Shown here one piece after another: positions 1-64,000 of a stretch of 64,000 bases of DNA. Source of the DNA: Azotobacter salinestris (GTDB lineage: Bacteria; Pseudomonadota; Gammaproteobacteria; Pseudomonadales; Pseudomonadaceae); the NCBI RefSeq assembly GCF_009363155.1, contig NZ_CP045302.1:1425001-1489000 (forward strand). Reading direction: 5' to 3'. The notes beneath the pieces were generated by a model, which worked only from the letters and a program-made list of their open reading frames with translations, was not told the origin of the DNA and made no database searches. A program made the position numbers and the translations under genes. Position 1 is the stretch's first letter; each line of letters opens with the position of its first letter.

Positions 1-289
1 GACCAGTTACGGATCGTCGCCTTGGTGGGCCGTTACCCCACCAACCAGCTAATCCGACCTAGGCTCATCTGTTAGCGTGAGGCCCGAAGGTCCCCCACTT
101 TCTCCCGTAGGACGTATGCGGTATTAGCGCGAGTTTCCCCGCGTTATCCCCCACTAACAGGCAGATTCCTAGGCATTACTCACCCGTCCGCCGCTCGCCG
201 GCAACCCGAAGGTCCCGCTGCCGCTCGACTTGCATGTGTTAGGCCTGCCGCCAGCGTTCAATCTGAGCCATGATCAAACTCTTCAGTTC
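1..289 (-). rRNA. rrs: 16S ribosomal RNA, 5' end (partial)
   Basis: The minus strand starts near 289 with the usual 16S opening (GAACTGAAGAGTTTGATC, then ATGGCTCAG) and continues through the first variable loops to the window edge. The plus strand shows the complements of conserved blocks such as GGCATTACTCACCCGTCCGCC at 173-192. Only about 290 of roughly 1,530 nt are present, so the rest of the rRNA operon lies to the left of this window. Confidence 0.97.
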
Positions 290-431
290 AAATTCAGCAG
301 GATCCGAGGATCCAAAGCCTGGCTCAGCAATCGCAAATAAACTCATGAATTCACGAGCTACTTGTGTTGCCGATAATCTTGCGACCACCGGTTCTATCCA
401 CAAGCACCCACACGAATTGCTTGATTCGACT

Positions 432-442
432 TGTTAAAGAGC
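432..442 (-). promoter_or_regulatory. rrn leader boxA antitermination site
   Basis: The minus strand reads GCTCTTTAACA, the bacterial rrn boxA core bound by NusB/S10. It lies between the rrn promoter and the 16S 5' end, where it is expected in the leader. Confidence 0.8.
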
Positions 443-478
443 GTTTCGCTTGAGCTTTCGTCTCAACCGAGGCCGCGC

Positions 479-506
479 ATTCTACAGCAGCCTTGAAGCC
501 TGTCAA
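479..506 (-). promoter_or_regulatory. rrn operon sigma70 promoter
   Basis: The minus strand has TTGACA (501-506), a 16-bp spacer and TAGAAT (479-484), followed by a GC-rich discriminator (GCGCGGCC). That discriminator is typical of stringently controlled rRNA promoters. The upstream DNA at 507-545 is A/T-rich and could be an UP element. The stretch from 507 to 715 holds no gene; I saw no clear terminator for argG in it. Confidence 0.8.
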
Positions 507-715
507 GCAGCAAAAACAAAAATTCTTGAAACATCTACAACAACCAATTGCTTGTTCTTGACCCCAACGGCAACGACTTCTCAACACCACACATCAAGAA
601 CCGCAACCATCCCTTGGATTCAAGATAGCAGCGGGATACCACTCTCGAAGGAAGAAGACGACGAAAGGGCAAGAGTGGAGCAAGCTCTCCCCAGAAGAGC
701 TCGCCCCACCTCTAC

Positions 716-1936
716 TCACACCAAGGTGTTGCGCCCTTTACTGGCAGCAATACGCATACGCAGCGCATTGAGCTTAATGAAGCCCGCAGCGTCAGCCTGG
801 TTGTAGGCGCCGCCATCCTCCTCGAAGGTTGCGATATTGGCATCGAACAAGGAGTCATCTGACTTACGACCGACGACAATGACATTTCCCTTGTACAACT
901 TGAGACGCACCAAGCCGTTCACGCTGACCTGGGAAGCATCGATCATCTGCTGCAGCATCAAACGTTCCGGGCTCCACCAGTAACCGTTGTAGATCAGACT
1001 GGCATACTTGGGCATCAGTTCGTCTTTCAAGTGAGCCACTTCGCGATCAAGAGTAATCGACTCGATGGCCCGGTGAGCCTTGAGCATGATGGTGCCACCG
1101 GGGGTCTCATAGCAGCCTCGAGACTTCATGCCAACGTAGCGATTCTCGACGATATCGAGACGACCGATACCATTTTCGCCGCCTATCCTGTTCAGCTCGG
1201 CCAACACCTGAGCCGGGGTCATTTCCTTACCGTCGATGGCGGCAATGTCACCCTTGCGGTAGGTCAGCTCGATATAGCTCGGCACATCCGGCGCAGCCTC
1301 TGGAGACTTGGTCCAGCGCCACATATCCTCTTCGTGCTCGGACCAGGTATCCTCCAACACACCACCCTCGTAGGAAATGTGCAGCAGGTTGGCATCCATG
1401 GAGTACGGCGACTTCTTCTTGCCGTGGCGCTCGATCGGGATACCGTGCTTCTCGGCATAGTCCATCAGCTTCTCACGAGACAGCAGATCCCATTCGCGCC
1501 AAGGGGCGATCACTTTGACGCCCGGCTTCAGCGCGTAAGCCCCCAACTCGAAGCGCACCTGATCATTACCCTTGCCGGTAGCACCATGAGAAATGGCGTC
1601 GGCACCAGTGGCGTTGGCGATCTCGATCAGACGCTTGGCGATCAGCGGGCGAGCAATGGAAGTACCCAGCAAATACTCGCCCTCATAAACGGTGTTGGCA
1701 CGAAACATCGGAAAGACGAAGTCACGCACGAACTCCTCGCGCAGATCGTCGATGAAGATCTCCTTGACGCCGAGAGCCTGTGCCTTGGCTCGCGCCGGCT
1801 CGACTTCTTCGCCCTGACCCAGATCAGCGGTGAAGGTTACCACCTCGCAGTTGTAGGTATCCTGCAACCACTTGAGGATCACAGAGGTATCTAGGCCGCC
1901 AGAATAAGCCAAGACAACCTTTTTCACGTCCGCCAT
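716..1936 (-). CDS. argG: argininosuccinate synthase
   Basis: This 406-residue cytosolic enzyme joins citrulline and aspartate using ATP, the seventh step of arginine synthesis. The N-terminus carries the nucleotide-binding P-loop-like motif AYSGGLDTS (residues about 10-18), and the ATP-grasp-like and tetramer regions follow over a full-length family frame. It is divergent from pyrC and points toward the rrn operon. With argF at 6118 it places two late arginine genes in one neighbourhood. No ARG box was identified by eye. Confidence 0.97.
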
Positions 1937-2094
1937 GCCATCAGCTCCACGGGGTTTACGAAAAGGTGCCGATTGTAGCGGCGGCGCCCAACCTTTTACA
2001 GAGCCGCTCCTCCTGCCAATCCAAGCAGCAAGTGCTGCCTGAGACCTTTTCCGGTAGGATGCACAACAGCCTCAATTTTTTTCTGGAAGCTTCA

Positions 2095-3141
2095 ATGTCC
2101 GACCGACTGACTCTGCTACGCCCCGATGACTGGCATATTCATCTTCGCGACGGTGCAGCCCTGACTCGAACAGTGGCTGATGCGGCACGCACTTTTGGTC
2201 GCGCCATTGTCATGCCCAATCTGGTTCCCCCGGTGCGCAATGTCTCCGAGGCGGACAGTTACCGGCAGCGCATCCAGGCCGCATGCCCTGCGAACAGTCG
2301 CTTCGAGCCCTTGATGACCCTCTATCTCACGGACAGGACCACCCCGGAAGATATCCGAGCAGCCAAGGCCTGTGGCTTGGTGCATGCAGCCAAACTATAT
2401 CCTGCGGGTGCCACCACCAATTCGGACGCTGGAGTCACCAGTATCGAAAACATCTTTCCAACGCTGGAGGCGATGGCCGAAGCGGGTCTGCCGCTACTGG
2501 TGCATGGTGAGGTAACCCATAGCGAGATCGATGTATTCGACCGCGAGAAGCGCTTCATAGACGACAATCTGTCTCGTGTGGTCGAGCGCTTTCCCAAGCT
2601 CAAGGTGGTATTCGAGCATATTACTACCCGCGATGCCGTAGAATTTGTAGAAGCCAGCAGCGGCAATGTCGGCGCCACCATTACCGCCCACCACCTCCTG
2701 TACAACCGCAACCACATGCTGGTCGGCGGCATACGCCCCCACTTTTATTGCCTGCCGATCCTCAAGCGCCGAACTCACCAGGAAGCCTTGCTGGACGCAG
2801 CCACCAGCGGCAATCCCAAGTTTTTTCTCGGCACCGACTCGGCGCCACATGCCCGTCACGCCAAGGAGTCCGCCTGCGGCTGTGCCGGCTGCTATACGGC
2901 ACATGCAGCCATCGAGCTATATGCCGAAGCCTTCGAACAGCGCAACGCCCTAGATCGACTAGAGGCCTTTGCCAGTCATCATGGCGCCGACTTCTATGCC
3001 ATGCCACGCAATACCGATCACATTACGCTAATCCGCGCAGAGTGGACGGCACCTACCAGCCTGACGTTCGGCGAACACAGCCTGGTTCCGCTGCGCGCTG
3101 GAGAAAAACTGCGCTGGCGTCTGCTGGAGGAAAACACGTGA
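2095..3141 (+). CDS. pyrC: dihydroorotase (class II)
   Basis: The gene encodes a 348-residue zinc amidohydrolase that closes carbamoyl-aspartate to dihydroorotate in pyrimidine synthesis. Visible motifs are HIHLRD (metal ligands) near the N-terminus, the carbamylated-lysine segment [26 protein letters not shown] and the GTDSAPH metal-binding Asp. The start at 2095 gives the normal [14 protein letters not shown] beginning; an upstream in-frame extension has no family match that I recognise. The stop overlaps the next start as GTGA, so pyrC and rnt are translationally coupled. Confidence 0.97.
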
Positions 3142-3812
3142 CCGAAGAACGCTTCGACGACATTCTCGAAACGTCTAGCGCCACCAATGCATCACGCCAT
3201 CCCATGGCACATCGCTTTCGCGGCTACCTGCCGGTCGTGGTGGATGTTGAAACCGGCGGCTTCAATAGTGCAACCGACGCCCTGCTGGAAATCGCAGCCA
3301 TTACCATCGGCATGGATGAGCAGGGTTTCCTGTTTCCCGAACATAGCCATTTTTTTCGCGTTGAGCCTTTTGAAGGCGCCAATATCGAAGCAGCAGCCCT
3401 GGAATTCACCGGCATCAAACTGGATCATCCTCTACGCATGGCGGTCGGCGAGGAGCATGCTCTGCAAGAGATCTTTCGTGGTGTGCGCAAGGCGGTGAAA
3501 TCCAATGGATGCAAGCGCGCCATTCTGGTGGGTCATAACAGCAGCTTTGATCTGGCCTTCCTCAATGCCGCCGTGGCTCGCTGCGATATCAAGCGCAACC
3601 CCTTTCATCCCTTCTCCAGCTTCGATACGGCTACCCTAGCCGGACTTGCCTATGGCCAGACCGTGCTTGCCAAGGCATGCCAGAGTGCAGGTATAGAGTT
3701 CGATGGCCGCGAGGCTCACTCCGCACGCTATGACACGGAGAAAACCGCAGAGCTATTCTGCGGCATCGTTAACCGGTGGAAGGAAATGGGCGGCTGGGTA
3801 GAATTCGCCTGA
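3138..3812 (+). CDS. rnt: ribonuclease T
   Basis: This 224-residue DEDD-family 3'-5' exoribonuclease trims tRNA CCA ends and 5S/23S rRNA 3' ends as a dimer. The exonuclease motifs are DVETGG (Exo I), [13 protein letters not shown] (Exo II) and the terminal [14 protein letters not shown] (Exo III, catalytic His and Asp). The GTG start is chosen because GGAGG lies at 3126-3130 and it overlaps the pyrC stop by four bases. The length matches pseudomonad RNase T, slightly longer than in E. coli. Confidence 0.95.
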
Positions 3813-4064
3813 GCGGGACACCCCCTTCCCGCATGTTTTCCATCCCCCCTCCAGCCACGCCGCTCGACATACTCAAGCAGCATGGACGCTCTTGGCTGGA
3901 TACAGCCCTACCACCCTGCCCAACAGGCAGCAAAAAGCCTCGCCGGTTTGAGCCCCACCATCAACGACTGCCCTCCCAGGAAGCAGCAGATCGCCCCCCC
4001 TTCAGAAGCCAGACCAGGAACCTCAAGCCAACGATTACGGACCGACCAGCGGCTGGCCGGACCT
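3813..4064. other. intergenic region, no gene recognised
   Basis: About 250 bases between rnt and the bfd promoter have open frames of 80-100 codons but no recognisable protein, no good ribosome-binding site and no clear terminator. In Pseudomonas aeruginosa, as I recall, a 2-Cys peroxiredoxin gene (tsaA) lies between rnt and bfd. No trace of its active-site motifs is visible here. Confidence 0.5.
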
Positions 4065-4093
4065 TTGACAATCATTCTCATTAAGATTAGGAT
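4065..4093 (+). promoter_or_regulatory. bfd promoter with overlapping Fur-like box
   Basis: A near-consensus sigma70 promoter is present: TTGACA (4065-4070), 17-bp spacer, TAGGAT (4088-4093), 39 bp before the bfd start. The spacer contains GACAATCATTCTCATTA, which resembles the NATWAT-type Fur box. Iron repression of bfd by Fur is established in Pseudomonas, and the placement here would block RNA polymerase. The Fur assignment is by eye only. Confidence 0.6.
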
Positions 4094-4131
4094 CCTCTTA
4101 TCACGTCATTATTTGCCGAGCTGAGGCGCCT

Positions 4132-4353
4132 ATGTACGTATGTCTTTGCCAAGGTATTACCGATGGTCAAATCCGCAGCGCAATCCAAGGCGGCTGCTGT
4201 ACCTATCGTGATGTACGTATTGCGCTTGGCGTTGGCACACAGTGTGGTAAATGCGCCTGTGTAGCCAAGCAGATCGCGCGGGAGACTCTTGGCGAAGAGG
4301 CGCAAAACACCCAGGATGCAACCTTCTGCCCGGCAGTACTGGCTGCCTCTTGA
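4132..4353 (+). CDS. bfd: bacterioferritin-associated ferredoxin
   Basis: This 73-residue [2Fe-2S] protein passes electrons to the heme of bacterioferritin to release stored iron. The cluster ligands fit the family pattern: Cys4, Cys6, Cys38 and Cys41 (CLC, then QCGKC). It is downstream of a Fur-like promoter and 190 bp before the bacterioferritin gene, its physiological partner. The start at 4132 gives the standard MYVCLC beginning. Confidence 0.95.
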   Translation: MYVCLCQGITDGQIRSAIQGGCCTYRDVRIALGVGTQCGKCACVAKQIARETLGEEAQNTQDATFCPAVLAAS

Positions 4354-4360
4354 TGCTTAT

Positions 4361-4390
4361 GGAAGCCGGGCGCCACGGCACCCGGCTTCC
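4361..4390 (+). terminator. terminator-like hairpin after bfd
   Basis: A 10-bp perfect stem, GGAAGCCGGG/CCCGGCTTCC, encloses a 10-nt loop right after bfd. The downstream bases are TATCTCCCC rather than a T-run, so it may be a weak terminator or an mRNA-stabilising stem between bfd and bfr. Confidence 0.55.
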
Positions 4391-4544
4391 TATCTCCCCG
4401 CCGATCCAGCCACTGAATGAACCCCTCGCACAAACAGTCGCACTAGAGACTTATTCTCTATTGGACTCAATCACTTAGCTTTTGACATATCCAATCCAAA
4501 AGACCAAACTGCCTCATCAACATCCCTATTCAAAAGGAATGGAC

Positions 4545-5015
4545 ATGAAAGGCGACAAGATAGTCATCCAGCACCTCAACAAGATCCTCGGCAACGAGTT
4601 GATCGCAATCAACCAGTATTTTCTGCATGCACGCATGTATGAGGACTGGGGGCTGGAAAAGCTCGGCAAGCATGAGTATCACGAGTCCATTGACGAGATG
4701 AAGCATGCCGACAAGCTGATCAAGCGCATTCTGTTTCTTGAGGGCCTGCCCAACCTTCAGGAGCTCGGCAAGCTCCTCATCGGTGAACACACCAGAGAAA
4801 TGCTCGAGTGCGATCTGAAGCTTGAGCAAGCGGGATTGCCCGATCTGAAAGCCGCCATTGCCTACTGTGAAAGCGTTGGGGACTATGCCAGTCGCGAACT
4901 GCTGGAAGATATCCTCGAGTCAGAAGAGGAACACATTGATTGGCTGGAAACCCAGCTCGATCTGATCGACAAGATCGGCCTGGAGAACTATCTGCAATCG
5001 CAAATGGACGAGTAA
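4545..5015 (+). CDS. bfr: bacterioferritin (BfrB type)
   Basis: The gene encodes a 156-residue heme-containing ferritin subunit of the 24-mer that oxidises and stores iron. Residues fit the family exactly: ferroxidase ligands Glu18, Glu51 and His54, with the heme ligand Met52. The start at 4545 follows AAGGA (about 7 bp spacing) and gives MKGDK; an ATG six bases earlier lies too close to the ribosome-binding site. It is cotranscribed with, or adjacent to, its reductase Bfd. Confidence 0.95.
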
Positions 5016-5129
5016 GCGACAGCAGGCTGCAATGATGCCGCGAAACCACATCCGCCAGTAGCACTTCAGCCGGACACACGAAAAAGGCTTTTTCCGCATA
5101 AGTGTGCAAGGCTCTTTCCAGAGCAGATA

Positions 5130-5160
5130 CGCCCCGAGTCATTCGGGGCGTTTGTCTTTT
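5130..5160 (+). terminator. rho-independent terminator after bfr
   Basis: The stem CGCCCCGA/TTCGGGGCG is followed by TTTGTCTTTT. It is the clear 3' boundary of the bfd-bfr region. Confidence 0.85.
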
Positions 5161-5207
5161 CAGGCACCCCCTGTCGAGCCCCCGCCCAGCCAGGACGCCT
5201 CAGGCCA

Positions 5208-5330
5208 ACCATGCAATCAGCATATTTCCAGCAAATCCCCCAACTACATTTGCAACAAAGACAGAAGCAGTCGGGATGCCTTCCTCCTAGATACAAGATG
5301 GCCAATACGAATGAGCACCTCAAAACAGGG
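5208..5330 (-). pseudogene. possible remnant of a membrane protein C-terminus
   Basis: On the minus strand, two hydrophobic stretches in different frames read like one membrane helix pair: a segment containing SFVLAILYLGG, then, after a one-frame shift near 5280, GIPTASVFVANVVGG and GNMLIAWLA before a TGA. No start or ribosome-binding site is visible. The parent family was not identified, and chance is a real alternative. Confidence 0.25.
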
Positions 5331-5380
5331 CGGAACAACAGGCTGTCTTGCCTAAGCCTTGAGTTCAAATCGACACATCA

Positions 5381-5409
5381 ATAAAAATGCCCACATCGTC
5401 AATGTGGGC
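5381..5409 (-). terminator. rho-independent terminator after grxD
   Basis: The minus strand reads GCCCACAT, a short loop, ATGTGGGC, then ATTTTTATT. It lies about 80 bp beyond the grxD stop and marks the end of that transcript. Confidence 0.85.
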
Positions 5410-5489
5410 ACTTGTCGAATCATCCTGCTAGGCCATCCGGTCCTTACACAGCCCGTCCGGACGAAAGCAGCATCGCAATTGCATTCATC

Positions 5490-5816
5490 TCAGGCATCGG
5501 CTTTATCGGATGCATCCTTCACAAGCTGCTGCAGCTCACCCTTTTCGAACAGTTCAAGGATGATGTCGCTTCCCCCGATCAGTTCTCCTTTAACCCATAG
5601 TTGCGGAAAAGTCGGCCAATTGGCGTACTTCGGAAGACTGGTACGAATCTCAGGGTTCTGCAGAATATCGACATAGGCGAATCGCTCGCCACAAGCCATC
5701 AGGGCTTGTGCAGCGCGAGCAGAGAAGCCGCACTGGGGTGCATTCGGCGAGCCTTTCATGTATAGCAGAATGCTATTGCTGGCGATTTGCTCTTTGATAG
5801 TTTCGATAACATCCAT
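5490..5816 (-). CDS. grxD: monothiol glutaredoxin (Grx4 type)
   Basis: This 108-residue CGFS glutaredoxin binds and transfers [2Fe-2S] clusters with glutathione and BolA-type partners. The active site QCGFSARA is at residues about 28-35, and the glutathione-binding TFPQLW and GGSDI segments follow. It is a single gene, convergent with bfr, with its own terminator. Its position beside Bfd/Bfr suits a role in iron homeostasis. Confidence 0.95.
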   Translation of the reverse strand: MDVIETIKEQIASNSILLYMKGSPNAPQCGFSARAAQALMACGERFAYVDILQNPEIRTSLPKYANWPTFPQLWVKGELIGGSDIILELFEKGELQQLVKDASDKADA

Positions 5817-5977
5817 TGGGTCACCTCGACTGGACTTTCCGACGAAGTCGGCACGATGACGGCATTGTAACGGAAAACCAAGCTCTGCGCTCAGCCTTCC
5901 CTAAAACACCCCTGCAGCAGACAGCTCTTTTGCAGGACAAAGGCATGGACTTTGCTTCCATTGCCTTCAGCGTTGGT

Positions 5978-6005
5978 TTGCGCGGCTTTGCATTTTCCCT
6001 ATAAG
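5978..6005 (+). promoter_or_regulatory. candidate argF promoter
   Basis: TTGCGC (5978-5983), a 16-bp spacer and TATAAG (6000-6005) lie about 112 bp before argF. No other element is recognised in the 300-bp grxD-argF gap, and ArgR sites were not resolved by eye. Confidence 0.45.
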
Positions 6006-6117
6006 ATCGCCGCTTTCCCATTTTCGCCACCCCGTGAGTGGCTGCTGTAGGCATAGTTTTTCTGGTGAAGTCCATGTCCGGCCTGCAGCTTGTACCGATA
6101 TAAGAAAGGAACCGATG

Positions 6118-7038
6118 ATGAGCGCAAGGCACTTTCTCTCACTGATGGACTGCACGCCCCAGGAACTGGCCAACCTGATTCGTCGCGGCATCGAGTTGAA
6201 GGATCTGCGCAACAGCGGCGCCCTGTTCGAGCCCCTGAAAAACCGCGTACTGGGCATGATTTTCGAGAAGGCCTCGACTCGTACCCGCCTGTCCTTCGAG
6301 GCAGGAATGATCCAGCTCGGCGGCCAAGCCATCTTTCTCTCGCCACGGGATACTCAGCTGAATCGCGGCGAACCCATCAGCGACACAGCCATCGTCATGT
6401 CGCGCATGCTCGATGCAGTGATGATCCGCACCTTTGCCCATAGCACTCTGACGACCTTCGCAGAAAACTCCCGGATACCCATCATCAATGGCCTGTCCGA
6501 TGATCTGCACCCCTGCCAGCTGCTGGCCGACATGCAGACCTTCCACGAGCAGCGGGGCTCGATTCAGGGCAAGACAGTGGCCTGGATCGGCGACGGCAAC
6601 AACATGTGCAACACCTATATCGAAGCTGCATGTCAATTCGATTTCCAGCTCAAGATCGCCTGTCCGGAGGGCTTTGAACCCAAGCCCGAATTTGTCGCCG
6701 TTGCCCCCGAGCGCGTACAAATCATGCGTGATCCTCATGAAGCAGTTGCCGGCGCCCACCTGGTCAGCACCGACGTATGGACCTCCATGGGTCAGGAAAC
6801 GGAAGCCGAAGATCGATTGGCGCTCTTCAAGCCCTACCAGGTGACCAGCGGGCTGCTTGATCTCGCCGCCGACGACGTCCTTTTCATGCATTGCCTGCCA
6901 GCCCATCGCGGTGAAGAGGTCAGCCTCGACCTGCTTGACGACCCACGCTCGGTGGTCTGGGACCAGGCGGAAAACCGCCTGCATGCGCAGAAGGCACTGC
7001 TGGAATTTCTCATCGAGCCGGCTTATCACCACGCATGA
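6118..7038 (+). CDS. argF: ornithine carbamoyltransferase (anabolic)
   Basis: This 306-residue enzyme makes citrulline from ornithine and carbamoyl phosphate. The carbamoyl-phosphate loop FEKASTRTR, then HPCQ, the ornithine-binding DVWTSMG and HCLPAHR are all present. Two adjacent ATGs occur at 6115 and 6118; the second is best spaced from AAGGA (6106-6110) and gives MSARHFLS. The stop overlaps the following ABC ATPase start as ATGA, implying coupled translation. Confidence 0.96.
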
Positions 7039-8144
7039 CCCACTCCCTACTGCTCAACCTGCGCAATCTCGTCTGTGGCTACCAAGGCCACAGGGTCGTC
7101 CAGCAGGTCAACCTGCACCTGAATGCCGGCGATATCGGTTGCCTGCTCGGCCCCTCCGGCTGCGGCAAAACCACCACTCTGCGCGCCATCGCCGGCTTCG
7201 AGCCGGTGCAGGAAGGCGAGATCCAGCTCGCCGGCGAAGTGATCTCCCGCGCCGGTTTTACCCTGGCGCCGGAGAAGCGCCGCATCGGCATGGTGTTCCA
7301 AGACTACGCGCTGTTTCCGCACCTCACAGTGGCGGAGAACATTGGCTTCGGCATCCGCAAGCACCCGCAGCGCGCCCGTATCACCGCCGAGCTACTGGAG
7401 CTGGTCAAGCTCACTCACCTGACGCAGCGCTACCCCCACGAGCTTTCCGGCGGTCAGCAGCAACGAGTGGCGCTCGCCCGCGCCCTGGCGCCGGAGCCCC
7501 AGTTGCTGCTGCTCGACGAGCCCTTCTCCAACCTGGATGTGGAACTGCGCCGCAAGCTCAGCCACGAGGTGCGCGATATCCTCAAGGCACGCGGCACCAG
7601 CGCGGTACTGGTGACCCACGACCAGGAAGAAGCCTTCGCGGTCAGTGATCATGTCGGCGTATTCAGAAATGGCTACCTGGAGCAGTGGGATACGCCCTAC
7701 AACCTCTACCACGAACCGCTCACCCCCTTCGTCGCCAGTTTCGTCGGCCAAGGCTATTTCATCCGTGGCCAGCTGCTGACCCCGGGGACGGTGCAGACCG
7801 AGCTCGGTGTGATTCAGGGCAATCGTGCCTACACCTGCCCCATCGGCAGCTCAGTGGAGGTTCTGCTGCGTCCGGATGACATCGTCCATACGCCAGGTAG
7901 CACGTTAGAAGCCACCATCACCGGCAAGACCTTCCTCGGTGCCTCCACCTTCTATCGCCTGCGGCTTCCTACCGGCAGCCCGCTGGAGGCCGTCTTCCCC
8001 AGCCATATCGATCATCTGCCCGGGGAGCAGGTAGGCATCAGCGTAGCCGCCGAACACTTGGTGATCTTTCCTACCCCGGACAATGGATCTCTCCTGCCCG
8101 ACCTGACCAGCTCCGGCGTACGCCGCTATAGTGAGGCATGCTGA
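7035..8144 (+). CDS. ABC transporter ATP-binding protein, FbpC/PotA-like
   Basis: This 369-residue ATPase subunit has Walker [10 protein letters not shown] (about 38-46), Q-loop VFQDYALFP, signature LSGGQQQR, Walker [13 protein letters not shown], the switch His in VTHDQEE, and a C-terminal TOBE-like domain. The order and C-terminal domain fit Fe3+ or polyamine importers. No permease or binding-protein gene is nearby, so the substrate cannot be assigned. It is coupled to argF by a 4-base overlap, a pairing I also recall in P. aeruginosa. Confidence 0.88.
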
Positions 8145-8184
8145 TCACAGCCTGGCCGAAAGCGTGGGCCGGCGCCTACGGGAG

Positions 8185-8652
8185 TCAGCGCCCGATGGCT
8201 GCAAAGCTGGCTTGGGTATGCTCGGCCAGCACCTCTGCTGCCAGTTCCACCTCCAATCCGCGGCGGCCGGCACTGACAAAGATGCTCGGGAAGGTGCGAG
8301 CCGATTCATCGATGAAGGTACGCAGGCGTTTCTTCTGTCCCAGAGGACTGATGCCTCCTAGCAGATAGCCAGTGCTGCGCTGGGCAATGCCGGCATCGGC
8401 CATATCGACCCTCTTGACACCGGCGGCACCGGCCAGGGCCTTCAGATCCAGACTGCCGGCGACCGGCACCACCGCCACTAGCAGCTCGCCCCTTTCGGTC
8501 GAGGCCAGCAGCGTCTTGTAGACCTGCTCCGGCGGCAACCCGAGCTTTTCCGCTGCCTCCAGGCCATAGGAGGCGGACTTGGGGTCATGAATGTAACTGT
8601 GCACACGGAACTCGGCGCGGGCTTTCTTCAGCAGATCGATGGCAGGGGTCAT
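8185..8652 (-). CDS. ybaK: Cys-tRNA(Pro) deacylase YbaK
   Basis: This 155-residue trans-editing protein hydrolyses cysteine mischarged onto tRNA(Pro). The YbaK fold is recognisable from the substrate-pocket lysine region (VYKTLLAS), the VPVAGSLDLKALA segment and the conserved GYLLGGISPLGQKK motif. It is a single gene, convergent with the ABC ATPase (40-bp gap) and divergent from glpD (46-bp gap). Confidence 0.93.
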   Translation of the reverse strand: MTPAIDLLKKARAEFRVHSYIHDPKSASYGLEAAEKLGLPPEQVYKTLLASTERGELLVAVVPVAGSLDLKALAGAAGVKRVDMADAGIAQRSTGYLLGGISPLGQKKRLRTFIDESARTFPSIFVSAGRRGLEVELAAEVLAEHTQASFAAIGR

Positions 8653-8698
8653 GTTTGAAAGTGGAAAATGAGACTATAGAAGCGTTACCTTAGCCGAA

Positions 8699-10309
8699 AT
8701 GAACAATAACTCCCCAGCCTTCTCCGCAATACCCGATGCCCCGCTTTACGATTTGGTCGTGGTCGGTGGTGGCATCAACGGTGCCGGCATTGCCGCCGAC
8801 GCCGCCGGCCGTGGCCTGCACGTACTGCTGTGCGAACAGCATGATCTGGCCGCGCACACCTCTTCAGCCAGCAGCAAACTGATCCACGGCGGCCTGCGCT
8901 ACCTCGAGCAGGGCGAGTTCCGCCTGGTACGCGAGGCGCTGGCCGAGCGCGAAATACTGCTGGGCAAGGCCCCTCATATCGTTCGGCCGCTGAGCTTCAT
9001 CCTTCCCCTGCGCCCGCAGCTGCGACCAGCCTGGATGATCCGCGCCGGTCTGTTCGTCTATGACCGCTTGAGCGGCCGCGGGCAGTTGCCTACCTCACAT
9101 GCGGTGCGCTTCACGGCAGACAGTCCGCTCAAGGCGGAAATCCGACGCGGCTTCGAATATGCCGACTGCCAAGTGGACGATGCTCGCCTGGTGCTACTCA
9201 ACGCCATGGCCGCACGGGAAAGGGGCGCGATCATCTGCCCCCGCACCCGCTGCCTGTCTGCACAGCGCCAGCAGGGCCTCTGGCAGGTCGAACTGCAGCG
9301 GACCGATGGCGATCGCTTCAGTGTTCGTGCCCGGGCATTGGTGAATGCCACCGGCCCGTGGGTGAGCCGCTTCATCGAGGACGCCCTGCACCAGCGCCCG
9401 CCCCATCGCATCCGCCTGGTCCAGGGCAGCCACCTGATTGCACCGCGCCTGTACGAAGGAAACGAGGCCTATATTTTGCAAAACGAGGACCGACGTCTCG
9501 TCTTCGTCATTCCCTATCTACAGCGCTACAGCCTGATCGGCACCACCGACCGGGAGTTCGCAGGCGACCCGGCCAAGGTGCATATCAGCGAGACGGAGAT
9601 CGATTACCTGCTGCGGGTGGTCAACGCTCATTTCAAGCGGCCGCTGCAGCGCAGCGATATTCGCCACAGCTTCTCCGGCGTGCGCCCCCTGCTCGATGAC
9701 GAGTCCCATGACCCAGCCGCCATCACGCGCGACTACAGCCTCAGTCTTTCCGCCGAACAAGGCCAGGCCGCGCTGCTCTCGGTATTCGGCGGCAAACTGA
9801 CCACCTACCGCAGGCTCGCCGAGGCAGCACTGGAGCAGTTGGCACCGTTCCTGCCCCCGATGAAACCAAGCTGGACCGCCGGCACGGCGTTGCCCGGCGG
9901 CGAAGAGCTGGAGGATCCGGATGTGCTGGCTGGCACTCTGCTCCAAGAGTTCACCTGGTTGCCCGACGGACTCGCACAGCGCTGGGCCCATACCTACGGC
10001 AGCCGAACCTATCGCCTGCTCGAAGGCGCCAGCCTGCCCGCCCATCTCGGCGAACACCTGGGGGGCGGGCTGTACGGCCGGGAAGTGGACTACCTGTGCC
10101 GTGAAGAATGGGCCGAAGAGGCCGACGACATCCTCTGGCGGCGCACCAAGCTCGGCCTTCTGCTGCCGCCGGCTGCACAACGGCGGCTCGCCGAGTACCT
10201 GAGCGAGCGGCCGGTCGTCATGCAGAGCACGGCTACAGCCGGGCCAGGGCCCTCTCCCGGCGCTGGCTGCGCAGATAAGGCAGCACCGCCGCCAGCAGCG
10301 GCTCCTTGA
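8699..10309 (+). CDS. glpD: aerobic glycerol-3-phosphate dehydrogenase
   Basis: This FAD enzyme at the inner membrane oxidises glycerol-3-phosphate to DHAP and feeds electrons to quinone. It has 536 residues, with the dinucleotide motif VVVGGGINGAG at about 20-30, TSSASSKLIHGGLRYLE, and IGTTDREF in the catalytic domain. The C-terminal 25 or so residues (Pro/Ala-rich after LSERPVV) run past the usual family end and overlap the convergent hydrolase gene by 77 bp. No glpF, glpK or glpR is adjacent. Confidence 0.95.
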   Translation: MNNNSPAFSAIPDAPLYDLVVVGGGINGAGIAADAAGRGLHVLLCEQHDLAAHTSSASSKLIHGGLRYLEQGEFRLVREALAEREILLGKAPHIVRPLSFILPLRPQLRPAWMIRAGLFVYDRLSGRGQLPTSHAVRFTADSPLKAEIRRGFEYADCQVDDARLVLLNAMAARERGAIICPRTRCLSAQRQQGLWQVELQRTDGDRFSVRARALVNATGPWVSRFIEDALHQRPPHRIRLVQGSHLIAPRLYEGNEAYILQNEDRRLVFVIPYLQRYSLIGTTDREFAGDPAKVHISETEIDYLLRVVNAHFKRPLQRSDIRHSFSGVRPLLDDESHDPAAITRDYSLSLSAEQGQAALLSVFGGKLTTYRRLAEAALEQLAPFLPPMKPSWTAGTALPGGEELEDPDVLAGTLLQEFTWLPDGLAQRWAHTYGSRTYRLLEGASLPAHLGEHLGGGLYGREVDYLCREEWAEEADDILWRRTKLGLLLPPAAQRRLAEYLSERPVVMQSTATAGPGPSPGAGCADKAAPPPAAAP

Positions 10310-11222
10310 AAGCCTCCTGGAAACGGTGGGCCAGACCGGGGATCAGCCGCAGTTCGCTGCCCCGCACATGCGCGGCGACATGCACGCCATGCATCACCGG
10401 CAGCAGGGGATCGGCAGTCCCGTGCACCACCAGGGTCGGCAGGCGGAGGCGCCTGAGCAGCTCGACGCGGCTGGGCTCGGCGAGCACGGCGAGGATCTGC
10501 CGCTTGACGCCCTCCGGATTGAAGGCGCGGTCGTAGGCCGCCGCCGCCTGCCGCCTGAGCTGCTCACGGTCGACGTCGATCTGCGGACTGCCGAGCGCGG
10601 CGAGCAGCTCGACCTGCCGCTCGATCGCCATCTCGCGGCCGTCTGCCTCGCGTCGCGCCAGCAGCTTCAGCAGCGCCTCATTGGGCCCCGGCAGCCCCAG
10701 GGCGCCGGAACTGGTCATCACCAAGGTCAGGCTCTGGATACGCTCCGGGGCCAGATCGGCCATGTGCTGGGCAATCATGCCGCCCATGCTGACCCCGAGC
10801 ACATGAAAGCGCGGCACCTGCAACCGCTCCATCAGCGCCAGCGTATCCCGAGCCATATCGCGCAGGGCGTAGGGAGCGGATACCGACAACCCGAGCCGGT
10901 GGCGCAGTGCCCAGTAGGTCAGGCTGACCTTGGGCATCTCCTCTCGCCAGGTGGAGAGGCCGACGTCGCGGTTGTCGAAGCGGATGAGCCGGAAGCCCTG
11001 CCGGCACAGACCGAGCAGCACCTCGTCGGGCCAGTCGATCAGCTGGCCGCCCAGCCCCATGATCAACACCAGGGCCGGATCGGACTCACGGCCGATGCTT
11101 TGGTAGACCAGCCGTACCGGCCCCACATCGGCCAGGGCGGTCGGTGCCTGGAGATCGCAGCGGGATGCCGCCAGGCTCGGCAGGCCGCACAGCAGGGCGA
11201 CCAGGAAGAACAATGCGCGCAT
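10233..11222 (-). CDS. alpha/beta hydrolase, exported
   Basis: The protein has about 329 residues, with an N-terminal signal peptide ending near LAAS, an oxyanion region IMGLGGQ, the nucleophile elbow GVSMGGM, an acid in HGTADPLLP and a final His in GLAHRF. This is a complete Ser-Asp-His set. Substrate is unknown; it resembles periplasmic esterase/lipase-like proteins found near glpD/metR in pseudomonads. The ATG at 11222 is preferred over an in-frame GTG three codons upstream, which has no better ribosome-binding site. Confidence 0.85.
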   Translation of the reverse strand: MRALFFLVALLCGLPSLAASRCDLQAPTALADVGPVRLVYQSIGRESDPALVLIMGLGGQLIDWPDEVLLGLCRQGFRLIRFDNRDVGLSTWREEMPKVSLTYWALRHRLGLSVSAPYALRDMARDTLALMERLQVPRFHVLGVSMGGMIAQHMADLAPERIQSLTLVMTSSGALGLPGPNEALLKLLARREADGREMAIERQVELLAALGSPQIDVDREQLRRQAAAAYDRAFNPEGVKRQILAVLAEPSRVELLRRLRLPTLVVHGTADPLLPVMHGVHVAAHVRGSELRLIPGLAHRFQEAFKEPLLAAVLPYLRSQRRERALARL

Positions 11223-11356
11223 CGCAAACACCCGGAAAACACAATTCCATTCAAGCAGGATTGTGTGGATATTCGTTCGGGCGCGTTACCACAAAACCAT
11301 GACAGTTTGATGAAGCCTGCCGAGCGGTAGCATGGCAGAGTGACTCCCTCCTCCGT

Positions 11357-13648
11357 TCAGATGTGGTGTTCGACGACCTGCGCCCGAGAAACGCGCAGTG
11401 CCCGCGCCGCTGCCACCATGTTTGCCAACGCCGCCTCGGTCTCCGCCCAACCGCGCGTCTTCAGACCGCAGTCGGGGTTCACCCACAGACGCTCCGGCGG
11501 GATACGCTCGGCGGCCTGCCGCAGCAGCGCGAGCATTTCCTCCCGCTCTGGCACCCGCGGCGAGTGGATGTCGTAGACCCCGGGGCCGATTTCGCCGGGA
11601 TAGGCGAATGTCTCGAAGGCCGCGAGCAGTTCCATCTGCGAACGCGAGGCCTCGATGGAGAGGACGTCGGCATCCAGTGCCGCGATGGCCTCGATCAGGT
11701 CGTTAAACTCGCTGTAGCACATGTGGGTGTGGATCTGGGTCTCGTCGCGCACCCCCGAACTGCACAGACGGAAGGCCCGAACCGCCCAATCGAGGTAGTG
11801 CCAGCGCTCGGCCTGACGCAGCGGCAGCCCTTCGCGGAAGGCCGCCTCGTCGATCTGCACGATACGAATACCGGCAGCCTCCAGATCCTGCACCTCGTCA
11901 CGGATTGCCAAGGCCAGTTGCAGCGCCTGCTGCTCGCGCGGCAGGTCCTCGCGCGGGAAGGACCACATCAGCATGGTCACAGGCCCCGTGAGCATGCCCT
12001 TCACCGGCTTGTCGGTGAGGCCTTGGGCATAGCGGATCCACTCCACCGTCATCGGGCGCAGGCGCCGGATATCGCCCACTATCAATGCCGGCTTGACGCA
12101 GCGCGAGCCGTAGCTCTGCACCCAGCCGAAGCGGGTAAAGGCATAGCCGTCCAGTTGCTCGGCAAAATATTCGACCATGTCGTTGCGCTCGGCCTCGCCG
12201 TGCACCAGCACATCCAGTCCGAGGCGCTCCTGCACCTCGACCGCCTGGCGGATCTGCGCCCGCATCGCCGCGTTGTAGCCGGCCTCGTCCAGCTCCCCGC
12301 GCCGGCAGGCCTGACGTGCCTGACGGATCTCCGCAGTCTGCGGGAAGGAGCCGATGGTGGTGGTGGGAAACGGTGGCAGATCGAGTTGCGCGCGCTGCCT
12401 GCCGATACGCTCGGCGAAGGCGGTCGGTCGGCGCCAGTCCGTTTCGCCGATGCCGTGCAAACGCGCCTGCACGGCCGGCTTGTGGATGCGCGGAGACTGC
12501 CGGCGAGTCTCCCGGGCGCTCCGACTCTCGGCCAGCGCCTCCTGTACCTCGGTCGCCTCCGGCTCCTCGACGGCCCGGGCCAGGATGGCTACCTCCGCAC
12601 ATTTCTGCATGGCGAAAGCCAACCAACCCTTCAGTTCCTCGTCGAGCCCATCCTCCTGCGCCAGATCCATCGGACAGTGCAGCAACGAGCAGGACGGCGC
12701 CACCCACAGCCGCGGACCGAAGCGCTCGGCTGCCGATTGCAGCGACTGCAGAGCCTGCTCCAGATCGCAGCGCCAGACGTTGCGGCCATCGACCACGCCG
12801 AGGGACAGCACCTTGTACGGCGGCAGCCGGTCGAGCACCGCGGCCAACTGCTGCGGGGCGCGCACCAGATCGATGTGCAGGCCATCGACCGGCAGGTTCG
12901 CCACGAGACCGAGATTGTCGTCCAGCGCCCCGAAATAGGTGGCCAGCAGCTTCTTCGGCGGCGTCTGCTGGAGCAGGTGATAGGCACGCTCGAAGGCGCC
13001 TTTCCAGGCCGGGGGCAGATCCAGCACCAGGATCGGCTCGTCGATCTGCACCCACTCCACACCCAGCGCGGCGAGCCGCCCGAGGATCTCGCCATAGACC
13101 GGCAACAGCCGCTCGAGCAGATCCAGCCGGTCGAACGCGCCGTCCCGTGCCTTGCCCAGCCAGAGATAGGTCAAGGGGCCGAGCAGGACGGGCTTGACCC
13201 TGTATCCCAGCTGGCAGGCCTCGGCCACCTCCTCGAACAGCTGTTCCCAGCCCAGCCGGAATTGCTGGTCGGCGCTGAACTCGGGGACCAGATAGTGATA
13301 GTTGGTATCGAACCACTTGGTCATCTCCAGCGCCTGGGTACCGGTGCCGCGCGCCATGGCGAACAGGGTGTCCAGGGTGATCCGGCCGTCGGCCGGACGG
13401 AAACGCCGGGGAATTGCGCCGACCAAGAGCGAATGGGCGAGCACCTGGTCGTACCAGGCGAAGTCGCCGACCGGCAGCAGTTCGATGCCGGCATTCCGCT
13501 GCGCCTGCCAGTGGGCAGCACGCAGCGAGTGGCCGACCGCGCGCAGACCGGCTTCGTCCAGTTGGCCCTGCCAGTAGGCTTCGAGGGTCTGCTTCAATTC
13601 GCGATTGCGGCCGATGCGGGGGAATCCGAGGGTGTGGGCCAGGGCCAT
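11357..13648 (-). CDS. metE: cobalamin-independent methionine synthase
   Basis: This 763-residue enzyme transfers the methyl group of 5-methyltetrahydropteroyl-triglutamate to homocysteine. The N-terminal [15 protein letters not shown] motif and C-terminal catalytic barrel are both present. Zinc ligands are visible in [14 protein letters not shown] (His), THMCYSEF (Cys) and [10 protein letters not shown] (Cys). It is divergent from metR, its usual activator, over a 107-bp control region. Confidence 0.97.
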
Positions 13649-13699
13649 GCGCTGTTCTCCATGTCAGTGAAGGCAGCATTGTCGACAAGGCCCATGGCA

Positions 13700-13712
13700 T
13701 GAGACAAACTCA
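13700..13712. promoter_or_regulatory. candidate MetR binding site
   Basis: TGAGACAAACTCA is a dyad close to the MetR consensus TGAA-N5-TTCA and also fits the LysR-type T-N11-A rule. It sits in the middle of the metE-metR divergent intergenic region. One half-site position differs from the consensus on each arm. Confidence 0.5.
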
Positions 13713-13755
13713 GCTTATTCTTGATTATCTTTATAAATTTTCATGAGAAGCCGCC

Positions 13756-14682
13756 ATGCTCGAACTGCGCCACCTGCGTACCCTGCACGCCCTGCGCGAG
13801 GCCGACAGTCTGGTGGAGGCCGCCGAGCGCCTGCACCTGACCCAATCGGCGCTGTCCCACCAATTCAAGGAACTGGAGGATCGTCTTGGTCTGCAACTCT
13901 TCATCCGCAAGACCAAGCCGCTGCGCTTCACCAGTGCCGGGCTGCGCCTGCTGCAGCTGGCCGATGCCCTGCTGCCCCAACTGCGCAGTGCCGAGCGCGA
14001 CCTGGCGCGTCTTGCCGGCGGTACCGCCGGCCGTCTGCACATGGCCATCGAATGCCACAGTTGCTTCCAGTGGCTGATGCCGACCATCGACCAGTTCCGC
14101 GATGCCTGGCCCGAGGTCGAGCTGGATCTCGCCTCCGGTTTCCCCTTTGCCCCTCTGCCGGCCTTGGCGCGCGGCGATCTCGACCTGGTGGTGACCTCCG
14201 ACCCGCTGGAGATGCCCGGCATCGCCTACGTGCCGCTGTTCACCTACGAGGCGCTGCTGGCCGTGGCCAACCAGCACCCGCTGGCTGCCAGGACATACAT
14301 CCGACCTGCTGATCTAGCTGGGGAAGTACTGATCCACTACCCTGTGGAGCGTGATCGCCTGGACATATTCACACGCTTTCTCGATCCGGCCGACGTCGAA
14401 CCGGCCGGCGTGCGCACCGCCGAGCTGACAGTGATGATGCTGCAACTGGTGGCCTCCGGGCGCGGGGTCTGCTGCCTGCCGAACTGGGCGCTGCACGAGT
14501 ACAGCTCGCGCGGTTACGTCACTGCCAGACGGCTCGGCGAGAAGGGCCTGCACGCCACGCTGCATGCGGCGATTCGTGCCGACATGCTGGACGCCCCCTT
14601 CATGCGCGACTTCCTGCTGACCGCCAAGGACACCTCCTTCGCCACCCTGGAGGGGGTCAGCGCGGCCTCGAAAGGGCGCTGA
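13756..14682 (+). CDS. metR: LysR-type regulator MetR
   Basis: The 308-residue protein has an N-terminal winged helix-turn-helix (LVEAAERLHLTQSALSHQFKELE) and a periplasmic-binding-like effector domain. MetR activates metE in response to homocysteine. The family identity rests on the MLELRHLRTL start, the overall sequence and the divergent metE neighbour. Confidence 0.94.
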   Translation: MLELRHLRTLHALREADSLVEAAERLHLTQSALSHQFKELEDRLGLQLFIRKTKPLRFTSAGLRLLQLADALLPQLRSAERDLARLAGGTAGRLHMAIECHSCFQWLMPTIDQFRDAWPEVELDLASGFPFAPLPALARGDLDLVVTSDPLEMPGIAYVPLFTYEALLAVANQHPLAARTYIRPADLAGEVLIHYPVERDRLDIFTRFLDPADVEPAGVRTAELTVMMLQLVASGRGVCCLPNWALHEYSSRGYVTARRLGEKGLHATLHAAIRADMLDAPFMRDFLLTAKDTSFATLEGVSAASKGR

Positions 14683-14818
14683 ATCGCAGTCATTCCGGGT
14701 AAAGCGAGATGAAGCACAAAAGGGTGGCAAAAGAGGCTCCCCGGCGCCATCAGGCAACGGCTAAGCTAATGATCTGACGGACAAGCAGACAGGCGGGAAA
14801 CGCCAGGTACAGGTCGAT

Positions 14819-17800
14819 ATGGGTGTAATTTGGCAGAGAGATGAACAACGGTCCGTGCTCCCCGAGCACGATCTGCCGCCCTCCGCGCCCCCTCCTCCCC
14901 ACCGGATGCGCTGGCGCCTGCTGGCCTGGCTCGTGGTGCTGGCCGGCGCCGCCGTGCTCGGCGTACTGCTGTATTTCGAACTGCAGACCTCGCGCCTGCA
15001 GTCGCGGGAATTCAGCCGCTACGCGGCGACCCTCAGCTACTCCGTAGGCAATGGCCCGAGCCCGGCGATCCACTTTCCCGAATACGGCCCCTATGATCGT
15101 CGCCTCGGCTACACGGCACTGCCCGAATGGCTGCCGCGGCTCGAACAGCGGGGCTTCGAGATCACTCGCCAGGCGCGCTTCTCCCAGCCGCTGCTGGAGT
15201 ACAGCCGTCACCGTCTGTTCCCGCCCTATGCGGAAAAGCCCCAGGCCGGCCTGACCATCAGCGACTGCCGCGGCATGCCGCTCTACAGCTACCGCCTGCC
15301 GAAGGAGTTCTATTCCAGCTATGCCAGCATCCCGCCGCTGGTGGTGCACAGCCTGCTGTTCATCGAAAACCGCTACCTGCTCGACCCATCGCAGCCGCTG
15401 GCCAACCCCGCAGTGGACTGGCCACGCTTCTCCAAGGCTGCGCTTTCGCAGGTCCGCGAGATGTTCGGTCTTGCCGGCCAGTCGGCCGGCGGCAGCACCC
15501 TGGCCACGCAGATCGAAAAATACCGCCACTCGCCGGACGGCCTGACCGATTCGGCCATGGAAAAACTGCGGCAGATGTTCTCCGCCAGCGTGCGTGCCTA
15601 CCAGAATGGCCCGCAGACAATGGAGGCACGGCAGAACGTGGTGCGCGACTACCTGAACAGCGTGCCGCTCGCCGCCGCGCCGGGCTACGGCGAGGTGCAC
15701 GGCCTGGCCGACGGCCTGCGGGTCTGGTACGGCGCCGACTTCGCCCGGGTCAACCGGCTGCTCGCCTCGGCGGATGCCAGCTTGGCCGAACGCGGCCTGG
15801 CGCTGCGCCAGGTGCTCTCGCTGCTGATCGCCCAGCGCCGTCCCTCTCATTATCTGGTCGCTGGCCGCGAAGAGCTGGCCGCCCTCACCGACAGCCACAT
15901 CCGCCTGCTGCGCAAGGGCGGGCAGATCGATCCCGGTCTGGCCGAGGCCGCCCTCGCCCAGCGCACCGCGTTTCGCGACTGGATGCAGGAGCCCGCGGTC
16001 CAGCCCATCGAGACCACCAAGGGCATCAGCGTCGCCCGCAGCCGCCTGGCTACCCTGCTGCAACGCTCGCTGTACGACCTCGACCGCTTCGACCTGTCCG
16101 CCAGCACGCCCCTACAGGGCGAGCTGCAGGAGGCCATCACCCGCTATCTGGGCCAGTTGGCCGATCCGGCCTTCGCCGAAAGCATCGGCCTGTTCGGCGA
16201 ACGCCTGCTGTCGCCGGAGAAAACCGCCGAGGTGCGCTACAGCTTCACGCTGTTCGAACGCAGTGGCGACAGCTTCCTCGTACGGGTGCAGACCGACAGC
16301 ACGGCACAGCCCTTCGACATCAACGAGGGCAGCAAGCTGGAGCTGGGCTCGACCGCCAAGCTGCGGGTGCTGACTACCTACCTGGAAATCATCGCCGAAC
16401 TGCACGCGCGCTTCGCCGGGCAGGACAGGGCCGCACTGCGGGCAGCGGAGGCCCAGACGGAGCCGCTGGACTTCCTGACCCGCTGGGCCATCGAGTGGCT
16501 GATGATGAATCCGGAGGGAAGCCTGCCGACCATGCTGGATGCCGCCCTCGAGCGGCGCTACTCGGCGAGCCCCGGCGAAAGCTTCTTCACCGGCGGCGGC
16601 CTGCACACCTTCGCCAACTTCCGCAAGGAGGACAACGGCCGCCGGCCGACAATGCGCGAATCACTGCGCGAGTCGATCAACCTGCCCTTCGTGCGCCTGT
16701 TGCGCGATATCGTCCGCTACACCATCTATCAGTCGCCGAACAACAGTGTCGCCCTGCTCAAGGACGACCAGGATCCGCGCCGTCTGGAATACCTGACCCG
16801 CTTCGCCGACCGCGAGGGCACGGTGTACCTGCGCCGGTTCTGGAACAAGTACCGCGGCAAGAGCAGCGACGAGCGCCTGGCCACCTTCCTCGAGGGGCTG
16901 CGCGTCACTCCGGTGCGGCTCGCCGCGGTGCACCGCTACCTGCTGCCGCAGAGCGACCGCGCCAGCTTCGATGCCTTCCTGCGCGCCCACCTGCCGAATG
17001 ACCGCACCCTCACCGAGAAGCGCCTCGATAGTCTCTACCGCAGCTATGGCCCGGGCGCCTATAACCTGCCCGACCAGGGCTACATCGCCCGCGTCCATCC
17101 CCTTGATCTATGGCTGCTGGGCTACCTGATCCAGCACCCGGCGGCCAGCTACCAGGAGGTGGTGGAGGCCAGCCGCGACGAGCGCCAGGAAGTCTACGGC
17201 TGGCTGTTCAAGAGCCGCCACCGCAGCGCCCGCGACAGCCGCATCCGCACCATGGTGGAGGTGGAAGCCTTCCTCGACATCCACCAGCGCTGGCAGCGGC
17301 TGGGCTATCCCTTCCCGCACCTGGTGCCCTCGCTGGCCACCGCACTGGGCAGCTCGGGAGATCGTCCGGCGGCGCTCGCCGAGCTGATCGGCATCATCCT
17401 CAACGATGGCGTGCGCCTGCCGGTGGTACGCATCGACAGTCTGGAATTCGCCGTCGACACCCCCTACGAGACCCGTCTCGGCCTCGCCCCGGACCGCGCC
17501 CGCCGGGTGCTGGCTCCGGAGGTCGCGGCAGCCCTGCGCGGCGCTCTTGCCCAAGTGGTGGAGAACGGCACCGCACGGCGCCTGTTCGGCAGCTTCCAGC
17601 AGGCCGACGGCACGCCCCTGACCGTCGGCGGCAAGACCGGCACCGGCGACAACCGCATCCAGCGGGTCGCCCGGGGAGGCTACGTGGTCAGCTCGCAGGC
17701 GCTGAACCGCACCGCCACCTTCGTCTTCTACCTCGGGCCGAACCACTTCGGCACGCTCACCGCCTACGTTCCCGGCCGCGCCGCGGAGAAGTTCCGCTTC

Positions 17801-17911
17801 ACCTCGGCCCTGCCGGTGCAGGTGCTCAAGGGCATGGCGCCGATCCTGCAGCCCTATCTGCAGGGGCAGAACAGTCTCTGCCAGGCGGCACCGGCAACCG
17901 CTCGGCACTGA
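14819..17911 (+). CDS. large GT51/transpeptidase penicillin-binding-like protein
   Basis: The 1,030-residue protein has one N-terminal membrane helix (about 30-52), a region resembling a GT51 peptidoglycan glycosyltransferase (SLLFIENRYL; QSAGGSTLATQIEK; NSVPLAAAPGYGEVHG) and a transpeptidase domain. The latter carries all three penicillin-binding motifs: STAK (Ser near 511), SIN, and GGKTGT near 938. The GT motif is unusual because the canonical EDxxFxxHxG is reduced to ENRYLLDPS. It is longer than classical class A PBPs. A cell-wall synthesis or remodelling role is inferred; activity of the GT half is uncertain. Ribosome-binding site AGG at about 14810 is modest. Confidence 0.8.
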   Translation: MGVIWQRDEQRSVLPEHDLPPSAPPPPHRMRWRLLAWLVVLAGAAVLGVLLYFELQTSRLQSREFSRYAATLSYSVGNGPSPAIHFPEYGPYDRRLGYTALPEWLPRLEQRGFEITRQARFSQPLLEYSRHRLFPPYAEKPQAGLTISDCRGMPLYSYRLPKEFYSSYASIPPLVVHSLLFIENRYLLDPSQPLANPAVDWPRFSKAALSQVREMFGLAGQSAGGSTLATQIEKYRHSPDGLTDSAMEKLRQMFSASVRAYQNGPQTMEARQNVVRDYLNSVPLAAAPGYGEVHGLADGLRVWYGADFARVNRLLASADASLAERGLALRQVLSLLIAQRRPSHYLVAGREELAALTDSHIRLLRKGGQIDPGLAEAALAQRTAFRDWMQEPAVQPIETTKGISVARSRLATLLQRSLYDLDRFDLSASTPLQGELQEAITRYLGQLADPAFAESIGLFGERLLSPEKTAEVRYSFTLFERSGDSFLVRVQTDSTAQPFDINEGSKLELGSTAKLRVLTTYLEIIAELHARFAGQDRAALRAAEAQTEPLDFLTRWAIEWLMMNPEGSLPTMLDAALERRYSASPGESFFTGGGLHTFANFRKEDNGRRPTMRESLRESINLPFVRLLRDIVRYTIYQSPNNSVALLKDDQDPRRLEYLTRFADREGTVYLRRFWNKYRGKSSDERLATFLEGLRVTPVRLAAVHRYLLPQSDRASFDAFLRAHLPNDRTLTEKRLDSLYRSYGPGAYNLPDQGYIARVHPLDLWLLGYLIQHPAASYQEVVEASRDERQEVYGWLFKSRHRSARDSRIRTMVEVEAFLDIHQRWQRLGYPFPHLVPSLATALGSSGDRPAALAELIGIILNDGVRLPVVRIDSLEFAVDTPYETRLGLAPDRARRVLAPEVAAALRGALAQVVENGTARRLFGSFQQADGTPLTVGGKTGTGDNRIQRVARGGYVVSSQALNRTATFVFYLGPNHFGTLTAYVPGRAAEKFRFTSALPVQVLKGMAPILQPYLQGQNSLCQAAPATARH

Positions 17912-17977
17912 ACGGGAAGCGGCGTCTGCACTCCCCTGCTCCGGCAGGATGTGCAGACGATCGCGAGAACGTCGCCC

Positions 17978-20900
17978 TCAGTCTCCTTCGGTCAGGGACA
18001 GCAACGAGGCATTGCCGCCCACCGCAGCGGTATTGATGGCGGTGGAGCGCTCCTGGACGAAGCGCAGCAGGTAGTTCGGCCCGCCGGCCTTCGGCCCGGT
18101 CCCCGACAGGCCGCAGCCGCCGAAAGGCTGCACGCCGACCACCGCGCCGATCTGGTTGCGGTTGACGTAGAGATTGCCGACCCGCGCCAGCGCCTCGATG
18201 CGCCGGGCGGTCGCCTCGTTGCGGCTGTGCACGCCGAGAGTCAGGCCATAACCGCTGGCATTGATCGCCGCAACCACCTGCTCGAGATCCTCCGCGGCAT
18301 AGCGCACCACGTGCAGGATGGGGCCGAAGTGCTCCCTCCTGAGCTCGCCGATTCCGCCGATCTCGAAGGCGACCGGAGCAAGGAAGTGGCCGTTCAGACC
18401 GGGCGTCAGGCTCGCCTCGGCGAGCAGGCGCCCCTCGCTCTTGAGCATGTCGACGTGCTCCAGCAGTCCCTGGCGGGCCTGTGCGTCGACCAGCGGCCCG
18501 ATATCGGTGTCCCGACGCTGCGGCAGACCGATGCGCAGCTCGGCCATGGCTCCCCGGAGCAGGTCGATCACCGGCCCGGCGATTTCGTTCTGCAGATAGA
18601 GCACGCGCAGCGCCGAGCAGCGCTGCCCGGCGCTGGTGAAGGCCGAATGCAGGGCATCCTTGACCACCTGCTCGGGCAGCGCGGTGGAATCGACGATCAT
18701 CACGTTCTGCCCGCCGGTCTCGGCGATCAGCGTGACCAGCGGCCCGTCGCGCCAGGCCAGACGACGATTGATCAGGCGCGCGGTTTCCGTGGAGCCGGTG
18801 AAGCAGACCCCGGCCAGGTGCGGATCGGCGCAGCAGGCAGCCCCCAGGCTGGGACCGTCGCCGGGCAGGAAGGCGATCGCCTCCTTCGGCAGGCCGGCGG
18901 CGAACAGCAGCTCGAGGGCACGGGCGGCGATCAGACTGGTCTGTTCGGCCGGCTTGGCCAGCACACAGTTGCCGGCGACCAGCGCGGCGGCAATCTGCCC
19001 CAGGTAGATCGCCAGGGGGAAATTCCACGGGCTGATGCAGAAGAACAGACCGCGCCCCTCGTAGAAAAGCTCGTTGCGCTCGCCGGTCGGCCCCCGGAGT
19101 TCCGTGCGCCCCAGGGTCAGACGCGCCTGCTGGGCGTAATAGCGGCAGAAGTCCACCGCCTCGCGTACCTCGTCGAGGCTGTCCTGGATGGTCTTGCCGG
19201 CCTCCAGGATACACAGGGCCACCAGTTCGGCACGGTCCTCCTCGAGCAGATCGGCGAGCCGCTCGAGAATGGCGGCGCGCTGCTCCACCGGCGTGGCGTT
19301 CCAGCGCGGCCAGGCGGCGGCGAGCCGCTCCATGGCCAGGCTGACCAGCTCGCTACCGGCGCACCATTGGGTTCCTACCACGCGGTCGAGGTCCTGGGGA
19401 GAACGCACCTCGTGCACCTCGCCGGCGAGAACCTGGCCGTCGACCAGCGGCGTCGCCTGCCAACGGTGCTCCAGCTTCACCCGCAGGGCCCGTTCGAACG
19501 GCTGCCACTGGCTGCGCACGTTCAGATTGATGCCCCGCGAGTTCTTGCGTCCCGCCCCGTGGATGTCCACCGGCAAGGGGATGCGCGGGTTGGCCAGGCT
19601 GCTGCAGCGGCGCAGTTGCTCCACCGGATGCTCGATCAGGGTCTCGACCGGAATCCGCGGATCGACCAGCCGGTGCACGAACGAGGAGTTGGCACCGTTC
19701 TCCAGCAGACGGCGGACCAGATAGGGCAGCAGTTCGCGGTACTCCCCCACCGGCGCGTAGATGCGCACCCTGACCCGCCGCTGCTCGAGGAGGCAGTCGT
19801 ACAGTGCGTCGCCCATGCCGTACAGGCGCTGGAACTCGAAATCGCGCGGCGTGTGAGGCTCTCCGGCCATGGCCAGAATGCAGGCGACGGTATGCGCGTT
19901 GTGGGTGGCGAACTGCGGATAGAGCACCCCACGAGTGTGCTCGCCGAGCAGATAGCGGGCACAGGCCAGGTAGGAGGTGTCGGTCCCCTCCTTGCGGGTG
20001 AACACCGGGTAGCCATCCAGCCCCTGCACCTGGCACTGCTTGATTTCGCTGTCCCAGTAGGCGCCCTTGACCAGGCGCACCGGAATGCGCGTATCCAGCT
20101 CGCGGCCGAGCAGGGTCAGCCAGACCAGTACCGGAAGCGCACGCTTGGAATAGGCCTGCACCACCAGGCCGAATTCGCCCCAGCCACGGATTGCCGGGTC
20201 GCAGAGCAGCTTCTCGAACAGCTCCAGGGACAGCTCCAGGCGATCAGCCTCCTCGGCGTCGATGGTAATCCCGACGTTCACCGAGCGGGCCAGTTCGGCC
20301 AGTTCCCGCACGCTGGCGAACAGCTCGACGAGCACGCGCTGGCGCTGCGCCACTTCGTAGCGCGGATGCAGCGCCGAGAGCTTGATCGAGATCGACGGTC
20401 GCGGCCCGTTGCCAACCTGCGGCTCACGGCCGAGGGCCTCGATGGCCAGGCGGTAGTCGGTCAGGAAGCGGTCGGCGGCTCCCTCGGTCAGGGCGGCTTC
20501 GCCGAGCATGTCGAAGGAGTGGCTGTAGCCACGCTCGCGGGCCCGGCGCGCGTTGCGCAGCGCCTCGGCGATATTGCGGCCGAGCACGAACTGGCTGCCC
20601 ATCAACTTCATCGCCTGGCTCAGGGCAGCGCGGATCACCGGCTCGCCGGAGCGCTGCAGGAGCCGGCCGATCACCTTCTTCGGCCGGCCGTCGGAGCTCT
20701 CCGGACTGACCAGCCGGCCGGTCATCAGCAGGCCCCAGGCGGCGAAGTTGACCAGCAGGTTGTCGCTGTGCCCGAGGTGCTGCGCCCATTGCGCCGCACT
20801 CAGCTTGTCGCGGATCAGGGCCTCGGCGGTGGCCGGGTCGGGCACCCGCAGCAGCGCCTCGGCCAGGCACATGAGCATCAGCCCCTCCTGGGTATCTAGG

Positions 20901-21148
20901 CTGTACTCGCGCAGCAGGGCATCCAGGGTGTCCTCCGCATTGCCGCGGCGGCGCACCGCCTCGATCAATGCACGGGCATGCTCGCGAATGGCCGCGATAC
21001 CGGCCTCGCCGGGATCGGCCAACGGTAGCAGCTCGCTCAGCCAGGCTGCCTCGTCGACGCAATAGTTGGCGCTGATGATCGGAAAGAATTCTCCAGCACT
21101 GGTGTCGAGCACATCGCCCTGCAGAACCCGACTGGCTTTGAACATCAC
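17978..21148 (-). CDS. putA: bifunctional proline dehydrogenase / P5C dehydrogenase
   Basis: This 1,056-residue enzyme converts proline to glutamate using an FAD proline dehydrogenase domain (N-terminal half, with KLSALHPRYE and RLVKGAYWDSE) and an NAD aldehyde dehydrogenase domain (IAETGGQN Glu, TSAGQRCSALR Cys). It begins MMFKASRVLQGDVLD and lacks the ribbon-helix-helix DNA-binding domain of enterobacterial PutA, so it should not autoregulate. No putP is adjacent in the window. Confidence 0.96.
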   Translation of the reverse strand: MMFKASRVLQGDVLDTSAGEFFPIISANYCVDEAAWLSELLPLADPGEAGIAAIREHARALIEAVRRRGNAEDTLDALLREYSLDTQEGLMLMCLAEALLRVPDPATAEALIRDKLSAAQWAQHLGHSDNLLVNFAAWGLLMTGRLVSPESSDGRPKKVIGRLLQRSGEPVIRAALSQAMKLMGSQFVLGRNIAEALRNARRARERGYSHSFDMLGEAALTEGAADRFLTDYRLAIEALGREPQVGNGPRPSISIKLSALHPRYEVAQRQRVLVELFASVRELAELARSVNVGITIDAEEADRLELSLELFEKLLCDPAIRGWGEFGLVVQAYSKRALPVLVWLTLLGRELDTRIPVRLVKGAYWDSEIKQCQVQGLDGYPVFTRKEGTDTSYLACARYLLGEHTRGVLYPQFATHNAHTVACILAMAGEPHTPRDFEFQRLYGMGDALYDCLLEQRRVRVRIYAPVGEYRELLPYLVRRLLENGANSSFVHRLVDPRIPVETLIEHPVEQLRRCSSLANPRIPLPVDIHGAGRKNSRGINLNVRSQWQPFERALRVKLEHRWQATPLVDGQVLAGEVHEVRSPQDLDRVVGTQWCAGSELVSLAMERLAAAWPRWNATPVEQRAAILERLADLLEEDRAELVALCILEAGKTIQDSLDEVREAVDFCRYYAQQARLTLGRTELRGPTGERNELFYEGRGLFFCISPWNFPLAIYLGQIAAALVAGNCVLAKPAEQTSLIAARALELLFAAGLPKEAIAFLPGDGPSLGAACCADPHLAGVCFTGSTETARLINRRLAWRDGPLVTLIAETGGQNVMIVDSTALPEQVVKDALHSAFTSAGQRCSALRVLYLQNEIAGPVIDLLRGAMAELRIGLPQRRDTDIGPLVDAQARQGLLEHVDMLKSEGRLLAEASLTPGLNGHFLAPVAFEIGGIGELRREHFGPILHVVRYAAEDLEQVVAAINASGYGLTLGVHSRNEATARRIEALARVGNLYVNRNQIGAVVGVQPFGGCGLSGTGPKAGGPNYLLRFVQERSTAINTAAVGGNASLLSLTEGD

Positions 21149-21213
21149 CCACCTCCTTTTGCCATCCTCGGATTAGACGATAGCAAGCGGCAGGCAGGCC
21201 AGTCGCTACGAAT

Positions 21214-23232
21214 TCAGAACATCATTCGCAACCCCAGGGTCAGGTTGCGTCCGGGCTGTACGACGTCGTCCTTGATGAAGGAGCTGTGGTCGCGGGCCTT
21301 CTCGTCCAGCAGGTTGTCGCCCTTGAGGTAGATCTGATAGTCGGCATGCCGGAGCGCCCCATGATGGGTAAGGCTGGCGCCCAGCATGCTGTAGCCGGAA
21401 GTCTCGGTCTCATGGTCGGCCAGACGCTGCTGGTGGTTCACCCGGTAGAACTCCAGCTGACCGTCGAGGCTGGGGGTGAAGCCGTGGTCCAGGCGCACGC
21501 CGAGACGCCCGGCGGGAATCCGCGGCAGGTCGCCGCCGCCATCGCGCAGCTTGCCGCGCACATGGTCGCCGAACAGGGTCAGCGCGGTGGCGTCGGTGGC
21601 CTGGAAGCGCACCTCGCCCTCGGCGCCGGTGAATAGCGCATCCTGCTGCCGGTACTCGATCTCCCGATAGCCGGAGCCGATATCGCGGCCGGTGTCGGCG
21701 GCGTAGATGTAGTCGTCCACCTGGTTGCGGTACAGGGTCAGGCTGAAGGTGGTGCGCCCGGCGAACTTGCGCAAGGTCAGCTCGGCGTTGTGCGAGGTTT
21801 CCTCGTCCAGGCCTGGATCGCCCAGCTCGACGGTGCGGGTCGCCGCGTGCGGACCGTCGGCGTACAGCTCCTCGGCGCTCGGCAGGCGTTGCGAACGGCT
21901 CAGCGACAAGCCGAGCGAGTACTCCGGCGCGAAGGTCCACACCGCACCGGCGGAGAACGAAGTGCCACGGTGGTCCTTGTCCGGTCGGCCCTCGGCCTCG
22001 ATGTCCTGCCACTCGTGGCGCAGGCCGAGCTCGTAGCGCCAGGCGCCGGCGGTGTATTCCTCGAGCAGGAACAGCGCGTGGTTGCGGGTGATGGTCGGCG
22101 GTACGTAGGCCTCCTCGCCGGTGGCCTCGAAGTCACGGCGCAGAGTCTGTCCGCCGAGCACACCGCGCCAGCCGAACAGCGGCTGGTGGGTCAACTCCAG
22201 GCGGGCGTCGCTGGCGTCGTTGTCGAAGCGGGTGTCGACCCGGCCTCCTTCGATTTCTTCATGGCGGTAGTCGCTGTGGGAGACACGCAGACGCGCCAGT
22301 TCGAAGCCGGGTAGCGGGTCCTTGAGCTCGCCGCGCAGGTCCCAGCGGTACTGGCGCAGGTCCACATAGGGCACGCCTTCCCCCTCGTCTTCGTGCTCCT
22401 CGTCTTCGTGCTCCTCCTCCCCATGCTCCTCGCCGCAATGCCAGGCCACCCCGTCGAGATGGCAGTCGGCATGCTGATGGCCGAGCAGCCCATAACGGTT
22501 GTTCTGTTCGCTGTAGGCCACGCCGAGGTAGCCGCGTTCGCCGATGAAGCTGGCGCCCAGGCTGAAGGTATCGGTGTCGTTGAAGGAACCCTCCTGCTTG
22601 CTCGGCGAGCCATGGATCTCGTAGTCGTCGGCCTGACGCTTGACCCCCTCCACGCGCACCGCGAAATTGCCAGCGCCGGCGGTGATGCCGAACACGCCGG
22701 AGCCCTCGTTGGCCACGCTGTTGGCACGCAGCTCCAGCTCGCCCTCGTAGCCGTTTTCCGGAACGTAGGTGGGCACCTTCTTGTCGATCACGTTGACCAC
22801 CCCACCGATCGCGCCGCCACCGTAGAGCAGGGTCGCCGGCCCCTTGAGCACCTCGATGCGCTCGGCCAGCAGCGGCTCGCTGGTCACCGCATGGTCCGGG
22901 CTGACGTTCGAGGCGTCGAGCACATCCACGCCGTCGCTCAGCATCTTCACCCGCGCGCCCTGCTGGCCGCGGATGATTGGCCGCCCGACACCCGCACCGA
23001 AGCTCGCCGAACGCACGCCGGGCAGGCCTTCCAGGGTTTCGCCGAGGGTCGCCTCGCGGCGCAGGATCAGCTCGTCGCCCTCCAACACCTCGGCCGGCGT
23101 GGTCATTTCGTGGGGCTTCTTGGCCAGGGCGCTGGCGCTGACCACGGTGGATTCCAGTTCCACCGGCTCGCTCGCCCAGACGGCCGGAACCAGGGTCAGT
23201 CCGAGGGTCCAGGCGAAGGGATGGCGCTTCAT
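21214..23232 (-). CDS. TonB-dependent outer-membrane receptor, ZnuD-like
   Basis: The 672-residue receptor has a signal peptide (cleavage near VWA-SEP), a plug domain (PIIRGQQGARVKMLSDGVDVLD, split by family loops) and a beta barrel ending in LRMMF with terminal Phe. Residues about 252-286 form a loop rich in His, Asp and Glu (several HED/EEH repeats and two Cys), as in zinc receptors of the ZnuD type. The start follows GGAG with 6-bp spacing; an upstream in-frame extension is not needed. A Zur-like box lies 73 bp upstream. Zinc uptake is the likely role. Confidence 0.88.
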   Translation of the reverse strand: MKRHPFAWTLGLTLVPAVWASEPVELESTVVSASALAKKPHEMTTPAEVLEGDELILRREATLGETLEGLPGVRSASFGAGVGRPIIRGQQGARVKMLSDGVDVLDASNVSPDHAVTSEPLLAERIEVLKGPATLLYGGGAIGGVVNVIDKKVPTYVPENGYEGELELRANSVANEGSGVFGITAGAGNFAVRVEGVKRQADDYEIHGSPSKQEGSFNDTDTFSLGASFIGERGYLGVAYSEQNNRYGLLGHQHADCHLDGVAWHCGEEHGEEEHEDEEHEDEGEGVPYVDLRQYRWDLRGELKDPLPGFELARLRVSHSDYRHEEIEGGRVDTRFDNDASDARLELTHQPLFGWRGVLGGQTLRRDFEATGEEAYVPPTITRNHALFLLEEYTAGAWRYELGLRHEWQDIEAEGRPDKDHRGTSFSAGAVWTFAPEYSLGLSLSRSQRLPSAEELYADGPHAATRTVELGDPGLDEETSHNAELTLRKFAGRTTFSLTLYRNQVDDYIYAADTGRDIGSGYREIEYRQQDALFTGAEGEVRFQATDATALTLFGDHVRGKLRDGGGDLPRIPAGRLGVRLDHGFTPSLDGQLEFYRVNHQQRLADHETETSGYSMLGASLTHHGALRHADYQIYLKGDNLLDEKARDHSSFIKDDVVQPGRNLTLGLRMMF

Positions 23233-23304
23233 GCAAATCTCCAGAGTACAGATGACGAAGGACCAGGCAGACAGGCAGGCCACGTCGGGGTGGCGAATCT
23301 ATCA

Positions 23305-23319
23305 TGTTATATCATAACA
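23305..23319. promoter_or_regulatory. Zur-like operator upstream of the TonB receptor
   Basis: TGTTATATCATAACA is an almost perfect 15-bp palindrome matching the gammaproteobacterial Zur core GTTATA-n-TATAAC. It lies between the divergent receptor and lon genes, nearer the receptor. Zur repression in zinc-replete cells is inferred from the match and the zinc-type receptor. Confidence 0.7.
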
Positions 23320-23350
23320 ATTAAGACCTTCCCGACGGCCGCTTCATCGT

Positions 23351-23377
23351 TTGAAAAACCACGCCAACACCCCATCT
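23351..23377 (+). promoter_or_regulatory. sigma32 heat-shock promoter for lon
   Basis: TTGAAA (23351-23356), a 13-bp spacer and CCCCATCT (23370-23377) match the sigma32 consensus CTTGAAA / CCCCATnT almost fully. The promoter lies 30 bp before the lon start. Confidence 0.75.
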
Positions 23378-23407
23378 AGTCAACAAAGTTGCTAGACAAG
23401 GTGAGTC

Positions 23408-25807
<2,400 letters not shown>

Positions 25808-25933
25808 CCCTTCCGGGCGGGCGGCCCGTGCCGCCCACCGCCCCTGCTCCAGTATCCTCCGGGCGACTCAGTGCGCCCTCTGCAAGGCTCCCGCCTGCCA
25901 GCCCCCAGATTGCCCGGGTTGTCCGACCTTGGC

Positions 25934-25963
25934 TTGACACCTGATATATCGTCAATAACGATA
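25934..25963 (+). promoter_or_regulatory. promoter region with 17-bp inverted repeat before Fe-ADH
   Basis: TTGACA at 25934-25939 is a good -35 element; the -10 is unclear (GATACA near 25960 is one choice). Overlapping it, 25947-25963 is a perfect inverted repeat TATCGT-CAATA-ACGATA. This is a plausible operator, perhaps for the IclR-type regulator encoded just downstream at 27385-28188. Confidence 0.5.
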
Positions 25964-26201
25964 CAAAACATATCGCTTTAACAAGAACAACCAAGGAAAA
26001 CGTCATGCCCACCGTCCTCGGCACAGACCTGCCCGCCTGCCCGTGTATCCCGCCTGCCGGCGCTCCGCAACCTGACCCACAGGCAGACCCATCCCGGCAC
26101 CTTCACCAGCGTGGTCGGCGATTGGCCTGCCGCCCCTGCGCCCAGGATCGCTCCGGGCGCCGTCTCCGGTGCCTCCCGATCCCCTTCAGAGGAGAATCCC
26201 C

Positions 26202-27362
26202 GTGTCCGTGCAAGCCATACTGCCGCGCATCATGGAAATCGGCGCCGGCGCCAGCCAGAAGCTCCCCGAGGTGCTGTTCGCCCTCGGCTGCCGGCGGCCG
26301 CTGCTGGTCACAGACCGGATGATGGTTCAGCTCGGCTACGCCGCACGCCTCCAGGCGACTCTGGCCGAGCGCGACATTGCCTGCGAACTGTTCGCCGACA
26401 CCGTCCCAGAACCCACCGCAGCCTCCATCCAGGCAGGCGTGGCCAAGGTGCGCGAGGGCGACTACGACGCCATCGTCGCCCTCGGCGGTGGCAGCCCGAT
26501 CGACAGCGCCAAGGCCATCGCCATTCTCGGCCGGCATGGCGGACAGATCCGCGACTACCGTTTCCCCTGTCAGGTGAACGAGGCCGGCCTGCCGATTGTC
26601 GCTATCCCCACCACGGCCGGCACCGGCTCCGAGGTGACCCGCTTCACCATCATCACCGACGAGGCCAGCGATGAAAAAATGCTCTGTGCCGGAATCGGCT
26701 TCATGCCGCAGGCGGCGCTGATCGACTACGAGCTGACCCTCTCGCTGCCGGCGCGGACCACCGCCGACACGGGCATCGATGCGCTCACCCACGCCATCGA
26801 GGCCTATGTCAGCCGCCGGGCCAATTCCTACAGCGATAGTCAGGCGCTGGCGGCCATGCGCCTGATCGGTCCGAACCTGCCGCGCGTATACCGCGATGGC
26901 AGTGATCGGGCGGCACGCGAGGCGGTGATGCTCGGCTCGACCTTGGCCGGCGTGGCCTTCTCCAACGCCTCGGTGGCCTTGGTGCATGGCATGAGCCGGC
27001 CGATCGGCGCCTTCTTCCATGTGCCGCACGGGCTGTCCAACGCCATGCTGCTGCCCAGCGTCACCGCCTTCTCGATCCCGGCCGCCGAACGGCGCTATGC
27101 CGAGTGCGCACGCGCCATCGGCGTGGCCGCCGAGACGGATGACGACGCCCGGGCGAACGAGCGGCTGCTCGCCTTTCTCCATGAGTTGAATGCCGAACTC
27201 AAGGTGCCGACCTTGGAGCAGTTCGGCGCCGAGCGTGCGCGCTTCGAGCAACTGCTGCCGACCATGGCCGAGCAGGCGCTGGCCTCCGGCTCCCCCGGCA
27301 ACAATCCGCGCGCGCCCGATTGCGCACAGATCGTCGAGCTGTACCGAGGCCTCTGGCGCTGA
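26202..27362 (+). CDS. iron-containing alcohol dehydrogenase
   Basis: The 386-residue type III dehydrogenase has the NAD motif GGGSPIDSAKA, the family signature around TTAGTGSEVTRF, and metal-ligand histidines in DALTHAIEAYVS and LVHGMSRPIGAFFHVPHGLSNA. The exact alcohol or aldehyde is unknown. The GTG at 26202 is chosen because AGAGGAGA sits 7 bp upstream. The preceding 26005-26201 stretch has a short ORF with a fair ribosome-binding site (AAGGA) but in another frame and with no family resemblance. It is convergent with an IclR regulator, its probable controller. Confidence 0.88.
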   Translation: MSVQAILPRIMEIGAGASQKLPEVLFALGCRRPLLVTDRMMVQLGYAARLQATLAERDIACELFADTVPEPTAASIQAGVAKVREGDYDAIVALGGGSPIDSAKAIAILGRHGGQIRDYRFPCQVNEAGLPIVAIPTTAGTGSEVTRFTIITDEASDEKMLCAGIGFMPQAALIDYELTLSLPARTTADTGIDALTHAIEAYVSRRANSYSDSQALAAMRLIGPNLPRVYRDGSDRAAREAVMLGSTLAGVAFSNASVALVHGMSRPIGAFFHVPHGLSNAMLLPSVTAFSIPAAERRYAECARAIGVAAETDDDARANERLLAFLHELNAELKVPTLEQFGAERARFEQLLPTMAEQALASGSPGNNPRAPDCAQIVELYRGLWR

Positions 27363-27384
27363 ACGACGCCTGTAGGTAGACCGG

Positions 27385-28188
27385 TCAGACGGGCCGAACG
27401 CCGTCCTGCGGGCTCGCCTCGAGCAGCAGTTCGGCCAGTTCGCCGGCGGCACGGCGTAGCAGAGGCGCCATCGCCTCGAGTTCGCTCAGGCTCCGGCGCA
27501 AAGTCGGCGCATGTACGAAGAGGCAGGCATGCAGGCGCCCATCCGGCCCGTGGATGGGCACCGAGCAGGCGACCATGCCGTCGATGAATTCCTCGTTGTC
27601 CACCCCCAGGCCGGTCTCGCCGATGACCCGCAGGGCAGCCTCAAGCGCCTCCGGATCGGTGATGGTGTTGCGCGACAGCCGCTCAAGCGGCAGGCTGCGC
27701 AGGATCTGCTGGCGACGCGCCCTGGGGAAGCTGCTCAGGTACAGCTTGCCGCTGGCCGAGCACCACACCGGGACATGGGAACCGATCGGCAGATGGATCT
27801 GCAGCGGCCAGTTGCACTGCACCCGGTCGACATAAACCATGTCGATGCCATCGGGTATGGCGATACCGCAGGTCTCGCCGGTTTCCCGCGCCAAGCGCTG
27901 CAGGATCGATTGGCGCAGCGCCTTGTGCCGGCCCGCATACAGCACGCCCATGGCGATCCGCTGCAGCCGGTCGCCGGGAACGACCGATCCGCGCGGGTTC
28001 AGCTGCAGGTAACTCTCGGCCTGCAATTGCTGCAGCAGGCGGTGGATGCTGGGTCTGGGGATGTCCAGCATGAGAGCCAGCTCGGCCGGGGACAGCGCGC
28101 GCTCCGCCTGCGCGACGGCCTCGATGATTTCCAGGACGCGCGCGATGGAAGACCCCTTGCTCCTGCGCTCCGCCCACTCACCCGTCAT
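27385..28188 (-). CDS. IclR-family transcriptional regulator
   Basis: The 267-residue regulator has an N-terminal winged helix (ALSPAELALMLDIPRPSIHRLLQQL) and the IclR effector domain (TCGIAIPDGIDMVYVDRV; GVDNEEFIDGMVACSVPI). The start at 28188 is chosen over earlier in-frame starts because GGGGGAG lies 8 bp before it. Convergent placement, 22 bp from the Fe-ADH, suggests the two form one accessory module. The palindrome at 25947-25963 is the candidate operator. Confidence 0.88.
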   Translation of the reverse strand: MTGEWAERRSKGSSIARVLEIIEAVAQAERALSPAELALMLDIPRPSIHRLLQQLQAESYLQLNPRGSVVPGDRLQRIAMGVLYAGRHKALRQSILQRLARETGETCGIAIPDGIDMVYVDRVQCNWPLQIHLPIGSHVPVWCSASGKLYLSSFPRARRQQILRSLPLERLSRNTITDPEALEAALRVIGETGLGVDNEEFIDGMVACSVPIHGPDGRLHACLFVHAPTLRRSLSELEAMAPLLRRAAGELAELLLEASPQDGVRPV

Positions 28189-28374
28189 CCGAAAGCTCCC
28201 CCTTGGCTGCATCGCTTCATCCATCGGCGCGCCTGCGCCGCTGCCATTCTCGGTCCCATCTGGCACGCCTGTCCAACCGCGCCATAGCGACACGGCAGAA
28301 GGCCACAATCGCAGCACTGCAGACAGCCAGGCTTCCAGCTATGCTCCCCCATCATCTTCGCCAGGAGACCCTGC

Positions 28375-28770
28375 ATGCGCCTTGCCCTGCCATACCTGCT
28401 GCCTCTCGGCCTCATCTGGATGACGGGCTGCACGCACAACGGCAGCACCACCGTCACCCTCGAGGAGGACAGTGACTGCCCGCTGCAACTGGAAAGCCGC
28501 CAGCACCTGGTGCTGAGCCTGCCCAGCAACCCTTCCACCGGCTATCGCTGGCAAGTCCGCGAATCCGCCGCACGGGTACTGCGCAGCCTGGGTCCGGAAG
28601 TCTACAGCGAAGCGGAAGAATCCGGAGTGGTCGGCAGCGCCGGGCAGTCGACTTGGCGCTTCCAGGCCGTGCAGGCCGGCAAGGACAACCTGCTGCTGGT
28701 CTACCAGCGGCCCTGGGAGGTCGGCAAGGAGCCGGAAAAGGTCTTCGACTGCGCCATCACCGTCGAATGA
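28375..28770 (+). CDS. chagasin-family cysteine-peptidase inhibitor lipoprotein
   Basis: This 131-residue lipoprotein has a signal ending in the lipobox-like WMTGC (Cys19). The chagasin/ICP (MEROPS I42) loops are present: NPSTGYRW, the GSAGQSTWRF strand and YQRPWE. Such proteins inhibit papain-like peptidases. P. aeruginosa has a similar gene next to its AsrA protease; here an Fe-ADH and IclR pair lies between them. Confidence 0.85.
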   Translation: MRLALPYLLPLGLIWMTGCTHNGSTTVTLEEDSDCPLQLESRQHLVLSLPSNPSTGYRWQVRESAARVLRSLGPEVYSEAEESGVVGSAGQSTWRFQAVQAGKDNLLLVYQRPWEVGKEPEKVFDCAITVE

Positions 28771-28857
28771 CCGCCTGGCGCACACCGCCCGTTGCCGCTG
28801 TATGGGCAGGGCGCTCTTGGCTAAAATGCCGGCCCTGTCCCAAGCTGCGGAAGCCAT

Positions 28858-29601
28858 GTGAAACACTCCCCCGACCGCCTCTTCGCCCAGCCCCTCGCCG
28901 AAGTGCCGGACTTCACCTTCAACGAAGACGTGGCCCGGGTGTTCCCGGACATGATCAAGCGCTCGGTGCCGGGCTACCCGACCATCGTCGAGAACATCGG
29001 CGTGCTCGCTGCGCAGTTCGCCCGGCCCGGCACCCGCCTCTACGATCTCGGCTGTTCCCTCGGTGCCGTTAGCCAGGCACTGCGCCGCCATGTGAAAAGC
29101 GAAGGTTGCCGGGTGATCGCGGTGGACAATTCGCCGGCCATGCTCGAGCGCTGCCGCGAATACCTGCACGCCCAGGACGCCATGTTCCAGGAGCTGCTGC
29201 CGGTGGAGACCATCGAGGCCGACATTCTCGCCCTGGAGCTCGCACCGGCCTCCCTGGTGGCGATGAACTTCACCCTGCAGTTCATCCCGCCCGAACGCCG
29301 CTTAGACCTGCTCGGCCGCATCCACCGGGCCCTGCTGCCTGGGGGAGCGCTGATCCTCTCGGAGAAGCTGCGCTTTGGCGATGCCGAGGAGCACGCCCTG
29401 CTCGGCGAGTTGCACGTCGCCTTCAAGCGGGCCAACGGCTACAGCGAACTGGAGATCGCCCAGAAACGCAGCGCCATCGAGAACGTGATGAAACCGGACA
29501 GCCTCGAGGAACATCGTCTACGCCTGCAGGCCGCCGGCTTTCGCAAGGTCGTGCCCTGGTTCCAGTGTCTCAACTTCGCCTCGCTGATCGCCCTGCCATG
29601 A
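28858..29601 (+). CDS. cmoA: carboxy-S-adenosyl-L-methionine synthase
   Basis: The 247-residue SAM-fold enzyme makes carboxy-SAM from SAM and prephenate for wobble-uridine modification of tRNA. The SAM motif [15 protein letters not shown] and the acidic [11 protein letters not shown] follow the family order. The GTG at 28858 starts the frame; the ATG two bases before it would stop at once. The stop overlaps cmoB by ATGA. Confidence 0.95.
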
Positions 29602-30557
29602 TCGACCTGTATCCCCTCGTCCGCCGCCTCGCCGGCACCCCCCTGGCCGCTTGGGCCGACAGCCTCCCGGCACAGCTGGATGAGCGCCTGACCCGCAGCC
29701 ATGGTGACCTGCAACGCTGGCAGGCAGCCCTGCAGGCACTGCCCCCGTTGACTGTCGAGCGCATCGAGCTGGGCGAGCGGGTAGGTCTTGCCGGCACCTG
29801 CGATGACTACACCCGCGCCGCCCTGCGCCAGGCCCTGCTCGGCTTGTCGCCGTGGCGCAAGGGGCCTTTCGACCTGTTCGGCGTGCATGTCGATACCGAA
29901 TGGCGCTCGGACTGGAAGTGGCAGCGGGTCGCTCCGCACCTGGACCTGCGCGGCCGGCGCATCCTCGATGTAGGCTGCGGCAACGGCTACTACATGTGGC
30001 GCATGCTCGGCGCCGATGCCGACTGCGTGATCGGTGTCGATCCCAACTGGCTGTTCTTCTGCCAGTTCCTCGCGCTCCGGCGTTATCTGCCGGAATTGCC
30101 CGCCTGGCACCTGCCGCTCGCCCTCGAGGACCTGCCGGAAAAGCTGGAGGGGTTCGACACGGTGTTCTCCATGGGCGTGCTTTATCACCGCCGCTCGCCC
30201 ATCGACCATCTGCTGGCGCTCAAGGACTGCCTTCGCCGAGGGGGCGAGCTGCTGCTGGAAACCCTGGTGGTCGACGGCGACGCCACGACCGTGCTGGTGC
30301 CGGAAAATCGCTATGCCCAGATGCGCAACGTCTGGTTCCTGCCTTCGGTGGCGGCCCTGGAGCTGTGGCTGCGCCGTGCCGGCTTCGTCGAGGTGCGCTG
30401 CGTGGATGTCGCCGTCACCTCCGTCGAGGAGCAGCGCGCCACCGAATGGATGACCTTCCAGTCTCTGCCAGACTTTCTCGATCCGACCGACCCCGGCAGG
30501 ACGGTCGAGGGCCTGCCCGCACCGACCCGTGCAGTGCTGCTGGCCCGCAAGCCCTGA
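29598..30557 (+). CDS. cmoB: tRNA U34 carboxymethyltransferase
   Basis: This 319-residue enzyme transfers the carboxymethyl group of carboxy-SAM to 5-hydroxyuridine 34 of tRNA, giving cmo5U. It shows the N-terminal CmoB extension, the methyltransferase motif [14 protein letters not shown], and [14 protein letters not shown]. It is coupled to cmoA through a 4-base overlap, so enzyme and cofactor supplier are made together. Confidence 0.95.
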
Positions 30558-30596
30558 GCCCGTCCCGCCCCTTGCCCGAACGAAGAAGGTGACTGG

Positions 30597-30803
30597 ATGG
30601 CCCGCTGGCTGATGATCCTCGGGGCGGCCCTGTTGCTGCTCGGCATCGCGCTGCACTATGCGCCCTGGCTGTTCGGCTGGTTCGGTCGCCTGCCGGGCGA
30701 CATCCGGGTCGAGACGGAGCGCGGCAGACTCTTCATCCCCTTCACCTCCATGCTGTTGATCAGCCTGGTGGCGAGCCTGCTGATCAACCTGTTCCGCCGT
30801 TAG
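30597..30803 (+). CDS. DUF2905 small membrane protein
   Basis: This 68-residue protein has two hydrophobic helices (about 5-24 and 47-65) separated by the family motif [10 protein letters not shown]. Function is unknown. GAAGAAGG precedes the start. It ends overlapping the convergent pdxJ by four bases and may be cotranscribed with cmoAB. Confidence 0.88.
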
Positions 30804-31546
30804 CGGCGCATGGCGGCGCCCAGCATCAGGGTCTTCATCTCCCGCACCGCCTCTTTGAAACCGACGAACAGGGCCTGCGCGATGATGGCATGGCCGATGT
30901 TCAGCTCGTGGACCCCCGGAATCGCCGCCACCGGCTCGACGTTGTGGTAGTGCAGCCCGTGACCGGCGTTGACGATCAGCCCGTGGCTCAGACCGTACTC
31001 CACGCCATCGCGGATGCGCGCCAGCTCGCGAGCCGTCTCCGCCGGCGTATGGGCATCGGCATAGCGACCGGTGTGCAGTTCGATGGCCGGCGCACCGATA
31101 CGCGCGGCGGCCTCGATCTGCCGCGGCTCGGCGTCGATGAACAGCGACACTTCGCAGCCGATGCGTGCCAGACGCTCCACTGCGGCGCGGATGCGCGCCT
31201 CCTGACCGGCGATGTCCAGCCCCCCCTCGGTGGTCAGCTCCTGACGGGTCTCCGGGACGAAGCAGGCGTGCGCCGGACGGATCTGCTCGGCGAAGGCAAG
31301 CATCTCCTCGGTGACCCCCATCTCGAAGTTCATCCGTGTCTGCAGCACCTCCTTGAGCACCCGCACATCGCGCTCCTGGATGTGCCGGCGGTCCTCGCGC
31401 AGATGCACGGTGATGCCGTCGGCGCCGGCCTCCTCGGCATCCAGCGCGGCCTTGACCGGGTCCGGATAGCGGGTGCCGCGGGCCTGCCGCAGGGTTGCCA
31501 CATGATCGATGTTCACGCCCAGCAGGATACGATTGGCTTCAGTCAC
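30800..31546 (-). CDS. pdxJ: pyridoxine 5'-phosphate synthase
   Basis: This 248-residue TIM-barrel enzyme condenses 1-deoxyxylulose-5-phosphate with 3-amino-2-oxopropyl phosphate to form pyridoxine phosphate. [22 protein letters not shown] and [12 protein letters not shown] are diagnostic. It overlaps recO by 8 bp, the normal era-recO-pdxJ order. Confidence 0.96.
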
Positions 31547-32231
31547 GGGGGGGCTCCTTGAGATTCATGAAGAGTTCGCGGCTGACCAGCGGCCGACCAC
31601 CAAGATGAGGCGCCAGGGCCTGGCGCATCAGGCGCTTGGCCGCGGCCAGGGCACCGGGAAACTGCCAGTCGGCTTCGGCCATGGCCAGCAGCTCGCCGCC
31701 CTGGAACAGGCCTGGCTGCAACTGGTCAACCAACTCCAGCCCGACATCGGGCAGCAAGCGGTAGAGCCTCTGGACGTGCACGGGCTGATCATGCAGATCG
31801 CGGTCCAGGGAAAAACCATAGCCCAGCTCCACCAGCAGACGCCATTCGAAGGCACGCAGCAAAGGCTCCAGCGGACGCCCAGCCGCCAATGCGTCAAGCG
31901 TGAGAGCGTAATGATCGAACAGGGATGGGTGTGGATCTTCCAGAGGCAGCAGACGGATCAGCAGCTCGTTCAGATAAAGCCCGCTGAACAGGCTTGAGCC
32001 AGTCAGCCAGCAGGGGATGCCATTGCTTTCCAGACGGGCGACGCTCTTCAGTTCGCCTCGACCGCGCAACTCCAGCTCCAGCGGCACGAAGGGTCGAGCC
32101 AGACTGCCAGACTTGCCGCGCGCGGAGCGCAGCACTGCACGCAGTCGTCCTTGCGGGGTGAGGAAATCTGCCAGCGCGCTGCTTTCCTTGTAAGGACGGC
32201 TATGCAGGATAAAGGCAGGTTGGTTGGGCAT
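31539..32231 (-). CDS. recO: DNA repair protein RecO
   Basis: The 230-residue protein helps load RecA at gaps with RecF and RecR. The N-terminal OB-fold start ([21 protein letters not shown]) and the helical C-terminal part match the family. In relatives recO directly follows era; here 2.77 kb with an alginate lyase gene separate them, so recO-pdxJ may need its own promoter. Confidence 0.94.
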
Positions 32232-32240
32232 TGTGTGGGA

Positions 32241-32270
32241 AGGCAGGAAAGATCCGTTTCCTGCCTTTTT
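32241..32270 (+). terminator. hairpin with T-run upstream of recO
   Basis: The stem AGGCAGGAAA/TTTCCTGCCT is followed by T's on the plus strand, a terminator shape. No plus-strand gene ends nearby. On the minus strand it would fold in the recO leader, ending about 10 nt before the start codon, and could affect recO translation. Confidence 0.5.
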
Positions 32271-32280
32271 CCGACTCTAG

Positions 32281-32436
32281 GGCAGTCTGCTGAAAAACCC
32301 CTTGGCCAGCATGAAGCTGCGCTTTTTCAAACGGGGACAAGACATTTTACACTGGGTTCTGTCTGTCTTTCACTCTGAATCAGCGAATCGAATGGAGCAT
32401 GACACTGAAACGAGGTCTTTTTCAGCAAACAGCAAA
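32281..32436. mobile_element. possible MITE or IS remnant with terminal inverted repeats
   Basis: The left end has CTGCTGAAAAACCCC (from 32287) and the right end, read on the minus strand, TTTGCTGAAAAAGACC (to about 32430). These are imperfect inverted repeats around a core GCTGAAAAA. The roughly 150-bp interior has no ORF. Ends like this are typical of some IS families, but no target duplication was found. Confidence 0.4.
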
Positions 32437-32443
32437 ATAGCCG

Positions 32444-33823
32444 TTAGACAATGAGCGCGTTGGCATCCGTCACACTGTCATCGACACCAACAACCGTCAC
32501 GAGCGCGACATCTGCGGTAGCCCCTTGGGCTCCGTCGACATCGACGTGCAATTGGTGAGTGTTGTCGGCAACTTCCTTGAAGCCGATAAACCCATTGGCA
32601 GTCAGCTCCTGCAGGGACATGTCGCTCCCGCCAGCGGAGAAATTTTCCACCAGAGCGGAAATATTGATTACATCTCCACCACGGAAGTCGGTAATGGTGT
32701 CCCCTGCGCCCTCAAGGCTGGCGAACACGAACTTGTCGGCGCCGCTCCCACCTTCGAGCAAGTCCTTGCCAGGGCCGCCCTGCAGCACGTCGTTGCCTGC
32801 ATTGCCATGGAGCTTATCGTCGCCGGCATTCCCGTAGAGTTTATCGTTGCCAGTGTTCCCGTACAGCTCGTCAGCACCGTCACGGCCATATACCTTGTCA
32901 TCCCCGCCATTTGCACGAATGACATCATTCCCCTTGGTTCCAGAAAGGGAATTTGCGCCGCTGTCGCCTTTCAGGGTTGCAGGAGCTGTGGAAGAGGAAG
33001 TGGTGCTGTCTGCGGTAGTGCTATTGGTCTGGCTCTCGGCATCAGTAACAGTGTTGGTAGCGGTGGCCGTGCTCCCTTTGCTCTGCCCCTGCAGACCGGC
33101 AAGGCCGGTACCGCTTTTATGGCCGAAATCCAGGCCATAGAAGGACACTTGGGCACTACCCGAACCATTGCCCTCATTGACCCCCAAGTAAGCCCCGGCC
33201 TTGAAGTAGAGCTCATCCGACTGCCAGACAGAATTGATCTTGGTGGTTGAGGTGTATGTATTGCCATCGGCGTAGGCTTCGACCGTCAGCGTATCACCCT
33301 TGGCATCGATCTTGTAAGAGAACTTTTCGTTCAGCGAGATGTTGGGTTCATTGCCATTGGAGTCCTTGAGAGCAAAGGTCGTCTCGGCATTCTTGGACCC
33401 GGCCCGGTCATTTACAAAATAGACTTTCCCGTTCTCATGATAAAGACGAACAAGCTCATCATCCTTACCATGAATCTGGCCGATGACCACTCGACCGGGG
33501 CTACCATCGGACTTTTGCGGAACCTTGTCTACCTCGAGGGTTGCCGTCATGGTCCCCCCCTCGCTGAGCTTCCAGGCGGCCCGATCGCTTCCGTTCATTT
33601 CGCGCAGTTCGGAGCGCGCATACTTGGAGCCGCTGGTTGTTGCGCCATCTGCCATGGCAGAAAAAACCATGGCCTTGTCCGCTGCATCGTAGAAATAGCT
33701 TGAGTTTTCATACCCCCCAAGATTTTTTACTTCTACGGCTACACCACTGGTGCCGCCCTTACTGTCAACCGGCAAAGTGAGTTTCCAGTTGCGAAGGTCG
33801 AAATAATCCGAGTTGTAAGCCAT
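32444..33823 (-). CDS. secreted alginate lyase, PL7 with RTX repeats
   Basis: The 459-residue protein has an N-terminal PL7 lyase domain (about 1-235) with the three catalytic strands RSELRE (70-75), VIGQIHG (113-119) and YFKAGAYLG (206-214). A Thr/Ser/Ala-rich linker (about 240-282) follows, then nonapeptide Ca-binding repeats of the GNxGxDxLxG kind (about 288-365), and a C-terminal tail typical of type I secretion. There is no Sec signal. The start has GAGG 4 bp upstream; an upstream in-frame extension lacks one. It resembles the R-module-bearing alginate lyases of Azotobacter (AlyA3-like, implicated in cyst germination). Confidence 0.9.
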   Translation of the reverse strand: MAYNSDYFDLRNWKLTLPVDSKGGTSGVAVEVKNLGGYENSSYFYDAADKAMVFSAMADGATTSGSKYARSELREMNGSDRAAWKLSEGGTMTATLEVDKVPQKSDGSPGRVVIGQIHGKDDELVRLYHENGKVYFVNDRAGSKNAETTFALKDSNGNEPNISLNEKFSYKIDAKGDTLTVEAYADGNTYTSTTKINSVWQSDELYFKAGAYLGVNEGNGSGSAQVSFYGLDFGHKSGTGLAGLQGQSKGSTATATNTVTDAESQTNSTTADSTTSSSTAPATLKGDSGANSLSGTKGNDVIRANGGDDKVYGRDGADELYGNTGNDKLYGNAGDDKLHGNAGNDVLQGGPGKDLLEGGSGADKFVFASLEGAGDTITDFRGGDVINISALVENFSAGGSDMSLQELTANGFIGFKEVADNTHQLHVDVDGAQGATADVALVTVVGVDDSVTDANALIV

Positions 33824-35004
33824 TTTTCCTCTCAGTTGTTCATTTGCTTTGATCACATCCTGTGAGTTGATTGAAAAACGCCAAGCCGGACAGCAGATCA
33901 CCACCCTCAATTGGAAAGGGTAAAAAATGAATTGCAGACCCCACTAAACCGACTGGCTCGAGGCAGCCACCCAAAGAGGCGGCAATACTGGACAGTCCGA
34001 ACCAGGCTCATACCACGCCATCCAGTTCGGCTCTGAAAAACGCATCAGACTACGGAGCAGCCCGACAGAATGAATTAGCCACTGCATTACCCCCGAGAAA
34101 ACTCAGCATTCGGCGCCAGCTATATTTCAGACGCGGAATCCCCCAAAGAGAATGCTGGCAGGACATAAGCGCATCTATACGGAGCGCCTCTCCCCAGAAC
34201 CACACCAGCATTACTATAAAACAGCCCCATAAACCCCGGGGCACAAGGCAGCAAAGGGCAAAATTGTTGGATATCGCCCAAAGTACACTTCAACAAGAAC
34301 AACCAGCCTGAAAATCCCAAGCATGCTCGGCCACTTATCCAAGTCTGAGAAATAGGCAGGAATCTAGCACCGATCATTCATTATAATAGCGGCGAACTTT
34401 GAATCTCCGCACATTGGATATCACACTGGAAATTCTGCCCACATACTCATATGACTACTGCAAAAACCAGACTATACTTGCCTTTAAAACGCCACCGATT
34501 TTGACCAACTTTGCCGAAGGTTTCCAGTCCGTTCGTCGCTTCGCTTAAGCGAGGCGGCAGCTCAGCTTTTCACAGATAACTATATCGTTATGACAAATAT
34601 TCAAAACAATAACGCTTAAGGGATCGAATCAGTCAAAGAATACAATTTATATTGCCATCAAATAGCCATAATATTTCACGAAATATTAACATTTGATCTT
34701 TGTTGAAAGCAGTGAGATTACAATTCAATCACAAGGAAGTAAGGCGGAGGATATACAAGAGATCTGTACGGCCCGGCTCAGTTTCGATTGCAGGAGAGGC
34801 GCGCCATGACATGCCTCTGTAGCCCCGTTTGAGAGGAGCTACAAGGCACATGGATTCAGGAGGAAGGCCCGTCATTTGCCGGGCATGCAGTGGAGCCAGC
34901 GACTGGCTCCGGGGGGGGACGAAGAAGATTGAGTCGAACTGGCGACAACGCATAAGCCTTGCCTGACGATTCAGAAAATCCTTGTGAACAGAGAGAATGG
35001 GATG
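33824..35004. other. AT-rich non-coding region between alginate lyase and era
   Basis: About 1.2 kb has no convincing gene. It is visibly richer in A/T than its flanks, above all at 34380-34740. It contains inverted repeats: a 20-base stem-loop CGCTTCGCTTAAGCGAGGCG near 34537, ATAAC-TATATC-GTTAT at 34576-34591, TAATATTT-CACG-AAATATTA at 34669-34688 and GGAGCCAG-CGA-CTGGCTCC at 34892-34910. The lyase promoter must lie at its left end but no clear element is seen. Confidence 0.6.
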
Positions 35005-35907
35005 CTAATTATCACGATAACCCAATGAATGAAGGGCCCGCTCGTCGTCGGACCAGCCGCCCTTCACCTTTACCCATAGGTTAAGCATGACCTTGGAATT
35101 AAAAAGCACCTCCATGTCCTGGCGAGCTTCCTGACCGATACGTTTGATCCGCTCGCCCTTCTCGCCGATGATGATTTTCTTCTGCCCCTCGCGTTCGACC
35201 AAGATCAGCGCGTGGATGTGGAGAGTCCGCCCCTCCTGCTTGAAATCCTCGATTTCCACGGTGACCTGATAGGGCAGTTCGGCCCCCAACTGGCGCATGA
35301 TCTTTTCCCGTACCAGTTCGGCGGCGAGGAAGCGGCTGGAGCGGTCGGTAATCTGGTCCTCCGGGAAGAAATGCTCGCTCTCCGGCAGGCGCTCGGCAAC
35401 CAGCCGCTCCAAGGTATCCAAGTTTTGCCCATGCAGCGCGGAGATGGGCACGATTTCGGCGTTGGGCAGTTGCTGCGCCAACCACTGCAGATGCGGCAGC
35501 AGTTCGGCCTTGTCCTCGAGACGGTCGGCCTTGTTCACCGCGATTAGCAACGGTCCCTGCACATACTGAAGACGATCGAGCACCAGTTGGTCCTCTTCGG
35601 TCCAGCGGGTGCGATCGACCATGAAGATCACCACATCGACATCTTTCAGCGCTGCCGAGGCGGTCTTGTTCATGTAGCGGTTGAGCGCCTTGTCGTTCTG
35701 CTTATGCAGGCCAGGGGTATCGACGTAGATTGCCTGCACATCGCCTTCGGTCTTGATGCCCAGCATGTTGTGCCGGGTAGTCTGCGGCTTGCGCGAGGTG
35801 ATCGCCAGTTTCTGTCCGAGAATGTGATTGAGCAGTGTGGATTTGCCCACATTCGGGCGGCCAACGATGGCCACGTAACCACAGCGCAGCGGGCTTGCCT
35901 CACTCAT
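35005..35907 (-). CDS. era: GTPase Era
   Basis: The 300-residue GTPase assists 16S rRNA maturation and 30S assembly. G1 [10 protein letters not shown]3 DTPGLH, G4 NKAD and a C-terminal KH domain ([20 protein letters not shown]) are present. The ATG at 35907 overlaps the end of rnc by 8 bp, giving coupled translation. Confidence 0.96.
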
Positions 35908-36589
35908 TGCCGTTCTCCACTCCGAGGGCCACCAGTGCTGCCGCCGCCGCCACCTGTTCGGCAATGCGACGACTGGCACCCTGACCATAGGTCTTGTCGT
36001 TCAGAAGGGCTACCTGACATTCGACGAAGAATGTCCGGCAATGGGGTTCTCCCTGGATGTCCACCACTTCGTAGCGGGGCAGTTCGCAGGCCCTGGACTG
36101 AAGAAACTCCTGCAGACGGGTCTTGGGATCCTTGTTGGTATCGACCAGGGTCAGGCTTTCCAACTCGCCAGCCAGCCAGCCGAGTACACGCTCGCGTACC
36201 GTATCCAGACCGGCATCGAGATAAATGGCCCCGATCAGCGCCTCCAGAGCATCGGCAAGGATGGATTCGCGGCGAAAGCCTCCACTCTTCAGTTCGCCCG
36301 AACCAAGTCGCAGGTGGTCGCCAAGATCGAAGCCGCGGGCCAGCAAGGCCAGGGTCTCGCCCTTGACCAGCCGCGCCCGCAGGCGCGACAGTTGGCCTTC
36401 CTTGGCTTGGGGAAAACGCTCGAACAAGGCTTCACCGGCGACAAAGTTGAGGATGGCATCGCCGAGAAACTCCAGCCGCTCGTTGTTGCGGCTGGCAAAA
36501 CTGCGATGGGTCAGTGCCAGGAGCATCAGATCCTGGTTCTTGAAGGTATGGCCGAGCTTGCGCTCGAGACGATTCAGAGATGAGCTCAC
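35900..36589 (-). CDS. rnc: ribonuclease III
   Basis: This 229-residue double-stranded-RNA endonuclease processes rRNA precursors. The catalytic signature [11 protein letters not shown] and second acidic site [13 protein letters not shown] are in the N-terminal domain. A dsRNA-binding domain follows ([11 protein letters not shown] to [16 protein letters not shown]). It is in the lepB-DUF4845-rnc-era operon, overlapping both neighbours. Confidence 0.96.
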
Positions 36590-36963
36590 GGCATGGGTAC
36601 ACGGAATTCTTTGTCGAAATTCACCACCAGATCGAGATTCTCGATCAGGGGTTCGCGCTTTTCGTATTTTAGATGAGCGCGAAACTCATTGTTTTCCAAG
36701 GTCACTTTCAGTACCTCTTGCAGATCCAGATCCCGGAGGTTGTTGACCTGCATACCTTTGCTGACATGAGCATAGAAGTCTCCGATGCTGCGGATATCGG
36801 CGGCTCGCTCCGTTTCGATGGCAGTGATGATTTTCTCCATGGACATATAGTCGAAATAGTGAGGCATCATCTTGAATGCCGTACTGGCGAAAAACGCCAC
36901 CACGGCCAGTACAACCAACCAGCTCAGTATCGACAGGCCTTTCTGCGAATGCGGGAATTTCAT
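36586..36963 (-). CDS. DUF4845 membrane-anchored protein
   Basis: This 125-residue protein has one N-terminal membrane helix ([20 protein letters not shown]) resembling a pilin-like anchor, with the rest likely periplasmic. Function is unknown, but the position between lepB and rnc is conserved in pseudomonads. The start at 36963 is preceded by AGAGA; eight upstream in-frame codons are probably not used. Confidence 0.85.
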
Positions 36964-37056
36964 GCTTGATCTCTTTCGTCCAGCCATTGACGGTGGATAC
37001 AGCCTATAAGGCGATCGCCCTACCGTGCTGGCGAATACCGCACATTTGTCGAGGAC

Positions 37057-37908
37057 TCAGTGGATCAGGCCGACACGGGCGAAATTTGGCAGATTCTGCA
37101 ATTTGGGCTCCGGCCAACTCATCCAGACAGCAAAAGCCTTGCCGACGATGTTCTCGTCCGGAACCATGCCCTGCATCTCATCAGCGATCTGCGGGTCACT
37201 CCAGTATCGGCTGTCGTTGGAGTTGTCGCGATTGTCACCCATCATGAAGTAATGCCCTTCCGGCACGACCCATTCACGTGAGGGCTCGGCATTGCGCCTG
37301 GTTTCCTTGCGAATCAGATGTTCGACATCGCCGAGTTGCTCCCTGTAGAGCACTGCAGTGCCCAGAACGCCCGACGCCTTGCCCAGCAACTGCTCGGGAA
37401 CCGGCGCTCCGTTGACGAACAGCCGCTTGTCGCTGCCATAACGGATATGATCACCCGGCAAGCCAACTACCCGCTTGATGTAATTGATGCTCGGATCGCT
37501 GGGGTAGCGGAACACCATGACATCGCCACGTTGTGGCTCGCCTACTTCGATCACCTTGGTGTCCAGCACCGGCAGACGGATGCCATAGGCGAACTTGTTC
37601 ACCAAAATGAAGTCACCCACCTCGAGGGTGGGCTTCATCGAGCCGGAGGGAATCTGGAAGGGCTCTACCAGAAAGGAGCGCAGGACCAGCACTATGGCCA
37701 GCACCGGGAAGAACGACTTGCCATACTCGACCAGTAACGGCTCCTTGTTGAGACGGTCCACCACGCCCTGGTCGGGTTGGCCGACGCTGCCCTCGTATGC
37801 AGAAACCGCCGCTCGCCGGCGCGGTGCCAGCACGAGCAGATCCAGCAGGACCAGCACACCACTGATCAGCACTGCCAGCACCAGCAACAGGGGGAAATTG
37901 ATCGACAT
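37057..37908 (-). CDS. lepB: signal peptidase I
   Basis: This 283-residue inner-membrane peptidase removes Sec and Tat signal peptides. It has two N-terminal helices around a cytoplasmic loop, the catalytic Ser in PSGSMKPTL and Lys in YIKRVVGLPGD, and the C-terminal GDNRDNSNDSRYWG-like box (here SRYWSDPQ). It follows lepA by four bases, as in E. coli and pseudomonads. Confidence 0.96.
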   Translation of the reverse strand: MSINFPLLLVLAVLISGVLVLLDLLVLAPRRRAAVSAYEGSVGQPDQGVVDRLNKEPLLVEYGKSFFPVLAIVLVLRSFLVEPFQIPSGSMKPTLEVGDFILVNKFAYGIRLPVLDTKVIEVGEPQRGDVMVFRYPSDPSINYIKRVVGLPGDHIRYGSDKRLFVNGAPVPEQLLGKASGVLGTAVLYREQLGDVEHLIRKETRRNAEPSREWVVPEGHYFMMGDNRDNSNDSRYWSDPQIADEMQGMVPDENIVGKAFAVWMSWPEPKLQNLPNFARVGLIH

Positions 37909-37912
37909 AGGG

Positions 37913-39712
37913 CTAACTATCTACCTTGAGCACAGCGAGGAAGGCTTCCTGTGGAATTTCGACACTGCCGACCTGCTTCATCCGTTTCTTGCCGGCTTTC
38001 TGCTTCTCCAGCAATTTGCGCTTGCGGGTGACGTCGCCACCATAGCACTTCGCCAAAACGTTCTTTCGCAGCGCCTTGACCGTGGTCCGCGCTACAATCT
38101 GTCCGCCAATGGCGGCCTGAATAGCCACATCGAACATCTGCCGGGGGATCAGTTCCTTCATCTTCTCGGTAAGGGCCCGGCCCTTCTGGTGGGCCTTGTC
38201 GCGATGCACGATGAGCGCCAAGGCATCCACCTTGTCGCCATTGATCAGGACATCCAGCTTGACCAGATTGGCAACCTGGAAGCGATCGAAACTGTAATCC
38301 AGCGAAGCATAGCCACGGCTGACCGATTTCAAGCGGTCGAAGAAATCCAGCACGACCTCGTTCATCGGCAGGTCATAACTGATCTGGACCTGGCTGCTGA
38401 GGAACTGCATATCGCGCTGGACACCACGCTTTTCGATACACAGATTGATAACATTGCCCAGATGCTCCTGCGGCACCAGAATGTTGGCACGCACGATCGG
38501 CTCGCGCATTTCGGCAATGGAAGCCAGATCCGGCAACTTCGACGGGTTGTCCACATTTACCGTATCGCCATTCTTCAGCAGGACCTCGTAGACCACCGTT
38601 GGTGCCGTGGTGATCAGATCCAGGTCGTACTCACGCTCCAGACGCTCCTGGATGATCTCCATGTGCAGCATGCCGAGAAAACCGATGCGGAATCCGAAAC
38701 CGAGTGCATCCGAACTTTCCGGCTCGTACTGTAATGCGGCATCGTTCAGCGTCAGTTTCTGCAGTGCCTCGCGGAAATCCTCGAAATCATCCGAACTGAC
38801 TGGGAACAAGCCGGCATAGACCTGCGGCTTGATCCGCTGGAAGCCCGGCAGCATGCCCACGTCGGGCGTGCTGGAAAGGGTCAGGGTATCGCCTACCGGC
38901 GCACCATGAATGTCCTTGATACCGGCGATGATGAAGCCCACTTCGCCCGCCTTGAGGTCGGGCATCTCGGTGTGCTTCGGAGTGAAGACCCCGACGCTGT
39001 CCACCTGGTGGACCTTGCCGGTGGACTTCACCAGAATCTTGTCGCCCTTCTTCACTCGCCCGTGCTTGACTCGCACCAGCGAGACTACACCGAGATAGTT
39101 GTCGAACCAGGAGTCGATGATCAGCGCCTGCAGCGGCGCTTCAACTTCACCTGCGGGAGGTGGAATGACTTGGACCAGATGCTCGAGCACGTCAAGAACG
39201 CCCATTCCGCTCTTAGCGCTGCAGGGAACGGCATCGGTGGCATCAATGCCAATGATGTGCTCGATCTCGTCCTTGACCCGCTCCGGCTCTGCCTGGGGCA
39301 GATCCATCTTGTTCAGCACGGGCATCACTTCCAGACCCTGCTCGATGGCGGTATAGCAGTTGGCGACCGACTGGGCCTCCACCCCCTGACCGGCATCCAC
39401 TACCAGCAAGGCGCCCTCGCAGGCAGCCAGGGAGCGGCTGACTTCGTAGGTGAAGTCGACGTGGCCGGGGGTATCGATGAAGTTCAACTGATAGGTTTTG
39501 CCATCCTGCGCTTTGTAGTGCAGGGTCACGCTATGCGCCTTGATGGTGATACCACGCTCGCGCTCGAGATCCATGGAGTCCAACACCTGGGCCTCCATTT
39601 CTCGCTCGGAAAGGCCGCCGCAGATCTGAATGAATCGGTCTGCCAATGTCGACTTGCCATGATCGATATGGGCAATGATGGAGAAATTGCGGATATGACT
39701 GAGGTCACTCAC
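37913..39712 (-). CDS. lepA: elongation factor 4
   Basis: This 599-residue ribosome-associated GTPase can back-translocate stalled ribosomes. G1 [13 protein letters not shown], switch [10 protein letters not shown] and NKMDLP are visible, followed by EF-G-like domains and the LepA-specific C-terminal domain ([17 protein letters not shown]). A terminator separates it from mucD upstream, so it likely starts its own transcript. Confidence 0.97.
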
Positions 39713-39819
39713 AGTTCAGCACTCAAAAGGGCTCGGGCGGGCTAGCCGTCGAAAATAGCCGGTGAGTTTAACTGATCAATATTACCAACGTCACGCACTA
39801 CCCTCTCTTGACAGGCATG

Positions 39820-39843
39820 AAAAAGGGCGGTGGAACCGCCCTT
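39820..39843 (-). terminator. rho-independent terminator of the algU-mucABCD operon
   Basis: On the minus strand AAGGGCGG, a short loop, CCGCCCTT, then TTTCAT. It lies just after the mucD stop and before lepA. Confidence 0.85.
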
Positions 39844-39861
39844 CTTCATGCCCGGAAAACT

Positions 39862-41283
39862 TCACTCAGCCAGCTTGAAAGTGATGAAGCTGGCTCGCCC
39901 CTGACGCAGCACTCGCATGGATACCGACCGGCCTTTCGGCAACGCACTGGCCACTTCGGCAAAGGTCTTTGCCGAGTCGATCGGCTGATTGTTCAAATGA
40001 GTAATCACATCGCCAGATCGCAATCCGATCAGTGCTGCCGGACCGTTCAGCACTTCGCGAATAACCACTCCACCCTTGAGATCAAGGGATTTTTTCTGCT
40101 CAGGCGTCAGCTCGGTGACAGTCACGCCAAGACGATTGCTGCTTTGCTCTGCACCTGCGATGCTCGGCTGGACCCCGCTTCCCTCCTCAGGCAAGGCCCC
40201 AACCGTGATGGCAACGCTTTTCCGCTTGCCGTCACGCACCACTTCGAGATTGGCCTTGGCCCCCGGCTTGAGCCCTCCGACCAAATGCGGCAGATCAGCC
40301 GACATCACGATGGGATGGCTGTCCAAGCTGAGAATGACATCGCCGACCTGCAGACCGCCCTTGTCCGCCGGTCCATCCTCGAGAACCTGGGCGACCAGCG
40401 CCCCGGCAGGCCGCTCCAGACCAAAGGATTCGGCCAGATCCTTGTTCACCTCCTGAATGACCACACCCAACCAGCCGCGGGCAACCTTGCCAGTGGCCTT
40501 CAACTGGTCGGCCACTCCCATGGCAACCTCGATGGGAATGGCGAAGGACAAGCCCATGAAGCCACCCGACCGGGTAAATATCTGGGAATTGATACCTATG
40601 ACCCGACCTTCCAGGTCGAAGAGCGGTCCGCCGGAGTTGCCGGGATTGATGGCTACATCGGTCTGGATAAAAGGCACATAACTCTCGTTCGGCAGACTTC
40701 GCCCCGTGGCACTGATGATACCTGCCGTCACCGAATGATCGAAGCCGAAGGGCGACCCGATGGCCAGAACCCACTCCCCTACTTTCAACTGGTCGGTGCG
40801 CCCCAGCTTGACAGCGGGGAGATTTGCGCCTTTGACTTTCAGCAGAGCCACATCGGTCAGAGGATCGGCCCCGACCAGTTCGGCCTCGAGTTCGCTGCGA
40901 TCGGACAATCGCACGATGATTTCATCGGCATCGGCCACGACATGGTTATTAGTCAGAACATAGCCATCCGAAGAGATGATGAACCCTGACCCCAGGGAGT
41001 GTGCCTCACGCTGCCGACCGTTGTTCGGCGTGCGCGGGATCTGGGGGATATTGCGCTCCAGGAATTCCCTGAAAAGCGGCGGAAGGCCTTCGAGATCAGG
41101 CATCCCCTGAATCATCGCGCGATCGGGAAGCTTCTGCCGGGTACTGATGTTGACTACCGCTGGCGACGCTTCCTCCACCAACGCGGTAAACTCCGGCAGT
41201 TGCGCCTGCGCGAGCAGCGACTGCCCGAACAACAGGGCACCCGCCAATACGGAGGCGAAGGACTTAAAACCAACTTTCAACAT
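39862..41283 (-). CDS. mucD: periplasmic serine protease MucD (DegP/HtrA family)
   Basis: The 473-residue chaperone-protease degrades misfolded envelope proteins and restrains AlgU. It has a signal peptide to about AQA, a trypsin-like domain with His in TNNHVVAD, Asp in LTDVALLK and Ser in NPGNSGGPLF, then two PDZ domains. The start at 41283 follows GGAGG with 4-bp spacing; the longer in-frame extension overlaps mucC and lacks a signal. Confidence 0.95.
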   Translation of the reverse strand: MLKVGFKSFASVLAGALLFGQSLLAQAQLPEFTALVEEASPAVVNISTRQKLPDRAMIQGMPDLEGLPPLFREFLERNIPQIPRTPNNGRQREAHSLGSGFIISSDGYVLTNNHVVADADEIIVRLSDRSELEAELVGADPLTDVALLKVKGANLPAVKLGRTDQLKVGEWVLAIGSPFGFDHSVTAGIISATGRSLPNESYVPFIQTDVAINPGNSGGPLFDLEGRVIGINSQIFTRSGGFMGLSFAIPIEVAMGVADQLKATGKVARGWLGVVIQEVNKDLAESFGLERPAGALVAQVLEDGPADKGGLQVGDVILSLDSHPIVMSADLPHLVGGLKPGAKANLEVVRDGKRKSVAITVGALPEEGSGVQPSIAGAEQSSNRLGVTVTELTPEQKKSLDLKGGVVIREVLNGPAALIGLRSGDVITHLNNQPIDSAKTFAEVASALPKGRSVSMRVLRQGRASFITFKLAE

Positions 41284-41294
41284 ACTTCCTCCAC

Positions 41295-41765
41295 TCAAAA
41301 AGCCGCACGCCCGGCTTGTCCTTCGGATATACCGGGCAAGGCACGCAGCACCACTGGCTGCAATGCCGGATCGTTCATCTGGCGTCGACTTGCTCTGCGC
41401 ACCATGCCCCAAGCAAAGGCAAACCCCAGGAGGCCGGCGAGGATCACCGCCGACTCGCCGAAACCGAGCTGCTGAATGGCAATGGCACAGATAAAGAGGG
41501 CCAGCAAGGGTAGCAGGTAGACCGAGAAAGCGCTGCGCAGCAGGAAATCCTCCCGGATACCGACCACTACGGAGTCGCCAACCTGAAGAGGAATGACAGA
41601 CAAGGCACGAATGTGCCTAGATCGCCTTCCCGCCCCCAGCCACTCGAGCAGTCCTCTACCACAACTGGCGCTTGCCGTGCAGCCAGAGCAGGTGGTTTTA
41701 CTCGAGGCCTCGACCCAAACAGCCCCATGCTCGATCGCCACCACCCGGCCCTGCTCTTCAATCAT
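41295..41765 (-). CDS. mucC: MucC/RseC-type sigmaE regulator
   Basis: This 156-residue inner-membrane protein has Cys-rich N-terminal CSGCTASASCGRG and two helices (about 78-95 and 103-120). RseC/MucC modulates AlgU activity by an unresolved mechanism. The ATGA overlap with mucB couples their translation. Confidence 0.92.
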   Translation of the reverse strand: MIEEQGRVVAIEHGAVWVEASSKTTCSGCTASASCGRGLLEWLGAGRRSRHIRALSVIPLQVGDSVVVGIREDFLLRSAFSVYLLPLLALFICAIAIQQLGFGESAVILAGLLGFAFAWGMVRRASRRQMNDPALQPVVLRALPGISEGQAGRAAF

Positions 41766-42715
41766 CGATCAGCCTGTTCCTCGCTTGCACGCATTGATAG
41801 GGCTATGCGCTCGGCCGTTCCCAAGGGGACTTCGCCAATGACGGTAACCATCATATCGCCATCTGCAGTCGACATGCGCTTGGATACCGCAACAGTCGGC
41901 CCCAACTGACTGCGAGCATCCTCGACAAGAGGGCTATGCAGTGGCTCGATGAATACCGAGAAACGCGCCAGACCATCACCGTACATCAAATAGGTAATGG
42001 TTTCACCTGAGACAGGACTGGGCTGGGTGTGCATGCTACGCAGAGCGAAGCCTGGCGGCAGCCACTCGGAGCGCCAAACACCCTGCTTGGGACTCGCAGC
42101 CTGAAGAATTTCGACGGGACGGCAGGTCGGCCCCGGCTCCAACTTGTCTTTGGTCAGTGGCGTGGACGTATCCAATTGAGTGAACTGCAGCCGCTCGAGT
42201 AGCAGGCCTTTCTCGTTCAGGAGGAGGGACTTGAGAGGGAGAGCGGTTTCGCTGTCGAGATGCAACTCGAAGCCATACCGATACTGATCACGCGGCAGGA
42301 TGGTTAACACCACAGCAGTTCGACCAGCGACCCGCGACTCGCCGACCATTCGAATCTCATACCACTCGGCGAGCCTCTGCGGCTCAAGGGGTCGGGGCGG
42401 CCAGGGCCCAGCCCCCTCGATCAATTGGTCAGCCAAAATACTGCTGCCGCACAGGAGGCGTCCATCAACACGTACGACCTCCACGGGCGCACCATCCAAC
42501 CTCAGAAGGCGCTCTCTCGACTCGCCATTCTGGCCAGCCTGATGCCATATCGCATGGGTGGAAAAACTGCCATTACGCTCGTAAACGAAGATGCCTTGAA
42601 AACTTTGCTGCCTCTCCGCCTTCAGTAGACGACTCAACCAATTCTGCGCATCGGCAGCATGTACAGGCATCGCCGCCAGGCTGCCAGCGAGCAAGAGCAG
42701 AGAAAAAAAACGCAT
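41762..42715 (-). CDS. mucB: periplasmic sigmaE regulator MucB
   Basis: The 317-residue RseB-like protein binds periplasmic MucA and shields it from AlgW cleavage. A signal peptide ends near VHAADA. The large lipoprotein-like N-terminal domain and the smaller C-terminal domain match the family length. GAGGAG precedes the start by one base, and the gene follows mucA by 8 bp. Confidence 0.94.
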   Translation of the reverse strand: MRFFSLLLLAGSLAAMPVHAADAQNWLSRLLKAERQQSFQGIFVYERNGSFSTHAIWHQAGQNGESRERLLRLDGAPVEVVRVDGRLLCGSSILADQLIEGAGPWPPRPLEPQRLAEWYEIRMVGESRVAGRTAVVLTILPRDQYRYGFELHLDSETALPLKSLLLNEKGLLLERLQFTQLDTSTPLTKDKLEPGPTCRPVEILQAASPKQGVWRSEWLPPGFALRSMHTQPSPVSGETITYLMYGDGLARFSVFIEPLHSPLVEDARSQLGPTVAVSKRMSTADGDMMVTVIGEVPLGTAERIALSMRASEEQADR

Positions 42716-42723
42716 GCTCCTCC

Positions 42724-43311
42724 TCAGCGGTTTTCCAAGCTGGCCGCACGGGCATAGGGCAAGGCACTCTCAGCCCCATTCACAGCCGACTGCTGCACAT
42801 GCTGACGAAGGTACGCCGGAAGTCTTTTTTCATGCCACTCCGAATCCTTACCCTCCTCCTTGGACGCGGGCTCCTGCGATTGTGCGGCACCTTCGGTGTA
42901 GCCGGCCAGGATCGGCGTTCCCTGCACCTGGGGTACCGACAGGGAGGGTTGCGGCGCATGCTGGGCTAGTTCGGTACCACTCATCTCGCTCTGGTTATAC
43001 AGACGAACGCCCGCCAGCACCGCGACAGTCACCGAAGCCGCTACCGCTATGCGACCAACCACTCCCCACGAGAAGATCCGGGCTTTGGGTGCCGCCTCTG
43101 CGGCCAGGGCGGCCGAGACACCAGCAGCAATATCCAAACGCGTCTCCAACAACTCCTTGTGCATGGCCGCGCGCGCCAACTGATAACGCGACCAAGTAGC
43201 GCGCAACTCGGCATCATCCCTGCTGGCAGCGAGCACACGATGCAACTCCACCTCGTCCGCCTCGTCATCCATCACTGCGGACAGCGATTCATACAGGGCT
43301 TCTCGACTCAT
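42724..43311 (-). CDS. mucA: anti-sigma factor MucA
   Basis: This 195-residue inner-membrane protein has an N-terminal sigma-binding domain (ESLSAVMDDEADEVELHRVL), one membrane helix near 85-103 (GRIAVAASVTVAVLAGVRLY), and a periplasmic tail for MucB. It appears full length, so this copy is not a mucoid mucA truncation. It is 32 bp after algU in the same operon. Confidence 0.94.
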   Translation of the reverse strand: MSREALYESLSAVMDDEADEVELHRVLAASRDDAELRATWSRYQLARAAMHKELLETRLDIAAGVSAALAAEAAPKARIFSWGVVGRIAVAASVTVAVLAGVRLYNQSEMSGTELAQHAPQPSLSVPQVQGTPILAGYTEGAAQSQEPASKEEGKDSEWHEKRLPAYLRQHVQQSAVNGAESALPYARAASLENR

Positions 43312-43343
43312 GACGATACCTCTCTCGGCAGACGGCCGCAGTC

Positions 43344-43925
43344 TCAGGTTTCCTGCAGTAATGGCTGCAGCGCTTTGTCTATTGCCTCACGCGCTCGAAA
43401 GATGCGTGAACGTACAGTTCCAACCGGACATTGCATGACACTGGCAATATCTTCGTAACTCAACCCATCGAATTCGCGCAGCGTCAGTGCCGTACGCAGA
43501 TCTTCCGGCAGTTGCTGGATGGTTCGATGCACCGTGGCCTCTATTTCATCTCGCAGCAAAGAGCGCTCCGGCGACTCGATATCCTTGAGAGCATGATCAC
43601 CCTCATAAAACTCGGCATCCCCTGCGTTCACATCGCTGTCGGGAGGACGTCGCCCACGAGCCACCAGATGATTCTTCGCAGTATTGATGGCAATACGGTA
43701 CAGCCACGTATAGAAAGCGCTGTCACCGCGAAAATTGCCTAGCGCACGATAGGCCTTGATGAAAGCCTCCTGAGCGACATCCTGAGCCTCATGGGCATCA
43801 TGCACGAAACGCACGATCAAACCGAGAATCTTGTGCTGGTATTTCAACACCAGCAAATCGAATGCTCGCCTGTCACCACGCTGCACCCGCTCGACCAATT
43901 GCTGATCCTGCTCCTGGTTTAACAT
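43344..43925 (-). CDS. algU: extracytoplasmic-function sigma factor AlgU (RpoE)
   Basis: The 193-residue sigmaE-class factor drives envelope-stress and alginate genes, and in Azotobacter also encystment. Region 2 (HDAHEAQDVAQEAFIKAYRAL) and region 4 (GLSYEDIASVMQCPVGTVRSR) are intact, and GAGGAG lies 5 bp before the ATG. The reading frame is whole, but an IS lies 215 bp upstream in the promoter region, which may lower or change expression. Confidence 0.96.
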   Translation of the reverse strand: MLNQEQDQQLVERVQRGDRRAFDLLVLKYQHKILGLIVRFVHDAHEAQDVAQEAFIKAYRALGNFRGDSAFYTWLYRIAINTAKNHLVARGRRPPDSDVNAGDAEFYEGDHALKDIESPERSLLRDEIEATVHRTIQQLPEDLRTALTLREFDGLSYEDIASVMQCPVGTVRSRIFRAREAIDKALQPLLQET

Positions 43926-43984
43926 GAGTACTCCTCGTTAAACCCTAGGGGGCATAGCATCAGACGCCGGATCACCTTGTTTCC

Positions 43985-44011
43985 ATTGACACGGGTATTA
44001 AGCAAAAGTTC
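43985..44011 (-). promoter_or_regulatory. proximal sigmaE-type promoter of algU
   Basis: The minus strand has GAACTT (44006-44011), a 16-bp spacer and TCAAT (43985-43989), close to the AlgU/sigmaE consensus GAACTT-N16-17-TCnnA. It lies 60 bp before the algU start and on the algU side of the IS, so autoregulation through this promoter could survive. Confidence 0.6.
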
Positions 44012-44136
44012 CCCCCCCAAGCGCGGCCTCCCGCAGAAAGCGAACAACTCCGAATGGATCAAGTAACCTGAACTACCCGCAATGGGAATAGTCACTCACT
44101 GGGCTAGCCCTGCTCCTCTCTGAGCTTTCACTGTCG

Positions 44137-44140
44137 CTAA
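44137..44140. repeat. IS target-site duplication, left
   Basis: CTAA directly precedes the IS left end and matches CTAA after the right end. Four-base YTAR duplications are characteristic of IS5-family insertion. Confidence 0.85.
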
Positions 44141-45334
44141 GGAAATCCTGAAAAAGACTTCCCGATTCTGGTGAAATACACCCGCTCCCTTGTCCGAGTT
44201 TCCCGATGAAGCAACTGTCCTTCGCCGATGCCGAGTATGCCGGCAAGCGCAAGCAGACCCGCCGCGAGCGCTTCCTGCTCGAGATGGACCAGGTGGTGCC
44301 GTGGCAGGGGCTGATCGCCCTGATCGAGCCCTACTATCCCAAGGGCGAAGGCGGTCGGCCCGCCTACCCGCTGGCAGCCATGCTGCGCGTGCACCTGATG
44401 CAGAACTGGTTCGGCTACAGCGATCCGGCGATGGAGGAAGCGCTGTACGAAACCACTCTCCTGCGCCAGTTCGCCGGCCTGAGCCTGGAGCGCATCCCGG
44501 ACGAAACGACCCTCCTCAACTTCCGTCGCCTGCTGGAGAAGCACGAACTGGCCGGGGGAATACTGGAGGTGATCAACGGCTATCTGGGCGAGCGCGGACT
44601 GTCGCTGCGCCAGGGCACCATTGTCGACGCCACCCTGATCCATGCGCCGAGCTCGACGAAGAACAAGGACGGCAAGCGCGACCCGGAAATGCACTCGACG
44701 AAGAAGGGCAACCAGTACTACTTCGGCGCAAAAGCTCACATTGGTGCCGACGCTGAGTCGGGTCTGGTGCACAGCGTGGTGGTCACGGCAGCCAACGTGG
44801 CAGATGTCACCCAAGTCGACCAACTGCTGCATGGCGAGGAAAACGTAGTGAGTGCCGATGCGGGCTATACCGGCGTAGAGAAGCGCCCCGAGCATGAAGG
44901 TCGGCAGGTCATCTGGCAGGTCGCGGCCCGGCGCAGTACCTACAAGAAGCATGGCAAGCGTAGCGCCTTATACAAAGCGATCCGCAAGATCGAGAAGGCC
45001 AAGGCCCAGGTACGAGCCAAGGTCGAACATCCGTTCCGCGTGATCAAGCGCCAGTTTGGCTACACCAAGGTGCGCTTCCGGGGATTGGCCAAAAACACGT
45101 CACAGTTGGTGACGCTGTTCGCCTTGTCGAATCTGTGGATGGCGCGCCGATATTTACTGGCGAATGCAGGAGAGGTGCGCCTGTAATGCGGGAAACGGTT
45201 GCTGCGACGTGCTCGCGGCAGCTAAAAAACGCAGAAACGAGCGGGTGATCTGATCGTTTTTGATCGATTCTCCGCTTTCAAAGTCGGCGGGGGGCTGAAG
45301 TCAGCCAGAAATACATGACTACTTCAGACCATCC
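44141..45334 (+). mobile_element. complete IS5-family insertion sequence
   Basis: This 1,194-bp element is flanked by CTAA duplications. The ends are imperfect inverted repeats: left GGAAATCCTGAAAAAGAC, right (minus strand) GGATGGTCTGAAGTAGTC, and both continue to TTCTGG about 25 bp in. It carries one intact transposase. It occupies the algU-nadB intergenic region with the transposase pointing to nadB, away from algU. Confidence 0.9.
44206..45186 (+). CDS. IS5-family transposase
   Basis: The 326-residue DDE transposase has an N-terminal DUF772-like domain (GRPAYPLAAMLRVHLMQNWF). The catalytic residues are Asp in IVDATLIHAPSS, Asp in SADAGYTG, and Glu in RAKVEHPFRVIKRQFG with the Y(2)R(3)E(6)K-like spacing. 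It is full length with no frameshift, so the element may still be active. Confidence 0.93.
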   Translation: MKQLSFADAEYAGKRKQTRRERFLLEMDQVVPWQGLIALIEPYYPKGEGGRPAYPLAAMLRVHLMQNWFGYSDPAMEEALYETTLLRQFAGLSLERIPDETTLLNFRRLLEKHELAGGILEVINGYLGERGLSLRQGTIVDATLIHAPSSTKNKDGKRDPEMHSTKKGNQYYFGAKAHIGADAESGLVHSVVVTAANVADVTQVDQLLHGEENVVSADAGYTGVEKRPEHEGRQVIWQVAARRSTYKKHGKRSALYKAIRKIEKAKAQVRAKVEHPFRVIKRQFGYTKVRFRGLAKNTSQLVTLFALSNLWMARRYLLANAGEVRL

Positions 45335-45338
45335 CTAA
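45335..45338. repeat. IS target-site duplication, right
   Basis: CTAA directly follows the IS right end and repeats the left flank. Confidence 0.85.
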
Positions 45339-45366
45339 CCGGTATGCCATCCTGTTGCAACCGGTT

Positions 45367-45393
45367 ATTGACTCCTGAACGTGTGCAGAGTTC
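45367..45393 (-). promoter_or_regulatory. distal sigmaE-type promoter of algU, cut off by the IS
   Basis: The minus strand has GAACTC (45388-45393), a 16-bp spacer and TCAAT (45367-45371), the same spacing and -10 as the proximal algU promoter. It points toward algU but now faces the right end of the IS, 1.4 kb from the gene. Confidence 0.5.
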
Positions 45394-45478
45394 CCCTCAC
45401 AGCTCTGCGGCCAGGTCGGCGATTGTGCCAAGCCCGACTTTCTCCTACTAGCCTTTGTTTTCCCCGGATTTTTTCGAC

Positions 45479-47095
45479 ATGAGCCAACATTTTCAGCATG
45501 ATGTTCTGATCATTGGCAGCGGCGCGGCCGGCCTGACCCTGGCACTCAACTTGCCGCCCCACCTGCACATTGCCATCCTGAGCAAGGGAGAGCTCTCCAA
45601 TGGCTCGACCTTCTGGGCTCAAGGCGGCGTGGCCGCCGTACTGGACGACACCGACACCGTAGAGTCTCATGTCGAGGATACATTGATCGCCGGCGCCGGC
45701 CTCTGCCGGGAAGATGCTGTACGCTTCACGGTGGAGCATAGCCGGGAAGCCATCCAGTGGCTGATCGAACAGGGCGTTCCCTTCACCCGCGAAGACCCTA
45801 CGGCACGCGACGACGGCGGTTTCACATTTCACCTGACCCGCGAAGGCGGCCACAGTCACCGGCGCATCATCCATGCCGCAGATGCCACCGGTGCCGCCAT
45901 CTTCAAGACCCTGCTCGCACAGGTACAAACGCGACCGAACATCGAACTGCTCGGACAACACGTCGCCATCGACCTGATCACTGAAAGCAAGCTCGGCCTG
46001 CCGGGCAGGCGTTGTCTCGGAGCCTACGTCCTCAATCGCCAGAGCGGCGAAGTCGACACCTACAGTGCACGCTTCACCGCGCTGGCCTGCGGCGGAGCAG
46101 CCAAGGTCTACCTCTACACCAGCAATCCCGACAGCGCCTGTGGCGACGGCATTGCCATGGCCTGGCGCGCCGGCTGCCGAGTGGGCAACCTGGAGTTCAA
46201 CCAGTTCCACCCGACCTGCCTTTATCATCCGCAGGCCAAGAACTTCCTGATCACCGAAGCCTTGCGCGGCGAGGGCGGGCTGCTCAAGCTGCCCAACGGC
46301 GAGCGCTTCATGCCCCGCTTCGACCCACGAGCCGAACTGGCTCCTCGGGACGTCGTCGCACGCGCCATCGACCATGAAATGAAGCGACTCGGGATCGACT
46401 GCGTGTATCTGGACATCAGCCACAAACCGGCGACCTTCATCCAGTCGCACTTTCCAACCGTCTACGAGCGCTGCCTGGACTTCGGCATCGACATTACCCA
46501 AGCGCCCATTCCGGTGGTCCCTGCCGCCCACTACACCTGCGGTGGCGTCGTCGTCGACAACCATGGACGGACCGACGTTCCCGGCCTCTACGCCATCGGC
46601 GAAACCAGCTTCACTGGCCTGCATGGCGCCAACCGCATGGCCAGCAACTCCCTTCTCGAGTGTTTCGTCTATGCGCGCTCGGCAGCCCTCGACATGCTTG
46701 AACAGATGGCGGATATCGGGCTGCCGAGCAATCTGCCAAGCTGGGATGCCAGTCAGGTCACCGACTCCGACGAGGATGTGATCATCGCGCACAACTGGGA
46801 CGAGTTGCGGCGCTTTATGTGGGACTATGTCGGCATCGTACGCACCAGCAAGCGCCTGCAGCGCGCGCAGCACCGAGTCAAGCTACTGCTCGACGAAATC
46901 GACGAGTTCTACAGCAACTACAAGGTCAGCCGCGACCTGATCGAGCTACGCAACCTGGCCCTGGTTGCCGATCTGATGATCCGCTCGGCCATGCAACGCC
47001 ATGAAAGCCGAGGCCTGCACTACACCCTCGACTATCCGGACCTGCTGCCCGAAGCCCGCGACACTATTCTGGTGCCGACCACCTACGTCGGCTGA
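45479..47095 (+). CDS. nadB: L-aspartate oxidase
   Basis: This 538-residue FAD enzyme oxidises aspartate to iminoaspartate, the first step of de novo NAD synthesis. The FAD motif [14 protein letters not shown], the substrate loop [19 protein letters not shown] and the C-terminal FAD contact [12 protein letters not shown] are present. The start at 45479 gives MSQHFQHDV. It is divergent from algU across the IS-bearing region and overlaps ygfX at its 3' end by 32 bp. Confidence 0.96.
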
Positions 47096-47516
47096 ACCTC
47101 AGCCGCACCCGCAATTGACGATGGATATCCCGCGCCAGCGCATCGCGCGGGATGCACACGCTCCTCACCTGCCACTCCCCCGGCAGACGAAAACGAAGAA
47201 CGACCGCCATTGGCAGGGCCAGGCTGTCCGGCCGCAACTGCACGGGCTGCCAGCCCATGCGCACACTCCACAGCTGCCAGCTGCAGGCAGCGCAGCGCAC
47301 ACCTCGGAAGGCCGCGGAATGGGAGAGCAGGATCTGCCTGGGCAGGCACCAGACCGCATGCGCCAGACACAACGAGCCACCGAGCAGGCGCCCCCAGGAA
47401 GGTATATCGGCCAATGCGAGGGAGCCCAGGGCAAGCGCCTGGGTAGTCAGATAGGCCGCCAGCAACTGCCGCGAAGGCTGCCAGCGGCACTCGAAGACAT
47501 CACTTGGGTTGGACAC
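47064..47516 (-). CDS. YgfX-like membrane protein (CptA family)
   Basis: This 150-residue protein starts with GTG and has a basic/aromatic N-terminus and two hydrophobic segments (about 18-36 and 41-56) ahead of a soluble C-terminal part. YgfX/CptA homologues are paired with SdhE; the E. coli pair was once described as a toxin-antitoxin unit. It overlaps sdhE by 17 bp and nadB by 32 bp. Confidence 0.8.
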
Positions 47517-47754
47517 GATCCAGAATCATGTTCACCATGCGGCGCAAATCGGGATCGGCCGGCTCTTCCCGGCGCATGAACCAGCCGAACATGTCTTGAT
47601 CCTCGCAGCTCAGCAGCTTGCGGAAACGGGCCTGATCCTCGGCATTCAGCGCGGAGTAGGCTTCCTTCACGAAAGGCACCAGCAGCACGTCCAGCTCCAG
47701 CATGCCGCGCCGGCTGTGCCAGAAAAGTCGGTTGAGTTCGATATCGTCGGCCAT
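47500..47754 (-). CDS. sdhE: FAD assembly factor SdhE
   Basis: The 84-residue protein promotes covalent flavinylation of succinate dehydrogenase. The RGMLELD motif (RGxxE) at about 14-20 and [14 protein letters not shown] are diagnostic. AAGGAA lies upstream of the ATG at 47754; 15 upstream in-frame codons are not needed. It is translationally overlapped with ygfX. Confidence 0.93.
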
Positions 47755-47874
47755 GGGATGGGTTCCTTGAAAGAAGGCTGCATTATAGCGGCGTTGCAAC
47801 GCGACGACACCGCTGACAAGGCATGGACCGGTCTCTATGATGACAGCTACTCCTTATCAATTGCAGTGATGCTC

Positions 47875-48816
47875 ATGGCCGACTCCGCTTTCTTCTGTCC
47901 GCTGATCCACGAAGGTGTGCTTGCCGTTCGTGGTCCGGATGCCGATAAATTTCTGCAGGGACAACTGACCTGCAACCTCAATTACCTGAAGGACGGCAGC
48001 GCCAGTCTCGGTACCCGCTGTACCCCAAAGGGGCGCATGGTCTCGAGTTTTCGCATCCTCCCCGACCGGGACGGCTTTCTCCTGGCCATGGCCAGCGAGC
48101 TGATCGAGCCTCAGCAGACCGATTTGAAGAAGTTCGCAGCCTTCTCCAAGTCTCAACTGAGCGACGAAAGCGGTGTCTGGAGCCGCTTCGGCCTCGTGGG
48201 CGGCGATGCCGCCCTCGCCGACCTGGGCCTGGATCTATCCCCGGAGGCTGGCCGGGTCGTCCGCAATGGAGCACTCATCGCCATCCGCCTGGAAGGCGGG
48301 CGCGCCGAGCTCTGGGCGCCGGCCGAGCAGGCTGAGACGCTGCGCATCCAACTGGCCAGCCGTCTGCCCCAAGCCCCGCTGGAACGCTGGTTGCTGGCGC
48401 AGATCCGCGCCGGGATCGGCCAGGTCTTCGGTGCCACCCGCGAGCTGTTCATTCCACAGATGATCAATCTGCAGGCGGTCGGTGGCGTGAGCTTCAAGAA
48501 GGGCTGCTACAGCGGCCAGGAAATCGTCGCGCGCATGCAGTACCTGGGCAAGCTCAAGCGCCGTCTCTATCGCCTGACGCTGGATGGCAGCGAAGCACCG
48601 GCGCCCGGCATCGAACTGTTCTCCCCCGTGCACCGCACCAGCGTCGGTGAAGTGGCTCTGGCCGCGCTGGCGGAAAACGGCGTAGAACTGCTCGCCGTGC
48701 TGCAGGAAGACGCCGTCGAGGATGGCCGTATTACCTTGGGGACGCCCGAGGGAGCGACCCTGCACCTGCTTGACCTTCCCTACGAACTGAACCACGAACT
48801 GGAGACCCAGCGCTAG
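47875..48816 (+). CDS. ygfZ: folate-binding protein YgfZ
   Basis: This 313-residue tetrahydrofolate-binding protein is related to GcvT and supports maturation or repair of some Fe-S enzymes. The hallmark KGCYxGQE is present as KKGCYSGQE. The start at 47875 (MADSAFFCPL) gives family length; another ATG two codons earlier is possible. It is divergent from sdhE, a common arrangement. Confidence 0.92.
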   Translation: MADSAFFCPLIHEGVLAVRGPDADKFLQGQLTCNLNYLKDGSASLGTRCTPKGRMVSSFRILPDRDGFLLAMASELIEPQQTDLKKFAAFSKSQLSDESGVWSRFGLVGGDAALADLGLDLSPEAGRVVRNGALIAIRLEGGRAELWAPAEQAETLRIQLASRLPQAPLERWLLAQIRAGIGQVFGATRELFIPQMINLQAVGGVSFKKGCYSGQEIVARMQYLGKLKRRLYRLTLDGSEAPAPGIELFSPVHRTSVGEVALAALAENGVELLAVLQEDAVEDGRITLGTPEGATLHLLDLPYELNHELETQR

Positions 48817-48827
48817 GATAGCTCCAC

Positions 48828-48853
48828 GCTCAGGGCTCAGGGCTCAGGGCTCT
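48828..48853. repeat. short tandem repeat, 7-bp unit
   Basis: Three copies of GCTCAGG run through the convergent ygfZ-ung gap and across the ung stop codon. Confidence 0.8.
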
Positions 48854-49542
48854 TCCGGCAGGCGCCAATCGATCGGTGTCAGCCCCTGCTGCTCGAGAAA
48901 CTGATTGGCGCGGCTGAAGTGGCCGTTGCCGATGAAACCACGGTGGGCCGACAGCGGCGAGGGATGCGCCGAGCAGAGGATCAGGTGCTTGCTCGAATCG
49001 ATCAGGCGCCGCTTGCTCTGCGCATGGGAGCCCCAGAGCATGAACACCACATGCTCCCGCCGCTGACTGACCACCTCGATCACCCGATCGGTGAAACGCT
49101 GCCAGCCCATGCCGGCATGCGAGCCGGCATTACCGCGCTCCACCGTGAGCGAGGTGTTGAGCAACAGCACCCCCTGCTCTGCCCAGCGCTGCAGATAGCC
49201 GTGCTTCGGCATGTCGATGTTCAGATCGCGCTTGAGCTCCTTGAAGATGTTCTGCAGCGATGGCGGTACAGGCACGCCCGGCTGCACCGAGAAGCACAGG
49301 CCATGGGCCTGGCCGGGACCATGGTAAGGGTCCTGGCCGATGATCACCACCTTGACCCGCCCCAGAGGCGTCGAGTCGAGCGCATTGAAAATCAGCGCTC
49401 CCGGCGGATAGATCTCCTTGCCGGCAGCCTTCTCCCGCCGCAGAAAATCACCCAGCTCCTGCATATAGGGCTTCTCGAACTCGTCGTGGAGCGCCTCCTT
49501 CCAGGATGCCTCCAGCTTGATACGATCCTCGACGCTGCCCAT
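48844..49542 (-). CDS. ung: uracil-DNA glycosylase
   Basis: The 232-residue enzyme excises uracil from DNA. The catalytic water-activating loop [17 protein letters not shown], the uracil-binding [11 protein letters not shown] and the DNA-intercalation loop [10 protein letters not shown] are intact. GGAGG precedes the ATG at 49542. The last codon lies in a small tandem repeat shared with the ygfZ-ung gap. Confidence 0.96.
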
Positions 49543-49827
49543 ACCTTCCCCTCCTGCACATGACCGCGGCACGCTAAGAGAAGCCCCGCCACCAAGTCAA
49601 GGCATGGACCGACAATGAAAATCCGCCCCTATGCCGCTACGACAACATAAGAGGCCCATCCATCCCGGCTGCAGAGCACCTGCTCGGTCGCCATGAACAC
49701 CGACCTCCAGTCACCCGGTCATGGCGCATAACAACGATAGACGGGGATAGCAGCGATGGAGCGCGACTCACCAAGGAACAACACCTGCGAATCGACAGGG
49801 GCAGACCTTCGCCAGCCATAAACGGTC
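49543..49827. other. intergenic region, no gene recognised
   Basis: The 285 bases upstream of ung and before the acyl-CoA dehydrogenase remnant show no ORF with a family resemblance. They may hold further decayed DNA from the same lost locus. Confidence 0.4.
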
Positions 49828-50523
49828 ACCTACGCACTACAGGGCAGCAAATCCCTCGCCTTCAGCGCCGGCAGCACCGATGCGCCAACTTTCATGACCT
49901 GCACCGACGAAGCGGGAGCATGCGGCATCTCTGCTTTCTGGTGCCGGCCGATACCGCAGGCATCCGCCACGGACGCAACGATCGGAAGAGGGGCTGGCGC
50001 TCCCTGCCGCCCCATACCCCTTCCCCCTCGAGGATGTGCGCAGCACTCCTGCAGTCAACCACATCGGTCCGAAAGGCCAGGATTCGTCTACATGGAGGCG
50101 ATGGACCGGGGATTTCATATCGCCAGGGGCTCTTCGGTGTGGCATGGGTAGCGCCGGGCTACCTTGCGGATGCCGACAATTCGCCAAGCCGTCGACCGAG
50201 CTCCAGGCCCTGCAGCTCAAGCTCGCCGACATGCTCACTCGATCCACCGCCAGCCGGCAGATGGTACTGCTGGCCAGCGACCGGCTGGACCGTGGGCATC
50301 CGCAGGCTACCCTTCTTTTATTGTGCGATGGCCAGGCGCTTTGCCACCGACCAGTGCCTCGAAATCCGGACGAGGTCCTGCAGCGTCACGGCGGCTCCGG
50401 CTAGCTGAACGCTTATCCGCAGGAGCCTCGGGTACACAACAGCGACGCACACCAGCCCCCGAAGACACCAATGGAATCATGCGAGTGATCATCGTCCGCC
50501 ATGCGCTGGAGAAGGGCAGCACG
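49828..50523 (+). pseudogene. decayed acyl-CoA dehydrogenase
   Basis: Pieces of the middle and C-terminal parts of an acyl-CoA dehydrogenase follow in order but in changing frames: YALQGSKSLAFSAGSTDA and EAGACGISAF; then FLVPADTAGIRHGRNDRKRG; GFVYMEAMDRGFHIARG; ELQALQLKLADM and SRQMVLLASDRLDRGHPQA; AMARRFATDQCLEI; DEVLQRHGGSG; and finally NGIMRVIIVRHALEKGS. At least four frameshifts, a stop and a missing N-terminal half make it non-functional. It ends about 60 bp before an intact enoyl-CoA hydratase, its likely former operon partner. Confidence 0.85.
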
Positions 50524-50582
50524 CTGGAGCGACCGTCACCATCCGGCCACAGCTCTTTCCCGCGCCACTCAAGGAAAACGCC

Positions 50583-51395
50583 ATGAGTCATGCCGTAGAA
50601 ACCTACCATTCCGGCCTCTTTGACCTGACCCACAAGCTGACAGTGGAAAAGCACGGGCATACCGCGCTGATCACCATTAACCATCCGCCGGCCAACACCT
50701 GGGACCGCGACTCGCTGATAGGTCTGCGCCTGTTGCTCGAGCATCTCAATCGCGACGACGACATCTATGCCCTGGTGGTGACCGGGCAGGGAGATAAATT
50801 CTTCAGTGCCGGCGCCGATCTCAAGTTGTTTGCCGATGGTGACAGGGCCCGGGAGATGGCCCGTCGCTTCGGCGAGGCCTTCGAGGCACTGCGCGATTTC
50901 CGGGGCGTCTCCATCGCCGCAATAAATGGCTATGCCATGGGGGGCGGTCTGGAATGCGCGCTGGCTTGCGACATCCGTATTGCCGAGCGCCAGGCCCTGC
51001 TGGCCCTGCCGGAAGCTGCCGTTGGCCTGTTGCCCTGCGCTGGCGGCACCCAACTGCTGCCCTGGCTGGTCGGCGAGGGCTGGGCCAAGCGCATGATTCT
51101 ATGCGGTGAGCGGGTGGACGCCGGAACCGCCCTGCGTATCGGACTCGTTGAAGATGTGGTCGAGCCTGGCGAATCCCGCGGTCAAGCCCTGCTGCTGGCG
51201 GCGAAAGCAGCCCAGCAGAGCCCGGTTGCGGTTCGCACTATCAAGCCTCTGATCCAAGGGGCCCGCGAGCGCGGGCCCAATGGCTGGCTGGCGGAGGAGC
51301 GCGAACGTTTCGTCGATCTCTTCGAGGCAGAAGACACCCACGAAGGCGTCAGTGCCTTTCTTGAGAAGCGTACACCACAGTGGCGTAACCGCTGA
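50583..51395 (+). CDS. enoyl-CoA hydratase/isomerase family protein
   Basis: The 270-residue crotonase-fold protein has the CoA/oxyanion loop SAGADLKLF, the second oxyanion Gly in NGYAMGGGLECALACD, and the acidic catalytic segment LPEAAVGLLPCAGGTQ. In P. aeruginosa the similar gene follows an acyl-CoA dehydrogenase; here that partner is a pseudogene, so the pathway may be partly lost or served by another dehydrogenase. The exact substrate is unknown. Confidence 0.88.
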   Translation: MSHAVETYHSGLFDLTHKLTVEKHGHTALITINHPPANTWDRDSLIGLRLLLEHLNRDDDIYALVVTGQGDKFFSAGADLKLFADGDRAREMARRFGEAFEALRDFRGVSIAAINGYAMGGGLECALACDIRIAERQALLALPEAAVGLLPCAGGTQLLPWLVGEGWAKRMILCGERVDAGTALRIGLVEDVVEPGESRGQALLLAAKAAQQSPVAVRTIKPLIQGARERGPNGWLAEERERFVDLFEAEDTHEGVSAFLEKRTPQWRNR

Positions 51396-51502
51396 TAGCC
51401 CTCCAACCCCGAGGCGCCGGGATACTGGCTTCTCAGCGCAGGACAACCTTTCGACTGCCCCCAGTCGAGGTTGTGCCGATATGTCAGGAATACCCAGGGG
51501 AA

Positions 51503-51973
51503 TCAGTCGGGCCAGCCGTCCCGATCATGTCGCTCATGCCAATTATCTCGCCCCGAATGCCGATGGGGATGATGCCGATCCCAATCGGCGTGCCTGTCCC
51601 GGCCGATACGCTGCTTCCGCTTGCTCTCGATCATGCGCGAATAGCCATCGCGCCGCTCATCTTGATAGGCAGGCGGCTTGCGCCACTCCTGGCGATGTCC
51701 ATGCTGCTCCACCTGACGCCCGTTGTAATAGGGAATCACCTTGCGCCCCGAGTGCCAATCCCGATGGTCTGCACGGGGCCGGTAGCGATGACCCGGACGA
51801 TGCTCATGATCCTCGTGCATGCGGTATCGATAGGCGCCGTCGTAAGAATGATAGGGATACTCCCCATGACCGCGATCGGAGTAATGGCGATGACTGTCAT
51901 GGTCGTAATCGTGTGCAGCGCATCCGTTCAGAAACAGGCCCAGCAAGGCGACCAGCAGAGATCTGCGTAGCAT
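51503..51973 (-). CDS. His/Arg/Asp-rich lipoprotein
   Basis: The 156-residue protein has a clear lipoprotein signal (LLGLFLNGC, Cys18). The mature chain is extremely rich in His, Arg, Asp and Tyr (for example HDYDHDSHRHYSDRGHGEY), with a central segment SGRKVIPYYNGRQV that looks like a small ordered motif. No function is recognised; the composition could bind metal or polyanions. AGGAG lies 10 bp before the ATG. A second small lipoprotein gene lies immediately upstream on the same strand. Confidence 0.75.
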   Translation of the reverse strand: MLRRSLLVALLGLFLNGCAAHDYDHDSHRHYSDRGHGEYPYHSYDGAYRYRMHEDHEHRPGHRYRPRADHRDWHSGRKVIPYYNGRQVEQHGHRQEWRKPPAYQDERRDGYSRMIESKRKQRIGRDRHADWDRHHPHRHSGRDNWHERHDRDGWPD

Positions 51974-51998
51974 GATGGATGCTCTCCTAATGCAGCGA

Positions 51999-52016
51999 GG
52001 TCAGCATATGCTGACC
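51999..52016. repeat. 18-bp perfect palindrome between two lipoprotein genes
   Basis: GGTCAGCATATGCTGACC is fully self-complementary. It lies 26 bp upstream of the His-rich lipoprotein start and 43 bp after the stop of the preceding gene. It could be an operator or an RNA hairpin at the junction. Confidence 0.7.
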
Positions 52017-52059
52017 CCCGCTAGATGGCATCCTTTTGACATCGAAAGGGTACTCTCGT

Positions 52060-52239
52060 TCAACAGTTACCCTTTTTGGCCTGTCCAGGCGGGCAGAAAT
52101 GTCCACTATGTCCCCCATGACGACCACCCAGATCAAGATGCACGCCATCACCAACCTCAGCGCGAACACCAGGCGCACTAATACTGCACCCGCTCAGCAG
52201 CAAAACTGCCCCCAAAAGACACAGCGACAAGCCACGCAT
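52060..52239 (-). CDS. small lipoprotein, 59 residues
   Basis: This short gene starts with a strong GAGGAG ribosome-binding site 6 bp before its ATG and encodes a lipoprotein signal (CLLGAVLLLSGC, Cys18). The His/Gly-rich mature region contains LDLGGRHGGHSGH and ends in FCPPGQAKKGNC. The tail CPPGQAKKG-C recurs, as I recall, in small pseudomonad lipoproteins of unknown function. An overlapping 63-codon ORF in another frame is a shadow. It probably forms an operon with the His-rich lipoprotein. Confidence 0.78.
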   Translation of the reverse strand: MRGLSLCLLGAVLLLSGCSISAPGVRAEVGDGVHLDLGGRHGGHSGHFCPPGQAKKGNC

Positions 52240-52437
52240 AGGAAACTCCTCGTATTCTCTTTAATAAATAAAAACCAATAAAAACAAAAAGTTAACATCA
52301 AAATTAGAGCATAATCTCAGAATTATTATGGTTATTCTAAACGCGAGAGCTTCCCCTTTGCCATTACCCTTCAGCGGACTTGTGCACTGGTTCGGTGAGA
52401 AATCCATCTTTAGCACCAAGATGGTGCAATTATTGTC

Positions 52438-52659
52438 ATGAGCTCGAAAACGGATCCTCAGCACTGCCCCCTATGTGGCAATCCCAACACCTGCGCGCAG
52501 GCCAATCCCTCACAGGTACAAGCCACCTGCTGGTGCTTTTCCAAGACGGTCAGTCCTGCAGTTCTAAAGGCCGTACCGGCAGACCTGCGCGACCGCGCCT
52601 GCCTGTGCCCCCATTGCCTGCAAAGACTGCAAGACGAGACGAGCTCCGATGCGCCTTGA
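52438..52659 (+). CDS. cysteine-rich CWC family protein
   Basis: This 73-residue protein has CPLCG, NTC, TCWCF and CLCPHCL cysteine clusters, the pattern of the CWC (PF14375-like) family, likely zinc-binding. Function is unknown. It overlaps rsuA by 11 bp, a pairing that suggests a link to rRNA or translation. No strong ribosome-binding site is seen. Confidence 0.8.
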   Translation: MSSKTDPQHCPLCGNPNTCAQANPSQVQATCWCFSKTVSPAVLKAVPADLRDRACLCPHCLQRLQDETSSDAP

Positions 52660-53341
52660 CCGCTTTCTCGGCAATCAACCCTGCTTCAACCGCCGCGATG
52701 CCCGCCTGCTCCTGGCCCTCGGACAGGTGCGCGTCGATGGCCAAGTGGTCCGCGACGGGCACGTCGATGTCCGCGAATTCAGCCGGATCGAGCTGGACGG
52801 CAAGGTCCTGCAGCCTGGCAGGGCGGCGCGCTACTTCATGCTGCACAAGCCTGCAGGAGTGGTCAGCGCTACCTGTCATGAGCAGCACCGTACCGTGCTC
52901 GATCTGTTGGACGAGCCGGACAGACAGGATCTGCATCTGGCCGGGCGTCTTGATCTCGGCACCACCGGCCTGCTGCTGCTCACCAATGACGGACACTGGT
53001 CACGCCGTATCACCCACCCAAGACACAAACTGGCCAAGGTGTATTACGTGGAGACTGTCGAGCCGATCGACGAGGAATACATCGAGACATTCGCTCGCGG
53101 CCTCTATTTCGCCTTCGAGGGTCTCGTTACCCAGCCCGCCCACCTGGAGCTGCTCGGTAGCCGCAGTGCCCGGCTGACGCTGTTCGAGGGGCGCTACCAT
53201 CAGGTCAAGCGAATGTTCGGGCACTTCCGCAACCGCGTGCTGCGCCTGCACCGGGAAAGCATGGGGCCACTGCAACTGGAGCCGGAGCTGGCGCCCGGCC
53301 ATTACCGCGCCTTGACGCAGGAGGAAGTCCAGTTGATTTGA
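52649..53341 (+). CDS. rsuA: 16S rRNA pseudouridine-516 synthase
   Basis: The 230-residue RsuA-family enzyme has an N-terminal S4-like domain (MRLDRFLGN to VRVDGQVV) and the catalytic motif GRLDLGTTGLLLLTNDG with its Asp. The C-terminal YHQVKRMFGHFRNRV box separates RsuA-type enzymes from RluA types. It is coupled to the CWC gene upstream. Confidence 0.9.
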   Translation: MRLDRFLGNQPCFNRRDARLLLALGQVRVDGQVVRDGHVDVREFSRIELDGKVLQPGRAARYFMLHKPAGVVSATCHEQHRTVLDLLDEPDRQDLHLAGRLDLGTTGLLLLTNDGHWSRRITHPRHKLAKVYYVETVEPIDEEYIETFARGLYFAFEGLVTQPAHLELLGSRSARLTLFEGRYHQVKRMFGHFRNRVLRLHRESMGPLQLEPELAPGHYRALTQEEVQLI

Positions 53342-53403
53342 GGGGAAACGCCCAGAGAACCGGGATGACTCAAGGGAGGCAGACGGAACCCGTCCAGGGC
53401 GCA

Positions 53404-53437
53404 GACAAAAGCAAACGCCCCGAACAAGTCGGGGCGT
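53404..53437 (-). terminator. rho-independent terminator after groEL
   Basis: The minus strand reads ACGCCCCGA, a 5-nt loop, TCGGGGCGT, then TTGCTTTTGT. It lies 50 bp after the groEL stop. Confidence 0.85.
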
Positions 53438-53486
53438 CTGTGGATAGCAGTCCCTGCGCGAGGACAGGGAATCGGACGGGCAGGAC

Positions 53487-55139
<1,653 letters not shown>

Positions 55140-55173
55140 TCAATCTTGGATTTTCTATGGAGACTCGCGGGAA

Positions 55174-55467
55174 TCAGGCTTCGATGACGGCAAGGATTTC
55201 GCTCTCGCCCATCACCAGCAGATCTTCACCATCGACCTTGATGGTGTTGCTGCCGGAATAGGGGCCGAACACCACCTTGTCGCCGACCTTCACGGCCAGC
55301 GGACGGACTTCGCCGTTGTCCAGCACGCGACCAATGCCGACAGCGACGACTTCGCCACGGTTCGGCTTTTCGGCAGCGGAGCCTGGCAGCACGATGCCGC
55401 CAGCAGTCTTGGTTTCTTCTTCGCTACGACGAATTACGACGCGGTCATGCAGAGGACGAAGCTTCAT
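55174..55467 (-). CDS. groS: 10-kDa co-chaperonin GroES
   Basis: The 97-residue co-chaperonin caps GroEL. The start [14 protein letters not shown], the mobile loop [12 protein letters not shown], and [12 protein letters not shown] match the family. It is the first gene of groESL under a sigma32-type promoter. Confidence 0.98.
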
Positions 55468-55614
55468 TGTCGATCTCTCCTAGTTTTTTCTATTGTTTCA
55501 GCAACCGATGCCTTCATCGGCCCGTTAGTAAAAGCCGGCACTGCCGGTTGCGGCCCGCGGTGCGGGACCGCAGAAGATAGCCTGCCGTCCGACAGGAACC
55601 TTGCGGTGTCCGCT

Positions 55615-55642
55615 AGATGTGGGCACTCAAAAGCATTTCAAG
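55615..55642 (-). promoter_or_regulatory. sigma32 heat-shock promoter of groESL
   Basis: The minus strand has CTTGAAA (55636-55642), a 12-bp spacer and CCCACATCT (55615-55623), fitting the sigma32 consensus. It lies about 150 bp before groES. The rest of the 427-bp gap to fxsA holds no recognised gene; the leader is GC-rich with short inverted repeats. Confidence 0.7.
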
Positions 55643-55894
55643 GGCGGTATAAAAAAATTTTCCAACCGCCGGTCCGGTTGCGGGCCATGGTGACGCCGGC
55701 CGCGAACAGTCAAACCGCATGGCACTTCCCCCGGGCCGACGCTACGGCCAGATGGATTTCAGCAGCCGGCGAGAACAAGCGGGAGCGCAGGACAGGAAGC
55801 TTGCCGGCTTGTGGCCGAGCGGCAGGATGATCATCTTTGCAGCGACCAGAGCGAATCCCGGGGTGTGACGAGGAGCAAGGAGCGGGCGCACGAC

Positions 55895-56365
55895 TCAATC
55901 GTCACGTCGCTCGTATTCGCCCTCGATGACATTGGGACGGGAGGCCTCCGGGCGGGATTGCCCGGACCGGGCGGACAGATCGTCGAAGAAGGCGCGCCGG
56001 CGCAAGGCCTGCTCCTCGGTACGCCGACGCAGCCGGTTCAGCAGAAAATGCCGCGTGAAGGGCAGCAGGCAAGGTACGGCCAGCAGGTCGCTGATGAAGC
56101 CGGGCAGCAGCAGCAGACCGCCACCGATGGCGATCAGCAGCCCGTCGAGCATTTCCTGCTCCGGCAACTCACCACGCGCCAACCGCTCGCGGGCACGCCA
56201 GGCGGTCGCCACACCGGCAAGGCGCAGGACCATCCCCCCCACCAGAACGCCAAGGACGATCAGCAGCAGCGTCGGCAGGACACCAATCGCGGAGCCGACC
56301 TTGATCATCACGGCCAGCTCGAGCAGGGGGAACAGCAGAAACAGCAGTAGAAAAGCACGCATCAA
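55895..56365 (-). CDS. fxsA: FxsA membrane protein
   Basis: The 156-residue cytoplasmic-membrane protein has three or so hydrophobic helices (about 2-22, 24-48, 76-98) and a polar C-terminal tail. In E. coli overproduced FxsA relieves exclusion of phage T7 by F; its normal role is unclear. The fxsA-groESL order is common. Two adjacent ATGs are possible starts. Confidence 0.9.
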   Translation of the reverse strand: MMRAFLLLFLLFPLLELAVMIKVGSAIGVLPTLLLIVLGVLVGGMVLRLAGVATAWRARERLARGELPEQEMLDGLLIAIGGGLLLLPGFISDLLAVPCLLPFTRHFLLNRLRRRTEEQALRRRAFFDDLSARSGQSRPEASRPNVIEGEYERRDD

Positions 56366-56429
56366 TGATTTTCCCGGGCGGAAGAACTCTTCCGGTTACC
56401 TAACTAAATGGGCCCTTTCTGCCGCCAAT

Positions 56430-57167
56430 TCAAGCCTGCCCCTCCCCGATGGTCGGCCAGACCTTGGCTTGGGCCAGTCGCACCAGGGCCTGGCGCACCA
56501 TGGCGGGAGTGTTACAGGATGCTGGAAAGGACAGCCAGTACAGTGCCTGACCGATGCGCAGATGAAAGCCTTCGCTGTCGATACCGACCATTTCCGCCGG
56601 CTCGTCGGCCGGCAGACCGGCCAGTTCGACATAATGGGCGATGGCCTCGACATGGTCGTGGTTCATGTGCCCGATCATACCGGCTTCAACCTCTCCGGCG
56701 AAGGGGTTGGCCAGTTCCACGCCCTCCAGCCAGTGAATCGAGCCGAAACCGCCGATGAAGCGCCAGCGCACCGGCTCCAGTACCCAGAAATCGAAGTCGT
56801 GGGCGCGATGATAGTCCCGGGAAGCCGGAAAATAGCGGTAATAGCGTGCAGCGGCCTCCTCGATCAGGGCCTCGTCCTGCAACGGCCAGGCCTCGGCCAT
56901 GAGCGTCAGGCGCCCGGCGGCTTGCACATCGAGCGCTCCACGCTCGCCGACCAGCAGCGAGCACCTGCGGTCGGCGTGCAGGTTGCGGGTGTGCTGGGCG
57001 ATCCGGCTGATCAGCAGCAGCGGACGGCCCGCCGCATCCAGGCAATAAGGCACCGCCGATCCGAAAGGGAAGCCAGGGAGGCTCTGGGACAGGGTCGCTA
57101 GCGCTCCGCGGTACTCTTTGAGTAATAATTGTCGGGCATCCTTTAGGTCCTTCACCTTCACGCTCAC
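56430..57167 (-). CDS. hugZ: HugZ-family heme oxygenase/pyridoxamine-oxidase-like protein
   Basis: This 245-residue protein has an N-terminal split-barrel (FGSAVPYCLDAAGRPLLLIS) and a C-terminal DUF2470-like domain with GMIGHMNHDHVEAIAHY, which in HugZ holds the heme-binding His. The GTG start at 57167 has GAGGAG 7 bp upstream. A heme-utilisation role is inferred; flavin-oxidase activity is less likely. Confidence 0.85.
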   Translation of the reverse strand: MSVKVKDLKDARQLLLKEYRGALATLSQSLPGFPFGSAVPYCLDAAGRPLLLISRIAQHTRNLHADRRCSLLVGERGALDVQAAGRLTLMAEAWPLQDEALIEEAAARYYRYFPASRDYHRAHDFDFWVLEPVRWRFIGGFGSIHWLEGVELANPFAGEVEAGMIGHMNHDHVEAIAHYVELAGLPADEPAEMVGIDSEGFHLRIGQALYWLSFPASCNTPAMVRQALVRLAQAKVWPTIGEGQA

Positions 57168-57272
57168 CTTATGGCTCCTCGTCGAAGATCCGTCGCAACG
57201 GACAAGTGCCCAGCATAGCGAGTAACGGCACCGGTGAGGCAACAGTGAATCCATCCCAGCGAGGGATAGCAG

Positions 57273-58031
57273 ATGCAACTGAACGATAAGGTCATCATCA
57301 TCACCGGAGGTTGTCAGGGGCTGGGGCGGTCCATGGCCGAATATCTGGCAGCCAGGGGCGCAAGGCTCGCGCTGGTCGATCTCAACGCGGAAAAGCTCGA
57401 CGACACCGTCACGGCCTGCCGGGCGGCCGGTGGCGAGGCGCGCGCCTACCTGTGTAATGTGGTCAAGGAAGAAGAGGTCATGCAGATGGTCGCCCAGGTG
57501 GCGAAGGACTTCGGAGCGATCAACGGCCTGGTGAACAATGCCGGCATCCTGCGCGACGGCCTCACTGTCAAGCTCAAGGACGGCGAGCTGAGCACCCTGA
57601 GCCTGGCCCAGTGGCAGGCGGTGATCGATGTCAACCTGACCGGGGTATTCCTCTGCACGCGGGAAGTGGCGGCGAAGATGATCGAACTGGGCAACCACGG
57701 CGCCATCATCAACATTTCCTCCATTTCCCGCGCCGGCAACATGGGCCAGGCCAACTACTCCGCGGCCAAGGCCGGGGTGGCGGCTGATACCGTGGTCTGG
57801 GCCAGGGAGCTGGCACGCCACGGCATCCGCGTGGCGGCCATCGCCCCGGGATTCATCGAGACCGAGATGACTGCCAGCATGCGGCCCGAGGCGTTGGAAA
57901 AGATGACCGCCGGCATTCCACTCAAGCGCATGGGCAAGCCCGCGGAAATCGCCCATGCTGCCGCCTTCATCTTCGAGAACGACTATTTCACCGGGCGCGT
58001 CCTCGAACTGGATGGCGGCCTGCGACTGTAA
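57273..58031 (+). CDS. short-chain dehydrogenase/reductase (FabG-like)
   Basis: The 252-residue Rossmann oxidoreductase has TGGCQGLG (cofactor Gly motif), NNAG, catalytic Ser in NISSISR, YSAAK (Tyr-Lys), and PGFIETEM. It resembles 3-oxoacyl-ACP reductases but lies outside a fab operon, so the substrate is open. Confidence 0.88.
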   Translation: MQLNDKVIIITGGCQGLGRSMAEYLAARGARLALVDLNAEKLDDTVTACRAAGGEARAYLCNVVKEEEVMQMVAQVAKDFGAINGLVNNAGILRDGLTVKLKDGELSTLSLAQWQAVIDVNLTGVFLCTREVAAKMIELGNHGAIINISSISRAGNMGQANYSAAKAGVAADTVVWARELARHGIRVAAIAPGFIETEMTASMRPEALEKMTAGIPLKRMGKPAEIAHAAAFIFENDYFTGRVLELDGGLRL

Positions 58032-58071
58032 GCTAACCGGCTCCGGGCGAGAGCCTGGAGCCAATTTCCCG

Positions 58072-58485
58072 ATGCACTCTGCAGACATCCACGCTCAGTT
58101 CCGCGAGCCCGCAGCGGAGCATGCCGCCAGACGCCGACAGGCTGTTTACCAGACGCTGGCGCAGGTGCCCCCCGGCCGGGTGGTCAGCTATGGATACCTC
58201 GCCGAGCTGGCCGGACTCGGCCGGGCAGCCCGCTGGGTCGGTCGTGTCCTGGCGCAGTTGCCGGCAGATACACGCCTGCCCTGGCACCGCGTAGTTGCCG
58301 CCGACGGCCGGCTCAGCCTTGCCCCGGGCACCCCCGCCGGCGACGAGCAGCGCGCCCGCCTGCACGCGGAAGGACTGGTCATACACGGCAATCGCGTGGA
58401 TATTCGCCGGCACGTCTGGCATCCGAATGATGCTGCGGTTAGAGTGCGCCCTTTGCCCGCCACCACGAAGTCCCATGTCCCATAA
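58072..58485 (+). CDS. alkyltransferase-like (ATL) DNA-binding protein
   Basis: The 137-residue protein has the O6-alkylguanine transferase fold (VPPGRVVSYGYLAELAG, RAARWVGR) but Trp replaces the reactive Cys (PWHRV instead of PCHRV). ATL proteins of this type flag O6-alkylguanine for nucleotide-excision repair instead of transferring the alkyl group. It overlaps ampG by 11 bp. Confidence 0.9.
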   Translation: MHSADIHAQFREPAAEHAARRRQAVYQTLAQVPPGRVVSYGYLAELAGLGRAARWVGRVLAQLPADTRLPWHRVVAADGRLSLAPGTPAGDEQRARLHAEGLVIHGNRVDIRRHVWHPNDAAVRVRPLPATTKSHVP

Positions 58486-60022
58486 ATCCTGGCGCGACGC
58501 CCTCGCTGCCTATGCCAGCCCTGCCACCTTGGCCCTGCTGCTGCTCGGTTTTGCCGCTGGCCTGCCCTACATGTTGGTGTTCTCCACCCTGTCGGTGTGG
58601 CTGCGCGAAGCCGGGGTCGCCCGCGAGACCATCGGGTATGCCAGCCTGATCGGCCTGGCCTATGCCTTCAAGTGGATCTGGGCCCCCCTGCTCGACCAGT
58701 GGCGGCTGCCGCTGCTCGGCCGCCTCGGCCGGCGACGCTCCTGGCTGTTGCTGTCGCAGATACTGGTCGCCCTGGGGCTGGCCGGCATGGCGCTTTGCGA
58801 TCCACAGCGCGCCCTGCCCTGGCTGATCGCCCTGGCGGTAATGGTCGCCTTCGCCTCGGCCACCCAGGATATCGCAGTGGACGCCTATCGCCTGGAGATT
58901 GCCGAGGGCACCCGCCAGGCCGCCCTGGCTGCCAGCTACATGGCCGGCTACCGGGTATCCGCCCTGCTGGCCACCGCCGGAGCCCTGTACTTCGCCGACT
59001 GGTTCGGCTCCACCAGCGGGTTCTACAAGGCCTCCGCCTGGGGCTCCACCTACCTGGTGTTCGCCCTGCTGATGCTGCCCGGCCTGATCACCACCCTGCT
59101 GATGCGCGAACCTGCAGTCCCCGTGCAGACCCAGCAGGAGGCGGCGCGCTTCAGTTTCAACCACCAGATGCTGTCGATCCTGGTGTTGATCGTGCTCATG
59201 GTCTCGGTGCCGGCGACCTTCACCCAGCTCTACAGCAGCGACATCCTGCTGGTGCTGCAGGGACGCATGGGCGTGTTCGAACTGATCGGCGAGGATCGCG
59301 CCTTCCTGCGCTTTCTGCTCTACCTCATCCTCTCGACTCTGTGCCTGTCGGCCATGGGCCGGCGCAGCCTGGCGCCGGTGCTGACCCCGATCAGCGACTT
59401 CATCCAGCGCTATCGCTGGCAGGCCCTGCTGCTGCTCGGTCTGATAGCCACCTATCGCCTGTCGGATACGGTACTCGGCGTGATGGCCAACGTATTCTAC
59501 ATCGACCAGGGCTTCACCAAGGAGCAGATCGCCAGCGTCAGCAAGCTGTTCGGCCTGATCATGACCCTGCTCGGCGCCGGCTTCGGCGGCCTGCTGATCG
59601 TCCGCTTCGGCATCCTGCCGATCCTCTTCATCGGCGGCGCGGCTTCCGCCGCCACCAACCTGCTGTTCCTGATGCTCACCGGCATGGGCGCCAACCTGGA
59701 GATGCTGGTAGTGACCATCTCCTGCGACAACTTCAGCTCCGGCCTGGCGACCTCGGCCTTCGTCGCCTACCTGTCGAGCCTGACCAGCCTGAAATTCTCC
59801 GCCACCCAGTACGCCCTGCTCAGCTCGATCATGCTGCTGCTGCCGCGGCTGATCGGCGGCTATTCCGGCGTGCTGGTGGAAAAGCACGGCTACGGCGAGT
59901 TCTTCCTGTTCACCGCCCTGCTCGGCGTGCCGACCCTCGTGCTGATTCTCTGGCAGTCGCGCCAGCAGCCTCTCGGCCCCGAGCCCTCGGAAGACGGCGA
60001 TGCGGTGACCGAACGGTCATGA
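58475..60022 (+). CDS. ampG: muropeptide permease AmpG
   Basis: This 515-residue major-facilitator protein imports GlcNAc-anhydroMurNAc peptides for cell-wall recycling, linked to AmpC induction in pseudomonads. About 12-14 hydrophobic helices are visible, with the AmpG-type segments GLPYMLVFSTLSVWLREAGV and ATQDIAVDAYRLE. The start at 58475 overlaps the ATL gene. It ends without the longer C-terminal extension I recall in the P. aeruginosa protein. Confidence 0.9.
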   Translation: MSHKSWRDALAAYASPATLALLLLGFAAGLPYMLVFSTLSVWLREAGVARETIGYASLIGLAYAFKWIWAPLLDQWRLPLLGRLGRRRSWLLLSQILVALGLAGMALCDPQRALPWLIALAVMVAFASATQDIAVDAYRLEIAEGTRQAALAASYMAGYRVSALLATAGALYFADWFGSTSGFYKASAWGSTYLVFALLMLPGLITTLLMREPAVPVQTQQEAARFSFNHQMLSILVLIVLMVSVPATFTQLYSSDILLVLQGRMGVFELIGEDRAFLRFLLYLILSTLCLSAMGRRSLAPVLTPISDFIQRYRWQALLLLGLIATYRLSDTVLGVMANVFYIDQGFTKEQIASVSKLFGLIMTLLGAGFGGLLIVRFGILPILFIGGAASAATNLLFLMLTGMGANLEMLVVTISCDNFSSGLATSAFVAYLSSLTSLKFSATQYALLSSIMLLLPRLIGGYSGVLVEKHGYGEFFLFTALLGVPTLVLILWQSRQQPLGPEPSEDGDAVTERS

Positions 60023-60107
60023 TTCGCGCCCCGATCCACAATGCAATCGCCCCGGCCTGACCAAGGCGATTGCATACTGGACACTGCGCTCCAAGGCTCG
60101 GCGCGGG

Positions 60108-60587
60108 TCAGTCGCGGAAGTTGTTGAACTGCAGCGGCATGCCCAGCTCCTGGGTGCGCAGCAGGGCGATAGCCTCCTGCAGGTCGTCGCGCTTCTTGCC
60201 GGTGACACGCACCTGCTCCCCCTGGATCGCCGCCTGCACCTTGAGCTTGGCGTCCTTGATCAGCGCGACGATCTTCTTCGCCAGCTCCTTGTCGATGCCT
60301 TCGCGCAGGACCACCTCCTGCTTCACTACCTTGCCCGAGGCATAGGGATCCTTGTATTCCAGGCACTGGATGTCGATCTTGCGCTTGATCAGGGCCAGCT
60401 TGAGGATCTCGATCATCTGCTCGAGCATGAAGTCGGCCTCGGCGGTCAGGGTGACCGTCTTCTCCTTGAACTCGAAGCTGCCCTTGCCGCGCAGATCGTA
60501 GCGCCGGTCCAGCTCCTTGATTGCATTGTCGATGGCATTGGTGACTTCGTGCTTGTCCAGTTCGGACACCACGTCGAACGAGGGCAT
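60108..60587 (-). CDS. yajQ: YajQ-family nucleotide-binding protein
   Basis: This 159-residue protein has two ferredoxin-like halves and starts [15 protein letters not shown]; the [15 protein letters not shown] and [12 protein letters not shown] motifs are typical. YajQ binds nucleotides, and in Xanthomonas c-di-GMP, acting with a regulator. The start follows GGAGG by 6 bp; upstream in-frame codons are not used. Confidence 0.93.
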
Positions 60588-60665
60588 GGAATTCCTCCAG
60601 TAGGGGGCGCGGCCGGCATCGCGGCGGGCGCCTGGCTTGACGGTTGAAAAGACCACTTATTATAA

Positions 60666-61694
<1,029 letters not shown>

Positions 61695-61737
61695 AGCCCG
61701 CGCTAACCTGCTCTCTCTTGTGTTCTTCAGCCGCGTG

Positions 61738-63759
61738 ATGCCCATGGGTCTGCGTCAGCGTCTCGAAAATCTGCCGGTCGGCCGCAAGCTCCTGGCGGCG
61801 CTGGTGGTCCTGCTCGCCGCCGTGCTGCTGCTGGCCAACCTGGCCTTCATCAGTGCTGCCTACTGGATCTCCCAGCAAAGCATGACACCCCAGGCACTGG
61901 GCACTCTCGGCCAGTTGATCGCCAGCCCGCTGCTTGCCGAGCAGGCCCTCGCCTCGCCGGAGTCGGCCCGGGAGGTGCTGCTGCGCCTGGAGTCCTATGC
62001 TCCCCTGCGCAGCGCTGCCCTGTATGGCCGCGACGGACGCCTGCTCGCCCAGTTGCAGCGGGGCGAGACGCTGCAGCTGCCGAAACAGGTCGACAAGGTG
62101 CCGACCTGGCGACAGCTCGAGTTCCGCGTCACCCAACTGATCGAACTGCCGCAGCCGGAACAGCCCCCAGGCCATCTGCTGCTGGTCGCCTCGAGCGAGC
62201 TGCCGGGAGCCTTCTACACCGGCACCCTCACCGCCAGCCTGCTGATTCTCGCCTTCAGCGTCCTGCTGTGGATGCTGGTGGCCCGGCAGATCCGGCGACT
62301 GATCACCCGGCCGATCCGCAAGCTGGAAGAGCTCTCGCGCCGGGTCACCCTCGAAGAGAACTATTCGCTGCGCGCCAAGCGCGGGAACGCGGACGAGATC
62401 GGCAGCCTGGCCGACGCCTTCAACACCATGCTGTCGCGCATCGAGGCCCGCGAGCAGCAGCTCAAGCGCGCCCGCGACGAAGCGCAGAACGCCTTCGCCC
62501 AGGCCCAGAGCCTGACCGAGGAAACCCGCCGCTTCAATCGCAAGCTGGAGCTGGAAGTCCAGGTGCGCAGCAAGATCGAGAAGAAACTCACCGGTTTCCA
62601 GAACTACCTCAACAGCATCATCGACTCTATGCCCTCGGCCCTGATCGCCCTCGACGAGCAGCTCTACGTCACCCAGTGGAACCAGGAAGCCAGCAGCCTT
62701 TCCGGTACCCCCCTGCACGAGGCCCTGAACCAGCCGATCTTTCTCGCCTTTCCGCCGCTGCAGCCATTTCTCGATCAGCTCAGACACACCGCCGAACATC
62801 ATCAGGTAGAGAAGATCGAGCGCGTTACCTGGCCGCGCAACGACGAGCCCCGCCACTATGCGCTGACCTTCTACCCGCTGATGGGGAGCGGCGGGCGCGG
62901 TGTGGTGATCCGCATCGACGACATCACCCAGCGCCTGTCCATGGAGGAGTTGATGGTGCAGTCGGAAAAGATGCTGTCGGTCGGCGGTCTCGCCGCTGGC
63001 ATGGCCCACGAGATCAACAATCCATTGGGAGCCATCCTGCACAATGTGCAGAACATCCGCCGGCGCCTGTCCCCGGAACTGCCGAAGAACCTCGAGCAGG
63101 CGCAGGAGTGCGGCATCTCGCTGACGGCGGTGAACGACTACCTGAGCCGGCGCGAGGTGCCGCCATTGCTTGACGGTATCCAGCAGGCCGGAACCCGCGC
63201 AGCGAAGATCGTCAGCCACATGCTCAGCTTCAGCCGGCGCAGCGACCGACAACTGACCCCGACCCTGCTCCCGCCGTTGATCGATCAGGCCCTGGAAATT
63301 GCCGGCAACGACTTCGCTCCGGCGGAGAGCTTCGACTTCAGGAACATCCGCATCCAGTGCGATTTCGATCCGCACCTTGGCCCGGTACTGATCATCGCCA
63401 ACGAACTGGAGCAGGTGCTGCTCAACCTGCTGAAGAATGCCGCCCAGTCCATCCACCAGCGCCAGAGCGGACCGCCCGGACACATCATTCTGCGCACCCG
63501 CCTCAGTCCTCCATGGGCGGAGATTGTCGTCGAGGACAATGGCGTCGGTATCCCCGAAAACGTGCGCAAGCGCATCTTCGAGCCGTTCTTCACCACCAAG
63601 GAAGTCGGCCAGGGCACCGGTCTCGGCCTGTCGGTGTCCTATTTCATCATTACCAACAATCACAAGGGGCAGATGGAAGTGCAGTCGCGACCCGGCCAGG
63701 GCAGCAGTTTCACCCTGCGCCTGCCTCTGGCCGAGACGCAGGAAGGCGCCGAGCTCTGA
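61738..63759 (+). CDS. sensor histidine kinase with HAMP and PAS domains
   Basis: The 673-residue membrane kinase has two helices (about 17-45 and 165-187) around a periplasmic sensor region, a HAMP linker ([12 protein letters not shown]), a coiled coil, a PAS-like domain ([18 protein letters not shown]), the phospho-acceptor His near 424 in [12 protein letters not shown], and an ATPase core (N-box LLKNAAQS, G-boxes DNGVGI and GTGLGLSV). No response regulator is in view. The stimulus is unknown. Confidence 0.9.
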
Positions 63760-63779
63760 CCCGCCAGACAGAAGCAGAC

Positions 63780-64000
63780 ATGGGCAACCGACTCTCGAAA
63801 ATCTATACGCGCACCGGCGATGCCGGGGAAACCAGCCTGGCCGATGGCCGCCGGGTGCCCAAGGACCACCCCCGGGTGGAAGCCATGGGCGAAGTGGACA
63901 GCCTGAACAGTCAGCTCGGCCTGCTGCTCGCCGAGCTGGACGAGCAACAGGCATGCCGGCCCGCTCTCGGCGAGCTGATCGAAGTCCTGGGGCCGTGCCA
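63780..64000 (+). CDS. cob(I)alamin adenosyltransferase, PduO type (partial)
   Basis: The first 73 residues of an ATP:corrinoid adenosyltransferase run off the window edge. The ATP-binding start [15 protein letters not shown] and the helix [17 protein letters not shown] fit the PduO/CobO-type family. It follows the kinase gene by 20 bp and may be cotranscribed with it. Confidence 0.88.

Follow-up and report, generated by a model that had tools for sequence, protein, structure and literature searches.

The algU locus and its insertion sequence

In the stretch of 64,000 nucleotides of the Azotobacter salinestris genome that was analysed here (the window), the control region between algU and its divergent neighbour nadB contains a complete insertion sequence (IS) of 1,194 bp enclosed by two copies of the tetranucleotide CTAA, as read directly from the sequence (Table 1). 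The transposase gene runs in the same direction as nadB and points away from algU; 215 bases separate one end of the IS from the ATG of algU, and the start ATG of nadB lies 144 bases past the other end. The algU frame is intact, its product matches the RpoE model TIGR02939 with 324.6 bits (cut-off 236.15), and the frames of mucA, mucB, mucC and mucD are open alongside it. MucA matches the N- and C-terminal RseA domains of Pfam above their cut-offs and scores below the cut-off against the NCBIfam RseA model (41.8 bits, cut-off 263). Elsewhere in the window, a Pseudomon-groES RNA element was detected at positions 55504-55616 on the reverse strand (89.9 bits).

Table 1. Features of the algU-nadB region (window coordinates)
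Feature	Position	Strand	Basis
mucA, anti-sigma factor, open frame	42724..43311	-	ORF list, Pfam, relatives
algU, ECF sigma factor, 193 aa, intact	43344..43925	-	ORF list and profile matches
Proximal AlgU-type motif GAACTT-N16-TCAA (P3-like), between IS and algU	43986..44011	-	motif search and alignment
Left target-site duplication CTAA	44137..44140	.	direct read
IS5-family insertion sequence, 1,194 bp	44141..45334	+	the genome has at least 31 such copies, full length and nearly identical
Transposase, 326 aa	44206..45186	+	ORF list and profile matches
Right target-site duplication CTAA	45335..45338	.	direct read
Distal AlgU-type motif GAACTC-N16-TCAA (P1-like), IS now between it and algU	45368..45393	-	motif search and alignment
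nadB, divergent neighbour	45479..47095	+	start chosen by comparison with relatives

The transposase, the 4-bp duplication and the terminal inverted repeats all place this element in the IS5 family. The transposase matches the NCBIfam model NF033581, 'IS5 family transposase', with 356.4 bits (cut-off 140), as well as the Pfam domains DDE_Tnp_1 and DUF772, both above their cut-offs, and the ends of the IS, GGAAATCCTGAAAAAG and GGATGGTCTGAAGTAG, form an imperfect inverted repeat in which 10 of the first 16 bases match when counted by eye. A 4-bp, YTAR-like target duplication is a trait of the IS5 subgroup; the CTAA of the algU copy fits this pattern, and a count by eye over the 28 copies with equal flanks described below gives 18 that fit and 10 that do not. 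Thus, the initial annotation, which had reported a complete IS5-family element of this length, with CTAA duplications, upstream of an algU gene with an intact frame, is borne out by both the sequence and the profile matches.

A probably recent insertion by a multicopy element

A search of the element's own genome (5,292,366 bases in 3 contigs of 4,929,889, 321,600 and 40,877 bases) yielded a minimum of 31 copies that are full length and 100% identical (rounded), the algU copy among them; this is a lower bound because 40 of the 151 candidates were scored. Among these 40 candidates there were 46 matches overall, the remainder consisting of one copy that reaches position 1181, one apparently split copy, two longer copies with 87-88% identity and short partial matches. 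Identical 4-bp flanks were found at 28 of the 30 copies examined, and the unequal flanks of the two exceptions (L001 and L021) may have arisen by recombination between copies. Likewise, 28 of 30 sites lack a coding-like frame running through the joined flanks, according to a heuristic that uses GC thresholds of our own setting, was applied to 30 of the 31 full-length copies and is hardly informative for the 5 of 30 loci that belong to tandem pairs, where the flank is the neighbouring copy. There are three such head-to-tail pairs (G000:C2:195829-198221, loci L029/L018; 527633-530024, L015/L016; and 2453267-2455658, L007), in each of which the spacer is exactly 4 bases long and identical to the 4 bases on the outer sides, as would be expected if one copy had inserted into the target duplication made by the other.

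Alignment of the locus with other Azotobacter genomes revealed a site that is empty, exactly to the base, in all three other species examined (loci L031, L032 and L033), including the corresponding intergenic site of A. vinelandii CA (L031). These relatives read CCAA where the lineage of the window has CTAA. Since the site is empty in all three, the insertion is lineage-specific, and the large number of near-identical copies combined with the empty site implies recent movement, such that the algU copy probably inserted during a recent burst of multiplication in this genome. The copy number, the equal flanks and the empty site confirm a real element and exclude chance. In the finished genome of A. 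vinelandii (G003), scoring of the candidates gave a single match over the full length of the IS, with 84% identity. This genome also contains a 588-base fragment with 100% (rounded) identity to the window IS (G003:C1:2456475-2457062), which suggests that there may have been recent exchange between the species. As for the draft genomes G001 and G002, in 180 and 100 contigs, respectively, copy counts are not usable because repeats collapse in drafts; 40 candidates were scored in each of the four genomes, and G001, G002 and G003 are not counted as independent of the Azotobacter loci compared here, G001 and G002 probably belonging to the species of L032 and L033. A transposase search of viral contigs returned 33 loci, none of them bearing on the algU question.

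The window appears to come from a fourth species and not from A. vinelandii, judging from MucA, which is 89% identical to its counterpart in A. vinelandii CA, 86% in A. chroococcum DSM 2286 and 74% in A. beijerinckii DSM 378. A separate observation concerns A. salinestris AZT-41, for which the excerpt of the genome announcement gives one contig of 5,292,277 bp with a GC content of 56.11% (PMC12797993). This size is oddly close to that of the genome containing the window, and the GC content is far from the value of 65.6% given for the species in the excerpt of another report (PMC12282048), so the AZT-41 sequence is possibly a reference-guided assembly.

AlgU-type motifs on both sides of the element

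The consensus recognized by AlgU is quoted as GAACTT-N16/17-TCtgA (PMC10651043, in excerpt). In the 64-kb window, the pattern GAACTY-N16/17-TCNA has 4 matches against 0.77 expected, a number that was reached in none of 100 shuffles, and two of these matches lie in the gap between algU and nadB, one on each side of the IS. Both are close to the consensus, the distal box being GAACTC rather than GAACTT. When the IS is left out of the window sequence, both motifs are present, with spacers of 16 or 17, in 7 of 7 aligned loci, that is, the window and 6 of the 14 relative loci (L031, L032, L033, L034, L039 and L040), which represent A. vinelandii, A. chroococcum, A. beijerinckii, P. aeruginosa PA7 and two Stutzerimonas loci. 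This conservation of the distal motif suggests that it matters. In P. aeruginosa, the algU promoters P1 and P3 are described, in the part of the source available, as strictly requiring AlgU and as being raised on heat shock (PMC13104619); the motifs of the window are paired with P1 and P3 by position and not through mapped start sites.

The IS ends 33 bases from the -10 box of the distal motif and 129 bases from the -35 box of the proximal motif. The latter is untouched and remains 61 positions from the algU start codon; for the former, the IS has increased the distance to the algU ATG from about 245 to 1,443 positions. A scan of positions 43920-45500 for sigma-70 sites on both strands gave 0 sites, with 0.6 expected by chance, so that a basal algU promoter was not located, but this strict scan is a weak test because it returned none for nadB or the transposase either. 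In the same interval there are 2 terminator-like sites against 1.3 expected, both within the IS on the strand of algU.

A second copy upstream of algD

Another copy of the element (L071:17431-18624, G000:C2:3812930-3814123), with 0 mismatches and ATAA duplications, is located about 780 bases upstream of algD, and its left end faces algD just as the left end of the window copy faces algU. The alginate operon of this genome is open from algD to algA (L071), AlgF and AlgE having been identified by family search and the other alginate genes named from order and sequence. An AlgU-type motif before algD, GAACTA-N16-TCTTA, the counterpart of which is published for A. vinelandii in the excerpted part of PMC10651043, is found on the gene side of the IS, at a distance of about 420 bases; because this motif is untouched, an effect of this copy on algD looks unlikely. 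The alignment of the algD upstream region with A. vinelandii (L106) stops 276 bases before the IS, which sits in unalignable DNA; the alignable flanks are 422 bases apart in L107, and 706 bases apart in L106 (L108 could not be judged), which is too short for a full-length copy, and the algD-upstream copy is therefore absent from both. That two of at least 31 copies adjoin alginate genes is suggestive at most, being a post hoc observation on an element whose copies mostly lie outside coding-like frames.

Proposed effect on algU and alternative explanations

So what could an insertion at this particular point do to algU? The scenario that we favour, with moderate confidence, is that an IS5-family element, recently multiplied in this Azotobacter genome, transposed into the algU-nadB region, duplicating CTAA, and landed between two putative AlgU-type promoters of algU. 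With the P3-like motif in its original place relative to the start codon, algU could still be made; a transcript starting at the P1-like motif, by contrast, would have to run through the whole IS, in antisense orientation to the transposase gene. The net effect predicted is that basal AlgU is kept and that the positive-feedback induction of algU-mucABCD is weaker. In this scenario, the activity of the putative promoters, a loss of read-through and any phenotype are inferred, and the terminator-like sites in the IS, no more numerous than expected by chance, do not demonstrate such a loss. The suggestion in the initial annotation that algU expression may be reduced rather than lost is thus plausible, and the split between the promoters would provide it with a concrete mechanism.

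The main rival to the promoter split is a neutral insertion, in which a basal promoter together with the proximal AlgU-type one would suffice for algU, and the IS would be there simply because intergenic DNA tolerates insertions. The prevalence of sites without a coding-like frame among the copies (28 of 30, the tandem pairs included), the untouched proximal motif and the open frames from algU through mucD all agree with such neutrality, but the presence of the distal motif in every aligned locus suggests that what has been displaced is important, and we regard neutrality as possible but the less probable outcome. The opposite effect, an increase of algU expression from an outward promoter at the end of the IS, is very improbable here. 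Insertion elements in general can supply outward promoters, but the transposase reads away from algU and the sigma-70 scan detected nothing on either strand, a result tempered by its strictness, given that it also missed any site for nadB and the transposase.

A more drastic scenario would have algU strongly silenced, yielding a non-mucoid, encystment-defective strain selected in laboratory culture in parallel to A. vinelandii OP. Such a parallel gains some appeal from the fact that algU of A. vinelandii CA has been inactivated by an independent insertion, of an IS from another family, and from the open alginate operon of the genome analysed here, in which no other cause of non-mucoidy is evident. 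Yet neither the AlgU frame nor the proximal motif is damaged, and in the portions of the papers that our literature search covered, nothing was said about whether A. salinestris KACC 13899, the probable strain of the window, is mucoid; we deem strong silencing improbable. The initial annotation went further and proposed that the IS of the window may itself be the algU lesion carried by laboratory strains of A. vinelandii that are non-mucoid. That an algU insertion exists in that lineage agrees with the CA sequence and with the excerpts of two reports, which describe an insertion of about 1 kb close to the sequence that encodes the N terminus of AlgU in Av-DJ and CA (PMC4465626) and an interruption of algU by an insertion sequence in strain OP (PMC4824345). 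The identity of the two insertions, however, has to be rejected on species, element and site, and we assign it practically no probability. In A. vinelandii CA, the algU frame is interrupted at codon 55 (insertion at L031:3515-4556) by an element of 1,026 bp with 8-bp TTCATCAA duplications and terminal bases that match at 24 of 24 positions, the transposase of which belongs to the IS1595 family (193.3 bits, cut-off 75; Pfam DDE_Tnp_IS1595). Its sole match to the window IS is 11 bases long (E 0.71). The window IS lies outside the algU coding sequence, is a different element in what appears to be a different species, and differs in family, position and duplication; the intergenic site of CA being empty, the identification is refuted at the base level for that strain. 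The CA element being different in family and site, the insertion in the window is a separate event.

A broader possibility takes these observations jointly: algU of A. vinelandii was lost to an IS1595 element, and identical IS5 copies precede algU and algD in the genome studied here. Alginate and AlgU control might then be a repeated target of insertion sequences in cultured Azotobacter, with two autoregulatory promoters split, the feedback tuned and the sigma factor kept in the present case, and AlgU might even drive, from the distal promoter, an RNA antisense to the transposase. We consider this wider reading distinctly unlikely as it stands.

Whichever of these scenarios applies, the intergenic IS5 copy before algU makes a new, natural insertion allele of a type already known, one that physically separates two putative autoregulatory promoters of algU. 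The tempting misidentification with the lesion of the A. vinelandii OP lineage is corrected, and the algU lesion of A. vinelandii CA now has an element family and base-level coordinates. Furthermore, studies of alginate, encystment or stress in which the genome of the window serves as the species reference deal with an algU control region that differs from those of the three other Azotobacter species examined.

Comparison with known elements and loci

Similarity across 99-100% of the IS, with the same transposase family, is shared with copies named ISPre1, ISPst7, ISAch1 and ISPa16 and with unnamed copies on A. chroococcum plasmids. Among the best 40 of 764 records, the identity to the named copies does not exceed 84.4% and that to the plasmid copies reaches 89.2% at most; two further records in the 90-95% band are presumably partial because they are absent from those best 40. 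By what we take to be ISfinder practice, the element of the window would count as a separate named IS.

At the level of the locus, the insertion in A. vinelandii CA, DJ and OP is likewise an IS at algU in Azotobacter, but the 1,026-bp IS1595-family element of CA sits inside the gene and breaks it, whereas the IS5-family element of the window is intergenic and leaves the gene intact. The arrangement of the regulatory motifs, in turn, resembles that of P. aeruginosa, where P1 and P3 likewise comprise one distal and one proximal AlgU-type motif, as aligned with PA7; unlike in P. aeruginosa, the two motifs of the window are separated by an IS of 1.2 kb.
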